Assembly (NCBI GenBank): GCA_003971905.1
Contig: RSEE01000087.1
Location: 186,001 to 250,000 of the forward strand
Source: Moniliella sp. 'wahieum'
Taxonomy: Eukaryota; Basidiomycota; Moniliellomycetes; Moniliellales; Moniliellaceae
Direction: 5' to 3'
DNA length: 64,000 bases
Shown here: piece after piece, positions 1 through 64,000 of the stretch
How the letters are laid out: every line of letters begins with the position of its first letter
How positions within the stretch are numbered: the first letter of the stretch is position 1
Notes under the pieces: model-generated
Database searches by the model: none
The model's input: the letters and a program-made list of their open reading frames with translations, nothing else
What the model was told of the DNA's origin: nothing
Position numbers and translations under genes: made by a program

Positions 1-905
1 CAGGTGCGAAGGCGACGGCAAAGCCTGGCTGGCTGCCGCGCCCTTGGCCTTCTTCTTCTTCTTGGCCATGGCCAGCGCCACCGCATTCCGTGCGCCCGCC
101 ACAGCCGCCCGGCTGTCCTCAACAAACTGGTGGTCGTTGATGCGCGCTTTGGACGATCCCTCAGCCAGCGCAGCAGGTGCGGGCGTGGACGCCGACGCCA
201 AAGCCGAGGTGGTGGCCACCTGCTCTTCCTCCGAATCAAACTCGACGGCCTCTGCCAACGCGGCATCGGACGCCACCATCTTCTCCGCGGCCTCTTGCAG
301 GTCACGTTCCGTCTTGGGCGTCCGGCCCAACATCTTTTCCAGCCGCTTGATCCGCGCTTGGTGCCGCGCATCCAACTGCTTTCGTCGTTCCGGCTCGGCT
401 TGGAGGTACTCGGCAAGACGTTGGGCATCGCGCTTGACACTCAGCCGACGACCCGACAGGTCCCGACACGCACTCGTATCTTCCCCTTCTCCCGTACGGC
501 GACGGGCACTCATGCGGCCGCCTTGGGCACGAAGCATACTGCCAAACCCACCCTTGCCCCCGGCAGAGGAGCCAACACACTCACCTCCTCCAGGGGGGGC
601 ACGCACGTCGCCTCTGCCACGGCACGACCCGAGGGGAAGGCAACGATGCGCATGCGCCGTGGGCTCAGCGGGGCCAATGCGTCCAGCACTTCGCCCGCAG
701 TCGTGTTGGCAGGCATGGAAACAGACAGGGTGTGGGAGAGGAAGGGCAGCCGGAGGCACACGGGCGACGAGCCCTGGCCCAAGCGGGCGAGGCAGGCGCG
801 CACGCGCTGTGCGGCCACCGCCTCGTCGCGCTGCCGGCGGGCCACGGCGGGGGGCGACGGCGGGGACAACGGCGGGGACAACGGCGGGGCAAGCAGTGTC
901 GACAT
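1..905 (-). CDS. SDE2: Sde2-like telomere-maintenance/splicing protein (3' end outside window)
   Basis: Sde2 is a nuclear protein made as a ubiquitin-fold precursor that is cleaved after GG to release a KGG-starting spliceosome factor. Seen here: start at 905 in the MSTLLAPPL context; a ubiquitin-like segment (about residues 40-115, containing VCLRLPFLSHTLSVSM); then the diagnostic GGKGGFGSMLRAQGG followed by CRDLSGRRL and AEYL, all family signatures. A Lys/Glu-rich region and a KKKKKAK cluster lie near the left edge, so the C-terminus is cut by the window. The ubiquitin-like part and the GGKGG part are in different frames; one G is missing from a run at about 571-576. The gene is divergent from TRIP4 with about 275 bp between starts. 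Identity is firm from the cleavage motif; the C-terminal length is unknown. Confidence 0.88.
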
Positions 906-1180
906 GGGCGGCGTAGATGCTGGTGGTGGGGGGGACAGAGCAGACGGCCCACCAGCGAGAGGCAGGTGGCAACTGCCGCCCGGCGGAACCAGCGAGGCGG
1001 AATGCATTTCCGCCGGCGAGTCACGAGGCAAGTGAACAATCAAACTTCAACCAAGTGGCTGTCACCCGTCACAGGCATCACCGCCACGCGAATCCTGCCG
1101 AGCAGCAGCCGCTGGTTGCGTCGCCCGCCGCCCCCACCTCCACCGCCACCCGCATCCCCACCCGCATCCCCACCCCCGCC

Positions 1181-3216
1181 ATGGCCGACGAGAGGCTGTT
1201 GCGCGTCTTGCTGGCCTCACCGGGCTGGACCCGCCGAGTGTGCAGGAGCAGCTCTTGCCCTACCTCCGCAGCCTCCCGCGCCCCGAGCAGGGCGAGCACC
1301 TGCGCTCCATGTTGGGCCCCGGCGCGCCGGTGGAAGAGGTGGTGGCGCTGCTCTCGCCCGCCACCAAGTTCCCCGCCCTGCCCTCGGCCGACTCGCTGCT
1401 GGCCGAAGGCTTTGCCCGCCACACCCACGCCGCGCCGCCCACCCCCGACCGGCCCCGGAGGGAGAAGCAAAAGAAAACGCAGCCTGGCCTGGCGCATACC
1501 AAGAAGGGCCACCTTCCTGCGCCCCGTGCTGTGCGCACCGTTGCGCCCACCGCCGGGCTGGTGTACAAGAAGGAGAATGCGCTCGATGCGATTGGAGCGC
1601 AGTACGGAGGCAAGAAGAAGCCCGTTTCTAATTCGGGATCCACCCACGCCGCACGGAGCACATCCGCCTCCCCTTCAGTCTCCTCTCCCCGCCCTGGCCA
1701 CCTCCCCTCGGCTCCGGCCACGCCGGAACCCGAGCCGACGCCCGAGACCCCCCCCACCCCCATCCCCACCTCCATCTCCATCCCCACTTCCTCCCTGACC
1801 CCGCCTCACGCTCGGTCGCAGCGCGTGCGCCGGACGACCCAGACGAGCAGGAAGACGGGTTGCTCCCTCTTCCCCAGTTCGAGCGGCCTAGCAAACCGAC
1901 GTCCGAGCTGGTGGAGATGGAGGATGCATTGGCCTTGCTACGTGTACCGCATCCTGCTGCCGCGGTGGCCCAGACGCGATGCTTTTGTGCAGGCCAAGTG
2001 CATCGGCCAATGAAGTGGATCCCACTCTGCTCGCAGTGTCAACTCGTGTTCTGCACAGCGCTCCGGCCGTCGCCGCTTGCGCCCGGCGGGCAGTGTCCCA
2101 GCTGCGGCACGCCGACCTTGCCGCTCGACGAGGAGGAAGAGTGGGGAGGCGAGGCAAGGCCAAGGCCAAGGGCAACGACACGAGTCCGAGCAAGTTTGGT
2201 GCGGCAGGGGGTGTACACGCTGGTGCTGGACCAATATGAACAGCAGTGTGCACAAGAGGTGCAGCAGGAGAAGGAAGAAGAACGAAGGAAGGAGGTGCAG
2301 CGACAACTGTTGTTGGAGCGGCAACGTGCCCAGGCCCAATTGATTGCCCAGCAACGCGGTCAAGAACTTCCGCTGGACCATCTCTTCCCTGACCTGCCCT
2401 CGGGCAAACCTCGTGGCAAAGCTCCCTCGGCCTCGGAGGCGGTGCGCGAAAAAACTCACCGCGTTCTCCGGCTCAATACGACGACCCACAAGATGACGAG
2501 CGAGCGCAAGGTGCGAAAAGTCCGCGCCGCCGCGGCCCCGGCTCCAGCTCCGGCGCAGGCTTCCCTGCTTCTTCCGCTTCGGTGGCCAAGCCGGCTCTGG
2601 TGATTGAGAGTGACTCGGACGAGGAGTCCGACCAAGCAGACCAGCTTCTGGTTGCCGATCCGTATGACTTGGGTCGAACCAACCCGCTTCGCGGGGGGTG
2701 GAGCGGACGGTGCCGAGGGCAGAGCGCAGGTGGGCACCACCCAAGAGGCAAGTGGCAGGGGAAGAGGAGGCCGATGTACTCTATCGCACCGAAGAGCGAG
2801 GCAGGTGGAGGGCGCCTGCTTGGAGTGCGTGGGTCCAGGCGGGCGTGCCGGTGGAAGAGGCAGAGTCCGAGTCTGAGCCAGAATCTGATCTCGAATCCGA
2901 ATCACACGGACAGGATGCCGAACAAGAAAGGCAAAAGACCGCTTCGCTCGGTTCTAAAGGCAAGGACATTGTTCCCCCCGTGGTGGAGCCGCACTTTGCC
3001 ACGCCGGGCTCTTCGAACCCTTCTGGCTCCCAGTCGGCTCCAACTCGAGCTAAGGAAACCACATCCAACCCATCTCTGTCTACATCCACGTCCCCACCCA
3101 CCCCCAACCCCAACCCCAAGGGTAAAGGAAAAGCTCCAGCCAAGACTAACGGCAAGGCCCCAACCAAGGCTAAGGGCAAGGGCAAGGGTAAGGGCAAGGG
3201 CAACGCTCCCACCTAA
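1181..3216 (+). CDS. TRIP4: Activating signal cointegrator 1 / Rqt4-like zinc-finger protein
   Basis: TRIP4/Rqt4 is a subunit of the ASC-1 (RQT) complex, which with a Ski2-like helicase splits collided ribosomes. Seen here: an N-terminal helical segment (LDPPSVQEQLLPYLRSL), a C2HC5-type zinc finger around 1976-2120 (CFCAGQVH, then CSQC, then CPSCGTP), a Glu/Arg-rich helix, a short NTTTHKMTSERK block, an acidic serine-rich region with DSDEESD, and a Lys/Gly tail of repeated KGKGKG. No ASCH domain is visible, as in yeast Rqt4. Reading passes through frames 2, 1, 3, 2 and 1 in order, so four single bases are missing, one in the G run near 2695. The start at 1181 is inferred because it places MADERLLR next to the helical segment. 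It converges with the SH3 gene downstream. Confidence 0.8.
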
Positions 3217-3672
3217 CCTAATACTAGGTAGCGGTTATAACCCTTCTACGGTGCAGGCGTTCTTACCCTGTGTCTTGTCTTGTTATACGCACCCTATCCC
3301 CATCCTCCTCGTCCCTGGCACCACACCACCGCTTCACCAATGGATCGATTCATAGGGGCAAGCGGTGGACCTGGGCCTCGACTCTATAGCGACTGGGCGG
3401 TAGGAAACGCACGAGCCGAGTCCCCGAACCACGTCAACAAGATCTATAGTCGGGCGCACGGTAACGATCGAGCGGGGTGAGGGATAATGTGGGTAGTGGG
3501 TAGTGGGTAGTGGGTAGTGGGTGGTGGGTAGGAGAGCTTTCCTCCCGCAGGCCTCCGATAAGCGAACGAGTGGATAAGATACAATACCAACCCCGGTTAG
3601 ACGAGAGGCAACGCCAAGAAGAGCGCAAGCGCGTAAGAGCGCAGGATGGTAGCGAAGAAACGGGTGTGGTTG
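3217..3672. other. Convergent spacer
   Basis: Spacer between the 3' ends of TRIP4 and the SH3 gene. It holds a heptamer array at 3489-3530 and otherwise no coding or RNA signal that I can see. Confidence 0.6.
3489..3530. repeat. Heptanucleotide array (GTGGGTA)6
   Basis: Six head-to-tail copies of GTGGGTA with one variant (GTGGGTG). It is one of at least ten period-7 arrays in the window's spacers. Confidence 0.95.
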
Positions 3673-5724
3673 CTACGACGAGCTTTCGGTGCCTTCTTCG
3701 GCTTCGAGAATTGCCGAGCCGCCGGGCGCACGGGCCAAGGTCGGCCGCGACGGCGGCCGGGAGGCTCGCCAGGAAGCAAAGGTACCTGGCGTGGACCCAA
3801 GCGTAGATAGCTGTTGTCCTCCCGCATTCGCATTCGCATTCGCATTCGCATTCGCATTCGCCAGCGGCAACAACATCGCAGCTCCATTGCCTCCTCCTGT
3901 TCCCGTGCTGGTAGCCGATAAGGGACGAGCAAGCGTAACACATACGAGTGGAAACGCTCCCGTTCGAGGTCCAGGTCCAGGTCCTGCTGCTGGTGCTGGT
4001 GCTGGTGCTGCCGATGGTGGTGGTACGGTTGGTGGAACTGCCGAACCCGGCGCACCTCGTCCCACCACCGCCGCCGGCCCAGCAGCCGTCTGGCCCAGTG
4101 CCCACCCATCGTCGTACAGCCGCAACACCGTCACCACCTCTCCGCGGTGGAGAGTCAACTCATCGGGCAACTGGGCTGCGTAATGGTACACGGCCACCAC
4201 TTTGCTCCGGCCGCGAATCAGTTGACCACTGTACACGTCTCTTACTTCCCCCACCGTCGTCCCGGGTGAAGAGATGGGCAGGTCGGACCCAGTGGGCGAG
4301 ACAGAGACCGTGGGTGAGGTGGGCCCGGAACTAGCACCAGGCCCGTTGGGAGGTCCGCTCGGGCGGCACTCTGGCTCAGCACGCGTGTGCGGGGGTGTAC
4401 GCGGTCGGGGGTCCGTAGGAATGGGCGTGGGTACCGTCCCTGGGTCCGTAGGGGTGGGGAGGGCAGCGGGCGGGTGGGGGGCGGCGTAGGCCCACCCATA
4501 TGCGCCGCAGGGGGCACAGCAGCATCGCCGGATGAAGCGGCTTGCTGCGCAGGAGAGAGAAGGTGGGGCGGGGCCAAGGGCGAATGGGACAGGTGCGAGG
4601 TCGGGTCAAGGGTAGCAAGCGACGAGGAGACAGATGTGTCCCCGTTGGCTAGGCGCGTGGGGGAAGGTGGTGTGCGCGGGGGCGCGGGGGTTGGTGCGGG
4701 TGCGCAGGAGGGGGAAGAGGCAGGCAGTGGGCTGGGACGAGGGGCGGGGGGGCTTTCGAGTGGCGTGGGCGTGGGCATGGGCGTGGGCATAGGCGGGGTG
4801 CGGGTGGGAGGCGGGGGCGTTGGGTGGCGTGGTGCTGTGTGCGGGGAGGGGGGGAGGGTGTGCAGAGGGTAAGGATGCTGCCGTGCATCGTCTTCTGCTG
4901 TGGACGGCGTCGCAGGAGCGGATGGCAAGAAAGACGGCCACGGTCCCGTCGGAGGGTCCAACGGGGTGCACGGCGAGACTGGAAGGGGCTTGTCGGTATG
5001 CACCGCTTGGGAAGGAGGCTTGCTTCCCCCCTCTCTGCTGCACGGACAGTTTCGCGCGCAGACGGCGTCCCCTCCACGTCGGCCTCGGCTGGTGTCGCCG
5101 CGGCGGAGCGTGAGCGTCTCTGTCGATGACGGCGTAAGCACCACAACAGGCTTATCGTGAGAAGGGCGCCGAGTAAGACTGCACCTATGATCGATCCGAC
5201 CAGCACTCCGGCCAGACGTCCACCAGATAGGCCAGTTTTGTTGGCGGCCCGCGTAGTGAGCGAGTTGGGCGCGGAAAGCGTCGTGGTTTGCGCTGTGTCG
5301 GCGGTGGTTGCAGTTGAGGAAGAGGAAGAGGAGGCAATGTAGCTAATACTGTTGCTAGCAAAGGACGGTAGAGCCGAAGAGGAGAGCGAAGCGGACGAGG
5401 AAGTTGCAGCCGAAGTGCACACGGCGGTGGCAGAGACCGCAGTCGAAGATGGGGACGACAAGGAAGACGAAGCAGCGGCAGAAAGGGAAGAAAGGATGGA
5501 GGCGCGCCAGTCGAGGCTGCTGGTAGCAGTGAGTGTGGGTATCAAGGGCGGGGACGCAGTGTCGCAGAAGACGGGGCCGCTGCGAGGCTTGAGCCAGCTG
5601 TGTTGGTATCGAAAACGGGGGCGTGTTGGGCGCTCGGTGTTGCGCTGGGGGGCGTCGGAGCCACACGTTGCGCCGATGCGAAGAGCAGAAAGACAGAGAG
5701 AAGCAGGAGGACGAAGAGGATCAT
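3673..5724 (-). CDS. Secreted-type single-pass membrane protein with C-terminal SH3 domain
   Basis: Probable plasma-membrane signalling scaffold of the Fus1/Sho1 general type. Seen in order: a signal peptide (MILFVLLLLSVFLLFASA, start 5724); a Ser/Thr/Ala-rich extracellular stretch; one transmembrane helix (about 5160-5230, VLVGSIIGAVLLGALLTI) with RRHRQRR on the cytoplasmic side; a long Pro-rich linker; and an SH3 domain beginning KVVAVYHYAAQLPDELTL and continuing VVTVLRLYDDGWALG. The last SH3 strand (RTGAFPLVCV) is separated from DDGWALG by about 40 Pro/Ala-rich residues. An Asn-Ala repeat from a hexanucleotide array follows, and the stop is at 3673. Three missing bases must be bridged, for example in the C run near 5577 and the G run near 5030. 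Architecture is clear; orthology to Fus1 or another protein is not established. Confidence 0.72.
3824..3861. repeat. In-frame hexanucleotide array (GCATTC)6
   Basis: Six copies of GCATTC lie inside the SH3 gene and encode an alternating Ala-Asn tract on the minus strand. Confidence 0.95.
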
Positions 5725-6954
5725 ACGAGGAGGCCTTGAGCCGGTAACGAAGGCATAGAGGTCGTGGGTGCGGCCGCAAGGGGGATACGGCAGCTCCGGC
5801 CGGTGCGCCCGGCTCCCCACGGGAGGACTCGGACGGCGAGTGCTGCTGTTGGCCATGGCGCGACAAAAACGAGAGGGAACCGAGACTGGGATGAATGGGC
5901 AAGAAGATGGAGTGGCAGGATCTACGCCTTGGTACCACCAGCACCAGTGCACCACACTGCCACTGGTGCCCGCAGTAGACCAAAGTAGCACATAGGATCT
6001 GCTCCCATGGCAGCCGAACGCCTTGGCACAGGGGTTGCCGCGAGGACGCATGGCAGCCCAGAGCACCGCCTTCCCCTGATGCGGCCAGTTGGGGAGGAGT
6101 GTGTGTGCCGCTGCAAGGGTTGACGAAGCGATCTGCGAGCCTGTTCACCACTCTGTGCCACGCACCGACGCATGAGACGAGCCGCTCCTCTCTCGGCCCT
6201 CCCACCACTGCGATCTCATAGCGCTTTTCCACCCAGATACACTTCGCCGCCCCCTGATGGGTGTGTTTTGCCACTGCGCGGCGGCCGGCGGGCATAACGA
6301 TGGCTGTGCGGATGTGTGCGGCCACTCTAGTGGTGTGAACAGGGCAAGGCTTTGGGGCCATTTGGGCTGCGAACTCAATAAGCTTCACACGCATGTGGTC
6401 TTTGGACTGGACCGCACGCCAAAAGCCCAGCAGCGCTCATCCCACCCCAGCTCCCTTTTTTGTCTGGTGTTGCCGCCCCCCATCATCAGCTCAATCCATC
6501 TATCTCTCGCCGCCGCTCGTAGCCGGAAAAGGTGATGTGCGTGTTTGCTTGATAGGGTCTTCTGCCGTTGTTCCCGGGGATAAACACGAGTAGGGGCTGG
6601 CATAGCATAAGGTGACCCGATGTGTGCTTTTGTATATAAACGGGATGGATTCAAGGTGGTGTGCGTGTGCGCACAGTTTGTACCGCTGCCTGATCGAGAT
6701 GGAGGTGCCATGCGTACAAGGGGCCAGTGTGGCAAGGCACCCTACTCGCTTCTGCTGCCCCTGTTCCTGATCTCCTTGGCGGCCCGCGCGGAGGCATGGT
6801 GTTGCTGTGCACGGGCCACGCATCGGCCAGGTGGAGCAAGCAGAGGGCACGTGAAATGACATAAGGCACGTCCCTTCCCCTCGATGCCGCTTACGTACGC
6901 ACCCCGCTCTCAGCCACCTGGAAGGCGCCAGCCACAAGGAAGCCGGTGGGTTCG
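5725..6954. promoter_or_regulatory. 1.2 kb divergent promoter region
   Basis: Lies between the SH3 gene start (5724) and the FAU1 start (6955). A TATATAAA box occurs at 6633-6640 on the plus strand, about 315 bp before the FAU1 ATG. The open frames here have no family resemblance or plausible context and I treat them as non-coding. Confidence 0.45.
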
Positions 6955-7906
6955 ATGAGCATGCTCGCCCGCGTCCTGCCTACCCTGCGTGCCTTTGCCC
7001 TGCCTGGTGCCGTCGGTGTGGTGCGCACCATGGCCACCGCTTCGGCTGCTGATGCGGCCACCTCGCCTGCCCCTCCTCCTTCGCTTCGGCAGCAGAAGCG
7101 CGCGCTGCGCAAGTCCATGGCCCGCACGCTGGATGCCATGACCAAGGAGCAGCTTACTGCCCAGAGCGCCACGGTCGAGCAACTGGTCTTGGCCTCGCCT
7201 CTATGGAAGGCCGCCCACGCGATCAGCATCTACGTCAACATGGACAAGGGCGAAGTGTACACTGACAGTCTGTGCCGCGCGGCGTTGGGGCAAGGTGCGT
7301 ACTCTCCGTCCCCCTAACCCCAGCTTGCCACATACTCCTTGCTACTGGCAACTTGCTACTTGCTGCTGCTTCCGTTTCGGGGGGGCGAGCTGAGCGCTGA
7401 CTGTAGCTGCGACAGGCAAGAGGCTCTATGTGCCGCTGTTTGGATCGGGGGACAAGATGGGGGAAATGAGGATGCTTCACATCCACACTGAGGAGGAATT
7501 TCATGCGCTCCAACCCAACAAGTGGGGGATCCGCGAACCGGGGGAACACTATGCGCCTCATTCCCATCCCACCGTGCACCTTGACGGCCCCAAGCTGGTG
7601 AAGAGGGACGACCCACTGCTTCCCAGCGCACTGGTCAAGGGGTTGGACCTAATCGTCGTGCCAGGCGTGGCATTTGATCACCACGCCGGCCGGTTGGGGC
7701 ATGGCAAAGGGTACTACGATCGGTACCTCACTGCGATGGATGCCTGCCGCCTGGCCCATCACTTGCCCCCGGTCGAGACGTTGGCCTTGGCGTTGGAACC
7801 ACAGCTGCTGCCACCGGGACAGGTGGTACCGCGCGAACCCCATGACCGCCTCCTCAACGCCATTGCTCATCCGGGCGGATGGGTGCTGCCTCCGAGCCAA
7901 TCGTAG
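6955..7906 (+). CDS. FAU1: 5-formyltetrahydrofolate cyclo-ligase
   Basis: Converts 5-formyl-THF to 5,10-methenyl-THF using ATP, returning folate to one-carbon metabolism. The reading frame is intact at 276 aa, with exons 6955-7294 and 7416-7906 and one 121-nt intron (GTGCGT donor, CTGAC branch at 7397, CAG acceptor). Exon 1 carries the helical RQQKRALRKSMARTLDAM; exon 2 carries FGSGDKMGEMRMLHI and the family signature VVPGVAFDHHAGRLGHGKGY followed by YDRYL. The first 25 residues (MSMLARVLPTLRAFALPG onward) resemble a mitochondrial presequence. A second in-frame ATG at 7030 in good context (ACCATGG) would give a cytosolic form. Among the larger genes here it is one of only two readable without frame repair. 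Confidence 0.93.
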
Positions 7907-10395
7907 TGTTCATCGTTCATCCCACCTTCCTCCCTTTTCTGCTGGTCATGGCTTCGAACTGCCTTTTTTCGCCTGTGCCATTGACGGTTTCATCACTCGA
8001 CCCACGGCCCTCCGCATCACTCGCCCGGATGCATCTGCATCACATGATGTGGGCCAAAGGCAAGTCCCATCCCTCTCTTCCTCAATAGTCAATGCCCAGG
8101 GGGGCAAGGTCTAAGGGGTGGTTGATTTCCTTCCATCTTCCATCCGGCGTAACGCGTAACGCGAGCCTTTCATCGCCCTGGGACCTGCTCTCAGCACTCC
8201 AATCACCATGCGCTGCATGAAAGGCACCCACCCTATGCCCTGTCGCGTCCTCCTGTTGCGTTAAGTGTTAAGCTAGATCTATACCGCCAGCGACTTCAAC
8301 GTTCAGTTCAACCGTTCAACTGTCGAGCTTGAAGATCAGGGATGTGAATTGCGGATGCCAATGTTGGAGTGTGGTGGCATGTGGCACCACTTGGTGTGAT
8401 GGCTTAATCGGCCATGTTGCATGTACCCTGTCGCTGGCAAGCGGAACTCGTTGTATAGTTCCGTGACTCGCCGGCCCCGGATTGGTTACCGTCGCGCCCT
8501 CATTAATCATTCCCCTCCTTCCTCTTCTCTCTGTTGCACAAAAGGTTGGACTAGCGTCCGTAGCTTACCAGAAGCTATCTCCGACTGTTCCCACCCTGCA
8601 CAGTACAATCGTCCTTAGCTTGGTAGTGTAGCTACTTCTCAGTTACACGTTGACGCGTTAAACTTTAACGGACAACCGCGGTTCTGGGCTCTCACTGGTG
8701 TGACCGATTTATCGCGCTCACCTATGATCGCTTAGCCTACTAGTGCTTCGGCCTAGCCCCCATTCTTTCAGCCACAATGGTAGAATGCTCGTAACATATG
8801 ACACAGCATGCAGCATGGGCCAAGGTGCCGGGGATGCGTGTGAGGTGGTGGTCGGTGGGGCTGGGGGAGCGTATATCAACGATCAACTGTGGGTAGTCTG
8901 GACAATTGGAGAATGGACGTACTCTACGTACTAGCGGCTAGAGGATGGACTGGCAAGGAGTTGCGCAGCTCTGCGTTGCACGTTGCTACGCCTCAGGCCT
9001 GGGCCTGACTTCAGGACATGCTAATAAACCTTGCCAATAGATCTCGTCGCACCGCCTCGGATCTCACCGGTCACCGACTTACTGTCTCAGATCTCAACGT
9101 TCAACGTTCAACACGTTCAACGTACGTATAGATCTGATCGATCTTTTACCGGACGTCGTGTACATGTACTCAGTATATTCTGGAGCGACCAACCAGCATC
9201 ACCATCACCGCCGAGTCAGGGAGTGCCCCCGTAGTCAGTCACGCGTCACGTCTTCACCGGCAGTCGGGACTATAGGCCGGGGGGGGCAGGTTAGCTTGGC
9301 CATGTCGTAGAGTTTACACGTTCTTTGTTCTGTGTCCATCATGTACGTTGACGCGCTTCGCGAGCTTCTTCTGCCGCTCGGAGGAGGATCGTCGGACAGC
9401 CGGGTCGTTGGGCCGGGCAGGACAGAGAAGCAAGCATGCTGGAGGCTGGCGACGCCGGAGACGGGTTAGGTGGTGACCGGTGACTCGGCGAGTATGCATG
9501 GTAGTCATTAGTAAGTACGATGTTCTACGTAGCCGGCACCAGTAGAATCCTCCTGTGCGGCAGTCTCTGGTGGTTGTGGCGCACGCTGAGCTGAGACGTC
9601 GAGGGTGTTACATGTTTCTGGCCTGGAGCAGGTGGCGCAGATAGGATCGATAGGGGCACGACGTAGCGCGAGGGCGGCCGCGGAGAGGAGAGGAAGAGCG
9701 TCACGCGTCTCACGTGTGTTAGGGCCGATTTGTGAAAGCGTTGGGCCGGCGGCAAGTGGCTGGTGGCCGGTGGCAACACCACAGGCAGAGCAAGTGGCCA
9801 GTCGAAGGCACCCAAAGCTACCGCGGCCGCCAGCCGTCCGCAGCGCTCCACCCGATTCGCTCTGCGGCCTGGATATGATCTTGATCAGATCGATTACTCG
9901 GAGCACTAGGCACTCAGTCTGAGTACTCTAGGTATCCCATCCGTACGCCCCGCGGTCGTCCTGCGTACCCGCTGCCCACGACTGTGCCGTGTGTTGACTC
10001 CATTCATAATGCACCCTAGCACCCACACGCCCCCACCCGGCAGGATCCATTGATGACGCGCACAATGACGGATCGATGACGTCGAATGGCCGTGCCAGCG
10101 TGAAAACGGCGGGGCCAACACGCCCCCCCGGCAGAGGGCCAGTGTGGCTCAATCGCCCGACTGTCCAGCTCAGATTATTCATTCCTCCTTTCGCCGCCAC
10201 CGGCCAGGACTTCCTCTCTCTGGTTATACACCGCACAGCCGCCTCTTGCGCACCGTCCCGCCACCCCCTCCTCCGCACTGTCTCCTGTCTGCCATTCCCT
10301 CCTTCCGCTGTCCAGCTCCGCCGCCGACCGCCATCTACATGCCCTGCTGCCCTTGCGTCTGCACTTGTGCAACACCTCCCCCCAGCATCTAGGCC
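7907..10395. other. 2.5 kb gene-free spacer of reduced GC
   Basis: The largest spacer in the window. GC is visibly lower than in the flanks, especially about 8.14-9.2 kb. It holds TCAACGT and GCGTAAC heptamer repeats and palindromic bits such as AACGTT and AGATCT. I looked for tRNA A/B boxes and for conserved protein segments and found none. It may contain a long 5' UTR or promoter for the gene at 10396, a non-coding RNA, or an origin. Confidence 0.5.
9094..9123. repeat. Heptamer repeat TCAACGT
   Basis: Three TCAACGT copies plus a variant, with related TTCAACG/TTCAACC copies near 8297-8322. Confidence 0.85.
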
Positions 10396-11917
10396 ATGCC
10401 CACCTCTCTCTACGAACGCCCCAGCACACCCTCTGAGCAGCTGCTCTTTGCGCGCGCCGAGCTGCGCCAAGCGCAGCACCAACGCGATGTCCAGCGCCGT
10501 GCTGCCCGTGCCGCTGCCTACGCCCGCCTTGTCGGTACCGATGCAGCGAGTGGTTCGCATGTGCCGCCGGCTTCGTCGGCGCCTGCCTCGGCGCGCGGGC
10601 ACCGCCGGCATAACAGCTACGACTCGGCTCGTACCTTTTTTCCGCTTCTTCCACCAGCTCCACCCAGTGGACCTACACCCGTCCACGTCTCCCCTCCGAT
10701 GGGGACGCTCGCCCCCCGATGCGATCCCGCCGTCTCGTATCCTCGTCCGCCTCCGACGCGCAGCAGCACCCTCCTCCGCACTAGCTTCCAGCTCGGCACG
10801 GATTCTGATTCGAGAGAGCGGGTGCGTCTTCCCCCCGTGCGCAGGACACCTCTTCTCTCCCTCTTCCACCATTTCCACGAGCGCAGCCCAGCGCCCACCA
10901 CCGCTCTCGCACCACCAGTACCCCATCTCCTTCGTCCCTCCTCGCCAGACCGATTGCAGCGACTGGGAGCTTGCCCGCGGCCGCTCTTCCCGTCCGGTTT
11001 CCGTCGACACGCCCTGCATGCACCGTTGCCACTGGACTCGCACCCTCAACCGCGACCCCACTCGCATTCGCATTCACATTCGCACTCGCATTCGCTCTCG
11101 CAGCCTCTCTCCTACCCGCCTCCCCCTCGTCCCCGCACCACCTCTCTTCCCACCCGTCGCACCTCTTTCTCGCAGGAACGACCGTCGCCCCAGCCGGGCA
11201 CGCACCATCGCCGCACGCATCGCTTCACCTCGGCGCCCCTCGCCCCCCGGGACTGACACTGATCCCGCTCTCCCGCGTCCTCCCGCCCCGCTCTCCCACT
11301 CGATCAAACCGTTGCTTCAATTTGGGTTTGCTGCGAGCCTGAGCTCGGCTGCGCTGCTGGCGCTGGGCGTGCTGATGAGCCTGAGTTACCTCCTCACAGC
11401 GTACGACGATGCGTCGGCGCGCGGTCGAAAGCTGCACTCGGCCGCGTCGCGCGCAAAGACGAGCATCGAAGATGGCTTGCGCTGGGGCAAAGATAAAGTG
11501 GGACCAGCTACGACGTGGGGCGCTCCCACCGCTTTCCTCGCTCGCCGCTTTGCCTTCCCTTTCCACTCGCGGCCGTGTCCCCGCCCAGATCCCCGCCCGG
11601 ACGCCTGCCCGGATACCTACCCGGATACCTGCTCAGATCCACCGCCCAAAGACGTACCGAGCCACGACCGCCCGCCCCCTTCTGCCCGGAAACAGGCGCT
11701 GCTGCCTCGCCTGGCCTGGGCCGTGGCCATGGCGCTCGGTGCCGGGATGATGTCCCTGCTGTTCCGCTCGACGGCCTCTGCTTCTGCTTCTGCTTCTGCT
11801 TCGGCCTCAGCTCCCGCTTCATCTTCAGCTTCTGCGCCTGCCTCCTCGTTCCCCCGCGCTTCGCATGCTCGTCCGCGCGCGCGGCTGCACGAGCCCTGGA
11901 CGGCGGGGCGCAGCTAA
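10396..11917 (+). CDS. Unrecognised protein with two C-terminal transmembrane helices
   Basis: Not recognised. The start at 10396 (GCCATGC) opens a frame with helical EQLLFARAELRQAQHQRDVQRR, a Ser/Pro/Arg-rich low-complexity middle and a His-Ser repeat (about 11045-11100). A frame change in the C run near 11250 (two bases missing, or one extra) leads into a frame with a hydrophobic helix (SSAALLALGVLMSLSYLL), a basic amphipathic stretch (KLHSAASRAKTSIEDGLRWG), Pro/Asp repeats, a second hydrophobic helix (LAWAVAMALGAGMMSLLF) and a Ser-Ala repeat before the stop at 11917. This suggests a tail-anchored or hairpin membrane protein. Coding is inferred from start context and the paired helices, not from homology. 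Confidence 0.5.
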
Positions 11918-12633
11918 TACCACCTACCACCCGTGCCGCCTCGTCCGGCATAATTTTTTTTGTGTTTGTGTTGTGTTTGTTTTGTTTGTGTTTGTGTTTG
12001 TGTTTGTGTTTGTGTCTGGCCTTAGGCCTTATGCCTGGTCCTCTGGACCGTTTGATCCCCCCCCACCTCATCCGTTCTACGTCTGCGCCCGAGAGGCGCA
12101 GCGATCCTATACAAGTTGCCAGATCCCCATATGTGGCCCATGATTTGAAGCTGGCGAAGCTGGCTATGTTTTATGAATGTCGATTCCCCTGTCGTACTGG
12201 TTGGTTGGTTGCTAGACGCGGCTCGGGCAGGTGCTGGGTGGCGTTGGCCTTAAGGCCGAACGCAGCGAGCCAGCCACCGTAGGCCGCCGTGAACGTTGAA
12301 CGCGAACGTGCCTCCATCCATCTGGGAGTAGCTCTTTTGCCAGCTTCGTGTGACATGTGACATGTCACGTGCCGTTGTGACATGTGACGACGTACTGTGT
12401 CACACCCGTCACATGTGCCACCCTGTCACTGAGCAGTATCCCGGCGGACGCTGCAGGCACCGCATAACCCTAGGGGCAGCACGAGCTGCTGCGGCGAATA
12501 TACAGTGGCGTTGGGCGGGGGCCGGGCGGAGCAGGCGAGCTGCTTCCCCGTCGTCCGAGTAGGGTTGGTGCGCAACGCCTCGGCGTCCCACCCGGTTAGC
12601 GTCGCAGATGTGGTGGTGGTGTGTGGTGAGTAC

Positions 12634-12696
12634 GGTGCGTGGTGCGTGGTGCGTGGTGCGTGGTGCGTGGTGCGTGGTGCGTGGTGCGTGGTGCGT
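12634..12696. repeat. Heptanucleotide array (GGTGCGT)9
   Basis: Nine perfect consecutive copies of GGTGCGT, the longest heptamer array in the window. Confidence 0.97.
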
Positions 12697-13023
12697 CGCG
12701 TGTCGTGCGGGGTGCTCCGTGTCTCGGCCGCGGCCGAGTCCAAGATCAAGCAAGCCGGTGGCGCGATCCAGTTGGTCGCATAAGATTAAAGTCAAGCTGG
12801 TGCAGCGATCCAGTTGGCCGCCTACGCTTCGGGGATGGCCACTGGCTAACCCGTTTCTGATTTCTATTTCGATTCTGAATCCGAATCCGATTCCTATGCG
12901 ATGGCGATGGCCGTGATCTTGGCTAGGACCAGGCCGATGGCTACTAGGGACGCGGGGCGGCTACCGTCCTCCTAGGGCAGCCTCCTAGGGCAGCGCATTC
13001 GTATACGGCCATGGGTGGGGCGG

Positions 13024-13058
13024 CCCATGTCCCATGTCACCTGTCGCATGTCACAGGC
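13024..13058. repeat. Degenerate heptamer array around CCCATGT
   Basis: CCCATGT, CCCATGT, CACCTGT, CGCATGT and CACAGGC follow in strict period 7. The ATGTCAC words match the motif seen near 12.35 and 46.69 kb. Confidence 0.75.
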
Positions 13059-13113
13059 CGCCCCTTGCAAAAGGCCACCCAATTGGCCCCCGCCTCGCCT
13101 TGGGAGCGTATTA

Positions 13114-13162
13114 GTACTTCGTACTGCGTACTTCGTACTTCGTACTTCGTACTTCGTACTTA
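13114..13162. repeat. Heptanucleotide array (GTACTTC)7
   Basis: Seven period-7 copies of GTACTTC with two single-base variants. Confidence 0.95.
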
Positions 13163-13402
13163 CTGCTCCCGCCCCCCAAAATATATGGCACTCTATTGGT
13201 CGCAGACCAGACTCCCAGGCTGAGCATCCATCGAGGGTGGACGAATAGGGAATAGGATGGGTGGGCAAAAAAGCCAGGGGACCCAGCAAGGAGGCGAGTC
13301 GCCTGGTATCATTCGATTCGCGCATTGGGTCCAGCCAGCAGCCGCTCCTGGATGGGGGGGGGGGGGGTAGTCAGCAGCTCTGAGCTTGAAGCTCTGCATA
13401 TT

Positions 13403-13451
13403 CAGCGTCCAGCGTCTAGCGTCCAGCGTTCCGTGTTCCGCGTTCAGTGCG
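13403..13451. repeat. Degenerate heptamer array CAGCGTC to CCGCGTT
   Basis: CAGCGTC, CAGCGTC, TAGCGTC, CAGCGTT, CCGTGTT, CCGCGTT and CAGTGCG run in exact period 7, ending 7 bp from the DOT1 stop codon. Confidence 0.85.
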
Positions 13452-13457
13452 CCGCGC

Positions 13458-15289
13458 TCAACTGTCTTCGTCGTCCGACTCGTCGGGCTGACGGCGGTAC
13501 TTGGGCCGATGCTTGCGCTGCGGCGAGCTGGCCAGGGCCGAGGCGACGGTGCGTACCAAGGAGCGGTCGACGGTATGAATGTAGTACTTGCCCGACCGTT
13601 CGGCCCAGGAGACGGCGCCACGTGCGTGTTCGCGTTCCTCGACGCGCAAGATGGCCAGCGGGAGGACAAGGTGCGCTCGCACAGTTTAAAGTCATGCGGC
13701 ACAAACGGGCGCAACGAGACAATTTGCGCCCGTCTTTTAAATCGAGAAACTGCAGCGACAAGGTCTCGTTGGTGGCTGGCGTAAACGCATAGTTGTTGAC
13801 CAACACCACGTCTGCCAACGCCAATGCGCGCCGCACGCGGCTGTCGTCGCAAAAGTCTGCGCGCCACGCTTGCATTGGTCCGGCCTCGAGTGCCCACATG
13901 CGGAAACGGGAGCGCGCCTCGGCCAGCTGCGCCTCGGCGCACGCCGCGGGATTCTTCATGATTTCCACCCCGTCGGCCCGCGCGCCCGTTTGGATGGCAG
14001 TTTGGACGAGCAGGTTGCCCACGCCGCTGCCGAGATCGAGAAAGTGTTTGCCCGGACCGAGCTGGGTCAGCTGCGCAATCTCACTCATAAACACGGGCAA
14101 GAGCTCGCCATAGACGTTATCGCTAAACGCTTGGTACTCCGCCAAGCCCTCTACGTGCGGTCCGACCGCGCGCGCGTAGCACTGTGCCTGGATCACCGAC
14201 CACACCACCTCCCACGCCTTCGGTCTCGGTCTGCCGCCGCATCACCTCCAGCACCGAGCCGGACGCCTTGAGTGCGCGCAAGGTGTGGTTGAACCGGTCG
14301 AGAGTGTGGAGGAAGAGGGTGCCGTCGCGCCGGTTGCGCGCCTTGGTGAACGAGCGCAGGATCGGCTCCTCCTGCGGCGGAGAAGAGGAGGAAGGCGGGA
14401 CGTGGTTGGGCGTAGCGGGCGCCGAGGGCGTGTGAATCCGCAACCGAGGCGCCAGCGACGTAGGTCCCGTCTCGAGATCGTCCAGCGACCCAAACCTCTC
14501 GCTCGCCACAGCCGGATCAACGTAGGCTGCCACCATCGCATACACTGCTCGCAGCAGCTCAGCAATCGGGTCGTACTCTTCCTCCGAACGCGGCGAGACG
14601 AGCAGAAACGTTTCCTGCGCATCCATAGCCGGGTACTCGAGCGTGGCCACCGTGTCCGGCGCCAAGTCCTTAAAAAACGGCTGGAACGCCTGCGACCCGT
14701 CTGCCGCACCAGCTGGCGCGAACTCAGCACAGGGTACTTGCTACGCTCATACGCCGCCTCCACCACACACTCACGCGGCACATTGTACTCGGACGCAACC
14801 CCGCTCCGGCCCAGACGCGCCATCCCGCTCGGCACAGGACTCGAGACCGAGGCTGTGTCCCTGCGCCGGCGCGGCTCGACGTTCGACGGCGCGAACGTTG
14901 GCTCCCACTCCTACTCTCGTTGTCATGGTGGCTGCTGTGCTCGTTTCCCGTGTCGGTTTCTTGCTCGCTCTCGCTCGACTGGGAGGGGGTGGAAGGCGGG
15001 GTGGGCGAAGGCTGCTTGCTGCGCTGGGAAGGACGCGGCCGCTTGCGCGGCCGCTCAGAACTGGTATCCGTAGCGGGGGTCGGGGTGCGGGCGGCGCGCT
15101 CCCGTGCGAGGCCGCGCGCACGTCGGCAGAGAGCGCGTTGGTGGTGGCGGGGGCGGAGGGGGCGGGGGCACGCGCGGCAGGCGCCGGAGCAGCACGGCGC
15201 TTGACGGTGGTGGTCTTGACGACTGGCACGCGGGGGTGGGGCTTGCGCGGCTCCTTGCTGCCGCTGGGGGCGCCGAAGAAGTCGAGCAT
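13458..15289 (-). CDS. DOT1: Histone H3-K79 methyltransferase Dot1
   Basis: Dot1 methylates H3 lysine 79 on nucleosomes using SAM. Seen here: start MLDFFGAPSGSK at 15289, a basic Lys/Arg/Ala-rich N-terminal region, a region with ECVVEAAYERSKYPV, helical DGTLFLHTLDRFNHTLRAL, then the catalytic core. The core has VYGELLPVFMSEIAQL, the SAM loop FLDLGSGVGNLLVQTA, an acidic VEIMKNPAACAEAQ, NNYAFTPATNETLSLQFLDL, and VSLRPFVPHDFKL, ending GAVSWAERSGKYYIHTVDRS and a short acidic tail (stop 13458). Three frames are used within the core, so several single bases are missing. The fold order matches Dot1 end to end; predicted size is about 610 aa. Confidence 0.9.
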
Positions 15290-15538
15290 GGCCGGGGGGG
15301 GGGGGCGATGGTGGCGGTGCAAGTGGTGGTGGTGGAAGTGCAAGGGGTGCGGCTGGGCAGTCGGCTGGGTTAGGTCAGGTGACTGCGGTGCGACGTGGCG
15401 ACAGCCAACCGCCGCCGCCGACGCGCGCAGGGGGGCAGTGTGTGGCGTGCGCTCCCTACTCAGCTGAGATGCGACGCCTGTTTGAAATTGCAGTGCGAGT
15501 GTTATGAGATGGGAGGTTTGAGGCTCAGGTGAATATGA

Positions 15539-16701
15539 CTATTGTCTGTCAGTCTGCCTCTGCCCCCGCTGCTCCCCCACCCCCATCCCCTCCGCTACGC
15601 CCCGCGATCGCCAGCCACGTGGTCCCGCTCGCTGCGGGACGAACAGCGTCGACGACGAGCGCGACTGCCGCGCCTCGTCCTCGGCCCTGGCCTCGTCCGT
15701 CGCGCCGCTTTGGAACGCGCGCTCCTCGTTGCTTCCCCCCCTGCGCCGGGGCCGGCGCAACGGCCACGCCGACGACCGCAGTGCCTCCGCCGCTGCCGCT
15801 TCTTCTGCTTCTTTCTTCGGCTTCTCCCGGGCGATGGAGCGCGTGGGGATGGCATGGCCCTGGTACGCATGGATCTTTTGCACCGCACGCTGGTGCAGCG
15901 CCGTCTGGGAGGAGGTGAAGCCGAGGACTGAATGGGAGTGCAGCCGTGCGGACGGCGGTGGCGGTATGGGCTTGGTCCACGGTGGGCGGGACTGGGAGCT
16001 GCTCTGGGTAGGGTGGCGCAGCTTCGCCGCAGCGCCTAACACCCGATTCTGCATCGCATCGTTCCAGTCCAACGCGGTCACCAGCCGGTTGGGGCGGGGC
16101 AGTGGGCGGGGCGCACAAGAGGCGCCAGTGGCGGTGGAAGCCGCATCGCTTGTGTGTGTCGCATGTGGTACATGGGCGTAGGTGCAGTGGCGATCCCAGC
16201 GCCGGAGGGCAAGCTGCCTGCCCGCTCGCGCTGCTGGGCCAGCCAGCAGGCACCCGGCCCAGCTGCAGCACACATCAAATGGATTGATCATGTCGACCGA
16301 GTCGACCGAGGCAGTGAACGCGCGCGGCGGGGCAGGACTGGTGCCTGGCATAGGCAGGGCAACCGACGAGGCATTGCAGGCAGACGAGGCCGGGCCGAGG
16401 CCGAACTTGGCCTCCGCCTCTTCCAACGCGGGAAGGACGACGGCGGCGGTCGAGGGCGTAGGACGAAGGCGGGCGCGCTGGTGGGACCTGGCGCGGGGCC
16501 ATCCCAGGTCGGGCTCGCGTGGGAGGCTGGGTCGGCAGCTGGGTCCGACTGCGGCTCTGGTTCGGCCTGGACGCGTACAGGGCGCTCGGATGGCCCGTCG
16601 GCAGGACTGGCGGGGACAGGAGGCGGGGAGGCGGGGCGGCGCAGGCGGCGGGAACTGAAGATGCGCTTCAAGGTGCGCCGGACGAGGCTGGGCTTGGACA
16701 T
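15539..16701 (-). CDS. Unrecognised Ser/Pro/Arg-rich protein
   Basis: Not recognised. The start at 16701 gives MSKPSLVRRTLKRIFSSRRL, a strongly basic amphipathic N-terminus, followed by a Pro/Ala/Asp-rich linker, then after one frame step PALEEAEAKFGLG, VDSVDMINPFDV, LVTALDWNDAMQNRVLGAA, ALHQRAVQKIHAYQGHAIP and a Lys/Glu/Ala-rich tail with REKPKKEAEEAAAAEAL. The composition and the DWNDAMQNRV block look like real coding sequence. The exact 3' end is uncertain because several frames stay open near 15.55-15.6 kb. No catalytic motif or membrane helix is visible. Confidence 0.5.
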
Positions 16702-17139
16702 GGCGGCCGGAGCAGTGGCGGGCGTGCCGGTGGCAGCCCCGCTGGCCGTCGTTGTGGCGGAGCGGGGCGGGCAGAGGTGCGTTGCTTGTGCGCTTGCCGT
16801 TGCTCGCAGCAGGCCAGTGTCCCCCCCGCTCCTGCTCCTGGAGCTTGCTTTGGCTTGGCGTAGCCACTTGCGCTCCAAGCAGAGAGAAGCCGCCGAGCCG
16901 ACCCTACCAGCTGCGTTCGCCCCTCTCCATCCCACCCAACCACACACACACACGCGCCGCACCTCCATCCGTGAACCACGCTGTCCACTCCCTTAGCTTC
17001 TATCGACGGGCGGTATGATCCGAGTGTAGCATACTGAATTGCGCGGTTAGCTATGTACGCGCTAGGCCTCCGGGACTGCTGCGGCGAGCGGTGGAGCCGC
17101 GCGGGGCCTCGGCTCGAAGCGCGGCGACGTCTTGGTCGC
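16702..17139. other. Spacer between tandem minus-strand genes
   Basis: Promoter side of the 16701 gene and 3' side of the epimerase gene. It includes a short CA repeat at about 16942-16952. No other feature seen. Confidence 0.5.
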
Positions 17140-17977
17140 TCAGGGCGCGCCCCCGTCACATCCACAATCTGGGATGCGCCCGGGTAGGCAGGCAGGAAGA
17201 GGTCGAATTGGCGGTCGAGGTCGTCGGGGACAAAGCGGCCGCCAAAAAGTGTGGCCGTGGAAGAGCTGCGCACCGAGCTTGGGTGCCGTAAGGGAGAGCA
17301 AGACCTGTGGGACAAAGGTGTGGTTGACATTGCCTTGGTTGACGTCCCACGCGCTCGGCAAGTCCACGACACGATCGGTGGCCGGTGGCGGCGCAGCTCG
17401 AATTCCATAATCGATTCGTTGGTCAGGAGGTCGATCGCGTGCTTGTACGGCTCGCGCGGCGCGCCGTGGAACGAGAACCCAAAGATGCAGTCCAGCACCA
17501 CGTCACACTGGTTGTACGCATCCTCAAATTCGTCCGTGGCCAAGATGGGATGTGAAGCGCGTCGAGTTGGGTGCGCAGCCGCTCAAATAGCTCGGCTTGC
17601 TTCGGACGGGGGTACCACACTTGCACCTCGTACCCGAAATGGTGCAGATGCGCGCGGCCACCAGCCCATCGCCTCCCTGGTTGCCAGGCCCACAGGCAAC
17701 GAGAACGCTAGGGAAGTGGGGCGGCGGGTAGGTCTCAACACGGTCTGCGCACACGCCAGGCCGGCCAGCTCCATGAGCTGGTCCAGGCTAAACTTGTGGC
17801 GCGGCCCCATCAGCGCCTGGTCAATCGCCGCCGCATCTTGGGCAGAGATGTAGCGCAGGCGGAGGGCACGGCGGGGCCGCGGAGGTGGACGAGCGGTAGG
17901 AGGAGGCAGGCGGCGGCGGCCACCGGCGCAGGGGTGGGCAGGGAAGCGGACGGCTTGCTGGGCGGAGTGGCGGGCAT
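17140..17977 (-). CDS. NAXE: NAD(P)H-hydrate epimerase (YjeF N-terminal family)
   Basis: Epimerises R-NAD(P)HX to the S form, the first step of nicotinamide nucleotide repair; often mitochondrial. Seen: RYISAQDAAAIDQALM, FSLDQLMELAGLACAQTV, then the nucleotide-binding CGPGNQGGDGLVAAR, VQVWYPRPKQAELFERL, DVVLDCIFGFSFHG, VDLPSAWDVNQGNVN, LLSLTAPKLGAQLFHG and GGRFVPDDLDRQF followed by FLPAYPGASQIVDV. A start at 17977 would give an Ala/Pro-rich presequence. At least six bases are missing; two fall in one T run (about 17246) just before GGRFVP. Repair with missing bases only ends the protein at GGAP, stop at 17140. Size is about 280 aa, normal for fungal members with a presequence. Confidence 0.88.
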
Positions 17978-18447
17978 GGTGGTGGGGGGGGGAGAGCGGG
18001 ATGGAGATGGAAGTGGAGATGGAAGTGGGATGGAAGTCGAGATGGAAATGAGCTGAGGATGGCTGGGGATGCTGAGGACAGTCTGTCCAGCGGGCGCTGC
18101 GGGAGAGGTGGTGGCCCGAGCTGCTGCTGAGGGCGCATGGCTGCGATGGGCAATGCGATCGAGCTGACATGTGGCAGCCCCGGCGGCTGGGGTATTTTAA
18201 TGCATCTCACTGCCCCCGTGCCCTGCTGGCCCGTCCGATCGAGGCCCAGCGCCCTTGGCGACACTGCCCCCGTGCCTGCCGTCTCAACGTGCATGCGCCC
18301 CCTGCGTCACGTGATGTGCTTTCGCTGTCCCTCCGTCGATGCCTCCCCCTTGCTTCCTCCGTCTCTCCTTCTATCGTGTCTGCTGCGACGGAATGCATGC
18401 ATTCACCCCCCCCCCTCCTCCGCTCATTTTCCTCCGCCTCGACCGGG
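17978..18447. other. Promoter spacer of the epimerase gene
   Basis: Contains GGAGATGGAAGTG-type direct repeats near 18000-18050. A Ser/Asp-rich minus-strand frame crosses about 18.3-18.5 kb and could be a C-terminal extension of the dynactin gene. No independent gene recognised. Confidence 0.4.
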
Positions 18448-20800
18448 TCAGACGAAGACGAGACACCCGTCACGGTGATCGGAGGCGGGCGCGGCAGCGG
18501 TACCGCCCCCGCCGTGTCCGCCGTGTCCACCGCGTCCGCCGGCCCGCTCGCGTCGTCGTCGCGTTCTCGTCGGCAGTGGGTGTGCTGGGCGTCGGCGTAC
18601 CGCGCTCTGGCGCGCTGGCTGGGCCGGGGTGGGAGATGCGATGCGGGAAGCCGGGCGAGTAGAGTGGGCAGAGGCCAAGGAAGCTGTTCCGCCGGGCAGC
18701 GGGTCGTGTGGGCGGGGCGCACAGTGGCCGAGGTAGATGCTGGTCCAGAAACTGAGTGCACGTTGGTCTGAGTCTGCCGCGTCGGGCTGGGTGGCGGTGC
18801 GCGTTGGGGGCGCAGCAGTACCGTCGGGGGTGTAGGAGAAGCGACGCGGACCGCAGCTTCGACAGGTCCGGTGGCATGTTGCCCGACAGTTCCAGCGCAA
18901 TCGTCGTCGCGTTCGCTCGGCGACGCACAATGCCCCCCCTTCCCCGCCCTTTTCCGCCGTTTCTTCTTCTCTGCCCCGGCTGCCGGACCGGCTGGCCCTA
19001 TGAGCCGCTCGCGCTTGCCCACGTGCGCCTCGGCGTCGTACCGGTTGGAATAGGCATAGTCGTCCTCCGACTCCGAGTCGGAGCCCGAGCCAGAGAGCGA
19101 GCCATCGCCACTGGCGGCATCTTGGTCGTACTCGTTGCCGCGCCCGGCGCCAACAGCTCATCCTCATCGTCCAACGGCAACATGCTGGCCGCACCCAGCT
19201 CAAACGAGGTAGTGCTCGGTGCCAAACGCCAGAGACGCACTTGCTTGGTTACCCTCTCTGGCGACGGTTCTCCTTCTTCTTGCGGTGGGCTTGGGCTTGG
19301 GCTTGGGCGTGCGCTTCCACCGGCACCGTCACGCTCGTCGACGGTGCCGGCCCGACATACAAACGCACCTTCATCCCATCCTCCAGCGGGTTGGTCAGCG
19401 TCAGCTCAAACACATACGTATGGCCCGGTAGCAACCGGTTCGTGTCCAGCACGCCTTCCTCCTCTTGTCTCCGGCTCAGGGTCAGGTGGCTCGCCCGTTT
19501 CGCCAGTCGGGCCGCTGCGTCTCCTCGTCCTTCGGGCGGATCGAGACCATGACCATGACCGACGGAGAGGGTGTGTGCTCCGGGCGTGTGGAGCGGGTAG
19601 CCGCGCAGCGCCCGGTCGCGATCCCGGTTGAGCGTCGTGGCCCATGCTGGTTGCGGATGGGCCGGGCGGCAATCCAATAGAGGCAAGTAGGCGTTGGCCA
19701 ACTTGATTTTGAATTTGGTCATTGTCGTTTTCCCGTCGGGCCGGACGAGAATGTGGGCAGACGCCGCAGCGGCGGGTGACCTTGGTCTTGAGCGGTGCCC
19801 GAAGCGGCATTAGCGCCTTGGCCCGGACCGGTGGTCCCACCCATTGGCCCATTTTTGCTCCAGCGTCGAAGATGCATAGAAACCCAACTCGGTCGCGTCT
19901 GACCCTGGCCCAGCCACCGGCGCGCCCAGCGCTTTGCCCACCCACCGCGCCGCATACTCGCCTTGGACGCCAGCGGCCCCAGCGACGTGCGGTCGCTCGT
20001 GTCTTGCCCCGAGTGTAGGCGGTGAAGGCGGCGTAGGGCGGCAGGCGTCCCACGCCGCTTCCGTCTGTGCCGACCCGCTCCCACTGGGCGGCAGGTGCGC
20101 CGAGGGCGAAGCCAAAACGGAAGGTCACGAAGCAACTTTGACCCGGCAGCCGGGACGAATGCGGAGGAGGCCGGGCTGGCGCCAAGGCCTGAACGGGAAG
20201 CATAAAGGCCGTAGTGCGGCGACCGAGGCCGCGTTGGCGAAGCGGCGTTTCGAGGTGCGCAAGCAGTCGCTCGTACTCGAGAATGTCGGGCGCATGTTCC
20301 TCGGTGGCTTGCAGCTGCAGCGCCAGGCCCGTCGGCTTGTCAAAGCTGATCCCAATCTCTTTCGAGTCCCAGCGACAGAAGGAACAGGACAGGTAGTACG
20401 GTGGCTGTCCGACGCTGGCCGCCTGCGTCAGTGGGTCGGCGGCGTGGCTCGGGTCCGTCGCGGAGATCGTGAGCCCATGCGTGCAGATGGACAGACAAAG
20501 CAGCTGCGCGGACACCGGTTCCGATCCGCCTTGACGTTGACCTTGCATGTCGAACATGCACAGCGGACAGTAGAACGACGCCACGTCGCTCGTCGTGCAC
20601 CGCCGACAGCGCAGCGCCGAGCACTCCTCGCAAAAGTACAGGTAGTCCAGCGGCACATACCCGTACGCTGCCGCCGCGTCGGCCGAGGGCACGGCGGCAC
20701 AAACGCGGGCACATCGTCGTCCCCGATGGAGACGGCGTGCTCGGGGGGACGTTGAGGCGGGTGAGCGTGCAGGGCAGAGGTAGAGCACGCGCGGAGGCAT
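18448..20800 (-). CDS. DCTN4: Dynactin subunit p62 (DCTN4)
   Basis: p62 sits on the pointed end of the dynactin Arp1 filament and helps bind dynein cargo. Seen: start MPPRVLYLCPARSP at 20800; the zinc-binding block YFCEECSALRCRRCTTSDVA, then FYCPLCMFD; YYLSCSFCRWDSKEIGISFD; a linker; PLRAPLKTKVTRRCGVCP; then in a second frame FKIKLANAYLPLL, HTYVFELTLTNPLEDGMKVR and, in a third, SFELGAASMLPLDDEDE. The C-terminal sheet region follows with NATTIALELSGNMPPDLSKL and ALSFWTSIYLG. All are p62 family landmarks in order. Several single bases are missing. The 3' end is uncertain (18.2-18.65 kb); 18448 is the stop of the frame carrying FWTSIYLG. The start is 171 bp from the divergent SPP start. Confidence 0.87.
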
Positions 20801-20970
20801 GGTGGAGGGGGGGGGTGGTTACCGTTACACTCGTCCAGCTGTCCATTAGGCAGCCCTCGTCGCCGCCGTGCGCGCCACACAATTCCGCCCGGCGCCCTCC
20901 GCCTGCTCCACGTGGCAGGAAGGCGTGGTGCGCGAGGGAGCGTTAGTGCTCCCCCCCCACCGCCTCCACC
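20801..20970. promoter_or_regulatory. Compact divergent promoter DCTN4 / SPP
   Basis: Only 170 bp separate the two start codons. C runs flank both ATGs (20951-20959 and, on the other strand, 20808-20814). No TATA box is seen. Confidence 0.6.
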
Positions 20971-21155
20971 ATGCCTGCCCGTCTCGTCGATGCCGGCCAG
21001 CTGCAGGCATACGCGGTGCTGCTTGCCACCGCCACGCTCTGCATCTACGCCGGCGCATTCTACTCGCTGCGCACGCCGCTCGCCACCCGCAAGGCACGCA
21101 AGGCCCACCTCGCCGCCGGCCTCGCCCCCGACTGGCACCACCTCCCCGGCGCCAC

Positions 21156-21188
<33 letters not shown>

Positions 21189-22493
21189 TGCCCACAGCGA
21201 CAAGGTCACTGCTGCTGATGCGTGGCTCTTCCCCATTCTGGGCTCGGGCGTGCTGTTCAGCATGTACCTCGCGTTCAAGTACCTGGACCCTGCCGCTCAA
21301 CGCGCTGCTCAGCGCGTACTTTGGCCTGATTGGCAGCGCCGCCGTCTTCCAGGTACGTTGGGCGCCTTTTGTTTTGCGACGCAGAAACCTATGTCCATGT
21401 CTATTCCCTAACCCCTGCTCACTCTGTACCCCCTCCCCTGTGGTTCTCGTACGCAGTGCCTCCGCTCCCTTGCTGCGTTGGTCGTGACGCGTCCGCCGGC
21501 CCGCCAGCACCCAAGCTCCCGTCCAAGAAGAAACCTGCTGCGGAAAACGGTAAGGACAGTGCCGCCGCAAACGGTCCAAAGGATGCGAAAGATGCGAACG
21601 ATGCGAGAAGGACGAGGACGAGGACGATGACGATGAGGAGGAGGAAGCTATCAACCAAAGAGTGGTGCAGCACTGGGTGGCGTGTACGCAGCACTTTGTG
21701 CGCACGCTCACGTTTTTGGACTGGGCGTTCTGCTGCCGCTTTCGGTGGGGGTGGTGAGCACGTACGTGCGCACGCGCCACTGGGCCGCATCCAATGTGAT
21801 TGCCGCGGCGCTTGCGTGGCAGGCCGTCGCGCTCGTCGAGCTGGACCGTTTCGTCACGGGCTCGATCGTGCTGGGCGGGTTGTTCCTGTACGACATTTTC
21901 TGGGTATTTGGCACCAACGTCATGGTCAGCGTTGCGCGCAACTTTGATGCTCCCATCAAGATTACTTGGCCACGCAACCTGCCCCTGATGCTGCATGCGT
22001 ACGTGACGCACCAAGCGTTGCCGGCCAAGTGGGAACTGGCTATGCTCGGCTTGGGCGACATTGTGGTGCCCGGGTGCTTTGTTGCGCTGGCGTTGCGCTT
22101 TGACCAGCACCAAGCGGCGGTACGCGCTGCACCACACACCTCCGTCGCTTCACTGCCCGCACCCGCTTTGCCTCCCCGTACTTCACCGCGACCTTGGTCG
22201 CGTACGTCTTGGCCTCGTGGTCACCATGACCGTCATGACGCTCTTCAAGGCCGCGCAGCCCGCGCTGCTCTACCTCTCCCCGGCGTGTGGGGCGCGTTGG
22301 CGATGACGGCCGCCGTGCGCGGCGAGTGGTCCGCCGTCTGGTCCTGGGCCGACTTGGACCAGGACAAGGAGAAGGAGCAGCAGGAAAAGAAGGACAAGAA
22401 GAAAAGAAGGAAAAGGCCAAGAAGGAAAAGGCCAAGGCTGACAAGGCCAAGACTGACAAGGCCCCCACTCAAGACCCTGTGCCGGCGCAGTAA
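20971..22493 (+). CDS. Signal peptide peptidase (intramembrane aspartyl protease)
   Basis: Presenilin-family protease that clears signal peptides and ER membrane proteins. Start 20971 (CACCATGC). Seen: an N-terminal helix (AYAVLLATATLCIYAGAFYS); a lumen- or cytosol-facing run of 11 Asp (21157-21188); WLFPILGSGVLFSMYLAFKY; LLSAYFGLIGSAAVFQ; an intron at 21353-21456; a Lys-rich loop; the first catalytic aspartate in FLYDIFWVFGTNVMVSVARN; the second in LGLGDIVVPGCFVALA; and the PAL motif in FKAAQPALLYL. The C-terminus is a cytosolic Lys/Glu/Ala tail (KKEKAKKEKAKADKAK) ending at 22493. Both active-site motifs and PAL are present, so activity is expected. Several single bases are missing after the intron. 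Size is about 470 aa. Confidence 0.92.
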
Positions 22494-22975
22494 CTTGGAA
22501 CTTGCCCGCAGGCGTTGGGCATTCGTTTACACACCTGCCCCACATACTCTTGTCCTTCGTTGTTGGCGGCCAAGCTGGATTCATTTTGTCGACGCTATGT
22601 ATCGCCTTGTATCCCTCCCCAAACCAAAACATTCCTACTGGCTCCAGTGCTACCCAGTGCCGCCCAGGGTACCCAGGGTACCCAGGATTGGTTCTCTCGC
22701 ATGTAGATACTGTGCCGGTCCCTGTTTGTCCTTGGTGGGTTGTAGCGCCGGATTCCCGCCAGATCCCAGGTCCATGGCGCGGGGCATCTCTATTCTATAG
22801 GAATACTTGTACTGGGGCAGCCTTTAGATTCGGGAACACATGGATTCGGTTCAACGCTCAATTCAAACCACATAGGGAAGATTACAGGGATGCGTTTCCC
22901 TCCCTAGGATGGAACCAGCGGGACCAACAAGCCAAGCCAAAGCCAAGCGACAATTCTGACAATGCCTTCTTTCCA
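22494..22975. other. Convergent spacer SPP / CDC48
   Basis: 3' spacer with a period-9 repeat (CCCAGGGTA twice plus a partial) at about 22663-22686. No gene seen. Confidence 0.5.
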
Positions 22976-25543
<2,568 letters not shown>

Positions 25544-26063
25544 CGTCGCGGCGGGGGGTGGTGGTGGTGGGGAGCAGGGGGCGGCGGCGCTCTGTTCTAT
25601 ATCGCCGGCCGGCTGACGCGTTGCGGGCGGCGGAAGCAGGCGGAACGTTCGGAACGCTCACGCGTCGCCTGTGCCACTCGCACACCGCCGCTGTGCGGCG
25701 GTGGGCGCGCACAGGCCACGTCACCGGGTCACCCCCCCGTGACGTCACTCGTCCGTGAGTGACCGGGTGACGCGTCCTGCCCCCCGGCAAGCTTCAAGCT
25801 TCAAGCTAAGCGCCGCAAAGTTTCAACGTTCGCCTGCCCGCTCGCGCCCGCGCGCCTTCCGCCCCCGTTCCGCCCCGGGATGCCCCCCCCCCTGAGCTCA
25901 GCACGCGCTGACTGGTGGCCGCCCGGTCACCTGACCGCCCCCTGCCGCCCGCGGCGTCCGTCGGCCTTCAAGCTTCAAGCTTCAAGCGAAGCTGAAGGCT
26001 GCGCAGCGCCCGCACTCGTGCTCCCTGCCCACCACCGCCATCCTCCCGCCCGCCCCCGCAAGC
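25544..26063. promoter_or_regulatory. Divergent promoter CDC48 / ISD11 with CAAGCTT heptamers
   Basis: 520 bp between start codons. Two clusters of a period-7 CAAGCTT/TTCAAGC repeat (25788-25808 and 25967-25987, three copies each) face the two genes. TGACG words and GGTCAC/GTGACC palindromic pieces occur at 25715-25775. Function is inferred only from position. Confidence 0.5.
25788..25987. repeat. Paired CAAGCTT heptamer clusters
   Basis: Three copies at 25788-25808 and three at 25967-25987 of the same 7-mer phase family. A single related TTCAAGCTTCAA also lies near 61743, upstream of the ZW10 gene. Confidence 0.85.
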
Positions 26064-26578
26064 ATGTCTGCTGCTGCCCCCACCCGCCAGGCCTGGACGC
26101 GCCTGTACCGCGACTACCTGCGCACGGCCCAGTCCTTCGTACGTATCCTCCCGCGCCCCCATTCGCTCCGCCTCGCTGACCCCTCCGCCCAGTCCGCCTA
26201 CTCGTTCCGCACCTACTTCCTCCGCCGCTCCCGCGACATTTCCGCGCCAACCTGTATCCCTCTGCCGCCGCTGCCACCTCGTCGCCCTTCAGCAAGGTGG
26301 GCGCCACCACGACGCCCGTCGCGCCCCAGTCGCTCACCGCTGCCACCGCCCAGGTGGCCCAGCCTCCGGAGGCCGCGCGCGCCAAGGCAGCCCCCGAGGG
26401 CCAGGCGTCTGCCGCGGACCAGGTCGCGCACCTGCGCCACTTTTACGACACGGCATCCAAGGATCTCCACGCCCTGAAGCGCGCGGCCATTGTCAATCGC
26501 ATGTACGCCGTCGACAGCCTGGTGGTGGAGGAGCCGCATGTCTTCACTGCCTCGCGCGAGCCACCAAGCGATGCGTGA
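26064..26578 (+). CDS. ISD11: LYR protein Isd11 (cysteine desulfurase partner)
   Basis: Isd11 stabilises Nfs1 in the mitochondrial iron-sulphur cluster machinery. Exon 1 is 26064-26138 (MSAAAPTRQAWTRLYRDYLR then TAQSF), a 54-nt intron 26139-26192 (GTACGT donor, CTGAC branch, CAG), and exon 2 starts SAYSFRTYFLRRSRD. The pattern [L/Y]YR..LR..xF plus Y.FRxY..RR.RD is characteristic of Isd11 (LYRM4). The next block, FRANLYPSAAAATSSPFS, is one frame away because one T is missing in ATTTCC (about 26238). A variable insert of about 60 residues precedes the last helix (KDLHALKRAAIVNRMYAVDS) and LVVEEPHV, as in basidiomycete members. About 153 aa. LYRM-family assignment is firm; Isd11 specifically is very likely. 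Confidence 0.85.
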
Positions 26579-27111
26579 GCCTTCCCCCGCTGTGTCCTTT
26601 GTCCTTCACTGTTTTCGATACATGTTTCTCCCTGTTTCTGGGTTGCGTTGGGGGGGTGCTAGTTTGCTTCTGCTTCCATAGCGCCGCTGCCTGTGTCCGA
26701 GGGGATTGCCACCGGCGCCCCCAGTGCCCAAGTCCCGCTACGTCCGAGACGGCGAGCGTTGCCGCTCGGAGATGAAGGGCGGAATTTGTTCTGGGGCTGG
26801 CTGGATTCCAATTGGCAGATGGGAAAATGAAAGCATCAATTCACGCCCATGGCCTTCGTTACGCGTCATCCATGGCCCAGGCCATTACCCATCCTCTGGG
26901 CGTCCCCATCCCCTTTTAGCCTAGCCTGCTTGCTGGCTCGCTCACTACGCGACGGTATAACCAACCGCATGCCTCCCCCACTCCCCACCATGCAGGTTTA
27001 CAGCGTGCATTGCTCTCCCCGCCGCCACACCACCTAGACAGCGCAGGCAGAACCCCCCCCCCCCCGACCCTTGGAGCGACCGACGCAGCCAGAACGCCGC
27101 GTCGTCCGGGC
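26579..27111. other. Convergent spacer ISD11 / PRPP synthetase
   Basis: 3' ends of two convergent genes. No coding or RNA signal seen; a C run lies at about 27054-27064. Confidence 0.5.
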
Positions 27112-28404
27112 TTAGAACATGATCGCCGCATCCTCCCGGAACAGCGCGCTGATCGACTCGCCATTGTGCGTGCGCCGAATCGACTCGGCCAGGAGCGCCG
27201 AGATGTCCATCACCTCCAACTTGGACGACTGCGCCATCTTGTCGGCCTGCGACACGGTGTTGGTCACCACCAGCTTCTCCAGCGGCAACGCATTGACCAG
27301 GTCCATCGCCTTGCCGCTCAGCAGCCCATGCACGTTGATCGAGTACACCGCCTCGGCCCCGGCGTTCTTCAGTGTCTTGGCAGCCAGGGCGAGCGTGCGA
27401 CCCGTGTCCACCATGTCGTCCACCAAAATCGCCGTGCGGCCCTGCACGTCGCCCACCAAGATCTCCATCTTGTGCTCCTCCTCCTCCCCGTCCGACGCGG
27501 CCGACTCGGCGTCCGACGCAGCCGCACTCTCCATCCCAGGCACACGCGCTGGCGTCGCACTGCGCGAACCGCCACTCGAAACGAGCGTGCCGTCGTCGTC
27601 GGTAATCACCCAGTCGCCCGACGGCTTGACCTGCACCCCGTTGGCAATGGGCGTGAGCTGGGTGAGCGGGTGCGGGTCCGACGACGCAGCAAGCGGAGGC
27701 ACGTCCTGGTTGTCCAGAATCAAGCTGCCCGTCAACGGCGTCTGGGTCGGGTCGGTGTACTTGTTCTTGGCCTTGGCACGGGCACGGTTAGCTTCGCGCT
27801 TCCGATTGCGGTTGATCAGCGCAAAGTCCAATCCGAGTGCGTCGGCCACGGCGGTCGCGCGCTTGGCACCACCCGCATCGGGAGAGACGATGATGGCGTT
27901 GCGCCAGCCGCGCACGTGCGAACGAATCCACCGGCTCACCGACGGCTCGGCAACCAAGTTGTCGACGGGAATGTCAAAGAATCCCTGCACCTGCGCCGCA
28001 TGCAGGTCCATCGTAATCACATGGTCCGCACCAGCGGTGGTGATCATGTTGGCAATCAACTTGCCCGTAATGGGCTGCCGCGACTTGTCCTTCTTGTCGT
28101 GGCGGCTGTACGGGAAGGAGGGGATCACGGCCGTGATGCGCCGCGCCGACGCCGTCTTGCACGCCGAAAGAAGAATGAGAAGCTCCATCAACGAGTCGTT
28201 GGTATCCGTCGTGGGGCCAGACGAGGTCTGCATCACAAACACATCCTCGTCCCGCACGCTCGAGCCGATGCGCACATCGATGCTCTGGTCGGCAAAGCGC
28301 TTGAGCACACACGGCGTCACCTGGATGCCGAGACGCTCGGCAACCAGGTTGGCGAGCTCGGGGTGGGCGTTGCCCGTGAGGAGGCGGATGCCGTTGGAGA
28401 CCAT
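27112..28404 (-). CDS. PRS5: Ribose-phosphate pyrophosphokinase with large internal insert
   Basis: Makes PRPP from ribose 5-phosphate and ATP for nucleotide, His and Trp synthesis. The frame is intact and intronless at 430 aa, start 28404 (GCCATGG). Seen: GNAHPELANLVAERLGI, DEDVFVMQTSSGPTTDTND, IPSFPYSRHDKKDKSRQPIT (flexible loop with RQ), DHVITMDLHAAQVQGFFDIP, VSPDAGGAKRA and the PRPP loop AILVDDMVDTGRTL. Between VADALGLDFALINR and the PRPP loop sits an insert of roughly 100 residues, with an acidic AASDGEEEEHK stretch. Yeast Prs1 and Prs5 also carry non-homologous inserts, and Prs5 links to cell-wall integrity signalling, so this is called the Prs5 type. The paralogue assignment is inference; the enzyme family is certain. 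Confidence 0.9.
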   Translation of the reverse strand: MVSNGIRLLTGNAHPELANLVAERLGIQVTPCVLKRFADQSIDVRIGSSVRDEDVFVMQTSSGPTTDTNDSLMELLILLSACKTASARRITAVIPSFPYSRHDKKDKSRQPITGKLIANMITTAGADHVITMDLHAAQVQGFFDIPVDNLVAEPSVSRWIRSHVRGWRNAIIVSPDAGGAKRATAVADALGLDFALINRNRKREANRARAKAKNKYTDPTQTPLTGSLILDNQDVPPLAASSDPHPLTQLTPIANGVQVKPSGDWVITDDDGTLVSSGGSRSATPARVPGMESAAASDAESAASDGEEEEHKMEILVGDVQGRTAILVDDMVDTGRTLALAAKTLKNAGAEAVYSINVHGLLSGKAMDLVNALPLEKLVVTNTVSQADKMAQSSKLEVMDISALLAESIRRTHNGESISALFREDAAIMF

Positions 28405-29321
28405 GGCCGGGCAGGCAAGCAAGGTGGATGAGAAAGGGAAAGTGGCGGCGAAGGCGGAGGCGGCGGTGGCGGTGGAGGTGGAGGTGGAGAAAGGTGGAGA
28501 CCGCGGTGGAGGGGCCAGGCGCAGGCCAGTGGCAAAGACAGGCTGGGTCTGCTGGGGGCAGGGGGAGCCGCAAGAGGGGATCGGTGCAACTGTTTTGCGT
28601 TTGCAGGCGCATGTTTCAATATCAATATTTGTCAGCTGCTGCAGGGGGGCGCTGTGCTGGGCACACTGCCCCTCTGCCGCCTCCCGAAGGAGCATCATCA
28701 TCGCATATCACCCATCCCACACCCGCCATCCGCCGCTTCCGTCGGCAGGAGCAGCTGGGTTCCAAGTGGCCATCGTCCTTCGCATCGCCACTCCATCGTC
28801 CTTCGCATCGCCACTCCCGTCGTCCTTCCCATCGCCACTCCCATCGTACCTCCCTCCCTCCTTCCCTCCTCACCCACCTCGGGCGTCGACAGAAACGAAT
28901 GCAAATCCAATCAGAGCACAGCGGGGGCAGGAGGAATAGAATAGGCAGGAGCGTGCAAGCCTCCAACAGAAAACAGTTACGCGGGGGGGAGTAATACAGC
29001 CGTGATCGATGATCGATCCTCATGATCGTGGACGAGAAAACCATGTGGGCCAGCGCCTCGCCCTCCCCGAAAGAACCCACGGGGGAACCCACGGGGGCAC
29101 CCAGGGGAGCAGGGACAAGGTGGGAGCAGAGACGAGACGGCGCGAGAGGAAGCGAGATGAGTAACAAGACGAACGAGACGAGCGAGGTGACCGCCTTCCC
29201 CTCGGGGGCTGCGCAAAGACAAAGACCCAGGTATGGGGGAAGGCGTTTTGTTGGTGAACCAATGCATAGCGGAGGGTTAAAGGTGGGGGGGGGGGGGGGG
29301 GGAATCAGTGATGTAATGGGG
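28405..29321. other. 0.9 kb spacer with 23-nt repeat and G18 run
   Basis: Lies between the PRPP synthetase start and the KHD4 stop on the minus strand. It holds a 23-24 nt repeat at 28770-28847, an AACCCACGGGGG repeat near 29077-29099 and an 18-G homopolymer at 29285-29302. No gene is evident. Confidence 0.55.
28770..28847. repeat. 23-24 nt tandem repeat, about 3.3 copies
   Basis: Two identical 23-nt copies beginning CCATCGTCCTTCGCATCGCC are followed by a diverged 24-nt copy and a partial copy. Confidence 0.9.
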
Positions 29322-32300
29322 TTACTGCAGCGACACAGTTGCATCGCAGGTTCATATCCGATGCATCGACGGCAGACATGCAAGTTAGCCCAGGACCACG
29401 CGCACGAGCAAGAACAACATGAAGAAGAACACCAAGAAGAACAACGTACCATGCGAGCATCTTGGAGCGACGGGTCGTACGGGTCGGTCTCCCAGGGGGC
29501 ATCGCTACGGAGCGGGTCGGTGTACGTGAGGGGGTCGGGCTCGAAAAGGCCGAGGTGCGCGTGGGGCGGTACAAAGGGAGTATTGAGTTTGTCCCAGGCA
29601 GGATCCAAGGGCGGGTCGAACGCAGCGTCCACCGCGCCATCGTACTCTCCCGCGCGCGGTCCACTGGGCCACACGGTCCACGCGGTCCACGCGGTCCATG
29701 CGGTCTACGCGGTCCAGGCGCGGCGGGAGCCGGTAATCGAGCGAATGCGCCCGCTCGCTCCGCCCCGACGTGGTCCACACGGGCGAGCCCACAGGGTTCG
29801 GACCTGGGCTCGGCACATTCGGTTCCATCGTCGGCACCAGCTAGCGCTCGCGATCGCACCGGTCCGTCCAGGTTCCATTGCGCCGCGCGGACCACCACCG
29901 ACGACATTCCCGTTCCCCGGGCTTGCCCCACAGGAGGTTGCCCGAGAGAGTGTGGGTTGTGGGTGGGTCGGGTACGCGTGCCTGCACCGGCGCCAACGGA
30001 CCTCCAGCCGACACGTTGGATCCCGCCGAGCCAAAGGACCGGTGCGAGGCGTGGGAGCCGTGGCGTGCATGGGCTAGGGGGGGCAGCGCGCGTGCCCGGT
30101 CCGCGTCGGGCAAGGAACCATGCACGTACCGTGCCGGGTGCGGGGGCAGCGGGTGCGCCGGGCCCACGCCCATGCCCGCGCCGGCGCCTGCGCCCACGGC
30201 GACGTGCGGGTTGGAGCGGTAGATGGGCGAATCGGGGAGAGAGGCCGGCGTGCTGAAGCGCGAAGGCAGGCCCATCGTGCGTACCGAGGGCGAGACGAGC
30301 GGGGTGGAAACGGAGGCCGGCGTGGGCGGGTGCGAGCCCGAAGAGAAAAACGTAGTAAGCATTTGTTTGGCAATCGGTACCCAATCCGAGTGGGCACGCG
30401 TGGTGAGCAGTTGAAAGTGCACCCCTGCCTCGGTCTTGTCCGAAGGAGGCGAGGGGGGAGCATCCGACGGCGCTTGCCACACCGTGGTGCGGATACTGTA
30501 CTCGCGCCGCAGCACGTCCAGTAGCACACCAAACTCGGCACTGGCCAGCCGGTCTTGCAGGAGCATGGGGTTGGGCGGACGGATTTGCAAGCTGGCACGG
30601 TAAGGCACTTGGTCCAGAACCACGTGCGCAACAAGCGACAGCGACATGCTCGGACCATACAGCGTAATCGTCTCGTCCCCACTCTCGCGCGGAGGGAAGG
30701 TGATGCTGCAGGATGTGCGCGCTTCAACGTCGTGCAGGACCAAAGCACGTTCCGAGGCCAAGATGCGGTGCTGCTGCCCCGAGCCAAGGGCACTTGAAGC
30801 GTGAAGCGTCGTAAAGTCCCGGTCTTTGGGCGCCACCATCTCCAGCACGGTCGCCTTGAGCGGCAAAAGAGACGCACTGGCATTTTTGGCAGGCGTACGG
30901 ACCACGACGTTGTCCTCGGTGGGGAGACAGCCTCCCCAGGCAGCCTCTTCAGCCGAAGAAAACTTGACGTACACTCCGTACCGCTTCATGATACGCTGAA
31001 TGTTCTTGCCCCCGACGCCGATGATGCGTTTGTGGTACGCCTCCGGCACATAGAACGCAATTTCAGCCGGCAGCTCCTCTTGGAGGTAGGTGAGACCAAG
31101 CAGGACGTTGCTCCTGTCCATTCCCTCCAGAGGGCCGGGTTGGGGTCGGCCAAGTCCCACCCGCGGCCGTTAGCAGAGAGGCGAATAATAAAGTTGTACT
31201 CGTTCCCTCCTCATAGACGATCTGGACGTTGGACAAGCGCATAATTTTGTTCACCTTGCCGTTCTTTTTTCCCGACAAAAAGTCACGATGTTCCGCCGCA
31301 AGCTCAAGGCAGACCGATACATGGCACTCGAACGACTGGGTCCACGGATGACTCAGCACCGTCGCCAGTCCCGCTTTGACCTCGGTCGCGGTGCCCGAAA
31401 GCTCCATTCCCCACACGCCCGACGCGAGCTGCTGGGCGCCTACCTCGGCCCCAGAGGCGGCTGCCGTGGCCTGGATCACATTCCTACCGTCACTTGGCGG
31501 GCCATGGAAGGGAAGGCCTCCACGGGCCGTGCCGGGCTAGAAAACGCCTCAAAACCCGGGTTGATCACGCGAGGCAGCGGCGGGGCAAGTTGGATCGAGG
31601 CGAGGTAGAGTTCGGTGGCCAAGGCCATAACTGCACGGAGTGTGCGTTCGATCGAAGCGCGGTTGTCGCCCCAGACGAGAAGACGAGGCGAGTCACTTCC
31701 CAACGGGGGAGAAAGAAAAGTGGCATTGTCCCGTGCGATTTCGGCGAGCTTGAGTGAGTGGTGGAGCAACAGCCAGTCGCGCTTGCCAGGCGGGAGATCG
31801 GCAGGCTTGTGGAGGAGCACGCCGGTCTTGTGGGTTGCGATCTGCAGCAGCATTTCCTTGGCGCGCTGCACGCCCCGGGCGGGGGCCGGTGATAAGGTGT
31901 TGGCCAGGGAGGCGAGGGGCGCTTCGGGCTCGGCGCGCAACCAGCCAAAGGTTCCGGGGCAAAGGTAAATGGATGTAGCAGTTTCAGTCTGGATGGTTTG
32001 GATCACACACCGCTTGCGGCCCCCGACAATGTTGTGCAGAGTGCGCTCCAGCTCGCACGTGTCTGAATCGAGCCCGTTCTGAAGAAAAGGAGGGTGGTAA
32101 GCAGGGGGAGAGCAGATCAAGGCACGAGCTTGTCACGGGGGGCTACGTACCAGCTCGTCAATCAGCGCAAGCACGCGGATGCGCGCCAGGTCCACCATGT
32201 CTCGTGTGCCGCTGAAGCGCACCTCGGATTCGAACTCTGTCTCCACCTCGGCCACGGCGGCCGAGGCAGCGCGGGGGACACGGTGGACGACATGGAGACT

Positions 32301-32845
32301 GGCGCCGGTCGCGTGCGCAATGGCGTCGAGGCGGTGCTGGACGGGTGGGCGGACGCGCGGCGAGTCGGCAGGAGGGGAGGAGGAGACGTGGGGACGCGCA
32401 CGACGGCCGAGGCATGCTGGGCGGCGTCACGGAGAATGCTGGTGTGGGCGGCCTCAACAGAGGCAGGGGCGCCGGCCAGCTGCCAGACGGGTGCGGGCGC
32501 GGCCGTGCGTGGGTGGGGGGGTGGGGGGCGTGCTGGGGGGGCGGCGGCGGGGGGGGGAGGCGGGGGAAGGGCGAGCGGGGACGAGAGGGCGGCCGGGGGC
32601 GAGGGGCGCGGCGGCGGTGGTGGAGGGGCGGGCGGGGGCGTGGGCGTGGGTGCGGGTGTGGGGGTGGCGGTGGCGGCGATGTGGTGGGTGTGGGCGATGC
32701 GCGCGGCGTCGTCGGTGGTGGTGGTGGTGGTGGTAGTGGTGGTGGTGGTGGGGTGGGGGGTGGTGGCGGCGGCGGCGGCGGTGGACGCGGCGGCGGCGAC
32801 AAAGGCGAGGCGGTAGGCCCCGTCGGCGGGCACACGGTGGCTCAT
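29322..32845 (-). CDS. KHD4: Multi-KH-domain RNA-binding protein (Khd4-like)
   Basis: Khd4 is the multi-KH mRNA-binding regulator first known from Ustilago; a yeast relative is YLL032C. Start 32845 (MSHRVPADGAYRLAFVAAAA), then low-complexity Thr/Pro/Ala. KH-like segments include HRLDAIAHATGASLHVVHRV followed by VRFSGTRDMVDLARIRVLAL; TLHNIVGGRKRCVIQTIQTE; and the best KH motif IAFYVPEAYHKRIIGVGGKN followed by IQRIMKRYGVYVKF. The C-terminal half is Ser/Pro/Gly-rich and ends PWETDPYDPSLQDARM. Introns: 32079-32150 (GTACGT to TTCAG) and 29325-29449 (GTACGT, GCTAAC branch, TGCAG), the latter placing the TAA stop (29322) as the first codon of the last exon. A few single bases are missing. About 1,110 aa. 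KH identity is firm; the Khd4 name rests on layout. Confidence 0.78.
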
Positions 32846-33041
32846 CGGGCGCAGGCGGTGGTGGTGGGCGGCGAGCGAACCTCCGCTTAGATCTTATTCT
32901 CGCCGCCCGAGCGCCGGGAAGGCACGCTTACCTAACAACCCTGCTGCTCCGCTGCCCGCCGCGCTGCTCCACCGCGCCCACCACCGCCACCGCCGCCGCG
33001 CCCCCGCCGTCGCCACCGCCGTGTCCTCCGTCGCGCCGGCG
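32846..33041. promoter_or_regulatory. Compact divergent promoter KHD4 / 33042 gene
   Basis: About 195 bp separate the divergent ATGs. It is GC-rich with short GCCGCC words; no TATA box. Confidence 0.45.
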
Positions 33042-36000
33042 ATGTCCACGCCCGCCGAGCCAGTCGGCGTCGCCCTCTCTGCGCCTGGCCCCGCGCCCCC
33101 CGCGCGCCACCTCTCCGCGGACCTCACCGGCTCTGCCCCCCCGCGCCCGCCCCGCCTCCGCCCGGCGTGCTGCTCGGCCACACGCGCAACTTTAGCCGGC
33201 CCTACTCGCCGCCCCCGCGCCGCCGTCCGTGTCGCCGCCGTCTGTGTCGCCGCCATCCGTGTCGCCGCCACCACGCGCGCGCCTCCCTCGGCGGCACGTT
33301 GGGCCTCGCCTCCCCCGCCGACCCGTCGCTGCTGCTGCACACCAGCTCCAGCAGGACCTCGAGCGTCGCCGCTCCGCCGGCGACCCCCTCCGCCACCCCC
33401 TCCTGCCCGGCCAGCGCTCCTCCGTCTCCTCCTCCCTCCGCACCGTCTCCCCCATGGGCCCGCCACCCAGCACCCCGCTGCCTCTCCCGCCGTCTCGCTG
33501 CCGACGACCCTCTCCTCCATCGCGCGCCTCCGCCCCCACCCGCACCCGCATGGCCTCCCCGAGCGCGGCCCTCCCCCCCCCGGCGCTCCGCCGCCGGTGC
33601 CGACCACAGCCTCTTCCCGGTCCAGCACCCCCACCTCCCGGCCCTCTCCGTCTCCTCATCCCTCATCCCGTCCCTGCATCCGCATCCTCGACTCCCACCC
33701 CCCATGCTACCCCCCTCGCCCACCCCCCTACTGCCTCCACTGCCACCCAAACCCCCTCTGCGCCCCCGCGCCGTGTTCCCGGCGAGAACATGGACCCCGC
33801 CCGCATTCAATCTTTGTTGTACGCACTCGAGTCCGAACTGGTCGACTGGCGCGCCCTGGGATCGGCAGCCGCAGCCGCCGAAGAGGAGCCCGCACGGCCA
33901 CGCACGCTCCGCGCCTCAGCCCTCAGCACTGAACTCGATGTCCTGCCCGAAAGCGAGTCGGAGCAGGAGCATGGCCGCTCCCTTTCCTCCCCGCTCCCTC
34001 TGACTCTTCCGAACCTACTACCCCGCTTGCATCGGCCTTTCCGGCGCCCGATACCACCCCCCATGCACCGGACGCCAGAGCTGCAAGAGGCACCACCCGA
34101 CATAACCCCACGCAAGCAAACGTCCCTCCGCGGATGCGCCCCCTCCACTTTGCCCCCCCCCAAGTTGACCTCTTTTACCGAACAACGATCCAAAGCCCCC
34201 CTTGCACCAGTCGGTAGGCCCCCAAAAGCTGCGTCTCCACCTCCCTGCCTTGCGTGCCACTGCGGGCGCATCGACAGAGGATATCCATCCCACGCGTTCC
34301 GCCTCCACCTCTGCTCGCTCCCTCTCGCCGGCGTGACCAAAGCCGCCCTATCGCGCCTGCGGAGGAAACATAAGCGCGCCCCTTCTTCCGCCCCCAAGGA
34401 GGACTCGGGCCTGTTGACCGGCACAAGCGAAGCCCTGGTCATTGCCCCCGACCCAGAGGGCCAGGATCAAAAACCGTCAAGCCCACGTAGCCCTTCGCCC
34501 ACCTTCGGTACCGACGCGTTCAACTACTATGACTTTAGCCCCGACCTGCCCCCCTTTGCCAAGGGCTTGCGTCCCGCGACCTGACGGGTGCAGGCACCTG
34601 GGCCGGGCTCGTAGCTCGAGCCGGGCTCAATGCGATGCGTGCCGAGGATGGAGGGTCGGTGCTTGGGAGTGCACGGCACTCGACAGCGTCCCTTGGCTCC
34701 TTTGACCGGCCCGGTACCGCTCTGTCGAGTTTCTCGGCGGTGACCGAGACCCACGATTTGTCAATGCGTGCCGTGGCGGAGGCAACGAGGCGGCAACAGA
34801 ACGCGCTGCTGAGGATAAGAAGCTGCAGCAAACGCTGCTTGCTAATCTTCATCTTACCCCGGCCGACTTGGAGAAACATGTAGCGCAGCACCTTGGTCTC
34901 GCCTCCGATCCGCGGGCTTCCATGCCATCTCTCTCTGGGGCGACGGACATGTCGCGCGCCGCTTCACGCATCTCGAACGTTACTCGTACGACAGCCACCA
35001 ATCGCACTTCGGCCTCGCTAACGTCTGCCTTGGGGACATCGGCAGACCGGGATCTATATGCTGCACCAGAAATGGTAGATGGGGAGGGGGGTACAGTCGG
35101 TCTCATCCAATCCGAAGGATACGTGCCGTTCATCCCTCCTTTCCTCCAACATCCACCGGAAAAGCGCTATGTGGAAGTGTCTCTGCAGACCTCACACACT
35201 TCGCCTCCGCCCTCGGTCCAGTCCGAGGCCCACTCCGAGCCGCAATCCTGGGCCACGCTCACAGACAAGGACAAGGACTTGATGTATCGCACGGCGATCG
35301 CCTACGCTCGTCGGCGTGGCGGGCTGGAGCCATCGGATGACCGATCGTCCCAAGTATCGTCGCTTACCGAGCTGGAACTAAGCGATTCCGACTCGGACTT
35401 GGATGTGGGTGCGGACCTGGACGAGCTGGCGGAGAGAAGTGGGTGTTTGCGGTGCCCGCTGCGCGCGGGGAGAAACGCAAGTGGTCGCCCGGGCAGGAAA
35501 AGAACGTGTACCCATCCACGCCGCTAACCAACCGCGTCGTCCGTCCCCTAGGGCGACCGGCCTTTGGCTCCCTCTCTCCTCTGCCTCTCCGCCGTTGGCG
35601 GGAGGGGACTTACCTTCGCCTGCACTGCCGTCCAGTGCGGTGGCACCCCGGCTGCACGCAAACACCCCTCCCTCGTGCTCGCTCCCGACCTTTCCTTCCC
35701 TCCCCCCGGCCAACGAGACGGAGACTACGGACTGGGGAGCAGAGGACTTGGACGACGACCAACTCCTCACGGAGGACCCTTGGTTTGAGCGCCAGATGGA
35801 GGCTGCCTCCGCGTCTCTTGCCCGGCTTGAGGCTTGGGAAGAGTCGTCCAACCCGAGCGAGGAGGAGCCATCCTGGGAGGAGGAGGACCAACGCAGCCAA
35901 GACCAAGACCAAAACCAAGAGCAAGATCAAGACCAAGACCAAAGCCAGGACCAGAGCCAGGACCAGAGCCACAGTCACGACCACCATCTCGAACATGACC

Positions 36001-36931
36001 AGAGCCAGGGCCAGGACGAGTGTCTTCCCCGATGGACGATCGATCAGGGGACTCGGAGGTTCCTCGGTGCGGTAGTCCTGAATCCATCTCGGATTCGACG
36101 GGGCGGGTCCTGGCCTTGACTCGTGGTCCACCAATCCCTCTACCTGAGGCGGAGGAAACGACACCGCGACAAACACCAACCCAGTTGCCTACTTCGTCGC
36201 CGGTAGGCCCTTCTCCGATCGAAGACGATACCCTGTCGTTTACCCGCTCGCGCAAACCCAACTCTTCTTCCTCTTGGTCCACAGGACGAGGAGGAGGAGA
36301 TGGGGCCCTTACCTGGTCCCGACATGCACCCCCCCCCACCACGCACGTCCTCGATTCCTCCTCTTAGGAAGCTCCCAGCCCCAACTCGCATCCCGCTGCA
36401 GGGGATCAAGACACTGGGAGCAAATGCCCCTTCTCCCCGTTCCGCTTCGCGCATCGTGCCCCCTTCTCTCCACAGCCCAAAGGCGCCGACGGTGAAAGTC
36501 GGCTTGCCGCCGCCACAAGGGAGAAGATAGGGCAGCATCCCCGATCCTGCACGGTGACGGGGGCAAGCCACCTGTTTCTTTGCTCCCTACCCCGGCGGGG
36601 CGCAGCTCCTTGCCCCGAAGGTCGGTGTCGGCCGCAGTGCACTTCCGCGACCAAGCGACAGTTCGTTGCCCCGCCCGGAAGCCAGCTCCTTGCGTAGCGA
36701 GACGGCGCCGAGTGCACTCCCACGTCCTAGTCACAGCACCTTGCCTCGTCCTTCTGATTCCAGTATGCGTACCGAGGCCGGCAGCTCTCTCCCGCGCGCC
36801 TCGGCCGCGCGTGGCCGGTTACCAATCCCGTCCCGTGCGCTTGCCGCCCGCTCTACCTCGTCCGATGCCTCGGCAAGACGCCCAGCCGGCTACGGGCGTC
36901 CGGTCTGCCCGTCCCAACACGGGCACGGTGA
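33042..36931 (+). CDS. Large disordered Ser/Pro-rich protein of unknown function
   Basis: Not recognised. A start at 33042 (MSTPAEPVGVALSAPGPAP) opens a Pro/Ser-rich stretch that repeatedly steps frame. Clearer blocks follow: MDPARIQSLLYALESELVDW (33790), an acidic-Ser region, PFAKGLRPAT, MEKHVAQHLGLASDPRASMP, SEGYVPFIPPFLQHPPEKRY, LTDKDKDLMYRTAIAYARRR, SSLTELELSDSDSDLDVGAD, TTDWGAEDLDDDQLLTEDPW, a Gln/Asp/Ser/His repeat at about 35895-36010 and IPPLRKLPAPTRIPLQGIKT. A possible intron with a CTAAC branch lies at about 35438-35550. No catalytic or membrane motif. The 3' end is uncertain (36.9-37.1 kb), and this could be two genes. The blocks read as a cytoskeleton- or signalling-associated disordered protein, but I do not assign a function. 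Confidence 0.5.
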
Positions 36932-38621
36932 ACCGATCTTGCCTCTCTTCCGTTCTGCTCTCTCCTCGTCTCTCCCTTGTCCTTGTCCTTGGCCTCACCT
37001 TCCTTTTGGCCCTCGCACTGCGCCCGCTTTTTTCCCTTTCCCTTTCTCCGTTTCGGTCTCTTTCTCTGTCTCGGTCTCGGTCTCGGTCTCGGTCTCTTCT
37101 TCCCCTCGCTGTGTTTTCATTCTTTCGCCCTTATGGTAGACCGTTGAGCCCAGCCGGGGCTCCGTCCCAACCTGGGCTCTACCCTAACTGTATACCCCCC
37201 CCCCGCGCCCCACCGCTCCGCTTCCCATGTCTCGTCTCATCTCATCTTTCTCCTCGTTCCCTTTCCCATCTTTTGACTTGTCTGTGCCCTTCACTTGTTC
37301 TCCCCAGCCTTGCGGCCCATTCCCCTGGCCCCAATGCCGTATCTGGCGCTCTCACTCTCACATGTTGCGTGGACCCGACGAGGTTGGGACCAGGCGCCGT
37401 AGAATTCCCGGTTGCGCTGCAGGCGCGTGCGACCACGGCAGTACGTGCAAGTAGGCTATGCTCACGTATAAACAAAACAGGTCAAGTCAAACATGATCCC
37501 TCTGTCGTTCTCTTCCTCCCGCTCTCTCTCGGTTTCTCTTTCTCTGTTTCTCTCGCTCCGTTTCTCTCTCTCTCTTCCTCGGATCCCGGGCTCAACACGT
37601 TCAATTGATTGGGTCACCTGGAGCACCACTGCCCACCGTTATTACGCGACTTTGCAGACAAACAGCCACTCTTCCCTCTGAAACCGGATTTTACCACCGT
37701 GTCCCTTGACAGTATCATATGGCGTGTATGGGAGCCTGGGGGCAAAGTATACCGCGTGTATATACTACGAGGTGAACGGATTGTCCTGCAGCCAGTGTTC
37801 TACTGTAGGGCAGCTAGAGTAGTTATTGGACGACCGTTGTGGTTCAGGATGGGTGCGCGACGATGGCGCGCACCACCAACACAGGCGACCGACATTAGTT
37901 CCCCCTCCTGTGCCGATGCATTGCTTCCTCGCTGGGTCGAGTAGGGTGTGTCCGAGAGGGACGGCAGGGCTTGTCTGCTGCGGCTCAAGATATATACTTT
38001 TTGGTCGGGGTGAAAATGGCGTACTGTACACGTGGCCGGCATGGGCGGATGGGGGCGTCGGGCATGTGCTGTTGGGCGACGGTGGGAGCGAGGGGCCAAG
38101 AGACAACGAGGAGGAGGGCTAAGGGGTGGGGGAATGTGCGTTGGATTGGGTTGGGTTGGATGTGGTGGGCGCGTGGTGTTGAGAATGGGGATGGTGGACG
38201 ATGGGTGATGGCTGGTCGATGAGGAGGGCGCGGCGGCAGGCCCATCACGCATCGTCATCACCGCTTGCGATGCGTGAGCGCCCAGGCGCTGTGGCGCGGC
38301 GCCAGTGGAGCGCCCGCGCAGACGCTAGGGTTGTGGCGTGGCGCGACTGTGCGGTGTGCGCGCGCGCGGGCGAGACGGGCAGGCGCGGGGGCAGTGGGTG
38401 GGGCAGGCGATGATGGGCACAGGGGCAGTGGCGGGCGCAACCCTAGCGGCGGCGCGGGGGGCGGCGGGCGGCAGCACCCCCACCAACCCACCGCAAACGC
38501 CGCTGCTCGCCGGCAGCAGCGCCAGGGGCCACCGTCTGCGCCTCCACCGCCCCACCGCCCCCACCATTCCCGCGGCTCCCCCGGCCTTCTCCCCGCCGCC
38601 CGCCGCGCCCCTCTGTCCGCC
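36932..38621. other. 1.7 kb spacer with pyrimidine tracts
   Basis: Contains TCTCGG/TTTCCC-type pyrimidine tracts at about 37020-37110 and 37500-37575. GTATATACTACG lies near 37757, in a lower-GC stretch at about 37.6-38.0 kb. It probably holds the 3' UTR of the upstream gene and the promoter of the kinase. No gene recognised. Confidence 0.5.
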
Positions 38622-41600
38622 ATGCCCAGCGCCCCGCCGGCCACTGGCCCTGCGCCCCCCGGCCCCGGCCGCGCGCCCACCATCGCCGACTTTGACCTGC
38701 TGCGTGTCCTCGGCAAGGGCTGTGCTGGCAAGGTGCGTGTCTTCTCCCTGCCCTGCGTCTCCTCCTCCTCCTCCTCCTCCTCCTCCTCCTCCGCCTCCTC
38801 CGCCTCCTGCCCCGCCCGGTCTTCTCACACCCCCCCCCCCTCCACAGGTCCTCCTCGTGCGCCAGCGCGCCACCAAGTCCATCTTTGCCCTCAAGACCAT
38901 CCAGAAGCGCCACGTGCTCGCACACCAGGAGCTCCAGCACACCCTCACTGAGCAGGCCGTGCTTGCCCGCACCTCCGCCGCCCACGCCGCCCCCGGCGAG
39001 ACCGGACTGCCCTTCATCGTCAAGCTCTGGTACAGCTTTCACGATGCCACCAACCTGTACCTCGTCATGGACTTCCATCCTGGCGGCGACCTCGCCACCC
39101 AGCTCGCCCGCTGGGGCCGCCTTGGCACCGACCGTGCCCGTTTCTATGCTGCCGAGATCGCAGAGGGTGTCGAGGCGCTCCATGCGGCCGGCATCATTTA
39201 CCGCGACCTGAAGCCAGAGAACGTACTGATCGGACAGGATGGACACATTGTCCTCTCTGACTTTGGCCTCTCCAAAGAGTTCCCGCGCCCCGGGATCGAG
39301 GCGCGCTCCCCCCATTGGCTTCTCCCCTCCGCCTCGAGCAGCAAGAGCCTGGCCGAGGCCGAGAAGCTAGCCAAACTCGCTGGCCAGGACGCCACCACCA
39401 CCTTTTGCGGAACAGCCGAATATCTCTCGCCGAGGTCATCTCGGGCCAGGCGTACAGTTACGAGGTGGACTGGTGGAGCTTTGGTACCATGTTGTACGAG
39501 ATGCTGGCAGGCTACACGCCCTTTGCCGGTGAGAGTCACACGGAGATGTACGTGCGGGTGTTGCGGGAGCCCTTGTCTTTCCCTGATCCCTTGTCGCGCG
39601 GCTACGATGCAACAGCCTGGGACCAGGACACGCGCGGCTTTCTCCGTGGCTTGTTGCAGAAGGACCCAGGCTTGCGGTTGCAGGAGCCCCGGTTAAAGAA
39701 GCACCCTTATTTTGGCATGATTGAGTGGGACCACATCCACTTCCGCCGTTATATCCCTCCCTATGTCCCCCACACTGATCCCCACAACCAAGAGGACACG
39801 CGCAACTTTGATGAAACCTTCCTCGGCTTGCGGCCCAATTTGGAGTTTGACGATGACGAATCAGACGAACCCGAGGGCTCGGACGAAGACGATCCGCAGC
39901 ATGCCCATGAGACGTCCAAGGACCGTGCACGCCGCCGCAGGGAAAAGGACGAACTTGCGGCTGAGGCCGAACGCACCCGCCTCTTGGCCAAGGTCCGGAG
40001 TGTGGCCAAGGCCCAGGGCCAGGATGACGTGCAAAGCCTGTTTGAAGGCTACGACTTTTCCACCTTCTCTTCCGTTGTTCCTGCCGAGGAGGAGGGGGAA
40101 GATGGTCATGGGATGGACGTTGACGCTCCCTCGCCCGAGGAGCACGACACGCATGATGAAGACACTGCGATGCGGGAACGTACGCCCTCTCCTGCACCAG
40201 GCCCGGCGGCGGGTCTGCCGGATACGACGAGTGCGTGGGACACGACGTCTGGCAGTGCCGATGGACTGCCTTCCAGCTCGTCGGGAACAGTCCCACAAGA
40301 GAGCAGGAATGCCCCCGAACTTTCTCCTGTGAACGCCCCCTCGAGCCGGCCTTGGTCCCACCCTCCTCCTCCGAGCTTCCGGACGAGCCGGTGGCGTCAG
40401 CGCCTCTGGCTCCGCCGAGCCCTGTTCAGGAGCTTCCCCCACCGCCCCCACTGTCCCGGCCGTCCCCGCCATCCCCGCCGTCCCCGCCATCCCCGCCGTC
40501 CCCGCCATCCCCGCCGTCCCTACCAGTGTTCCTTCCGGTCTTCCTGCCGCTGCCGCTGCCACTCCCACTGCCGCTGCCACTGCTGCTCCCCACTGCAGCT
40601 GCCTCTGTTGCTCTCTCCGGTAGAGCCACAACCCCCTCCATCCAAGTCCGAGCCCCCCGCACAACGCTATGCACCAGGGAGCGTTAAAGCACGTTTGGCT
40701 GCGTTGGAGGCGGCGCAGAAGAAATCGGCGGCTGCGCCCTTGTTGCCCAACAAGCCGACACGCAAGATTGCTCACACCTACGGTGCGGCCATTGCGGCTA
40801 AACAAGAGCCCAGCGGCCCCAGCACACTCCCCTTACTTCCCGGTCCCCAGCGGCGCGTTCATCCAGCTCATCTACTGCTGATGTATCTGCCCTTCCTTCT
40901 CTTTCACCAGCAGCACCCTCGATCGAGCCCGAAAGTCGACACAACCGTTGTTTCGGACCAACCGGTCGAATCTTCCCCCGTGGTGGAGGCGATGCCAGTA
41001 CAGGAGGCGCCCGTGGACACCGAAGCTATGGAAGTCACTCCCAGCCCATCTCATGTCGCAGAGGAGAACATTTCAACGCCCGCTGGGCCAGAACTGGCCA
41101 TTTCTGTCCCCGCCCCGTCCGCCGAACCGGAATTGACGCCTATGGATGTTGTTCCCGAGCCTCAGCCTAGTCCACCCGCGGTGGAGCAACCGCTGCCCTC
41201 GCCCGTTCAACCTGCGTGGGCTCCTGCGCCCCCTGGCACAACGGTACGGATCATCTCTTCTTCACGGGCGGACCGGACGATGGAACAGTCGTTGTCATCC
41301 CCTTCCACGCCTCGGTACCGTCCACCAAACTTCTTCACTCGGTTCCTAGGGCACGCCCACCTCCCGTCCTTTGTCTGTCCAGTTTTCCAGCGCTCAGGCA
41401 GCCGAGTTTGAAGAGTACGAAGCAGCTGCTTTCTTGGCGAATGCGACGTTGGAAGAACTGGAGCGAGAGGCGAATGAGTCAAGCTTCTCTAACCCCGAAG
41501 TGGTCAGCTTGCCTGACGTGGGTTCTTCCCCACGGAGCCGCCCGAGACAGAGACGGAAACGGAAACGGAGAAGGACGTGGCCGGGCTCACCCTGGAATCA

Positions 41601-42702
41601 CCAGGATTCAATGAGCGCCAGGCCTCTTCCATCCCGACCAGCGTACCCGAAGCTATGGCCACCTCGGGCTCCATTGCTAGTCTCGATGCTCCGGATCAGT
41701 CGATGTGCAACACGACCACCACCACCGCCGCCACCACTGCCAATACTGCAGGGAGCATCACTGCGCAAACCACCCCTGCACCCACGTTGTCCAAGACGGC
41801 ATCGCTCAAACGCGGCATTGGCTCTTTAGCTCGTGCCCGTGGTACCAATCCAGCCGCCGAGCCCGAGGGGCTGGTCAAACCAAGTGCACACAAGGCCCAA
41901 CACTCCTCTTCGAGCCAACGTCGTCCCACGGATATCGTTTCGATTGCTGCGGCAGCTGCCCAAGCGACGATTGCCAACCCCAACGTGGTCCCCAGCGCAT
42001 CCATTGCCCCCCCGCGCGCCGTGCCTCGATGGCGCTCAAGCAGGAGGGTGAGCAGAGCGAAGAAGAGGACTGGGACATGATTGACGACCTCAATACCGAT
42101 CTGCTTGTCGCGGGCCGACTCGGAACGGAATGGAGGTTCAGGCTTGGCCGCTCTCCCCCCGCGCGTGTATTCCTCCACGGCCCGGACCCTGCGCAAATCC
42201 CGTCGTGCGCTCACCGCCGCCGCCCATCGCCGCCGCACCTTTGTGCCGCACATGGACGACAAGTATCGTCTGCTCACGCGCAAGTCGGATGTTCCCGCCA
42301 TTCAGGAGGAAGACACGGGTCCGAACCCAGTGGCAAAGAGGCTAGCACGGACGAGTCGAAAAAACGAAGGTGGAACGCAGTGCCCGAGGTGGCGGTAGTC
42401 GTGGCCCCCGGCGCGTCTCCGCCGCCATCGGGCCGGAAACGCGGACTGTACCGTCTGAGCCGCCGGATTGGGTCGGAGACGCGCGACCGCGCGGCCGGAC
42501 CAAGTGTGCCTTCGGTCTTGGAGGTGGACGAAGGCGAGGGAAAGGCAGCCGCAGCTGCGTCTGCCCCTCCTTGTCGCCGCAACCGCCGGGCCCGTCCAGC
42601 CCACTTGCCTCGGACACAGATAAGAAAGATACATCCAAACGCGGGAACAAGATGCGTCGCTTCACCCTCTTTCTCGACGCTAACAAGCACAAGTCGGACT
42701 AA
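38622..42702 (+). CDS. AGC-family Ser/Thr protein kinase (S6K/Ypk3-like) with long C-terminal extension
   Basis: Exon 1 is 38622-38732 (start MPSAPPATGPAPPGPG, FDLLRVLGKGCAGK), then a 115-nt intron (GTGCGT to CACAG), then exon 2 beginning VLLVRQRATKSIFALKTIQK with the ATP lysine. Catalytic IIYRDLKPENVL and DFGLSKEF are intact. The activation loop has an insert of about 35 residues before TTTFCGTAEYLSPE; then SGQAYSYEVDWWSFGTMLYE. After the kinase core, WDHIHFRRYIPPYVPHT and NFDETFLGLRP resemble the AGC tail. A Glu/Asp/Ser/Pro-rich extension follows, with a VPAIPAVPAIPA repeat (about 40480-40530), KARLAALEAAQKKSAAAPLL, EQSEEEDWDMIDDLNTDLLV and a C-terminus MRRFTLFLDANKHKSD (stop 42702). Many single bases are missing, including one C at the SPE junction (about 39433). 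The part after about 41.3 kb could be a separate gene. Confidence 0.8.
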
Positions 42703-44949
42703 ACCGCGCGCAAGGGCCGACGGGAGAGGTGAGGGGGTAGTAGGATGGCATGCCTGTTGGTACATTTGGTTCGCCCTTCTGTGTTTGTGTCTGTCTCTAC
42801 CTCTACCTCTCTGCCTACCTCTGCCTCTACCTCTTCCTCTACGTCTTCTTCTTCCTCTTCGTCTTGCTCTGCTGGCTCTACTACCGCTTGCCCTCTGCGC
42901 TTGTCTGATCCTGCCCCCTCACCACACCCTGCGGATCTCGCCGCCCACCTTCCTTTGCCTTGATACCCTCGCCGCCTCGAACTTACTACTTGCCCATGCT
43001 GCTTTCCAGCATGCTGGCTATCCCTTTCCTTTAGTGCCGGTACACTCTGCCTTCTCGCCTCAAGTCTCCATTGCGATTGGACCCGTCTCATCCAATTCCA
43101 TCTCTGCTGTGTGTATGGGCAAGGAACATATAGTCAGCCGAGGGAAGTGGGGGCAGAACCTCAGTGTTGTACAGTTGAATATAGGGTAGGTTTATGTCTA
43201 CCAGGCTGTTGCAGTGATGCTGAAGAGGCGTCCCTCGTCCCTGAGGCTCAGGCCTGAGAGCACCAGCGCGGTGGTACGTCTGTGTCGTATCCACCCCCGC
43301 GTCCCCGTCGTGACCCGTTCAATTTTCTCGTCGGCTGGGGGTCCCTTGTGTTGCTGTGTCGCTAGTGCCGCGCTGCGCTTCTCTGCGTGTTGCTTTGCTT
43401 TGCTTTGCTTTGCTTTGCTTTGCTTTGGGCTGCTACAGCCAGTAGCTTAAGTTCCGTCCGGCGCGGTCTGGCTGCACTGGCCCTCTTCTTAGCCCTACTC
43501 CTACTACTACTACTAGACTACTAACCGCCGAGTGCACTGGTGCAAGCATAATCCGTCGGAGATACCGTCCCGTTCCCAGGCGCCACGGGCCGGCGCTGCG
43601 TCCGTATAAGCTTTAGGGGCTTCTAGTACACGCACGTAGGTGGGAACTTTGGCCTATTGGGGTTGAACGGTGAACGGTGAACCCCACCACACCTGCAGGT
43701 ACTTCCACCCCTGAGCATTTCTATACGTTCGTATGGATGGCCAGTGACTAGTGACTAGTGACCAGCGGTTGTATATATGCGTTCTGGATGCATATGCCAT
43801 GAAAGCACAACGTCTGGCACCGTTCAACGCGCAAATGGCCATCATTGCACAGCCAGTCGTCAATTGCAGTAGAAAGGAGAAAGGGGTACATTAATAGTGC
43901 TGTAGCGATACACAGAGAACGTACATTCTATAATGCAAACCCCAATCCGTTCCAGCCGCGTTTTCTCCGCCTCGATCAGGTGGATCGGGTGGGACGAGCG
44001 GCCTCCCTTGAGCTTGACTGGCTCACCCATCCTGAGTTCCTATAGAAGTATGGACTGGTGACTGTCCTGCATGTACTTGTTTGTCGGCTGGCAACCTACT
44101 GTATAAAACTATATCCTATTGTTACACTATATCTTGCGCCTGAGTTGTAGCGCACTGTATATAATACAGGGAATGAGAAGGCACCGTGGCTGTGCAAACC
44201 GGATAGCTCGAGCGGATCAGGCGGGTGTGGGTGGTCCACAGGGCGGAGGCGGAGAGAGGGTGTTGCATATATCTCTCCACAGTGGTGAGTTGTTTTCGAT
44301 CACTAGGATTCGTGAGCTCGGCACAACCACAGAAGGGTTACTTTTGCCACGAAAGCCGCTCTAGCGGTGTCTATACGGTGTCTGTCGGCCCGGAGCTCTG
44401 GGGATGCGGGGCGGGGCTGGTCTGTATCCACACCGACGTAGGCGGTGCCGGTGATGCTTATATAGAGGCCCGAGCGCCGGCGGGATTGGGGTGGCAGCTG
44501 TGACTGGCGGTGAATATGTGCAACAGACGTTAGTTCGTAGTTGGTGTGTCTGTGCGTGGTGGATTATGCAACTAAGGCGAAAGTGATCCACAGGACGCCC
44601 CAACCGCAAAAACAAGACTCGAGCGATGGCTGTAGCGCTGGCCTGTCCAAAGTCCGAGCCCCACCAACTGTCTCTCATGGCGCCCTCTGGCCTGTCGCCT
44701 GTCGGAGTCCCGAAGAGGACCGAGGGCGGATGGGGAAACCGTATTATGGTTTCGAGTCATATATGCCAGACACCGTTCCTACTCTTCCTCTTCGGCAACT
44801 CTCCGCAACAAGGCCCCCACAACCGCACCGTTGCCACACCGGCACTTTTTGGGGCTGCACCACCACATGCAATCCTCTCACCGCTTCTGCTCCATGGCCT
44901 CTGTCGTGGCACTCCCACGGAATTGCAACACCACAAGTCCTCCACCAAG
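42703..44949. other. 2.2 kb gene-free spacer of reduced GC
   Basis: Holds a (GCTTT)n pentamer tract at about 43397-43430, heptamer repeats at 43664-43684 and 43744-43764, and TATA-like words (GTATATATGC at 43770, GTATAAAAC near 44102). GC falls clearly below the flanks at 43.8-44.2 kb. No tRNA or protein recognised; short plus-strand frames from 44.54 kb may be upstream leader sequence of the response regulator. Confidence 0.5.
43664..43764. repeat. Two short heptamer arrays (TGAACGG; GTGACTA)
   Basis: TGAACGG twice plus a variant at 43664-43684, and GTGACTA twice plus GTGACCA at 43744-43764, both in period 7. Confidence 0.85.
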
Positions 44950-46197
44950 ATGAACACCCCCAATTCTACGCGGCAGAAGAATACAGCCGTCAGGGAGGCC
45001 CTAACCTTCCCCCGCCATTGACCAGCACCCATCAGAGGCGGGCGCATGTGGCTGCTTGCGTACCAGCTCCATCAGCTCTGGCTCTAGCTGCAGCACAGGC
45101 CACTCTTCCTCCTCCACCCTCGACAGCAGCAGCACCTCATCCCCCACCCTGCTGCGCCTTCCTCAGGTACCCCTCCCCTGCTCCGGAAGAAACTCCATTC
45201 CCCTTCTCTGGAACGCCTATTCAATCCACAAAGTTTATACTACACCACCCGTCCATCCCAGGGGTCCGGGGCTGACGGTCTTGGTGGTCGACGACAATGT
45301 GGTCCAATTGGCTGGTACGTGCCCCCCCCCTCGTATCTCTTTGTTTGATTATGTATACACGAGCGTCCTGGTCCGCTTTCCTGCAGTGAGCTCGAGAAAA
45401 AGAAAGAGGGAAAGGAATCTGATTTGGTTGCTTTTGCTTTTTCCTCATCGTCTTGTTTGTACAGTGACCATGCGCATCCTCCACCTTCATTTCTCTCCTC
45501 CTTTGCGCATCACGTGCACTTTACGCCCACTTCCGGCGCATCCGCCTTAGCTCTCGCTGCTATGCAACGCTTTGATCTGATCCTGATGGACATTCACATG
45601 CCCCCCCCGCTGGGCCCGACGGACTGCTCTGCACCCGCACCATTCGAGCCGGTCTTCTCTCTCCGCCGGCCCGGCAACCCACATCAACCAGCACGCGCCC
45701 ATTGTCGCCTTAACCACGGAAGCCGGACAAGACACTTGGCCTAGGTACCGCCAAGCCCAACTAGATGGCCTCATCCCCAAGCCGTGCGCCCGACCCACCT
45801 CCGACCGCTGCTGCAGACGCTCCACCGTGCCCTCTTCCCCCCACCCATCCCACCGGGGCACTCGGAGATGCCCCTCCCTATTCTCCCCGGCAGCGTCGCT
45901 CCAATGACTCCTCTCACGCCCACGCGGGACCAACCGCCGGCACTCACGAGACCCAGCCACTCCTCGTGCCACGCCCCCGTATTTTTTCCAGAAGGGAAAC
46001 TGATGTTGACTCCTGCTGGCCTACCTTATCTTCTTCTGCCCCAACCTCAAGGACCAGCCCCCCGATCATCCTCCTCCCACGGCCGCCCCCGTCCCTGCCG
46101 CCATCGCCATCGCCCTCTCCATCGCTCTCGCCCTCGCCCTCGCACCACCGCCTGCTCTCCTGCCTGTTCTGCATCCCGCCCTACCCCCCCTCCCTAG
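44950..46197 (+). CDS. Orphan response regulator (two-component receiver domain)
   Basis: Receiver domains accept phosphate from histidine phosphotransfer proteins. Seen: a Ser/Pro/Thr-rich N-terminal part of about 100 residues; GLTVLVVDDNVVQLA with the acidic pocket; an intron 45315-45464 (GTACGT to TACAG) giving VTMRIL; ASALALAAMQRFDLILMDIH with the phospho-Asp and MP; GLLCTRTIRAG; IVALTTEAGQDTW with the conserved Thr; and GLIPKPC with the conserved Lys-Pro. So D-D, D, T and K are all present across three frames linked by missing bases. A Pro/Ser-rich tail (LRPLLQTLHRALFPP then GKLMLTPAGLP) follows, with the end at about 46.2 kb uncertain. The start at 44950 (AAGATGA) is the best context but not certain. 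No histidine kinase or DNA-binding domain is adjacent. Confidence 0.72.
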
Positions 46198-46682
46198 TAC
46201 GGCTCCCAATTCCAGCGGCGCTCGGCTCCCCCCACAGGCACCGACACTGTACGCCTGGGCCCGCTTAGCCTACCGAGCGGGCCAGGAGGCGGCGGCGAAG
46301 GGCAACTCGGGACCGGGGCCGGAAGGGCGTGCTCGTGAAGCGTCCCACTGGGTGGGGCGGAGCTGGGCTGGTGCGCGCTTGGATTGGCCGCAGCAGGCAG
46401 CCCGGGGGCGATGGACGAGACGCAGGGAGGGAAGCGAGTGGGGACACGGAACGTGTGACGGGCGGAGGAGGACGCGGTGGGTGCGGTGGGACGCTTGAAT
46501 GGTCGCGGACGCAGCACGAGGGGCCAGAAACGGAGGGACGCGGACAGGGACAGATGGGCTGAGTGCGATTGGAGGACACGCAGAACTGGAAATGACATGG
46601 CGATGACAGCACAGAGCCGAGGCCGAGAGGCGATCCATAGATTAGGCCGCGGTGCCTAGTGATTACCTGGCGAGGAGGCGAC

Positions 46683-46724
46683 TGTGAATGTGACATGTGT
46701 GATGTGGGATGTGACAGGTGACGA
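46683..46724. repeat. Degenerate heptamer array around GTGACAT
   Basis: TGTGAAT, GTGACAT, GTGTGAT, GTGGGAT, GTGACAG and GTGACGA follow in strict period 7. The GTGACATGT core matches words near 12.35 and 13.03 kb. Confidence 0.85.
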
Positions 46725-46870
46725 GCAGCCTGGGAGCTTAAGCGTGTTAAGCTTTCTGGCCGAATGGCGGCACGTGATGCCGTCCACATGCTGAGGCAGC
46801 AGCAGTGGCTGGCGCCGTGCCTGCGCTGCTGCCAGCCCTGCTGAGCTCAGCATCGCCGCGCCTCGCATCT

Positions 46871-46980
46871 GCGTTGCCGTTGCCGTTGCCGTTGCCATCG
46901 CCATCGCCATCGCCATCGCCATCGCCATCGCCATCGCCATCGCCATCGCCATCGCCACGCCATCGCATCGCATCGCCATC
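46871..46980. repeat. Hexanucleotide microsatellite (GTTGCC)n(ATCGCC)n
   Basis: About four GTTGCC units pass into about ten ATCGCC units and degenerate CATCG repeats, ending about 45 bp before the BEM3 start codon. Confidence 0.95.
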
Positions 46981-47025
46981 GTCCCCACCGCCTCCACCGC
47001 CTCCATCCCTCCCCCCCCCCCCTCC

Positions 47026-50000
47026 ATGCCCGACGGCGACCCCGACTCCGACTCGCGGCCGACGGGCTGGCGGCGGTGCGCGCCGAGCGGGATGCGCTGG
47101 CCGCCGACAATGCCACCCTCCGCGCCCGCCTCGCCCGCCCTCGCCCCACCCATGCCGCCCCCCCGCCCACCACTCCTCCCTCCCCTCCCTCGCCGCCCCC
47201 GCCGGCCGCCACTTCCTCCCTCCCCCTCCTCCGTCCTCCCTCCGCGTCGGCCCTGCCCCCCTGGTCCATCGCGTGCCCTCCGGCGTCTTGCTCACCACCT
47301 CGCCCGGCCCCCACACCTACGTCTACATGTCCGCGTCTCCGTCCCCTCCCAGTGGCTCATCCGCAAAACTGGTCCGACCTCGTCCGCCTCCATGCCCAAA
47401 GCCACCCCGCCACCTCCCCGCCCCTCCGCCTCCCCTCGCTTTCTTCCCTCCCCTCCTCCGCCCTCTTCATCGACCACAGTCCTGCCCGTATCGCGGCACG
47501 CAAGGTACGCTCCCCCTCGCTTCCCCTCGCCCTCCATTGACCATCCTCTGCCCCAGCACGCCGTCCAGGCTTCCTGGATGCGCTGCAGCGCGTTGCGCCC
47601 GAGAACATCATGCATGCCTTCCTCACCGCCAACTTGGTGTCTCCCGACCAACCACCCGCCTGGATTGCCCGACGCGACCGGCACCCCGACTGTGCGAAGC
47701 TTCCTGGGCCGCGCTCCCACTTTTTTTCCCCGAGCTGTTTGTCTTGCGTACCGACCGTCTGGACCGCTATGGCCCCGATTGCCGCTTCCTCGACTCCATC
47801 TCTCTGGTAGGTGCGGCGGCCACGAGCGAGGAGCATCCCAAACCGGACGTCCATGGCTTTGTCCCTCCCTTTTGCATCCGCCTCACCGTACCTACCATAC
47901 CCGGCGGCCCTCATCTGTTCAGCGCCGACAATGGGCTGAGCGCGACGCTTGGATCACCGCCTTGACCGAGACGGGTCCCGTCTTGCCTCTCGCCCATCCC
48001 CATCCCGATCCCGCGTCTGCACCCGTCCCGCATCCTTCGCCGCGCCTCCAGGCCATGTCCACCAGTACCAGCACAAGCGCGCTGGCTACGTTGCTCGCGC
48101 ACCGGTCCCCCGCACCTGCTGCCACCCCCTCACTCCCACACCCTTCCTCCCCTCCCCCTCCCCCTCTTCCTCCCGCGCACCACCCTAACGCCACCACCCA
48201 GCGTTCCGCACGCGCTCCCCTTCTTACTCCCGCACCTCTACCGCCTCCACGCCGCCGCAGTCCCCTGGACGCGTCAACACTCCACCAGCTTCAGCCGTCG
48301 GGTACGGGCCCTGGCGCTTGGTGAGCCTTCTCCCGCCCCTGCCTTACCCGCCGCCCCGGCTACCGCCCCTCCGGGCGTCTCCGCACTGCCCCCCATCTCG
48401 GCACATTCCCCGCTGGCGCAAAGCGAGGGCGTTGGTCCATGTCACCCCCTTCTGTCGGTGCAGATCCATGGGCGATCCCGACCAGGCGACAGGACGAGGT
48501 GCTGGGTCGGGAACGGGAACAGGCTCCCTACCCGGCCCGGCGGCAGGATGAGATTTTGAGTGCGGATGTCAATAAAGAGTTCCACCGCCTTCCTCCTACT
48601 CTTCCACTCCTCTTCGCGGTGGGGGGTTGCCTCTCCACCACCTCGTCTGCGTGACGTCCCGGTTGCGCCCGCGGGCGCCAGTGGCCCCGCCCCTGGGACA
48701 GCGCCCACGGCCCCCCTGTCTCCGCGATTGCTCTCTAGTCCACGTACGATTAGTGGCAGCCGTTGCGGGACCGGTTGTACGGGTGGGAGTATCGACGCAC
48801 TCCCTTGGAACGGGCGGAGCTAACGCTGCCACCGCTGTCAACACCGTACCCCCGCCACCGCCCACATCCGTCCCACCCCTTCCGGTGCGCGGTGATCCTG
48901 CTGGCTGGATGATGGATGGAGAATCAAGTCCTTCCTTGGCCGCACCAGGTTCGTCAAGTGTCTTATCCTCCTCTGCCCCCCACTGCGTTTGGTACCGCTA
49001 TCGTTTCGGCTGCTGCAACAAGCGCCGGGCGGATAGCCTCGCTTCTCAGTCACTCGGCCAGCTTGTCAACGGCCTTGACGTTGCATGGAGCACGGGCATG
49101 GCTGCTACCCATGAGGGCCTGCCTTCGCACCCGAGCAATGCCACTTGTCCCTCCGCCGCAGGAGGAAGGGCCGACTCGTCGGAGGTTCTGGCACCGCAAT
49201 CGTGCCGACAAGACAAAGACAGGGACAAAGACAAAGACAAGGATAAGGATAGGGACCCGCGTCCCGCTGATCCCCCTGCGCATCATCTTCCCTCTCGCCT
49301 TCCTTTTCGCATGCACGCCAACGCTCCCACTCGCGCGCTTCGCATTTCCGTTCGCTGTCTCATGGTGGAACGATACCCGAGGCGCATGCGGTGATGGGCG
49401 TCCCTCTGTCGACCTCTGTCGCACGAGCCGCTGTGCTGATCGACTTGCGTGCTCCTTTGTGTCAGGGGGGGGCGACGGCTCTGCCCTACGTGACACAAGG
49501 GCACGGCGCCAGCCCGGACGAGTACGCTGTGCCGGCGTTGGTGTTCCGATGCATAGAATACTTGGAGCGCCGTAAGGCTCAGTACGAGGAAGGTATCTAT
49601 CGTCAATCCGGCTCGGCCGAACTGATCAAATCGTTGCAAGCGTATTTCGATACGTTTTGGCGACGCGTCCCTGCTCGGCCCCTCTTCGCATGTGGTCCAA
49701 GCTTGGATTAGGGAGCGGTCGCACGCCCCGGCGGGTCTACTGTGCCGCCGGCCGAAGAAGATGATGCGGCGACGCCAAGGAAAGAGTTTTCTCTTCGTCC
49801 TGCCAAGTTGCGACAACCAGTCGCCTCGTTTGCGCAACGTATCCCCCGCCGTCGCCCCTACCGCTCTCGTGCCGCCTGGGCTGCCGCTTCCACCCCCTGG
49901 CTCGTCCGCGAAGATGAACGCTCTTTGCCGTCGTTGCCTTCTTCCCCCCCACCACACCATGGACAGGGTCCTCCTCACACTTTTCCCCGCCCGCGGTGGA

Positions 50001-51767
50001 GGAGACGGACGAGCGACTGGATACCTCGGCGGGACTGGGGTTCTATTGGGACGTACTGCTATTGCGGGACTTTTGAAGGCGTTTCTGCTGCGCTCCCTTC
50101 CTGAAGGACAGGGCGTGTTAACGCCATCTGCCTCGTCAGCCTTGGCCGCCTTACCGCCCGAAGAAGACGAGGAGGAACGACGAAGGGGACGAAGAGAAGG
50201 AAGGAGAGGAAGAAGACGAGGACAGCACCATGAGGCAAGACGAAGAACAACCCGGCTGTTCAGCCCTGCCCTGGGTTGGCCATGGCGGCGGCTCATCTGC
50301 TTTGCGCCACTCGGCGGTGCGTCCTCGTGTGCGCGGCACCATGGCCCGCGCCCGTCTGGTGGGCGAGATCCTCCGTGCCAACCTCCCGCCGGCGAACTAC
50401 GCGCTGCTCCGCACGCTGGCCGCACACCTCGCCCTGTGCTGGCGGCAAGCAGGTGAACCGGATGACGATGCAGAACTTGATGATTGTGTGGTCGGTCGGG
50501 CTGCCCGTGCCGCGGATGTGTTTCCTCTGCTGCTGACCCACACCGCCCTGGTCTTCCCGGTGCCGACGTTGGGCGCGCCGTTGGCGTCGCCGTGGACGGG
50601 CTTCCCGTCGCTCGATGGCAGCCTCAGTTTCCCCTCCCCTCCCCGACCCTCCCTCCTACGCAGCCCTTCTCGGGGCTCGGATTAGGGCCTCCGCCCGAGC
50701 CCGACCCGTGCCCACTACCGTACCCCCACCCATCCCCCTGTTGCCCTCGGGACGGTGCGGCCATCGCGCGTGTCGCAACCCAGCCTTCCGCCGCCCACGC
50801 CGCTGCCCTCTCGCTCCACTCGCCTCCGTCCGCGTATGCCTCGGCCGTGCCGTCGGGCTTTGCCCCCACGCGCTCGGCCGCAAGAGGGGCCGCCCGCCGC
50901 CCTCACGTCCGCTCTCGCTTCGGCCTCCCTTCGGGACACACCGACCCACTCCACGACTGCCTCCTCACCGCGGGATGGACATGCGTTTGCTCCCGCGCTT
51001 GCCTCGGCTGCTCCTGGCCTCACCACCTCGCCCCAACCGAGCACCGACATGTGCATCTCCCACCTAGCTTGCCCTCGTCCGGACGGATCTGTCGCGGGCG
51101 TCCCGGGGCTCACGCCTGGGCTCGGCTCTCTTCGTCGGGCTTTGCGACGCCTACTTCGGCCCTGGTCCGCTTCGGCGGCTTGGTCCTACGCGTATTCCTC
51201 CTATACCTCCGCGTCGGCGCCTTGGATCGGCCTGGGCCTCTGCCTCCCGCAACCTGTCCCGCTGAGCAACACCCTAGCCGAGCCGTGGCGGACTGGATTG
51301 GGCCAGTCGTGGAGCCCGGTTGGGTCGCCGCTCCCTTCCTCCTCGTCTGCCTCCCATTCCTCCCTCTCCCACCTGTCCTCCGCTGCGGCCGTCGCTGACG
51401 TCCCACGCGCCTTCCTCGCCCACCCACCTGGCTCGGTCTGGCCGGGACCAGCACCGGAGCCAGCGCCGGTCAAATGTACCCTGGCCTGCCCGATTCCGGG
51501 GTGGAGGCGGCCTTGTCTCCCACCCACCGCTCTCTCCCGCCCGCTCCCGCTCCCGCTCCCGCTCCGCTCCCCCTCCTCCGCACGCAAGCTCCCACACGGC
51601 CTCAACCTCGACCTCGACCTCGATCTCGAGTGCCGGAGCAGCTTACGCCCCGCTGCCTTCCTCGGCCTATGCGGGCGCCCCCGCCCGTCCGCGGCACGCA
51701 GAGCCCACTTCCGATCCCCACCCCGCTCACATTGGGCAAGGCAGGCAATTGGGTGGCGAACCAGTAG
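47026..51767 (+). CDS. BEM3: Bem3-like Rho GTPase-activating protein (PX-PH-RhoGAP)
   Basis: Bem3 switches off Cdc42 during polarity establishment. Start 47026 (MPDGDPDSDSR); after one frame step, coiled coil VRAERDALAADNATLRARLA. A PX-like domain has NWSDLVRLHAQ and SSALFIDHSPARIAARK, an intron 47505-47556, then HAVQA and LQRVAPENIMHAFLTANLVS. A PH domain has FVLRTDRLDRYGPDCRFLDS, FCIRLTVPTIPGG, LFSADNG and AWITALTETGP. After a Ser/Pro linker comes the RhoGAP domain: GVPLSTSVARA, VPALVFRCIEYLERRKAQYE, EGIYRQSGSAELIKSLQAYF (arginine finger in YRQSG), AIAGLLKAF, LPPANYALLRTLAAHLALC and NRMTMQNLMIVWSVGLP. A Pro-rich tail ends GKAGNWVANQ at 51767. Many missing bases. RhoGAP and PH are firm; PX is moderate. 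Confidence 0.82.
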
Positions 51768-52102
51768 GCGCCCTCTCACCCCTCGCCCTCCGGCCTACCC
51801 CGCTCTCACCCGCCAGCTCGGCAGCCCCCCATGCCGTCGACTGTGCCGTTACGCGTACGTTTTGTCCCTCGCTTCGCTGTTTCTTTTCTGTCGTGGTTAC
51901 CTACCCTTTTTTCATTTTTCCTTCACGAGCGCCCTCTGCTTCCGCCTTTTACCATCCGTCGATTGTCGTTGCTATGCATACTATGACTGTCAAGGTGGAA
52001 TGTGAGAACGATGGTGGTGGTGGTAGGTACACCTTGATAGATGCCAGACCGTCGCGCCCCGACAGCCGGAGCGGCGCGTGGGGTTTCGACGTGTGTTGCA
52101 TG
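51768..52102. other. Convergent spacer BEM3 / ZW10
   Basis: 3' spacer between convergent genes, T-rich in part (51870-51990). An extended reading of the BEM3 tail to about 51.84 kb cannot be excluded. Confidence 0.4.
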
Positions 52103-55100
52103 TTAGCTGCGCTCGATGCGCGCAATCAGTTCGGCCCGCTTGGCCGAATCGGAAAAGAGGGCACGGAGGAGCTGGGTGAGCTCAGCGGGAGCAAAGTCGC
52201 GCAACGCGCCCGCTTCGCCCCAGAGAAAGGCAATGTCGGCCAACGAGCCGGTAAGCACATCGGCCAAGTAGGTCGCCTTGAACCAGGTAGGCACAAACGG
52301 CGCGGCCACCGCCGACGCCCGTTCGTCCGTCACCCCGGCCGCCTCGGCTTGGGCCGCGTCGGCGGCCGCGCCCGCGTCCACGCCCAGCGCCGCCGCGGCC
52401 ACCATGCGCCCCAGCGGGCGACGCAGCTGGGAACACAGCTGCTCCAAGCGCCGGCTCTCGTTGTCCGAGATGTCCTCCAGCGCTTCGATCTGGCCCACAA
52501 CGCTGGCCAGCGCCAGGTTGGCCAGGCGGCCCAGCGCACGCGCCGTCGCGCTCGCCGGCACAACGCCTTGCCATGCACGTGCCAGCGACGCCAGTGTGCC
52601 CACCACCTGCGCCACCGCCTCTCCGCCGCTCCGAACCGATGCACATTCGCCAGCCCCAAAAAGCCCCCGGCCGAGAGCAAGCTGCGGGACACGAGGCCTT
52701 CTTGCACACGCTGTCATTCCATTCGCACAGGGAGCGGAGGTGGTTAGTCAGTCCGCTCAGTCGCAACAAGAAGGACAGGATGAATCGATGAGTGGATGAG
52801 TCGGCGATCGCAACGTACCAATTGATGCTCAAAGCATTCGTGACCCATCATGCCCAGGCGCTCGGCTCGTTCGTGCAGCTCCTCCTGCACCGCCTCGCCC
52901 ATGCGCATCGCAGCCGCTTGCACCCACGCGGCCATCGTCGCACAGTCGTTGCGTACTGCCCGGCCAGCGCAGGCACACTGCTCGCCTCGGCCCCATACGT
53001 GGCGGGCAGCGTGGCAATGTACACGTCCACCGCGTCCACCACGCTGGCTTGCACTAGGGCGGGAAGCGAGCTGCCAGACGGCACGGATTCGTGCGCACCA
53101 GCCAGTTCCATAACCTCCTTCACTTCTTCCAGTCCTGCCAGCTCGGCGAGCTCGGCCAGGTCAAGCCCACCTCCCGCACCACTACCATCCGCCGCGGTAG
53201 CACGTTCGTACAGCGCAACCAGCTCCTCCAGCTGCGCCCGCACCGACTCGGTACGGACCGAGATCTGACACGCCTCTTCCGCCGGCAGCGCGGGTGCGAG
53301 CGGGGGTGGGCTGGGCGAGAGCGCACCTGCGACGATGATGGTATACCCGCCGTTGCCATTGACCCGTCACCCTCTTCGCCCCACCCCCACATATCCTCCT
53401 CTTCCGCGGCGGCGGCGGCAGGCGCGACAGTCAACAACGGCACCCCTCTTTCACGTGCCTCAGTGGCAGCCGCAGAAGGGGCATGTGCTTCCGCCTCGGC
53501 ACCCGCCGTTCGACTCAAGGCCGCATGCGCAAGGTCTGGGGGAGGGTGGGCGGGAGGCGCCACATGCGGTTGGTCCGCTGCGCGGGCGGGGCGAGACCCA
53601 AGGAGCGTGTCCACCTCGCCCTCCTCCTCCTTATCATTCTCGTCGTTGCTGTGCGCCCGCGAGGGAGAAGAGGAAAGGTCCCACGGATCCGAACTGCCTT
53701 CGCCGCTTGGGTACGGCGGCTCGGCCCCAGACCCTACCCCCGGCCCTTCTCCTCCACAACAGCAAGGGGAGCATCTGCCTCGGGCGGCGGCGGGTTGGCA
53801 GCGGGGGACGCGCTTGCATGGCGCACCTCCCGCCCTGACCCCGGCCGTACCGAAGGAGGCGATGCGTGCACAAAGGGGGAGGAATTGCGACTGAGCGCGT
53901 CCCACGAACTGCCAGACGTGCCCTCGCTCCCCTTGGGTGGGGGGGCAACAGCCGTGTGGTTGGCGTAGGAGTCTGAGCGACCCGGTGACTGGACACCCTC
54001 CTCCTGCTCTGCGTCCGGCGGTTGGGGGGCGCGGCAGGACTCGAAGCATCGTCATCCGCATCGAGATCCAGATCCCAGGCGTCTTCTGCCATCGCACTCG
54101 ATTCAGGTCCGGCACGCGGTTCTTCTTCGTGCAACGTAAAGGACGCTTGTTCGGCTTGATCAGGTGCAGGCGCCGTCGGTCCAGGACTTGCCTCGAACCG
54201 CTCGGGTACCACGTCAGCTGCTGCCCCCATCGGGGCAGCATCAACGCTGGGCTCTCTCTCAGCGTGTAGTGGCGGTGAGCGTGTTTGGTTGGGTAGAGGT
54301 GGGTGCTGGAGATGAATAGGCCCAGTTTCAGGAAGCATGCTCGAGGGCGGCGAGGGTGCACCAACGAGCGGGGGGGACAAGTCCCACGCATTCGTGTCCT
54401 GCGGTTGAGGAAGGGGTTGAAGGTCAGGACTCGAACGCAAGTCGAGAGGCTGCCCTTCCTGGGTTCCCGCCAGCGGATCCGTCTCAAAGTCCCACTCGTC
54501 CGCTTGTGCGTCCTCATCCATCAGGGAGCTTTGGGCCGGGTTTGCCACAGCTGAGGGAGAAGAAGCAGGTGCAGGAGCAGGAGGAAGAGCAGAAACGGGG
54601 GCAGGTGCAGGAGCAGGAGCAAGAACAGGGGAGAGATCCCAACCATCCGTGTCGAGCTCAGCATCCGCCTGACTGACGACCGTATCCGAAACGCCGTGAA
54701 GCGGGGGTGTCCTCGTAGATGCTGTCATGTCTGCAAATGACCGCGTTGGCAGATTGGTGTCAAATGTAGAGGCAGGCTCGGCTTCGTTAAGAAGAAGGCC
54801 AGCCTGAGTTTTGCCATCAGATCCTTGTGGAGGTAAGGGGGCCCAATCGTCTTCATGTTCGGTCGTGTTTTCTGAGAGCATTCCACAGTCAGTCTCAAGA
54901 TGCACCACAAGGAAGTCCAAACGCACCCGTCAAGCGAGGTAGATCCACCCCTTCATGACCTGTATGTCCGTGCGGCTCTGTCAAGCCAGCGAAAGAAGGC
55001 TCCTGGTCGGCATGAGCATGAGAGGGAATGGACGCAAGTATTTTGGGTGACAAGTCCCACCTCCTCGCCTGCCGTGTCCAGGGGCTGTCCTTCTTCGGTG

Positions 55101-58100
55101 CCAGCAGCCGGACCAGCCAGATGCTCATCCGTGGCGGTGAAGGAGTGGATCTCGGTCTCGGGCACAAATACGCGGCCATTGTCCAGATCCAATGGCTGGC
55201 CCTCGTCTGTTCCGGCTTGGACATCATCCCGAGGAAGGGCCTCAGGTGGAACGTCTTGAGAAAAGCCCCATCCATCATCACCTCCCACATCGAGGGGCTG
55301 CCCTTCCTCCGTCCCAGCGCCAAGATCAGTAACAAGACCCTCTCCAGCGACAAATGGCCTTGTCTCTGACACACCAGCATGGCCAACGTCCTTGCTGGGC
55401 AGCTGGATCGTCTCCGCTGCTCGACAGGGGTCGGGAGGGAGGGCCACTGGTGCTATCTCCGGCGAGAAGCCCCATCCGTCATCACCAGCCACGTTGGAGA
55501 CGGCCCTTCTTCGGTCGCAACGCCAGACGCGTGCAGCGCCTTGTCGTCGACCATGAAATCGGTTGGCAGAAATGCTTGGTCCATATTCATGTCCCGGAGC
55601 TGTTCCTCCTCTGCTCCTGCGTGCGCTTCGGTGGGGAGCAGGGGCGCGGGTGCCAGCGGCGGGGACAAATCCCACCCATCATCGCTGGCAATGTCGAGCG
55701 CCTTTTCTTCCGCTCCAGTACCAGAGACGGGCAGAGGCGCATCGGCAGAAGGGGGTGAGAGCGGTGCTGTGGCAGGTCCCGCAGGCTCCAACAGCGTCGC
55801 CTCCTTCGTCGCGCCGGCTTCGCTGTGGCTGGGCAGATGCGGGGTAGCGGCCAGCACCGGCGACAAGTCCCACGCATCCTCTGCGTCAGCACCGACTTGC
55901 CGACTCTCTCTCCCTATCGGCACTGGGAACAGCTTCATCAGGCGCCGGGGCGGACGAAGCGCCAGGGGCAAAGGCAAGGCCAACATCCACATCCAGCGGT
56001 TGGCCTTCCTGGGTACCTGCTTGGGTGTCTAGAGCAAGATCCGCGGGGGCCATCTCGGGCGAAAATCCCCATCCATCGTCCTCAGCAGTATCAAGAACAT
56101 GCGCCTGCTCCGTCCCAGCGTCGGGAGCTACCAATGGCACGCTCGCTGCGCCGAAGGACGGCAGATCATGCGGACCAACAGGCACATTCAGCGGTAGCCC
56201 CTCCTGCGTACCTGCCTCAGTGGGTAGAGGAAGAGGCGCAGGCGCCAGCTCGGGCGAGAAGTCCCATGCAGCATCGCCAGGGATGTCCTGAACTTTCTCT
56301 TCTCGGCCTCAACGCCGGAAGAGGCAATGTGCTTGTTCTGGGCCGTCACGAGCTCAGGCTCAGGTGCCTCGGTCGGGTCCGCCTGGCCAACGTTCACGTT
56401 CACGTCCAGTGCTTGCCTCTCCTGCGTACCTGCTTGCGAGGTCAGAGGAAGAGGCGCAGGTTCCAGCTCGGGCGAGAAACCCCATGCATCATCGCCCGTA
56501 TCGTTTAGAGGCTGCTCCTGTTCGGCTGGAGTGCCTACCTGGGCCGCCTCGGTACCCGCGTGAGTGGGGAAAGCCAGGGGCGGAGACGCCGCCTTGGGCG
56601 ACAAGTCCCACGCATCCTCCCCGTCCGTGTCGATATGCGCATCATCCCCCCTATGAGGTGGAGCAGACGACAGAGGCTCATCCTGCATGGCAAGGGTCTC
56701 CGGTTCCCGTTCCAAGACATGGCCTACCTCCCCATTCTCCACATCCTCCACATCCAGCGGCTGGCCTTCCTGCGTACCCGCTCGCGTGTCGAGATCAAGA
56801 GGCGCCGATGCCAGGTCGGGCGACGCCCCCCATGCACCATGCTGATCCACGTTCAGAGGTTGACCTTCCCGGTCCCGGCGCCCGGGGGGAGAAGGAGAAC
56901 GGGGGGGATGCGGTCGGGCCAGGCAAGGAATGCGCCTCATGGGGACCATGCTGATGCAGCGGTTGGCTTCCTCCGTACCTGCTCTGGCGAGAGGAAGAGG
57001 CGCAGGCGCCTCTTGGGGCGAAAAGTCCCATCCGTCGTCCTCGGTGATGTCTAGCGGCTGGCCTTCCTCCGTCCCTGGATGGGGGGGGCGGAAGGGACGT
57101 GCGCCGCCGAGGGTTGGGTCGTCAGAGGCGGCAAGACATGTGCCTCCTCAGCACCCGCGTCCACCACCTGCCCCGCATCCGTATCCACCAGCGTATCTGG
57201 CAATGGCGCCGGCGCCAGCTCAGGCGAAAGGTCCCATCCTTCGTCCTCAACAGGCAGAGACGAAGTGAGCGCCGGCGGCCCTTCGGTCGGCCCTGGCACA
57301 GTATCGCCGTCAGGGGTCTGGTGTGTCGAGAAGTCCCATCTCGTTGGGCCGGCGGGTTCCATCGGTTCGGATGTCCCATGCTCCGGCAGGCTCGCTTCCA
57401 AGGGTGGAGAAAGGGCGTTTTGCGTAGACGCAGGCACTGGCGGGAGAAGCGCACTGGCCAGATCAGGGGCCGGAAGGGGCTCCCCTTGCTCCAGGTTGAG
57501 ACCGGCCGGGTGGGTGGGAGGCAAGGCAGACGGCAGGGGCCCAGCGGCGTCGACGGCGGCTACCCCTCCGTCCGAAACTAACGAGCCCACCTCACCATCC
57601 TTCGCGCTCAGCGGTGCTTCCTCGTCGGGCACGGGCGCAACAGTGTCCGAGCCACGACGGACAGCCGCGTGACTGTCGATATCGACAGGATGGCCCTCCG
57701 CCGTGCCGTCATAGGAATCCAGAGCGTCATCCGACGGAAAGTCCCACCCTTGCGTGCCGTTGTCCCACCCGCCCAGCGCGGGGCCTGCCTGCGTGCCAGT
57801 GTCGTCGTGCCCAGCGGGGAGGGTGAGATGCGCGTTGTGCGCAGCGGCAGACGACCGGGGTGGCTCCGGCATCGCGTTCTCCAAGAACGGTACGAGCGTA
57901 GCTGGCACGACCGAATCGTCCGTCGCAGCAGGGCGCGTAGGGGAAGAGAGGTCCCATCCGCCCGCCTCGCTTCCTTGGTCCGCCAGGGCAGACGGGGCCA
58001 GTGGCGGTGTAGAAAGAGCAGTAGAGGGCTGGACTAGCCCCTCGGGCGGGCGGGGGGTTCGGGCGCCCTCTTGATCGTCCGTGGTCAGAGGGGGGAGAGG

Positions 58101-61100
58101 CCAAGCTAGCTTGGTCAGCCAGCTGCGGGTTCACAACGAGCGTGTTGGCCGCTGTGGTCGGGGGGGAGGCCAGACCCAGACCAGGCCTAGCAGGACTGGG
58201 CGACCCGGCGTGGTCAGGAGATGCCACGGCATCCATGCTGGCGACAGAGCCGGGGCGGGAAGTAGGCAAGGCAGTTTCCGAGGACAACGGCAGGACGGGC
58301 AAGGCTCGGGAAGACGGGGCAGCCGGGATGGAGGGCGGAGGCGAAGAAGCTCGAGGCGCCGACGATGAGGGCAGCTCGAGATCCCATGCGCCATGCTGCA
58401 ACGGCGATGGCGACGGAGGAGCCTCGTGCTTCCACCCACCCTGCTGAGATGGCGACGGCGTGACCAGCTCCAGCTCGTTAGCCGTCCGCGAGAAGCTTTC
58501 GTCAGCAGGAACAGGAGGCGTACGCAGACGCTCGACCGGCTCTGGCGCAAGCACTGCCGCAGATGACTCCCCTGAGACATCCCACTCGTCCGCCGTGGTC
58601 GCAAGAGCGCCCGACGGAGTCGTAGAGGTTGGTACGCCGGCCTTCTCAGTCGCAGGCGGGGCGCGAAACAGCTGGCTCCTTCGGGCGGAACGTGTCGTCG
58701 CCCAAGTCCCAGGCATCCTCGCCAGGCGAACTATGATCAGCAGGCGCTGCAGATGCAGCAGGCGTCGCAGAACCAAGCGCATCCAACTCCTCGGCTCGCT
58801 CGCCTTGCCCAGGGGCTGGGGAAGGGGCGGTAGGCGGAGGCGGGGGCGAGGCAATGGGGGGCAAAGACACGACGCGCGTGGGAGCAGCACTCGCGCTCTC
58901 TGAGGGAACCAACTCTGGAGCCAAGTCCCAAGCGTCCCCTAACCCACGTTCTTCCCGGCGGTACCGACGCTTGTGACGACGTGCGCGACAGACTCGAGGT
59001 GGGCCGCGGGGGAGGGACATGTGGGAGCTCAGCGTCGCACTGGGCCGCCGCGGGGCCGATGAGGGGGATGCGCGGTGCGCTTGCGCGGCAGCGCGAGGCT
59101 AAAGGGGGAATAGGCCGGCGCGGGGACAGGGCGAGCGCAGGTGCCTGCGGCGGGCTGGTGGCGGCCGAAGCGAGTCCTGCCCATGACGAGCCCGCCAGAG
59201 GGCCAGGGAGCGGCGGGGACGCCAAGGAAGGACTGGGCGCCGAGGCCAAGGCAGGGCTGTGCCCCAACGTAGACAGCGTGCTGGGCAACGGAGGAGGACT
59301 GGCCACCACCGGGCGCGGCGACGAGGGCAACGCGCTGGAGCCCAGATCGGACCCCAGCACGGGCACGGGCACCGGGCTGGGCGACGGGCGCAACGGAGGA
59401 CTCCCGCCGCGCTGCCCGCAACGCTGCCCGCGACACTGCCCGACACGCTGCCGGCCATGCTGCCGCCCAAGCTGGTGCCAGCGAGGCCCAGGCCGGACCC
59501 AAGCGCGCGCGCGCCTGTGCCTGCGCCTGCACTCGCGCCGCGCCGAGGAGGAGCGGACTTGGCCCAGCCGCGAGGGCAGGGCGCGGCTGGACAGGGCGCT
59601 GGACGAGCGAACGGACGAGGCTTGGCCGGGACCGGAAGCGGAGGTTCTTCCAGCCCCCACGCATCTTCGTCCGAAGGGAACGGGCCCGAACCCAACTGGG
59701 CCTGCGCTGGGATTCGGCGCGCCGCCAGTTTTTCCGTCCTCCCCGCGCCATCCCCGTTCCGATGGAGTTGGATGGGGCCAGGCTCGCTGCCGGCGTCGGC
59801 GAGGCGCGGGAGACCATGCGTCCGCTACGGGCAATGCCACCTGCTGCCGAAAGGGGCTGGGATCCTCCACGCCCGCAGGGTGGTGGGCTGAGCCAAGGGC
59901 GTTGCAAAATCTTGGTTGCTGCTCGTGTCAAACTCTGAGCCGGGGAGCGCCAGAGGCGGAGCACCGATCGATGCGTACACAGCCGTCGAAGTAGACAGCA
60001 TTGAGGGACTGTCGCCCACCGATCCGGTGGCGCCCCAGGTACCTGGCCACTAGCGGCATCGCGCACACGGGCCACCTGGGCCGCCAGCACGGCTTTGCGC
60101 ATGGCCGTGGGTGTGTCGCGGGCGGCGATAAGGAGGCGTGCAAGCGTCGTGCGTGCCTCGGTCGCTTGCGCTTGGCCCTTGGCCATCAAGGGTTCCGACA
60201 TTGACAAACGCTTCCATGCCTTGAGGAGTTGAAGTGCCTCCTCCCGGGCCACCGACGCTTCCTCGGCCGGGAGCGAGTGCAGGTCGATCGCGGCCAATTG
60301 AGCGCGGTGCCAGGCCAAGAGGACGTCGACAGTGCGCTTGCGCAACAACCGCACCTCCTCATCCTGGGGCGCAGGAAGGTCCTCCTGACTATGAGGTGAG
60401 CTCAGTGTTGCCGTTGCTACGGCCGCGATCAGCTCAGTCACTCGGACCAGGGTTTCGGATGCGGGGCCCGGAGGCCAAGTCAAAGTCACGGCATAGCGAG
60501 ATACGGCTTGGAGGTCCAAGCGAGGGTCCAGTGGGGGAGGCTCTAGGGCAACCCTTGTGGCAGGCGCAACCTGTTCGGCGGCATGCCAAGAGGTGTGAAG
60601 AGAACGTTCTCAAGGGTGGTCAGGAGGGCAGAGAACACAGTAGGGTGAAACGAAAGGAGCAACGGGACCAAGTCGGAGGTTAGATCAAGCGAATGCGCCG
60701 GGCCATCACGCAGAGCGGCAACCGAGATGGACGAAGCCAAGGCCAAATGGACCGTAGTCGGCTTGGCTGGCTCGTTCGGCTCGGTTGACTCGGTGGTCAC
60801 TTGGACCGCGCCATGCCAGGCAGCAAGCGTGAGCGCGCTTGCTTGCTCCATCACCTTGTCGGCGCGGGCGGCGATGGCATGGACAAAGCCAATGCCAGGA
60901 GAAGACAGGGCCCAGGCTTGCGGGCCTTGCGCCAGCTCCTGGACGGCCGCTTGGGCCTTGGGGCCGCTGACGCAGAGGACGTTGGAGAGGTCGCCACTGG
61001 CCCAGGCGAGCTCGGCTTGCTCCACCGCCTGAAGCGGCGCAACCAGCGCTTGACACAGCTCTGTCAGTGCCCGGAGGCGGGTGTGTTGGCCGACCAGACC

Positions 61101-61570
61101 GGTGTGACCGCGGCGGGGACAGAGATGGGCTGTGCAGAGCCAGCAAGTGCCAACACGACCAACCAAACAAACAAACAAACACGAGTCAGTAAGGGAAGGG
61201 CAGGGGCCAGTCTGGCCCGACCTAGACGTACGTCGTGAGCAGCATCGATCGGCGCAAGCGAAGGAGCGGCGCGAAGACGGGCAAGGCGGGCGCGCAGCTC
61301 GTCGACCCGCGCAGGCAGGGAATCGGCGGTTTCAGCATGGTGGGTAAGCTGCTGGGCATGCTGGCGGAGATGGGCAAGGAGGCGGGTCTGGTGGGCATGG
61401 ATCTGCGCATCGAGCAGGGTGGCCTTTGCGCTGGGCGGCAGCACGGGCAGGGCGGCGGCGGAGCCCGGCGTGGCGGAGGAAGCGGGCGCGGGCGGGGCAA
61501 GCGACACGCCGGCGTTGATGGCGACCAGCACCGAGCGGACATCCGTCGGCGGGCCAGCAGGGGCCGACAT
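52103..61570 (-). CDS. DSL1: Giant ZW10/Dsl1-family ER tether with Trp-motif repeat array
   Basis: Dsl1/ZW10 tethers Golgi-derived COPI vesicles at the ER. Start 61570 (MSAPAGPPTDVRSVL); N-terminal helices (LLDAQIHAHQTRLLAHLRQH; LVPLLLSFHPTVFSALLTTL; EARTTLARLLIAARDTP). Introns: 61130-61231, 54872-54926, 53265-53326 and 52711-52818, all with GTACGT or GTGCGT donors. The C-terminal domain has VRAQLEELVALYERA, QYA(N)DCATMAAWVQAA, ECFEHQL, SRSLLSAGGFLGLANVHRF, IEALEDISDNESRRLEQLCS, VPTWFKATYLADVLTGSLAD and RALFSDSAKRAELIARI (stop 52103), matching the ZW10 C-terminus. Between them, about 53.35-60.0 kb encodes an acidic Pro-rich region with about 29 Trp motifs. About 3,000 aa versus 750-780 for yeast and human. 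More than 15 missing bases were bridged, all in the same direction. That it is one gene is inferred from continuous coding and donor/acceptor fits. Confidence 0.8.
53350..59700 (-). repeat. Protein-level repeat array: Trp motifs with GTxEGQPLDV linkers
   Basis: About 29 short acidic Trp motifs are spread over 6.3 kb inside the ZW10/Dsl1 gene. Examples are DEDAWGLEEPPLP (59.67 kb), EDEGWDLSPELAPAPLP (57.23), EDDGWDFSPQEAPAPLP (57.03), DDAWGFSPELEPAPLP (56.49), DDGWGFSPEM (56.07), DDGWGFSQDV (55.27), DEWDFETDPLAGTQEGQ (54.50), EDAWDLDLDADDD (54.08) and DMWGWGEEGDG (53.38). About 11 carry a following or preceding linker of the form AGTQEGQPLDV. Spacing varies from about 80 to 250 bp, so this is a degenerate, long-standing expansion rather than a fresh DNA tandem. 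Confidence 0.85.
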
Positions 61571-62070
61571 GGCGTGGGCGGTGCGATGCGATGCGGGCGA
61601 GGGGGCGAGGGGGCGAGGGGGGCGATGGAGATGGTGGGCGCGATGGAGGCGATGATGGGCGCGATGGAGGCGATGGAGGCGATGGAGACGAGGGGGCAGG
61701 CGAGGCAGGTGGCTGCCATGCCACGTCAATATCAATCGCCTTCAAGCTTCAATAGCCCCGCCCTGCCCACCGCCTGTTCCGCCCGCAGCGGAACGGAGTG
61801 GAGTCACCGGCCGCCAGCTGCCTGTCTGCGCCCCCGGGGGCCTACGATGGGCTACGACGTGCTCTGCATGGCCGGCGCCATGGCGGGCATGCAGTCTGCG
61901 GCGGGATGGGATGGGACGAGATGAGATCAACTGGGACGAGGCGCAGCGGGAGCAGAGCAGAGCAGGAGCTATGGCGGCGGCTAGCGCAAATGTGCCCCGG
62001 CCGAGCCGGCCCCGTCGGGCCCAGCACACACACAGCCGCGCGGCGCGTCCATCGCCACGGCGGGCGAGCG
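61571..62070. other. Promoter spacer of the ZW10/DSL1 gene
   Basis: Holds a GGCGATGGAGGCGATG-type repeat at about 61618-61690 and a TTCAAGCTTCAA word near 61742. No gene seen. Confidence 0.5.
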
Positions 62071-62492
62071 CTACGAGTCGACGTCGACGCCTCGTTGGCG
62101 GAGGTAGTCCTTGGCCTCTTTGATTTCCTGCACAACGGGGCTGCCCGTGTTAGCCCAGCACCGCACACCGCCAGCACCGCCGCTGCCGCCGCCAACGACG
62201 CGACTGGGGACGGGGGAGGGAGCCAGCGGACAAAGGAGAGCAAGAGCAAGCAACGTACGACCAGCAGTTCTTCGTATGCCTTGGGCGTGTCGTTGAAGTA
62301 GTACAGGCCCTTGCCCAGCTCGTACATCAGGTGGCAGCCCACCGCAATCAGCGCCCACCACGGCAGCGCGGCCAGCACAGCGTCCGCCGTGGCCTGCGGC
62401 ACGAGCGGGACGGGGAGGAGGTGGAGCCAGAAGACGAGGTATGCGCTGGCGACGAGCGCCAGCTTGGTGGCAAAGCGGGTGGCGCGGGTCAT
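62071..62492 (-). CDS. DPM3: Dolichol-phosphate mannosyltransferase subunit 3
   Basis: Dpm3 is a small two-helix ER membrane protein that anchors and stabilises the Dpm1 catalytic subunit. Exon 1 is 62492-62259 (MTRATRFATKLALVASAYLV, second helix around LPWWALIAVGCHLMYELGKG, then LYYFNDTPKAYEELLV). The intron is 62128-62258 (GTACGT donor, GCTAAC branch, TGCAG acceptor), and exon 2 is EIKEAKDYLRQRGVDVDS, stop 62071. 96 aa with no frame error. The pattern of two hydrophobic helices, a short FND/F.DC-like block and a C-terminal EI.EAK..L..RG helix matches Dpm3 in length and order. Confidence 0.9.
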
Positions 62493-62697
62493 GGCGGGCA
62501 GGAAAGGGCAGGGCAGCGAGAGGCAGCGCCGATGGTTAGATGGTCGTCGTCTCCGCCCAGACAGACCCCCGTCGCCCACCACCACCCCAGCGTCTGACGT
62601 AAGCGCTGCCACGTCTGTCACCCCATGCGCACCACCCCCACGCCATGCGCACCACCGTCCCCACCACCACCAGCTGAATGCATTCGTTTCCCGCCCC

Positions 62698-64000
62698 TCA
62701 TCGCCCCGGCGGCACCATGTCCTCCACCGCATACGGAGCCAGCATCGAGATGAGCGTCGCCCAATCCTCCCGCGATCCATCCCCATCCCATTCGCCGCGC
62801 CGGGCCCTACGTCAGCCCCTGGCGGCGCCGGCCACAGCCCATCGGGCTCAAATGCCGCCACACCGGCCCCCAGCGACGACGATGGCGAGAACGTGGGCTG
62901 GATGGGCGGGATGGGGCCTGGCGCAGACGCAGATGCAGGCCTAGGCTTGGGCACCGACCCCGACGCAGAGGCCGAGGCAGAAGCAGGAACGGGAGCAGGC
63001 ACAGGAACGGGGGCAGGCACAGGCACCGGCACCGGCACAGGGGCAAAGGCACTTTCCATCCAAGCCCCTGGCCAATTGCTCGTAGGCGCATCCAAATGCT
63101 CGTTCATCCCGCTCAAGATGGGCGCCGCCAAGGCATTGTAGATGTGTTGGGGGTTGAGTTTGCGTGGCGAGGCGGCGGTCAGGTTGGAGGGCAAGGTAGA
63201 TGTAGGCGACAGCGTCACTTCCATCCCCATGGGCGCAGGGGGACAGGCGCAGGGGGACCGCCCCAAGAAGAAGGCAGCGCACTCGCTCGGCTGCCCCGTC
63301 GGTTGCCTGGCGGTTCGGGCCCCGGCCCCGCCGCTGGGCCGGGAGCAGGCGCAATCAAGGTGCGGTCCATGTGCGACGCAGCTCGGGCTCGGGCCGCCCT
63401 GACGTCCGGTCCGGGCCACAGGGACGGATCGGGATCGGGATCGGGATCGGGACCGGGATCAGGATCGGGGTCGGAGGCCGCGGCGCCGTTGGGGTGCGCG
63501 CCGAACCGAAGCGGGTTGTTGAGCTCGGCCCAACCGAGGCGGGACAGAACGGGCGCGGACGGTCCCATGGCCACTGGGAGCGGTAACCGTCCCGTCGTCG
63601 CATCGGAGCCGCGAGCGGGAGCTAGCAGGTCCCTTGCAGTGGGACCAGCCTCTTCGGACACCGGTGGTACCGCCTCAAAACGCGCGCCCAACCCCCCTTT
63701 CGCCCGCGAGTCTGCCAGAGACGGCGACGAGGACGGATGCGCGGTACGCGTATCGCTGTAGGGTAGTCGCGGCCATAGTCGGCAGGCACCGGCGCGGGTG
63801 CTGGCACCGACGTTGGTACCGACGTTGGTGCCGACGTCGGGGCCGATGGCATGCTAGATCCGCCCTCCGAGGCCCGATGGCCCATGGCGGGGACCGAGGG
63901 CATGGGGGGCACGAATTGCGCGTCGGCCATTTCCTTGACTTTGATGAACATCTCTACGATGCGGATTTCGCGATCGACCACGCGACCGGCGCCGGCGATG
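62698..64000 (-). CDS. Unrecognised protein, C-terminal part
   Basis: The gene enters from the right edge. Seen in reading order: VVDREIRIVEMFIKVKEMAD then AQFVPPMPSVPAM, a SAPTSAPTSVPTSVP repeat, ARFEAVPPVSEEAGPTARDL, LSRLGWAELNNPLRFGAHPN, an alternating Asp-Pro run (about 63425-63475), MGMEVTLSPTSTLPSNLTAA, PRKLNPQHIYNALAAPILSG, a PVPVPAPVPVPA repeat, and a conserved-looking end EDWATLISMLAPYAVEDMVP with the stop at 62698. Single-base frame steps occur as elsewhere. Not recognised; the disordered composition suggests a regulatory or transcription-related protein, but that is only a guess. Confidence 0.5.

What the first reader, a model, noticed from the sequence alone, without database searches (positions are those of the whole stretch)
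53350..59700. A ZW10/Dsl1 tether with about 29 tryptophan motifs: a hypertrophied COPI-capture loop?
Sequence: between ZW10-like N- and C-terminal domains lies a roughly 2,200-residue acidic, Pro-rich region with about 29 Trp motifs (DDGWGFSPE, EDAWDLSPEL, DEWDFETD, DMWGWGEEGD). About ten fit W-x-[WF]; most others are W-D-L. Known: yeast Dsl1 has an acidic loop with a few Trp motifs that bind alpha- and delta-COP, and the delta-COP mu-homology domain binds Trp motifs with a second aromatic residue nearby. Inference: this protein is a multivalent 'fishing line' for COPI coats, giving high-avidity vesicle capture or coat clustering. I know of no described ZW10/Dsl1 with anything like this number.
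Basis: partly seen in the sequence, partly recalled or inferred. Interest (0 to 1): 0.9.

Follow-up and report, generated by a model that had tools for sequence, protein, structure and literature searches.

The report
Vesicle tether with giant tryptophan-motif loop
A fungal gene for a protein that helps catch transport vesicles carries an enormous, probably floppy loop with about thirty tryptophan motifs of the kind known to grip a vesicle coat, so it looks like an oversized fishing line for vesicles, although binding has not been tested.

Summary
Window 61570-52103 (minus strand) encodes one ZW10/Dsl1-family protein of about 3,080 residues. Its C-terminus is ZW10 (ZW10_C2 E 1e-21; human ZW10 E 4e-19). 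The first ~495 residues match no Pfam family above cut-off and no PDB chain. Between lies a ~2,215-residue acidic, Pro-rich loop with 33 Trp: 25 fit W-[DG]-[LFWV] (shuffle mean 0.9, maximum 5) and 10 fit W-x-[WF] (mean 1.0, maximum 5). Clathrin/AP2-type motifs are not enriched. Frame jumps are mostly assembly errors: a collinear second haplotype is in frame at 19 of 24 non-intron breaks by script, 18 cleanly. It has Trp at 32 of 33 sites. The genome also encodes delta-COP, alpha-COP, RINT1/Tip20 and Sec39 domains. An overgrown Dsl1 'lasso' for COPI capture is the best explanation, but nothing here shows binding. No relative could be retrieved, motif cores are no better conserved between haplotypes than the rest of the loop, and 13 motifs are W-D-L, without the adjacent second aromatic. 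It is an extreme variant of a known device.

The parts
52103..61570 (-). ZW10/Dsl1-family gene, about 3,080 residues read in 27 pieces
59989..61570 (-). N-terminal part, ~495 residues, no recognised domain; assigned by position only
   Evidence: (no match above cut-off)
61131..61230 (-). probable intron 1; borders uncertain, and the second haplotype is open in frame through it
   Evidence: sequence, frame change
53326..59989 (-). acidic Pro/Ala/Ser-rich loop, residues 496-2710, with 33 Trp
53381..59659 (-). span of the 25 W-[DG]-[LFWV] motifs, from EDAWGLEE to EDMWGWGE
55041..57266 (-). central block with motifs about every 67 residues: 12 Trp, 11 in consensus, with AGT[EQ]EGQPLD elements
52711..52818 (-). 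intron 2 (GTACGT...GACAG, 108 bases); human ZW10 aligns across it
52103..53318 (-). C-terminal part, ~370 residues
52115..52618 (-). ZW10_C2 domain (PF22766), two matched stretches

Best explanation
A fungal Dsl1/ZW10 subunit whose coat-binding 'lasso' has grown to about 2,200 residues with 25-33 Trp motifs. At the tip of an ER-anchored Dsl1 complex the loop would act as a multivalent fishing line: W-x-[WF] motifs bind the mu-homology domain of delta-COP; W-D-L motifs bind it more weakly or bind the alpha-COP C-terminal region. Many weak contacts give long reach and avidity for COPI-coated vesicles and may help pull coat units apart at uncoating. Shown: the ZW10 C-terminus, the loop, the number and enrichment of motifs, and the presence of partner genes. 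Inferred: disorder (from composition only), binding, avidity, uncoating.
For: ZW10_C2 E 9.9e-22; human ZW10 E 4.2e-19 over 211 residues. 25 W-[DG]-[LFWV] against shuffle mean 0.86, maximum 5, and 10 W-x-[WF] against 0.96, maximum 5. Outside the regular block 14 of 21 Trp still fit (shuffle mean 0.47, maximum 4 of 5,000). Trp at 32 of 33 sites in the second haplotype (31 by script, one more by eye). DPW, DPF, NPF, WxxF, clathrin box, W-box and gamma-ear patterns not enriched. delta-COP MHD E 2.9e-16; alpha-COP C-terminus; RINT1/Tip20; Sec39. Reviews: yeast Dsl1p binds delta- and alpha-COP by Trp motifs in an unstructured central lasso (PMC4868844, passages; PMC7145657, passages; PMC4206994, passages).
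Against: No binding data, transcript or ortholog. Motif cores are not better conserved between haplotypes than the rest of the loop: 17 of 249 against 129 of 1,856 codons non-synonymous; 907 of 2,000 rotated controls as low or lower. W-x(1-6)-[WF] only 12 against mean 5.4 (8 of 2,000). N-terminal part unrecognised. Pocket residues of delta-COP not checked.
Confidence: 0.65

Rival explanations
1. Neutral repeat growth: an ordinary short lasso with a few motifs was enlarged by copying of a ~67-residue unit; most copies add nothing and the protein works with a handful.
For: Regular central block: 12 of 13 spacings between residues 1411 and 2273 are 65-74. No extra conservation of cores between haplotypes; the loop carries relatively more non-synonymous change (146 against 99 synonymous codons) than the N-part (14 against 16) and C-part (8 against 12).
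Against: 14 of 21 Trp outside the block fit the consensus in unrelated contexts. Units are too diverged for TRF to report a ~200-base period, yet keep W-[DG]-[LF]. Codons at W+1 and W+2 differ synonymously among copies. No W-motif copy-number difference between haplotypes in the alignment.
Confidence: 0.2
2. The motifs serve another partner, such as clathrin/AP adaptors or an unknown domain, rather than COPI.
For: Only 10 of 33 Trp have the adjacent second aromatic. One SDPWDLS site resembles a DPW motif.
Against: DPW 1, DPF, NPF, WxxF, W-box, clathrin box and gamma-ear 0, none above shuffles (patterns recalled). A ZW10-family protein points to COPI.
Confidence: 0.1
3. Gene-model artefact: the array belongs to another gene or the frame is not truly open.
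For: The window's frame is broken at 24 places besides two presumed introns; at 5 of these the second haplotype is not in frame either, and at one more (near 55072) it is in frame only through its own compensating shifts.
Against: Breaks beside the N-part/loop border (near 60590, 60012, 59884) and the loop/C-part border (near 53323, 52958) are in frame in the second haplotype; both copies are collinear over 16 kb.
Confidence: 0.05

Closest known systems
Saccharomyces cerevisiae Dsl1p lasso (Dsl1 complex)
   Same: Acidic, apparently unstructured insert before the C-terminal part, with Trp motifs amid acidic residues; family membership through ZW10 (passages of PMC4868844, PMC4206994, PMC7145657)
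   Different: Here ~2,215 residues and 25-33 motifs; yeast has a far shorter loop with a few (recalled). The C-terminus here matched human ZW10 by sequence; no Dsl1 chain was matched
Human ZW10 (NRZ complex)
   Same: C-terminal ~210 residues align, E 4.2e-19
   Different: ZW10 lacks the acidic COPI-binding region (PMC4206994, passage)
ELM LIG_deltaCOP1_diTrp_1 ligands (Dsl1, ArfGAPs)
   Same: Trp with second aromatic and acidic surroundings (PMC7145657, passage): 10 W-x-[WF] sites here
   Different: 23 of 33 Trp lack W/F at +2, 13 of them being W-D-L; number of sites is extreme
Clathrin adaptors with long motif-bearing loops (epsin type, recalled)
   Same: Working principle: a long disordered chain with repeated weak coat motifs
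   Different: Different motifs (clathrin/AP2 ones not enriched) and different folded domain

Membership tests
ZW10/Dsl1 tether family | ZW10 C-terminal helical domain | tested here: met
   PF22766 E 9.9e-22, 78.1 bits, cut-off 27; human ZW10 E 4.2e-19
ZW10/Dsl1 tether family | ZW10/Dsl1 N-terminal and middle domains | tested here: inconclusive
ZW10/Dsl1 tether family | Partner subunits RINT1/Tip20 and Sec39 encoded | tested here: met
   PF04437 72.0 bits, cut-off 30; PF08314 30.8 bits, cut-off 22, over 114 of 753 positions
Dsl1 COPI-binding lasso | Acidic low-complexity insert with Trp motifs in the chain | tested here: met
   324 D+E, 92 K+R, 33 Trp, 25 in consensus; disorder itself not predicted
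[quoted passage not shown]
   Only presence of the partner domains shown
delta-COP di-Trp motif class | Trp with second aromatic within six residues (spacing as given in the finding) | tested here: inconclusive
   12 of 33 Trp; shuffle mean 5.4, reached by 8 of 2,000; W-x-[WF] alone 10 against 0.96
Clathrin/AP2 adaptor loops (epsin type) | Repeated DPW/DPF/NPF/clathrin-box/W-box motifs (patterns recalled) | tested here: not met
   1 DPW, 0 of the others, none above shuffles

The most novel reading that the evidence does not exclude
The loop is a phospho-switchable polyvalent COPI scaffold. 13 of 33 Trp have Ser-Pro directly behind the core (W-x-x-S-P; shuffle mean 0.8, maximum 4 of 2,000; 11 of the 13 lie in the repeated block, so copying explains much of this). 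A proline-directed kinase could set coat binding of the whole array at once, and 25-33 sites could gather several coated vesicles or freed coatomer into a depot or condensate at ER arrival sites instead of tethering one vesicle.
Probability: 0.15. Interest if true: 0.85.

Novelty: new variant of a known kind. Interest (0 to 1): 0.62.

Why it matters
Reviews note that yeast Dsl1p uses a Trp lasso while homologs of aquatic fungi, plants and animals lack it (PMC4868844, passage), and that how ZW10 tethers without it is unsettled (PMC4206994, passage). A natural array several times larger (yeast number recalled) makes it testable whether motif number sets tethering reach, avidity or uncoating, and offers many natural variants of one short COPI ligand in a single protein. 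A gradient of motif counts among relatives would make it a case of tuned multivalency in a tether.

Tried and rejected
Frame changes as introns: rejected for most, since the second haplotype is in frame at 19 of 24 breaks by script, 18 cleanly.

Clathrin/AP2 ligand as the main reading: rejected on motif counts.

Homolog searches: none of three found a homolog; the 8,000 candidates sharing most words were scored, none at E <= 0.001; array piece, 2,187 candidates, none at E <= 1. Lengths were restricted and I do not know how many fungal proteins the database holds, so this does not show that relatives lack the array.

Search of the own genome with an array piece: 10 matches of 14 candidates scored, all at this locus or its second haplotype.

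Trp motifs of ArfGAP genes as an internal yardstick: read the wrong strand for most loci; one search read the gene strand in 11 loci and showed an acidic W-D motif in two Glo3-like ones (name recalled). Not pursued.

Flagellar marker PF04712: no match, but the tool says this does not show absence.

Literature, open-access library only, titles and abstract starts of listed papers: 11 of 11 listed; 20 of 34; 2 of 2; 20 of 424; 4 of 4; 10 of 43; 2 of 2. None of those listed is about an expanded motif array in Dsl1/ZW10. Suckling 2015, Travis 2019 and Ren 2009 are not held; what I use of them is recalled or through reviews.
Full report
What is there. The gene lies on the minus strand, from an ATG at 61570 to a stop at 52103. 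Read naively it changes frame many times. The genome holds a second copy on contig C86, collinear over 16 kb at 94.7% identity, which I take as a second haplotype. The two copies differ by many one- and two-base indels of read-error type. The window's reading needs 26 joins, two of them presumed introns. By script the second copy is in frame at 19 of the other 24. At one of the 19 (near 55072) it gets there only through shifts of its own, so 18 are clean; at 5 it is not in frame. It is also open through presumed intron 1, so that intron is only probable. I therefore read the protein in 27 pieces with X at the joins: 3,080 residues.

Domains. The last ~370 residues are ZW10: PF22766 E 9.9e-22; human ZW10, 7qpg_W, E 4.2e-19 over 211 residues, aligned across intron 2. 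PF20666 is below its cut-off (18.5 bits against 25.8). The first ~495 residues have only sub-threshold Pfam matches (best COG5_N, E 0.0046, 17.6 bits against a cut-off of 31.2) and no PDB match up to E 10, so their ZW10 label rests on position. PF22766 gave three matches at two loci in the genome, the window and its second copy.

The loop. Residues 496-2710 are Pro/Ala/Ser-rich and acidic (324 D+E, 92 K+R of 2,196). There are 33 Trp; 25 fit W-[DG]-[LFWV] (shuffle mean 0.86, maximum 5 of 2,000) and 10 fit W-x-[WF] (mean 0.96, maximum 5). The looser W-x(1-6)-[WF] class is 12 against a mean of 5.4, reached by 8 of 2,000 shuffles, so the signal lies in the tight motif. All six-frame ORFs of 100 aa or more in window 1-52000 hold 0.26 consensus motifs per 1,000 aa against 11.4 in the loop. 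Trp density itself is ordinary (15 per 1,000, against 14 in the N-part): the context is what is unusual. In the centre (57266-55041) motifs recur about every 67 residues in units like AGT[EQ]EGQPLD[VI] ... DDGW[DG][FL]SPELAPAPLPL; 12 of 13 spacings from residue 1411 to 2273 are 65-74. TRF reported no array of that period (8 rows, periods 6-30). Outside the block 14 of 21 Trp fit the consensus (shuffle mean 0.47, maximum 4 of 5,000), so copying of one unit does not explain all motifs.

Haplotype test. The second copy has TGG at 31 of 33 aligned sites by script; one miss is an alignment shift with TGG present, the other a real TTT at residue 2205, an off-consensus Trp, so 32 of 33. Motif cores are not better conserved than the rest: 17 of 249 core codons non-synonymous against 129 of 1,856, with 907 of 2,000 rotated controls as low or lower. 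Codons touched by indels are 6 of 255 in cores and 85 of 1,941 outside. Read errors and few differences weaken the test. The loop has 146 non-synonymous against 99 synonymous codons, the N-part 14 against 16 and the C-part 8 against 12: looser than the flanks.

Setting. The genome, 69.5 Mb in 223 contigs, is fungal by 45 Fungal_trans matches; weak STE3-type matches on two contigs suggest Dikarya. No species name was available. It encodes a delta-COP mu-homology domain (4o8q E 2.9e-16, 5fk0 E 2.9e-14, both named coatomer subunit delta), found first as a match below the PF00928 cut-off. It also has alpha-COP C-terminus matches on two contigs, RINT1/Tip20 and Sec39. I did not check pocket residues of delta-COP.

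How it most likely works. From the passages read: yeast Dsl1p has an unstructured lasso at the tip of a ~20-nm ER tether that binds delta- and alpha-COP by Trp motifs; these coat regions link triads, so binding may aid uncoating; homologs in aquatic fungi, plants and metazoans lack the lasso (PMC4868844; PMC4206994; motif class in PMC7145657). This protein looks like the same device greatly enlarged (yeast motif number recalled). A rough polymer estimate (recalled scaling, computed) puts the loop's end-to-end distance near 46 nm. Binding, disorder and effect are inferences. Ser-Pro behind 13 of 33 motifs (11 of them in the repeated block) allows kinase control, also an inference.

Verdict. Observation confirmed, interpretation partly supported; an extreme variant of a known device. 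The ortholog series would change the score most: if many related fungi carry such arrays, the interest lies in how the array evolved and is tuned; if this species is alone, drift becomes a stronger rival.

Noticed in passing
window 52000-61800 against L003-L005 (C86:50001-76000): The assembly carries two copies of the region, 94.7% identical over 16 kb, both with many one- and two-base indels of read-error type; gene models from this genome will look broken.
   Followed up: partly
window about 62150-62535, minus strand: A short reading (MTRATRFATKLALVASAYLVFWLHLLPVPLV...) looks like DPM3, the small subunit of dolichol-phosphate mannose synthase (name recalled).
   Followed up: no
L038 (C9:1115 kb) and L039 (C6:496 kb), minus strand: Two Glo3/ArfGAP2-3-like loci (name recalled) have an acidic Trp motif (FFDDWDNDTP and LFDDWDDDKP) downstream of the ArfGAP zinc finger.
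   Followed up: partly
window 55041-57266: A second conserved element, AGT[EQ]EGQPLD[VIL], recurs between the Trp cores (7 copies by strict pattern in the whole protein); no known motif came to mind.
   Followed up: no
L051 (C104) and L052 (C111): Weak STE3-type pheromone receptor matches on two contigs (3 matches, 27-33 bits, cut-off 29.2), which would fit two mating types in one dikaryon or diploid.
   Followed up: no
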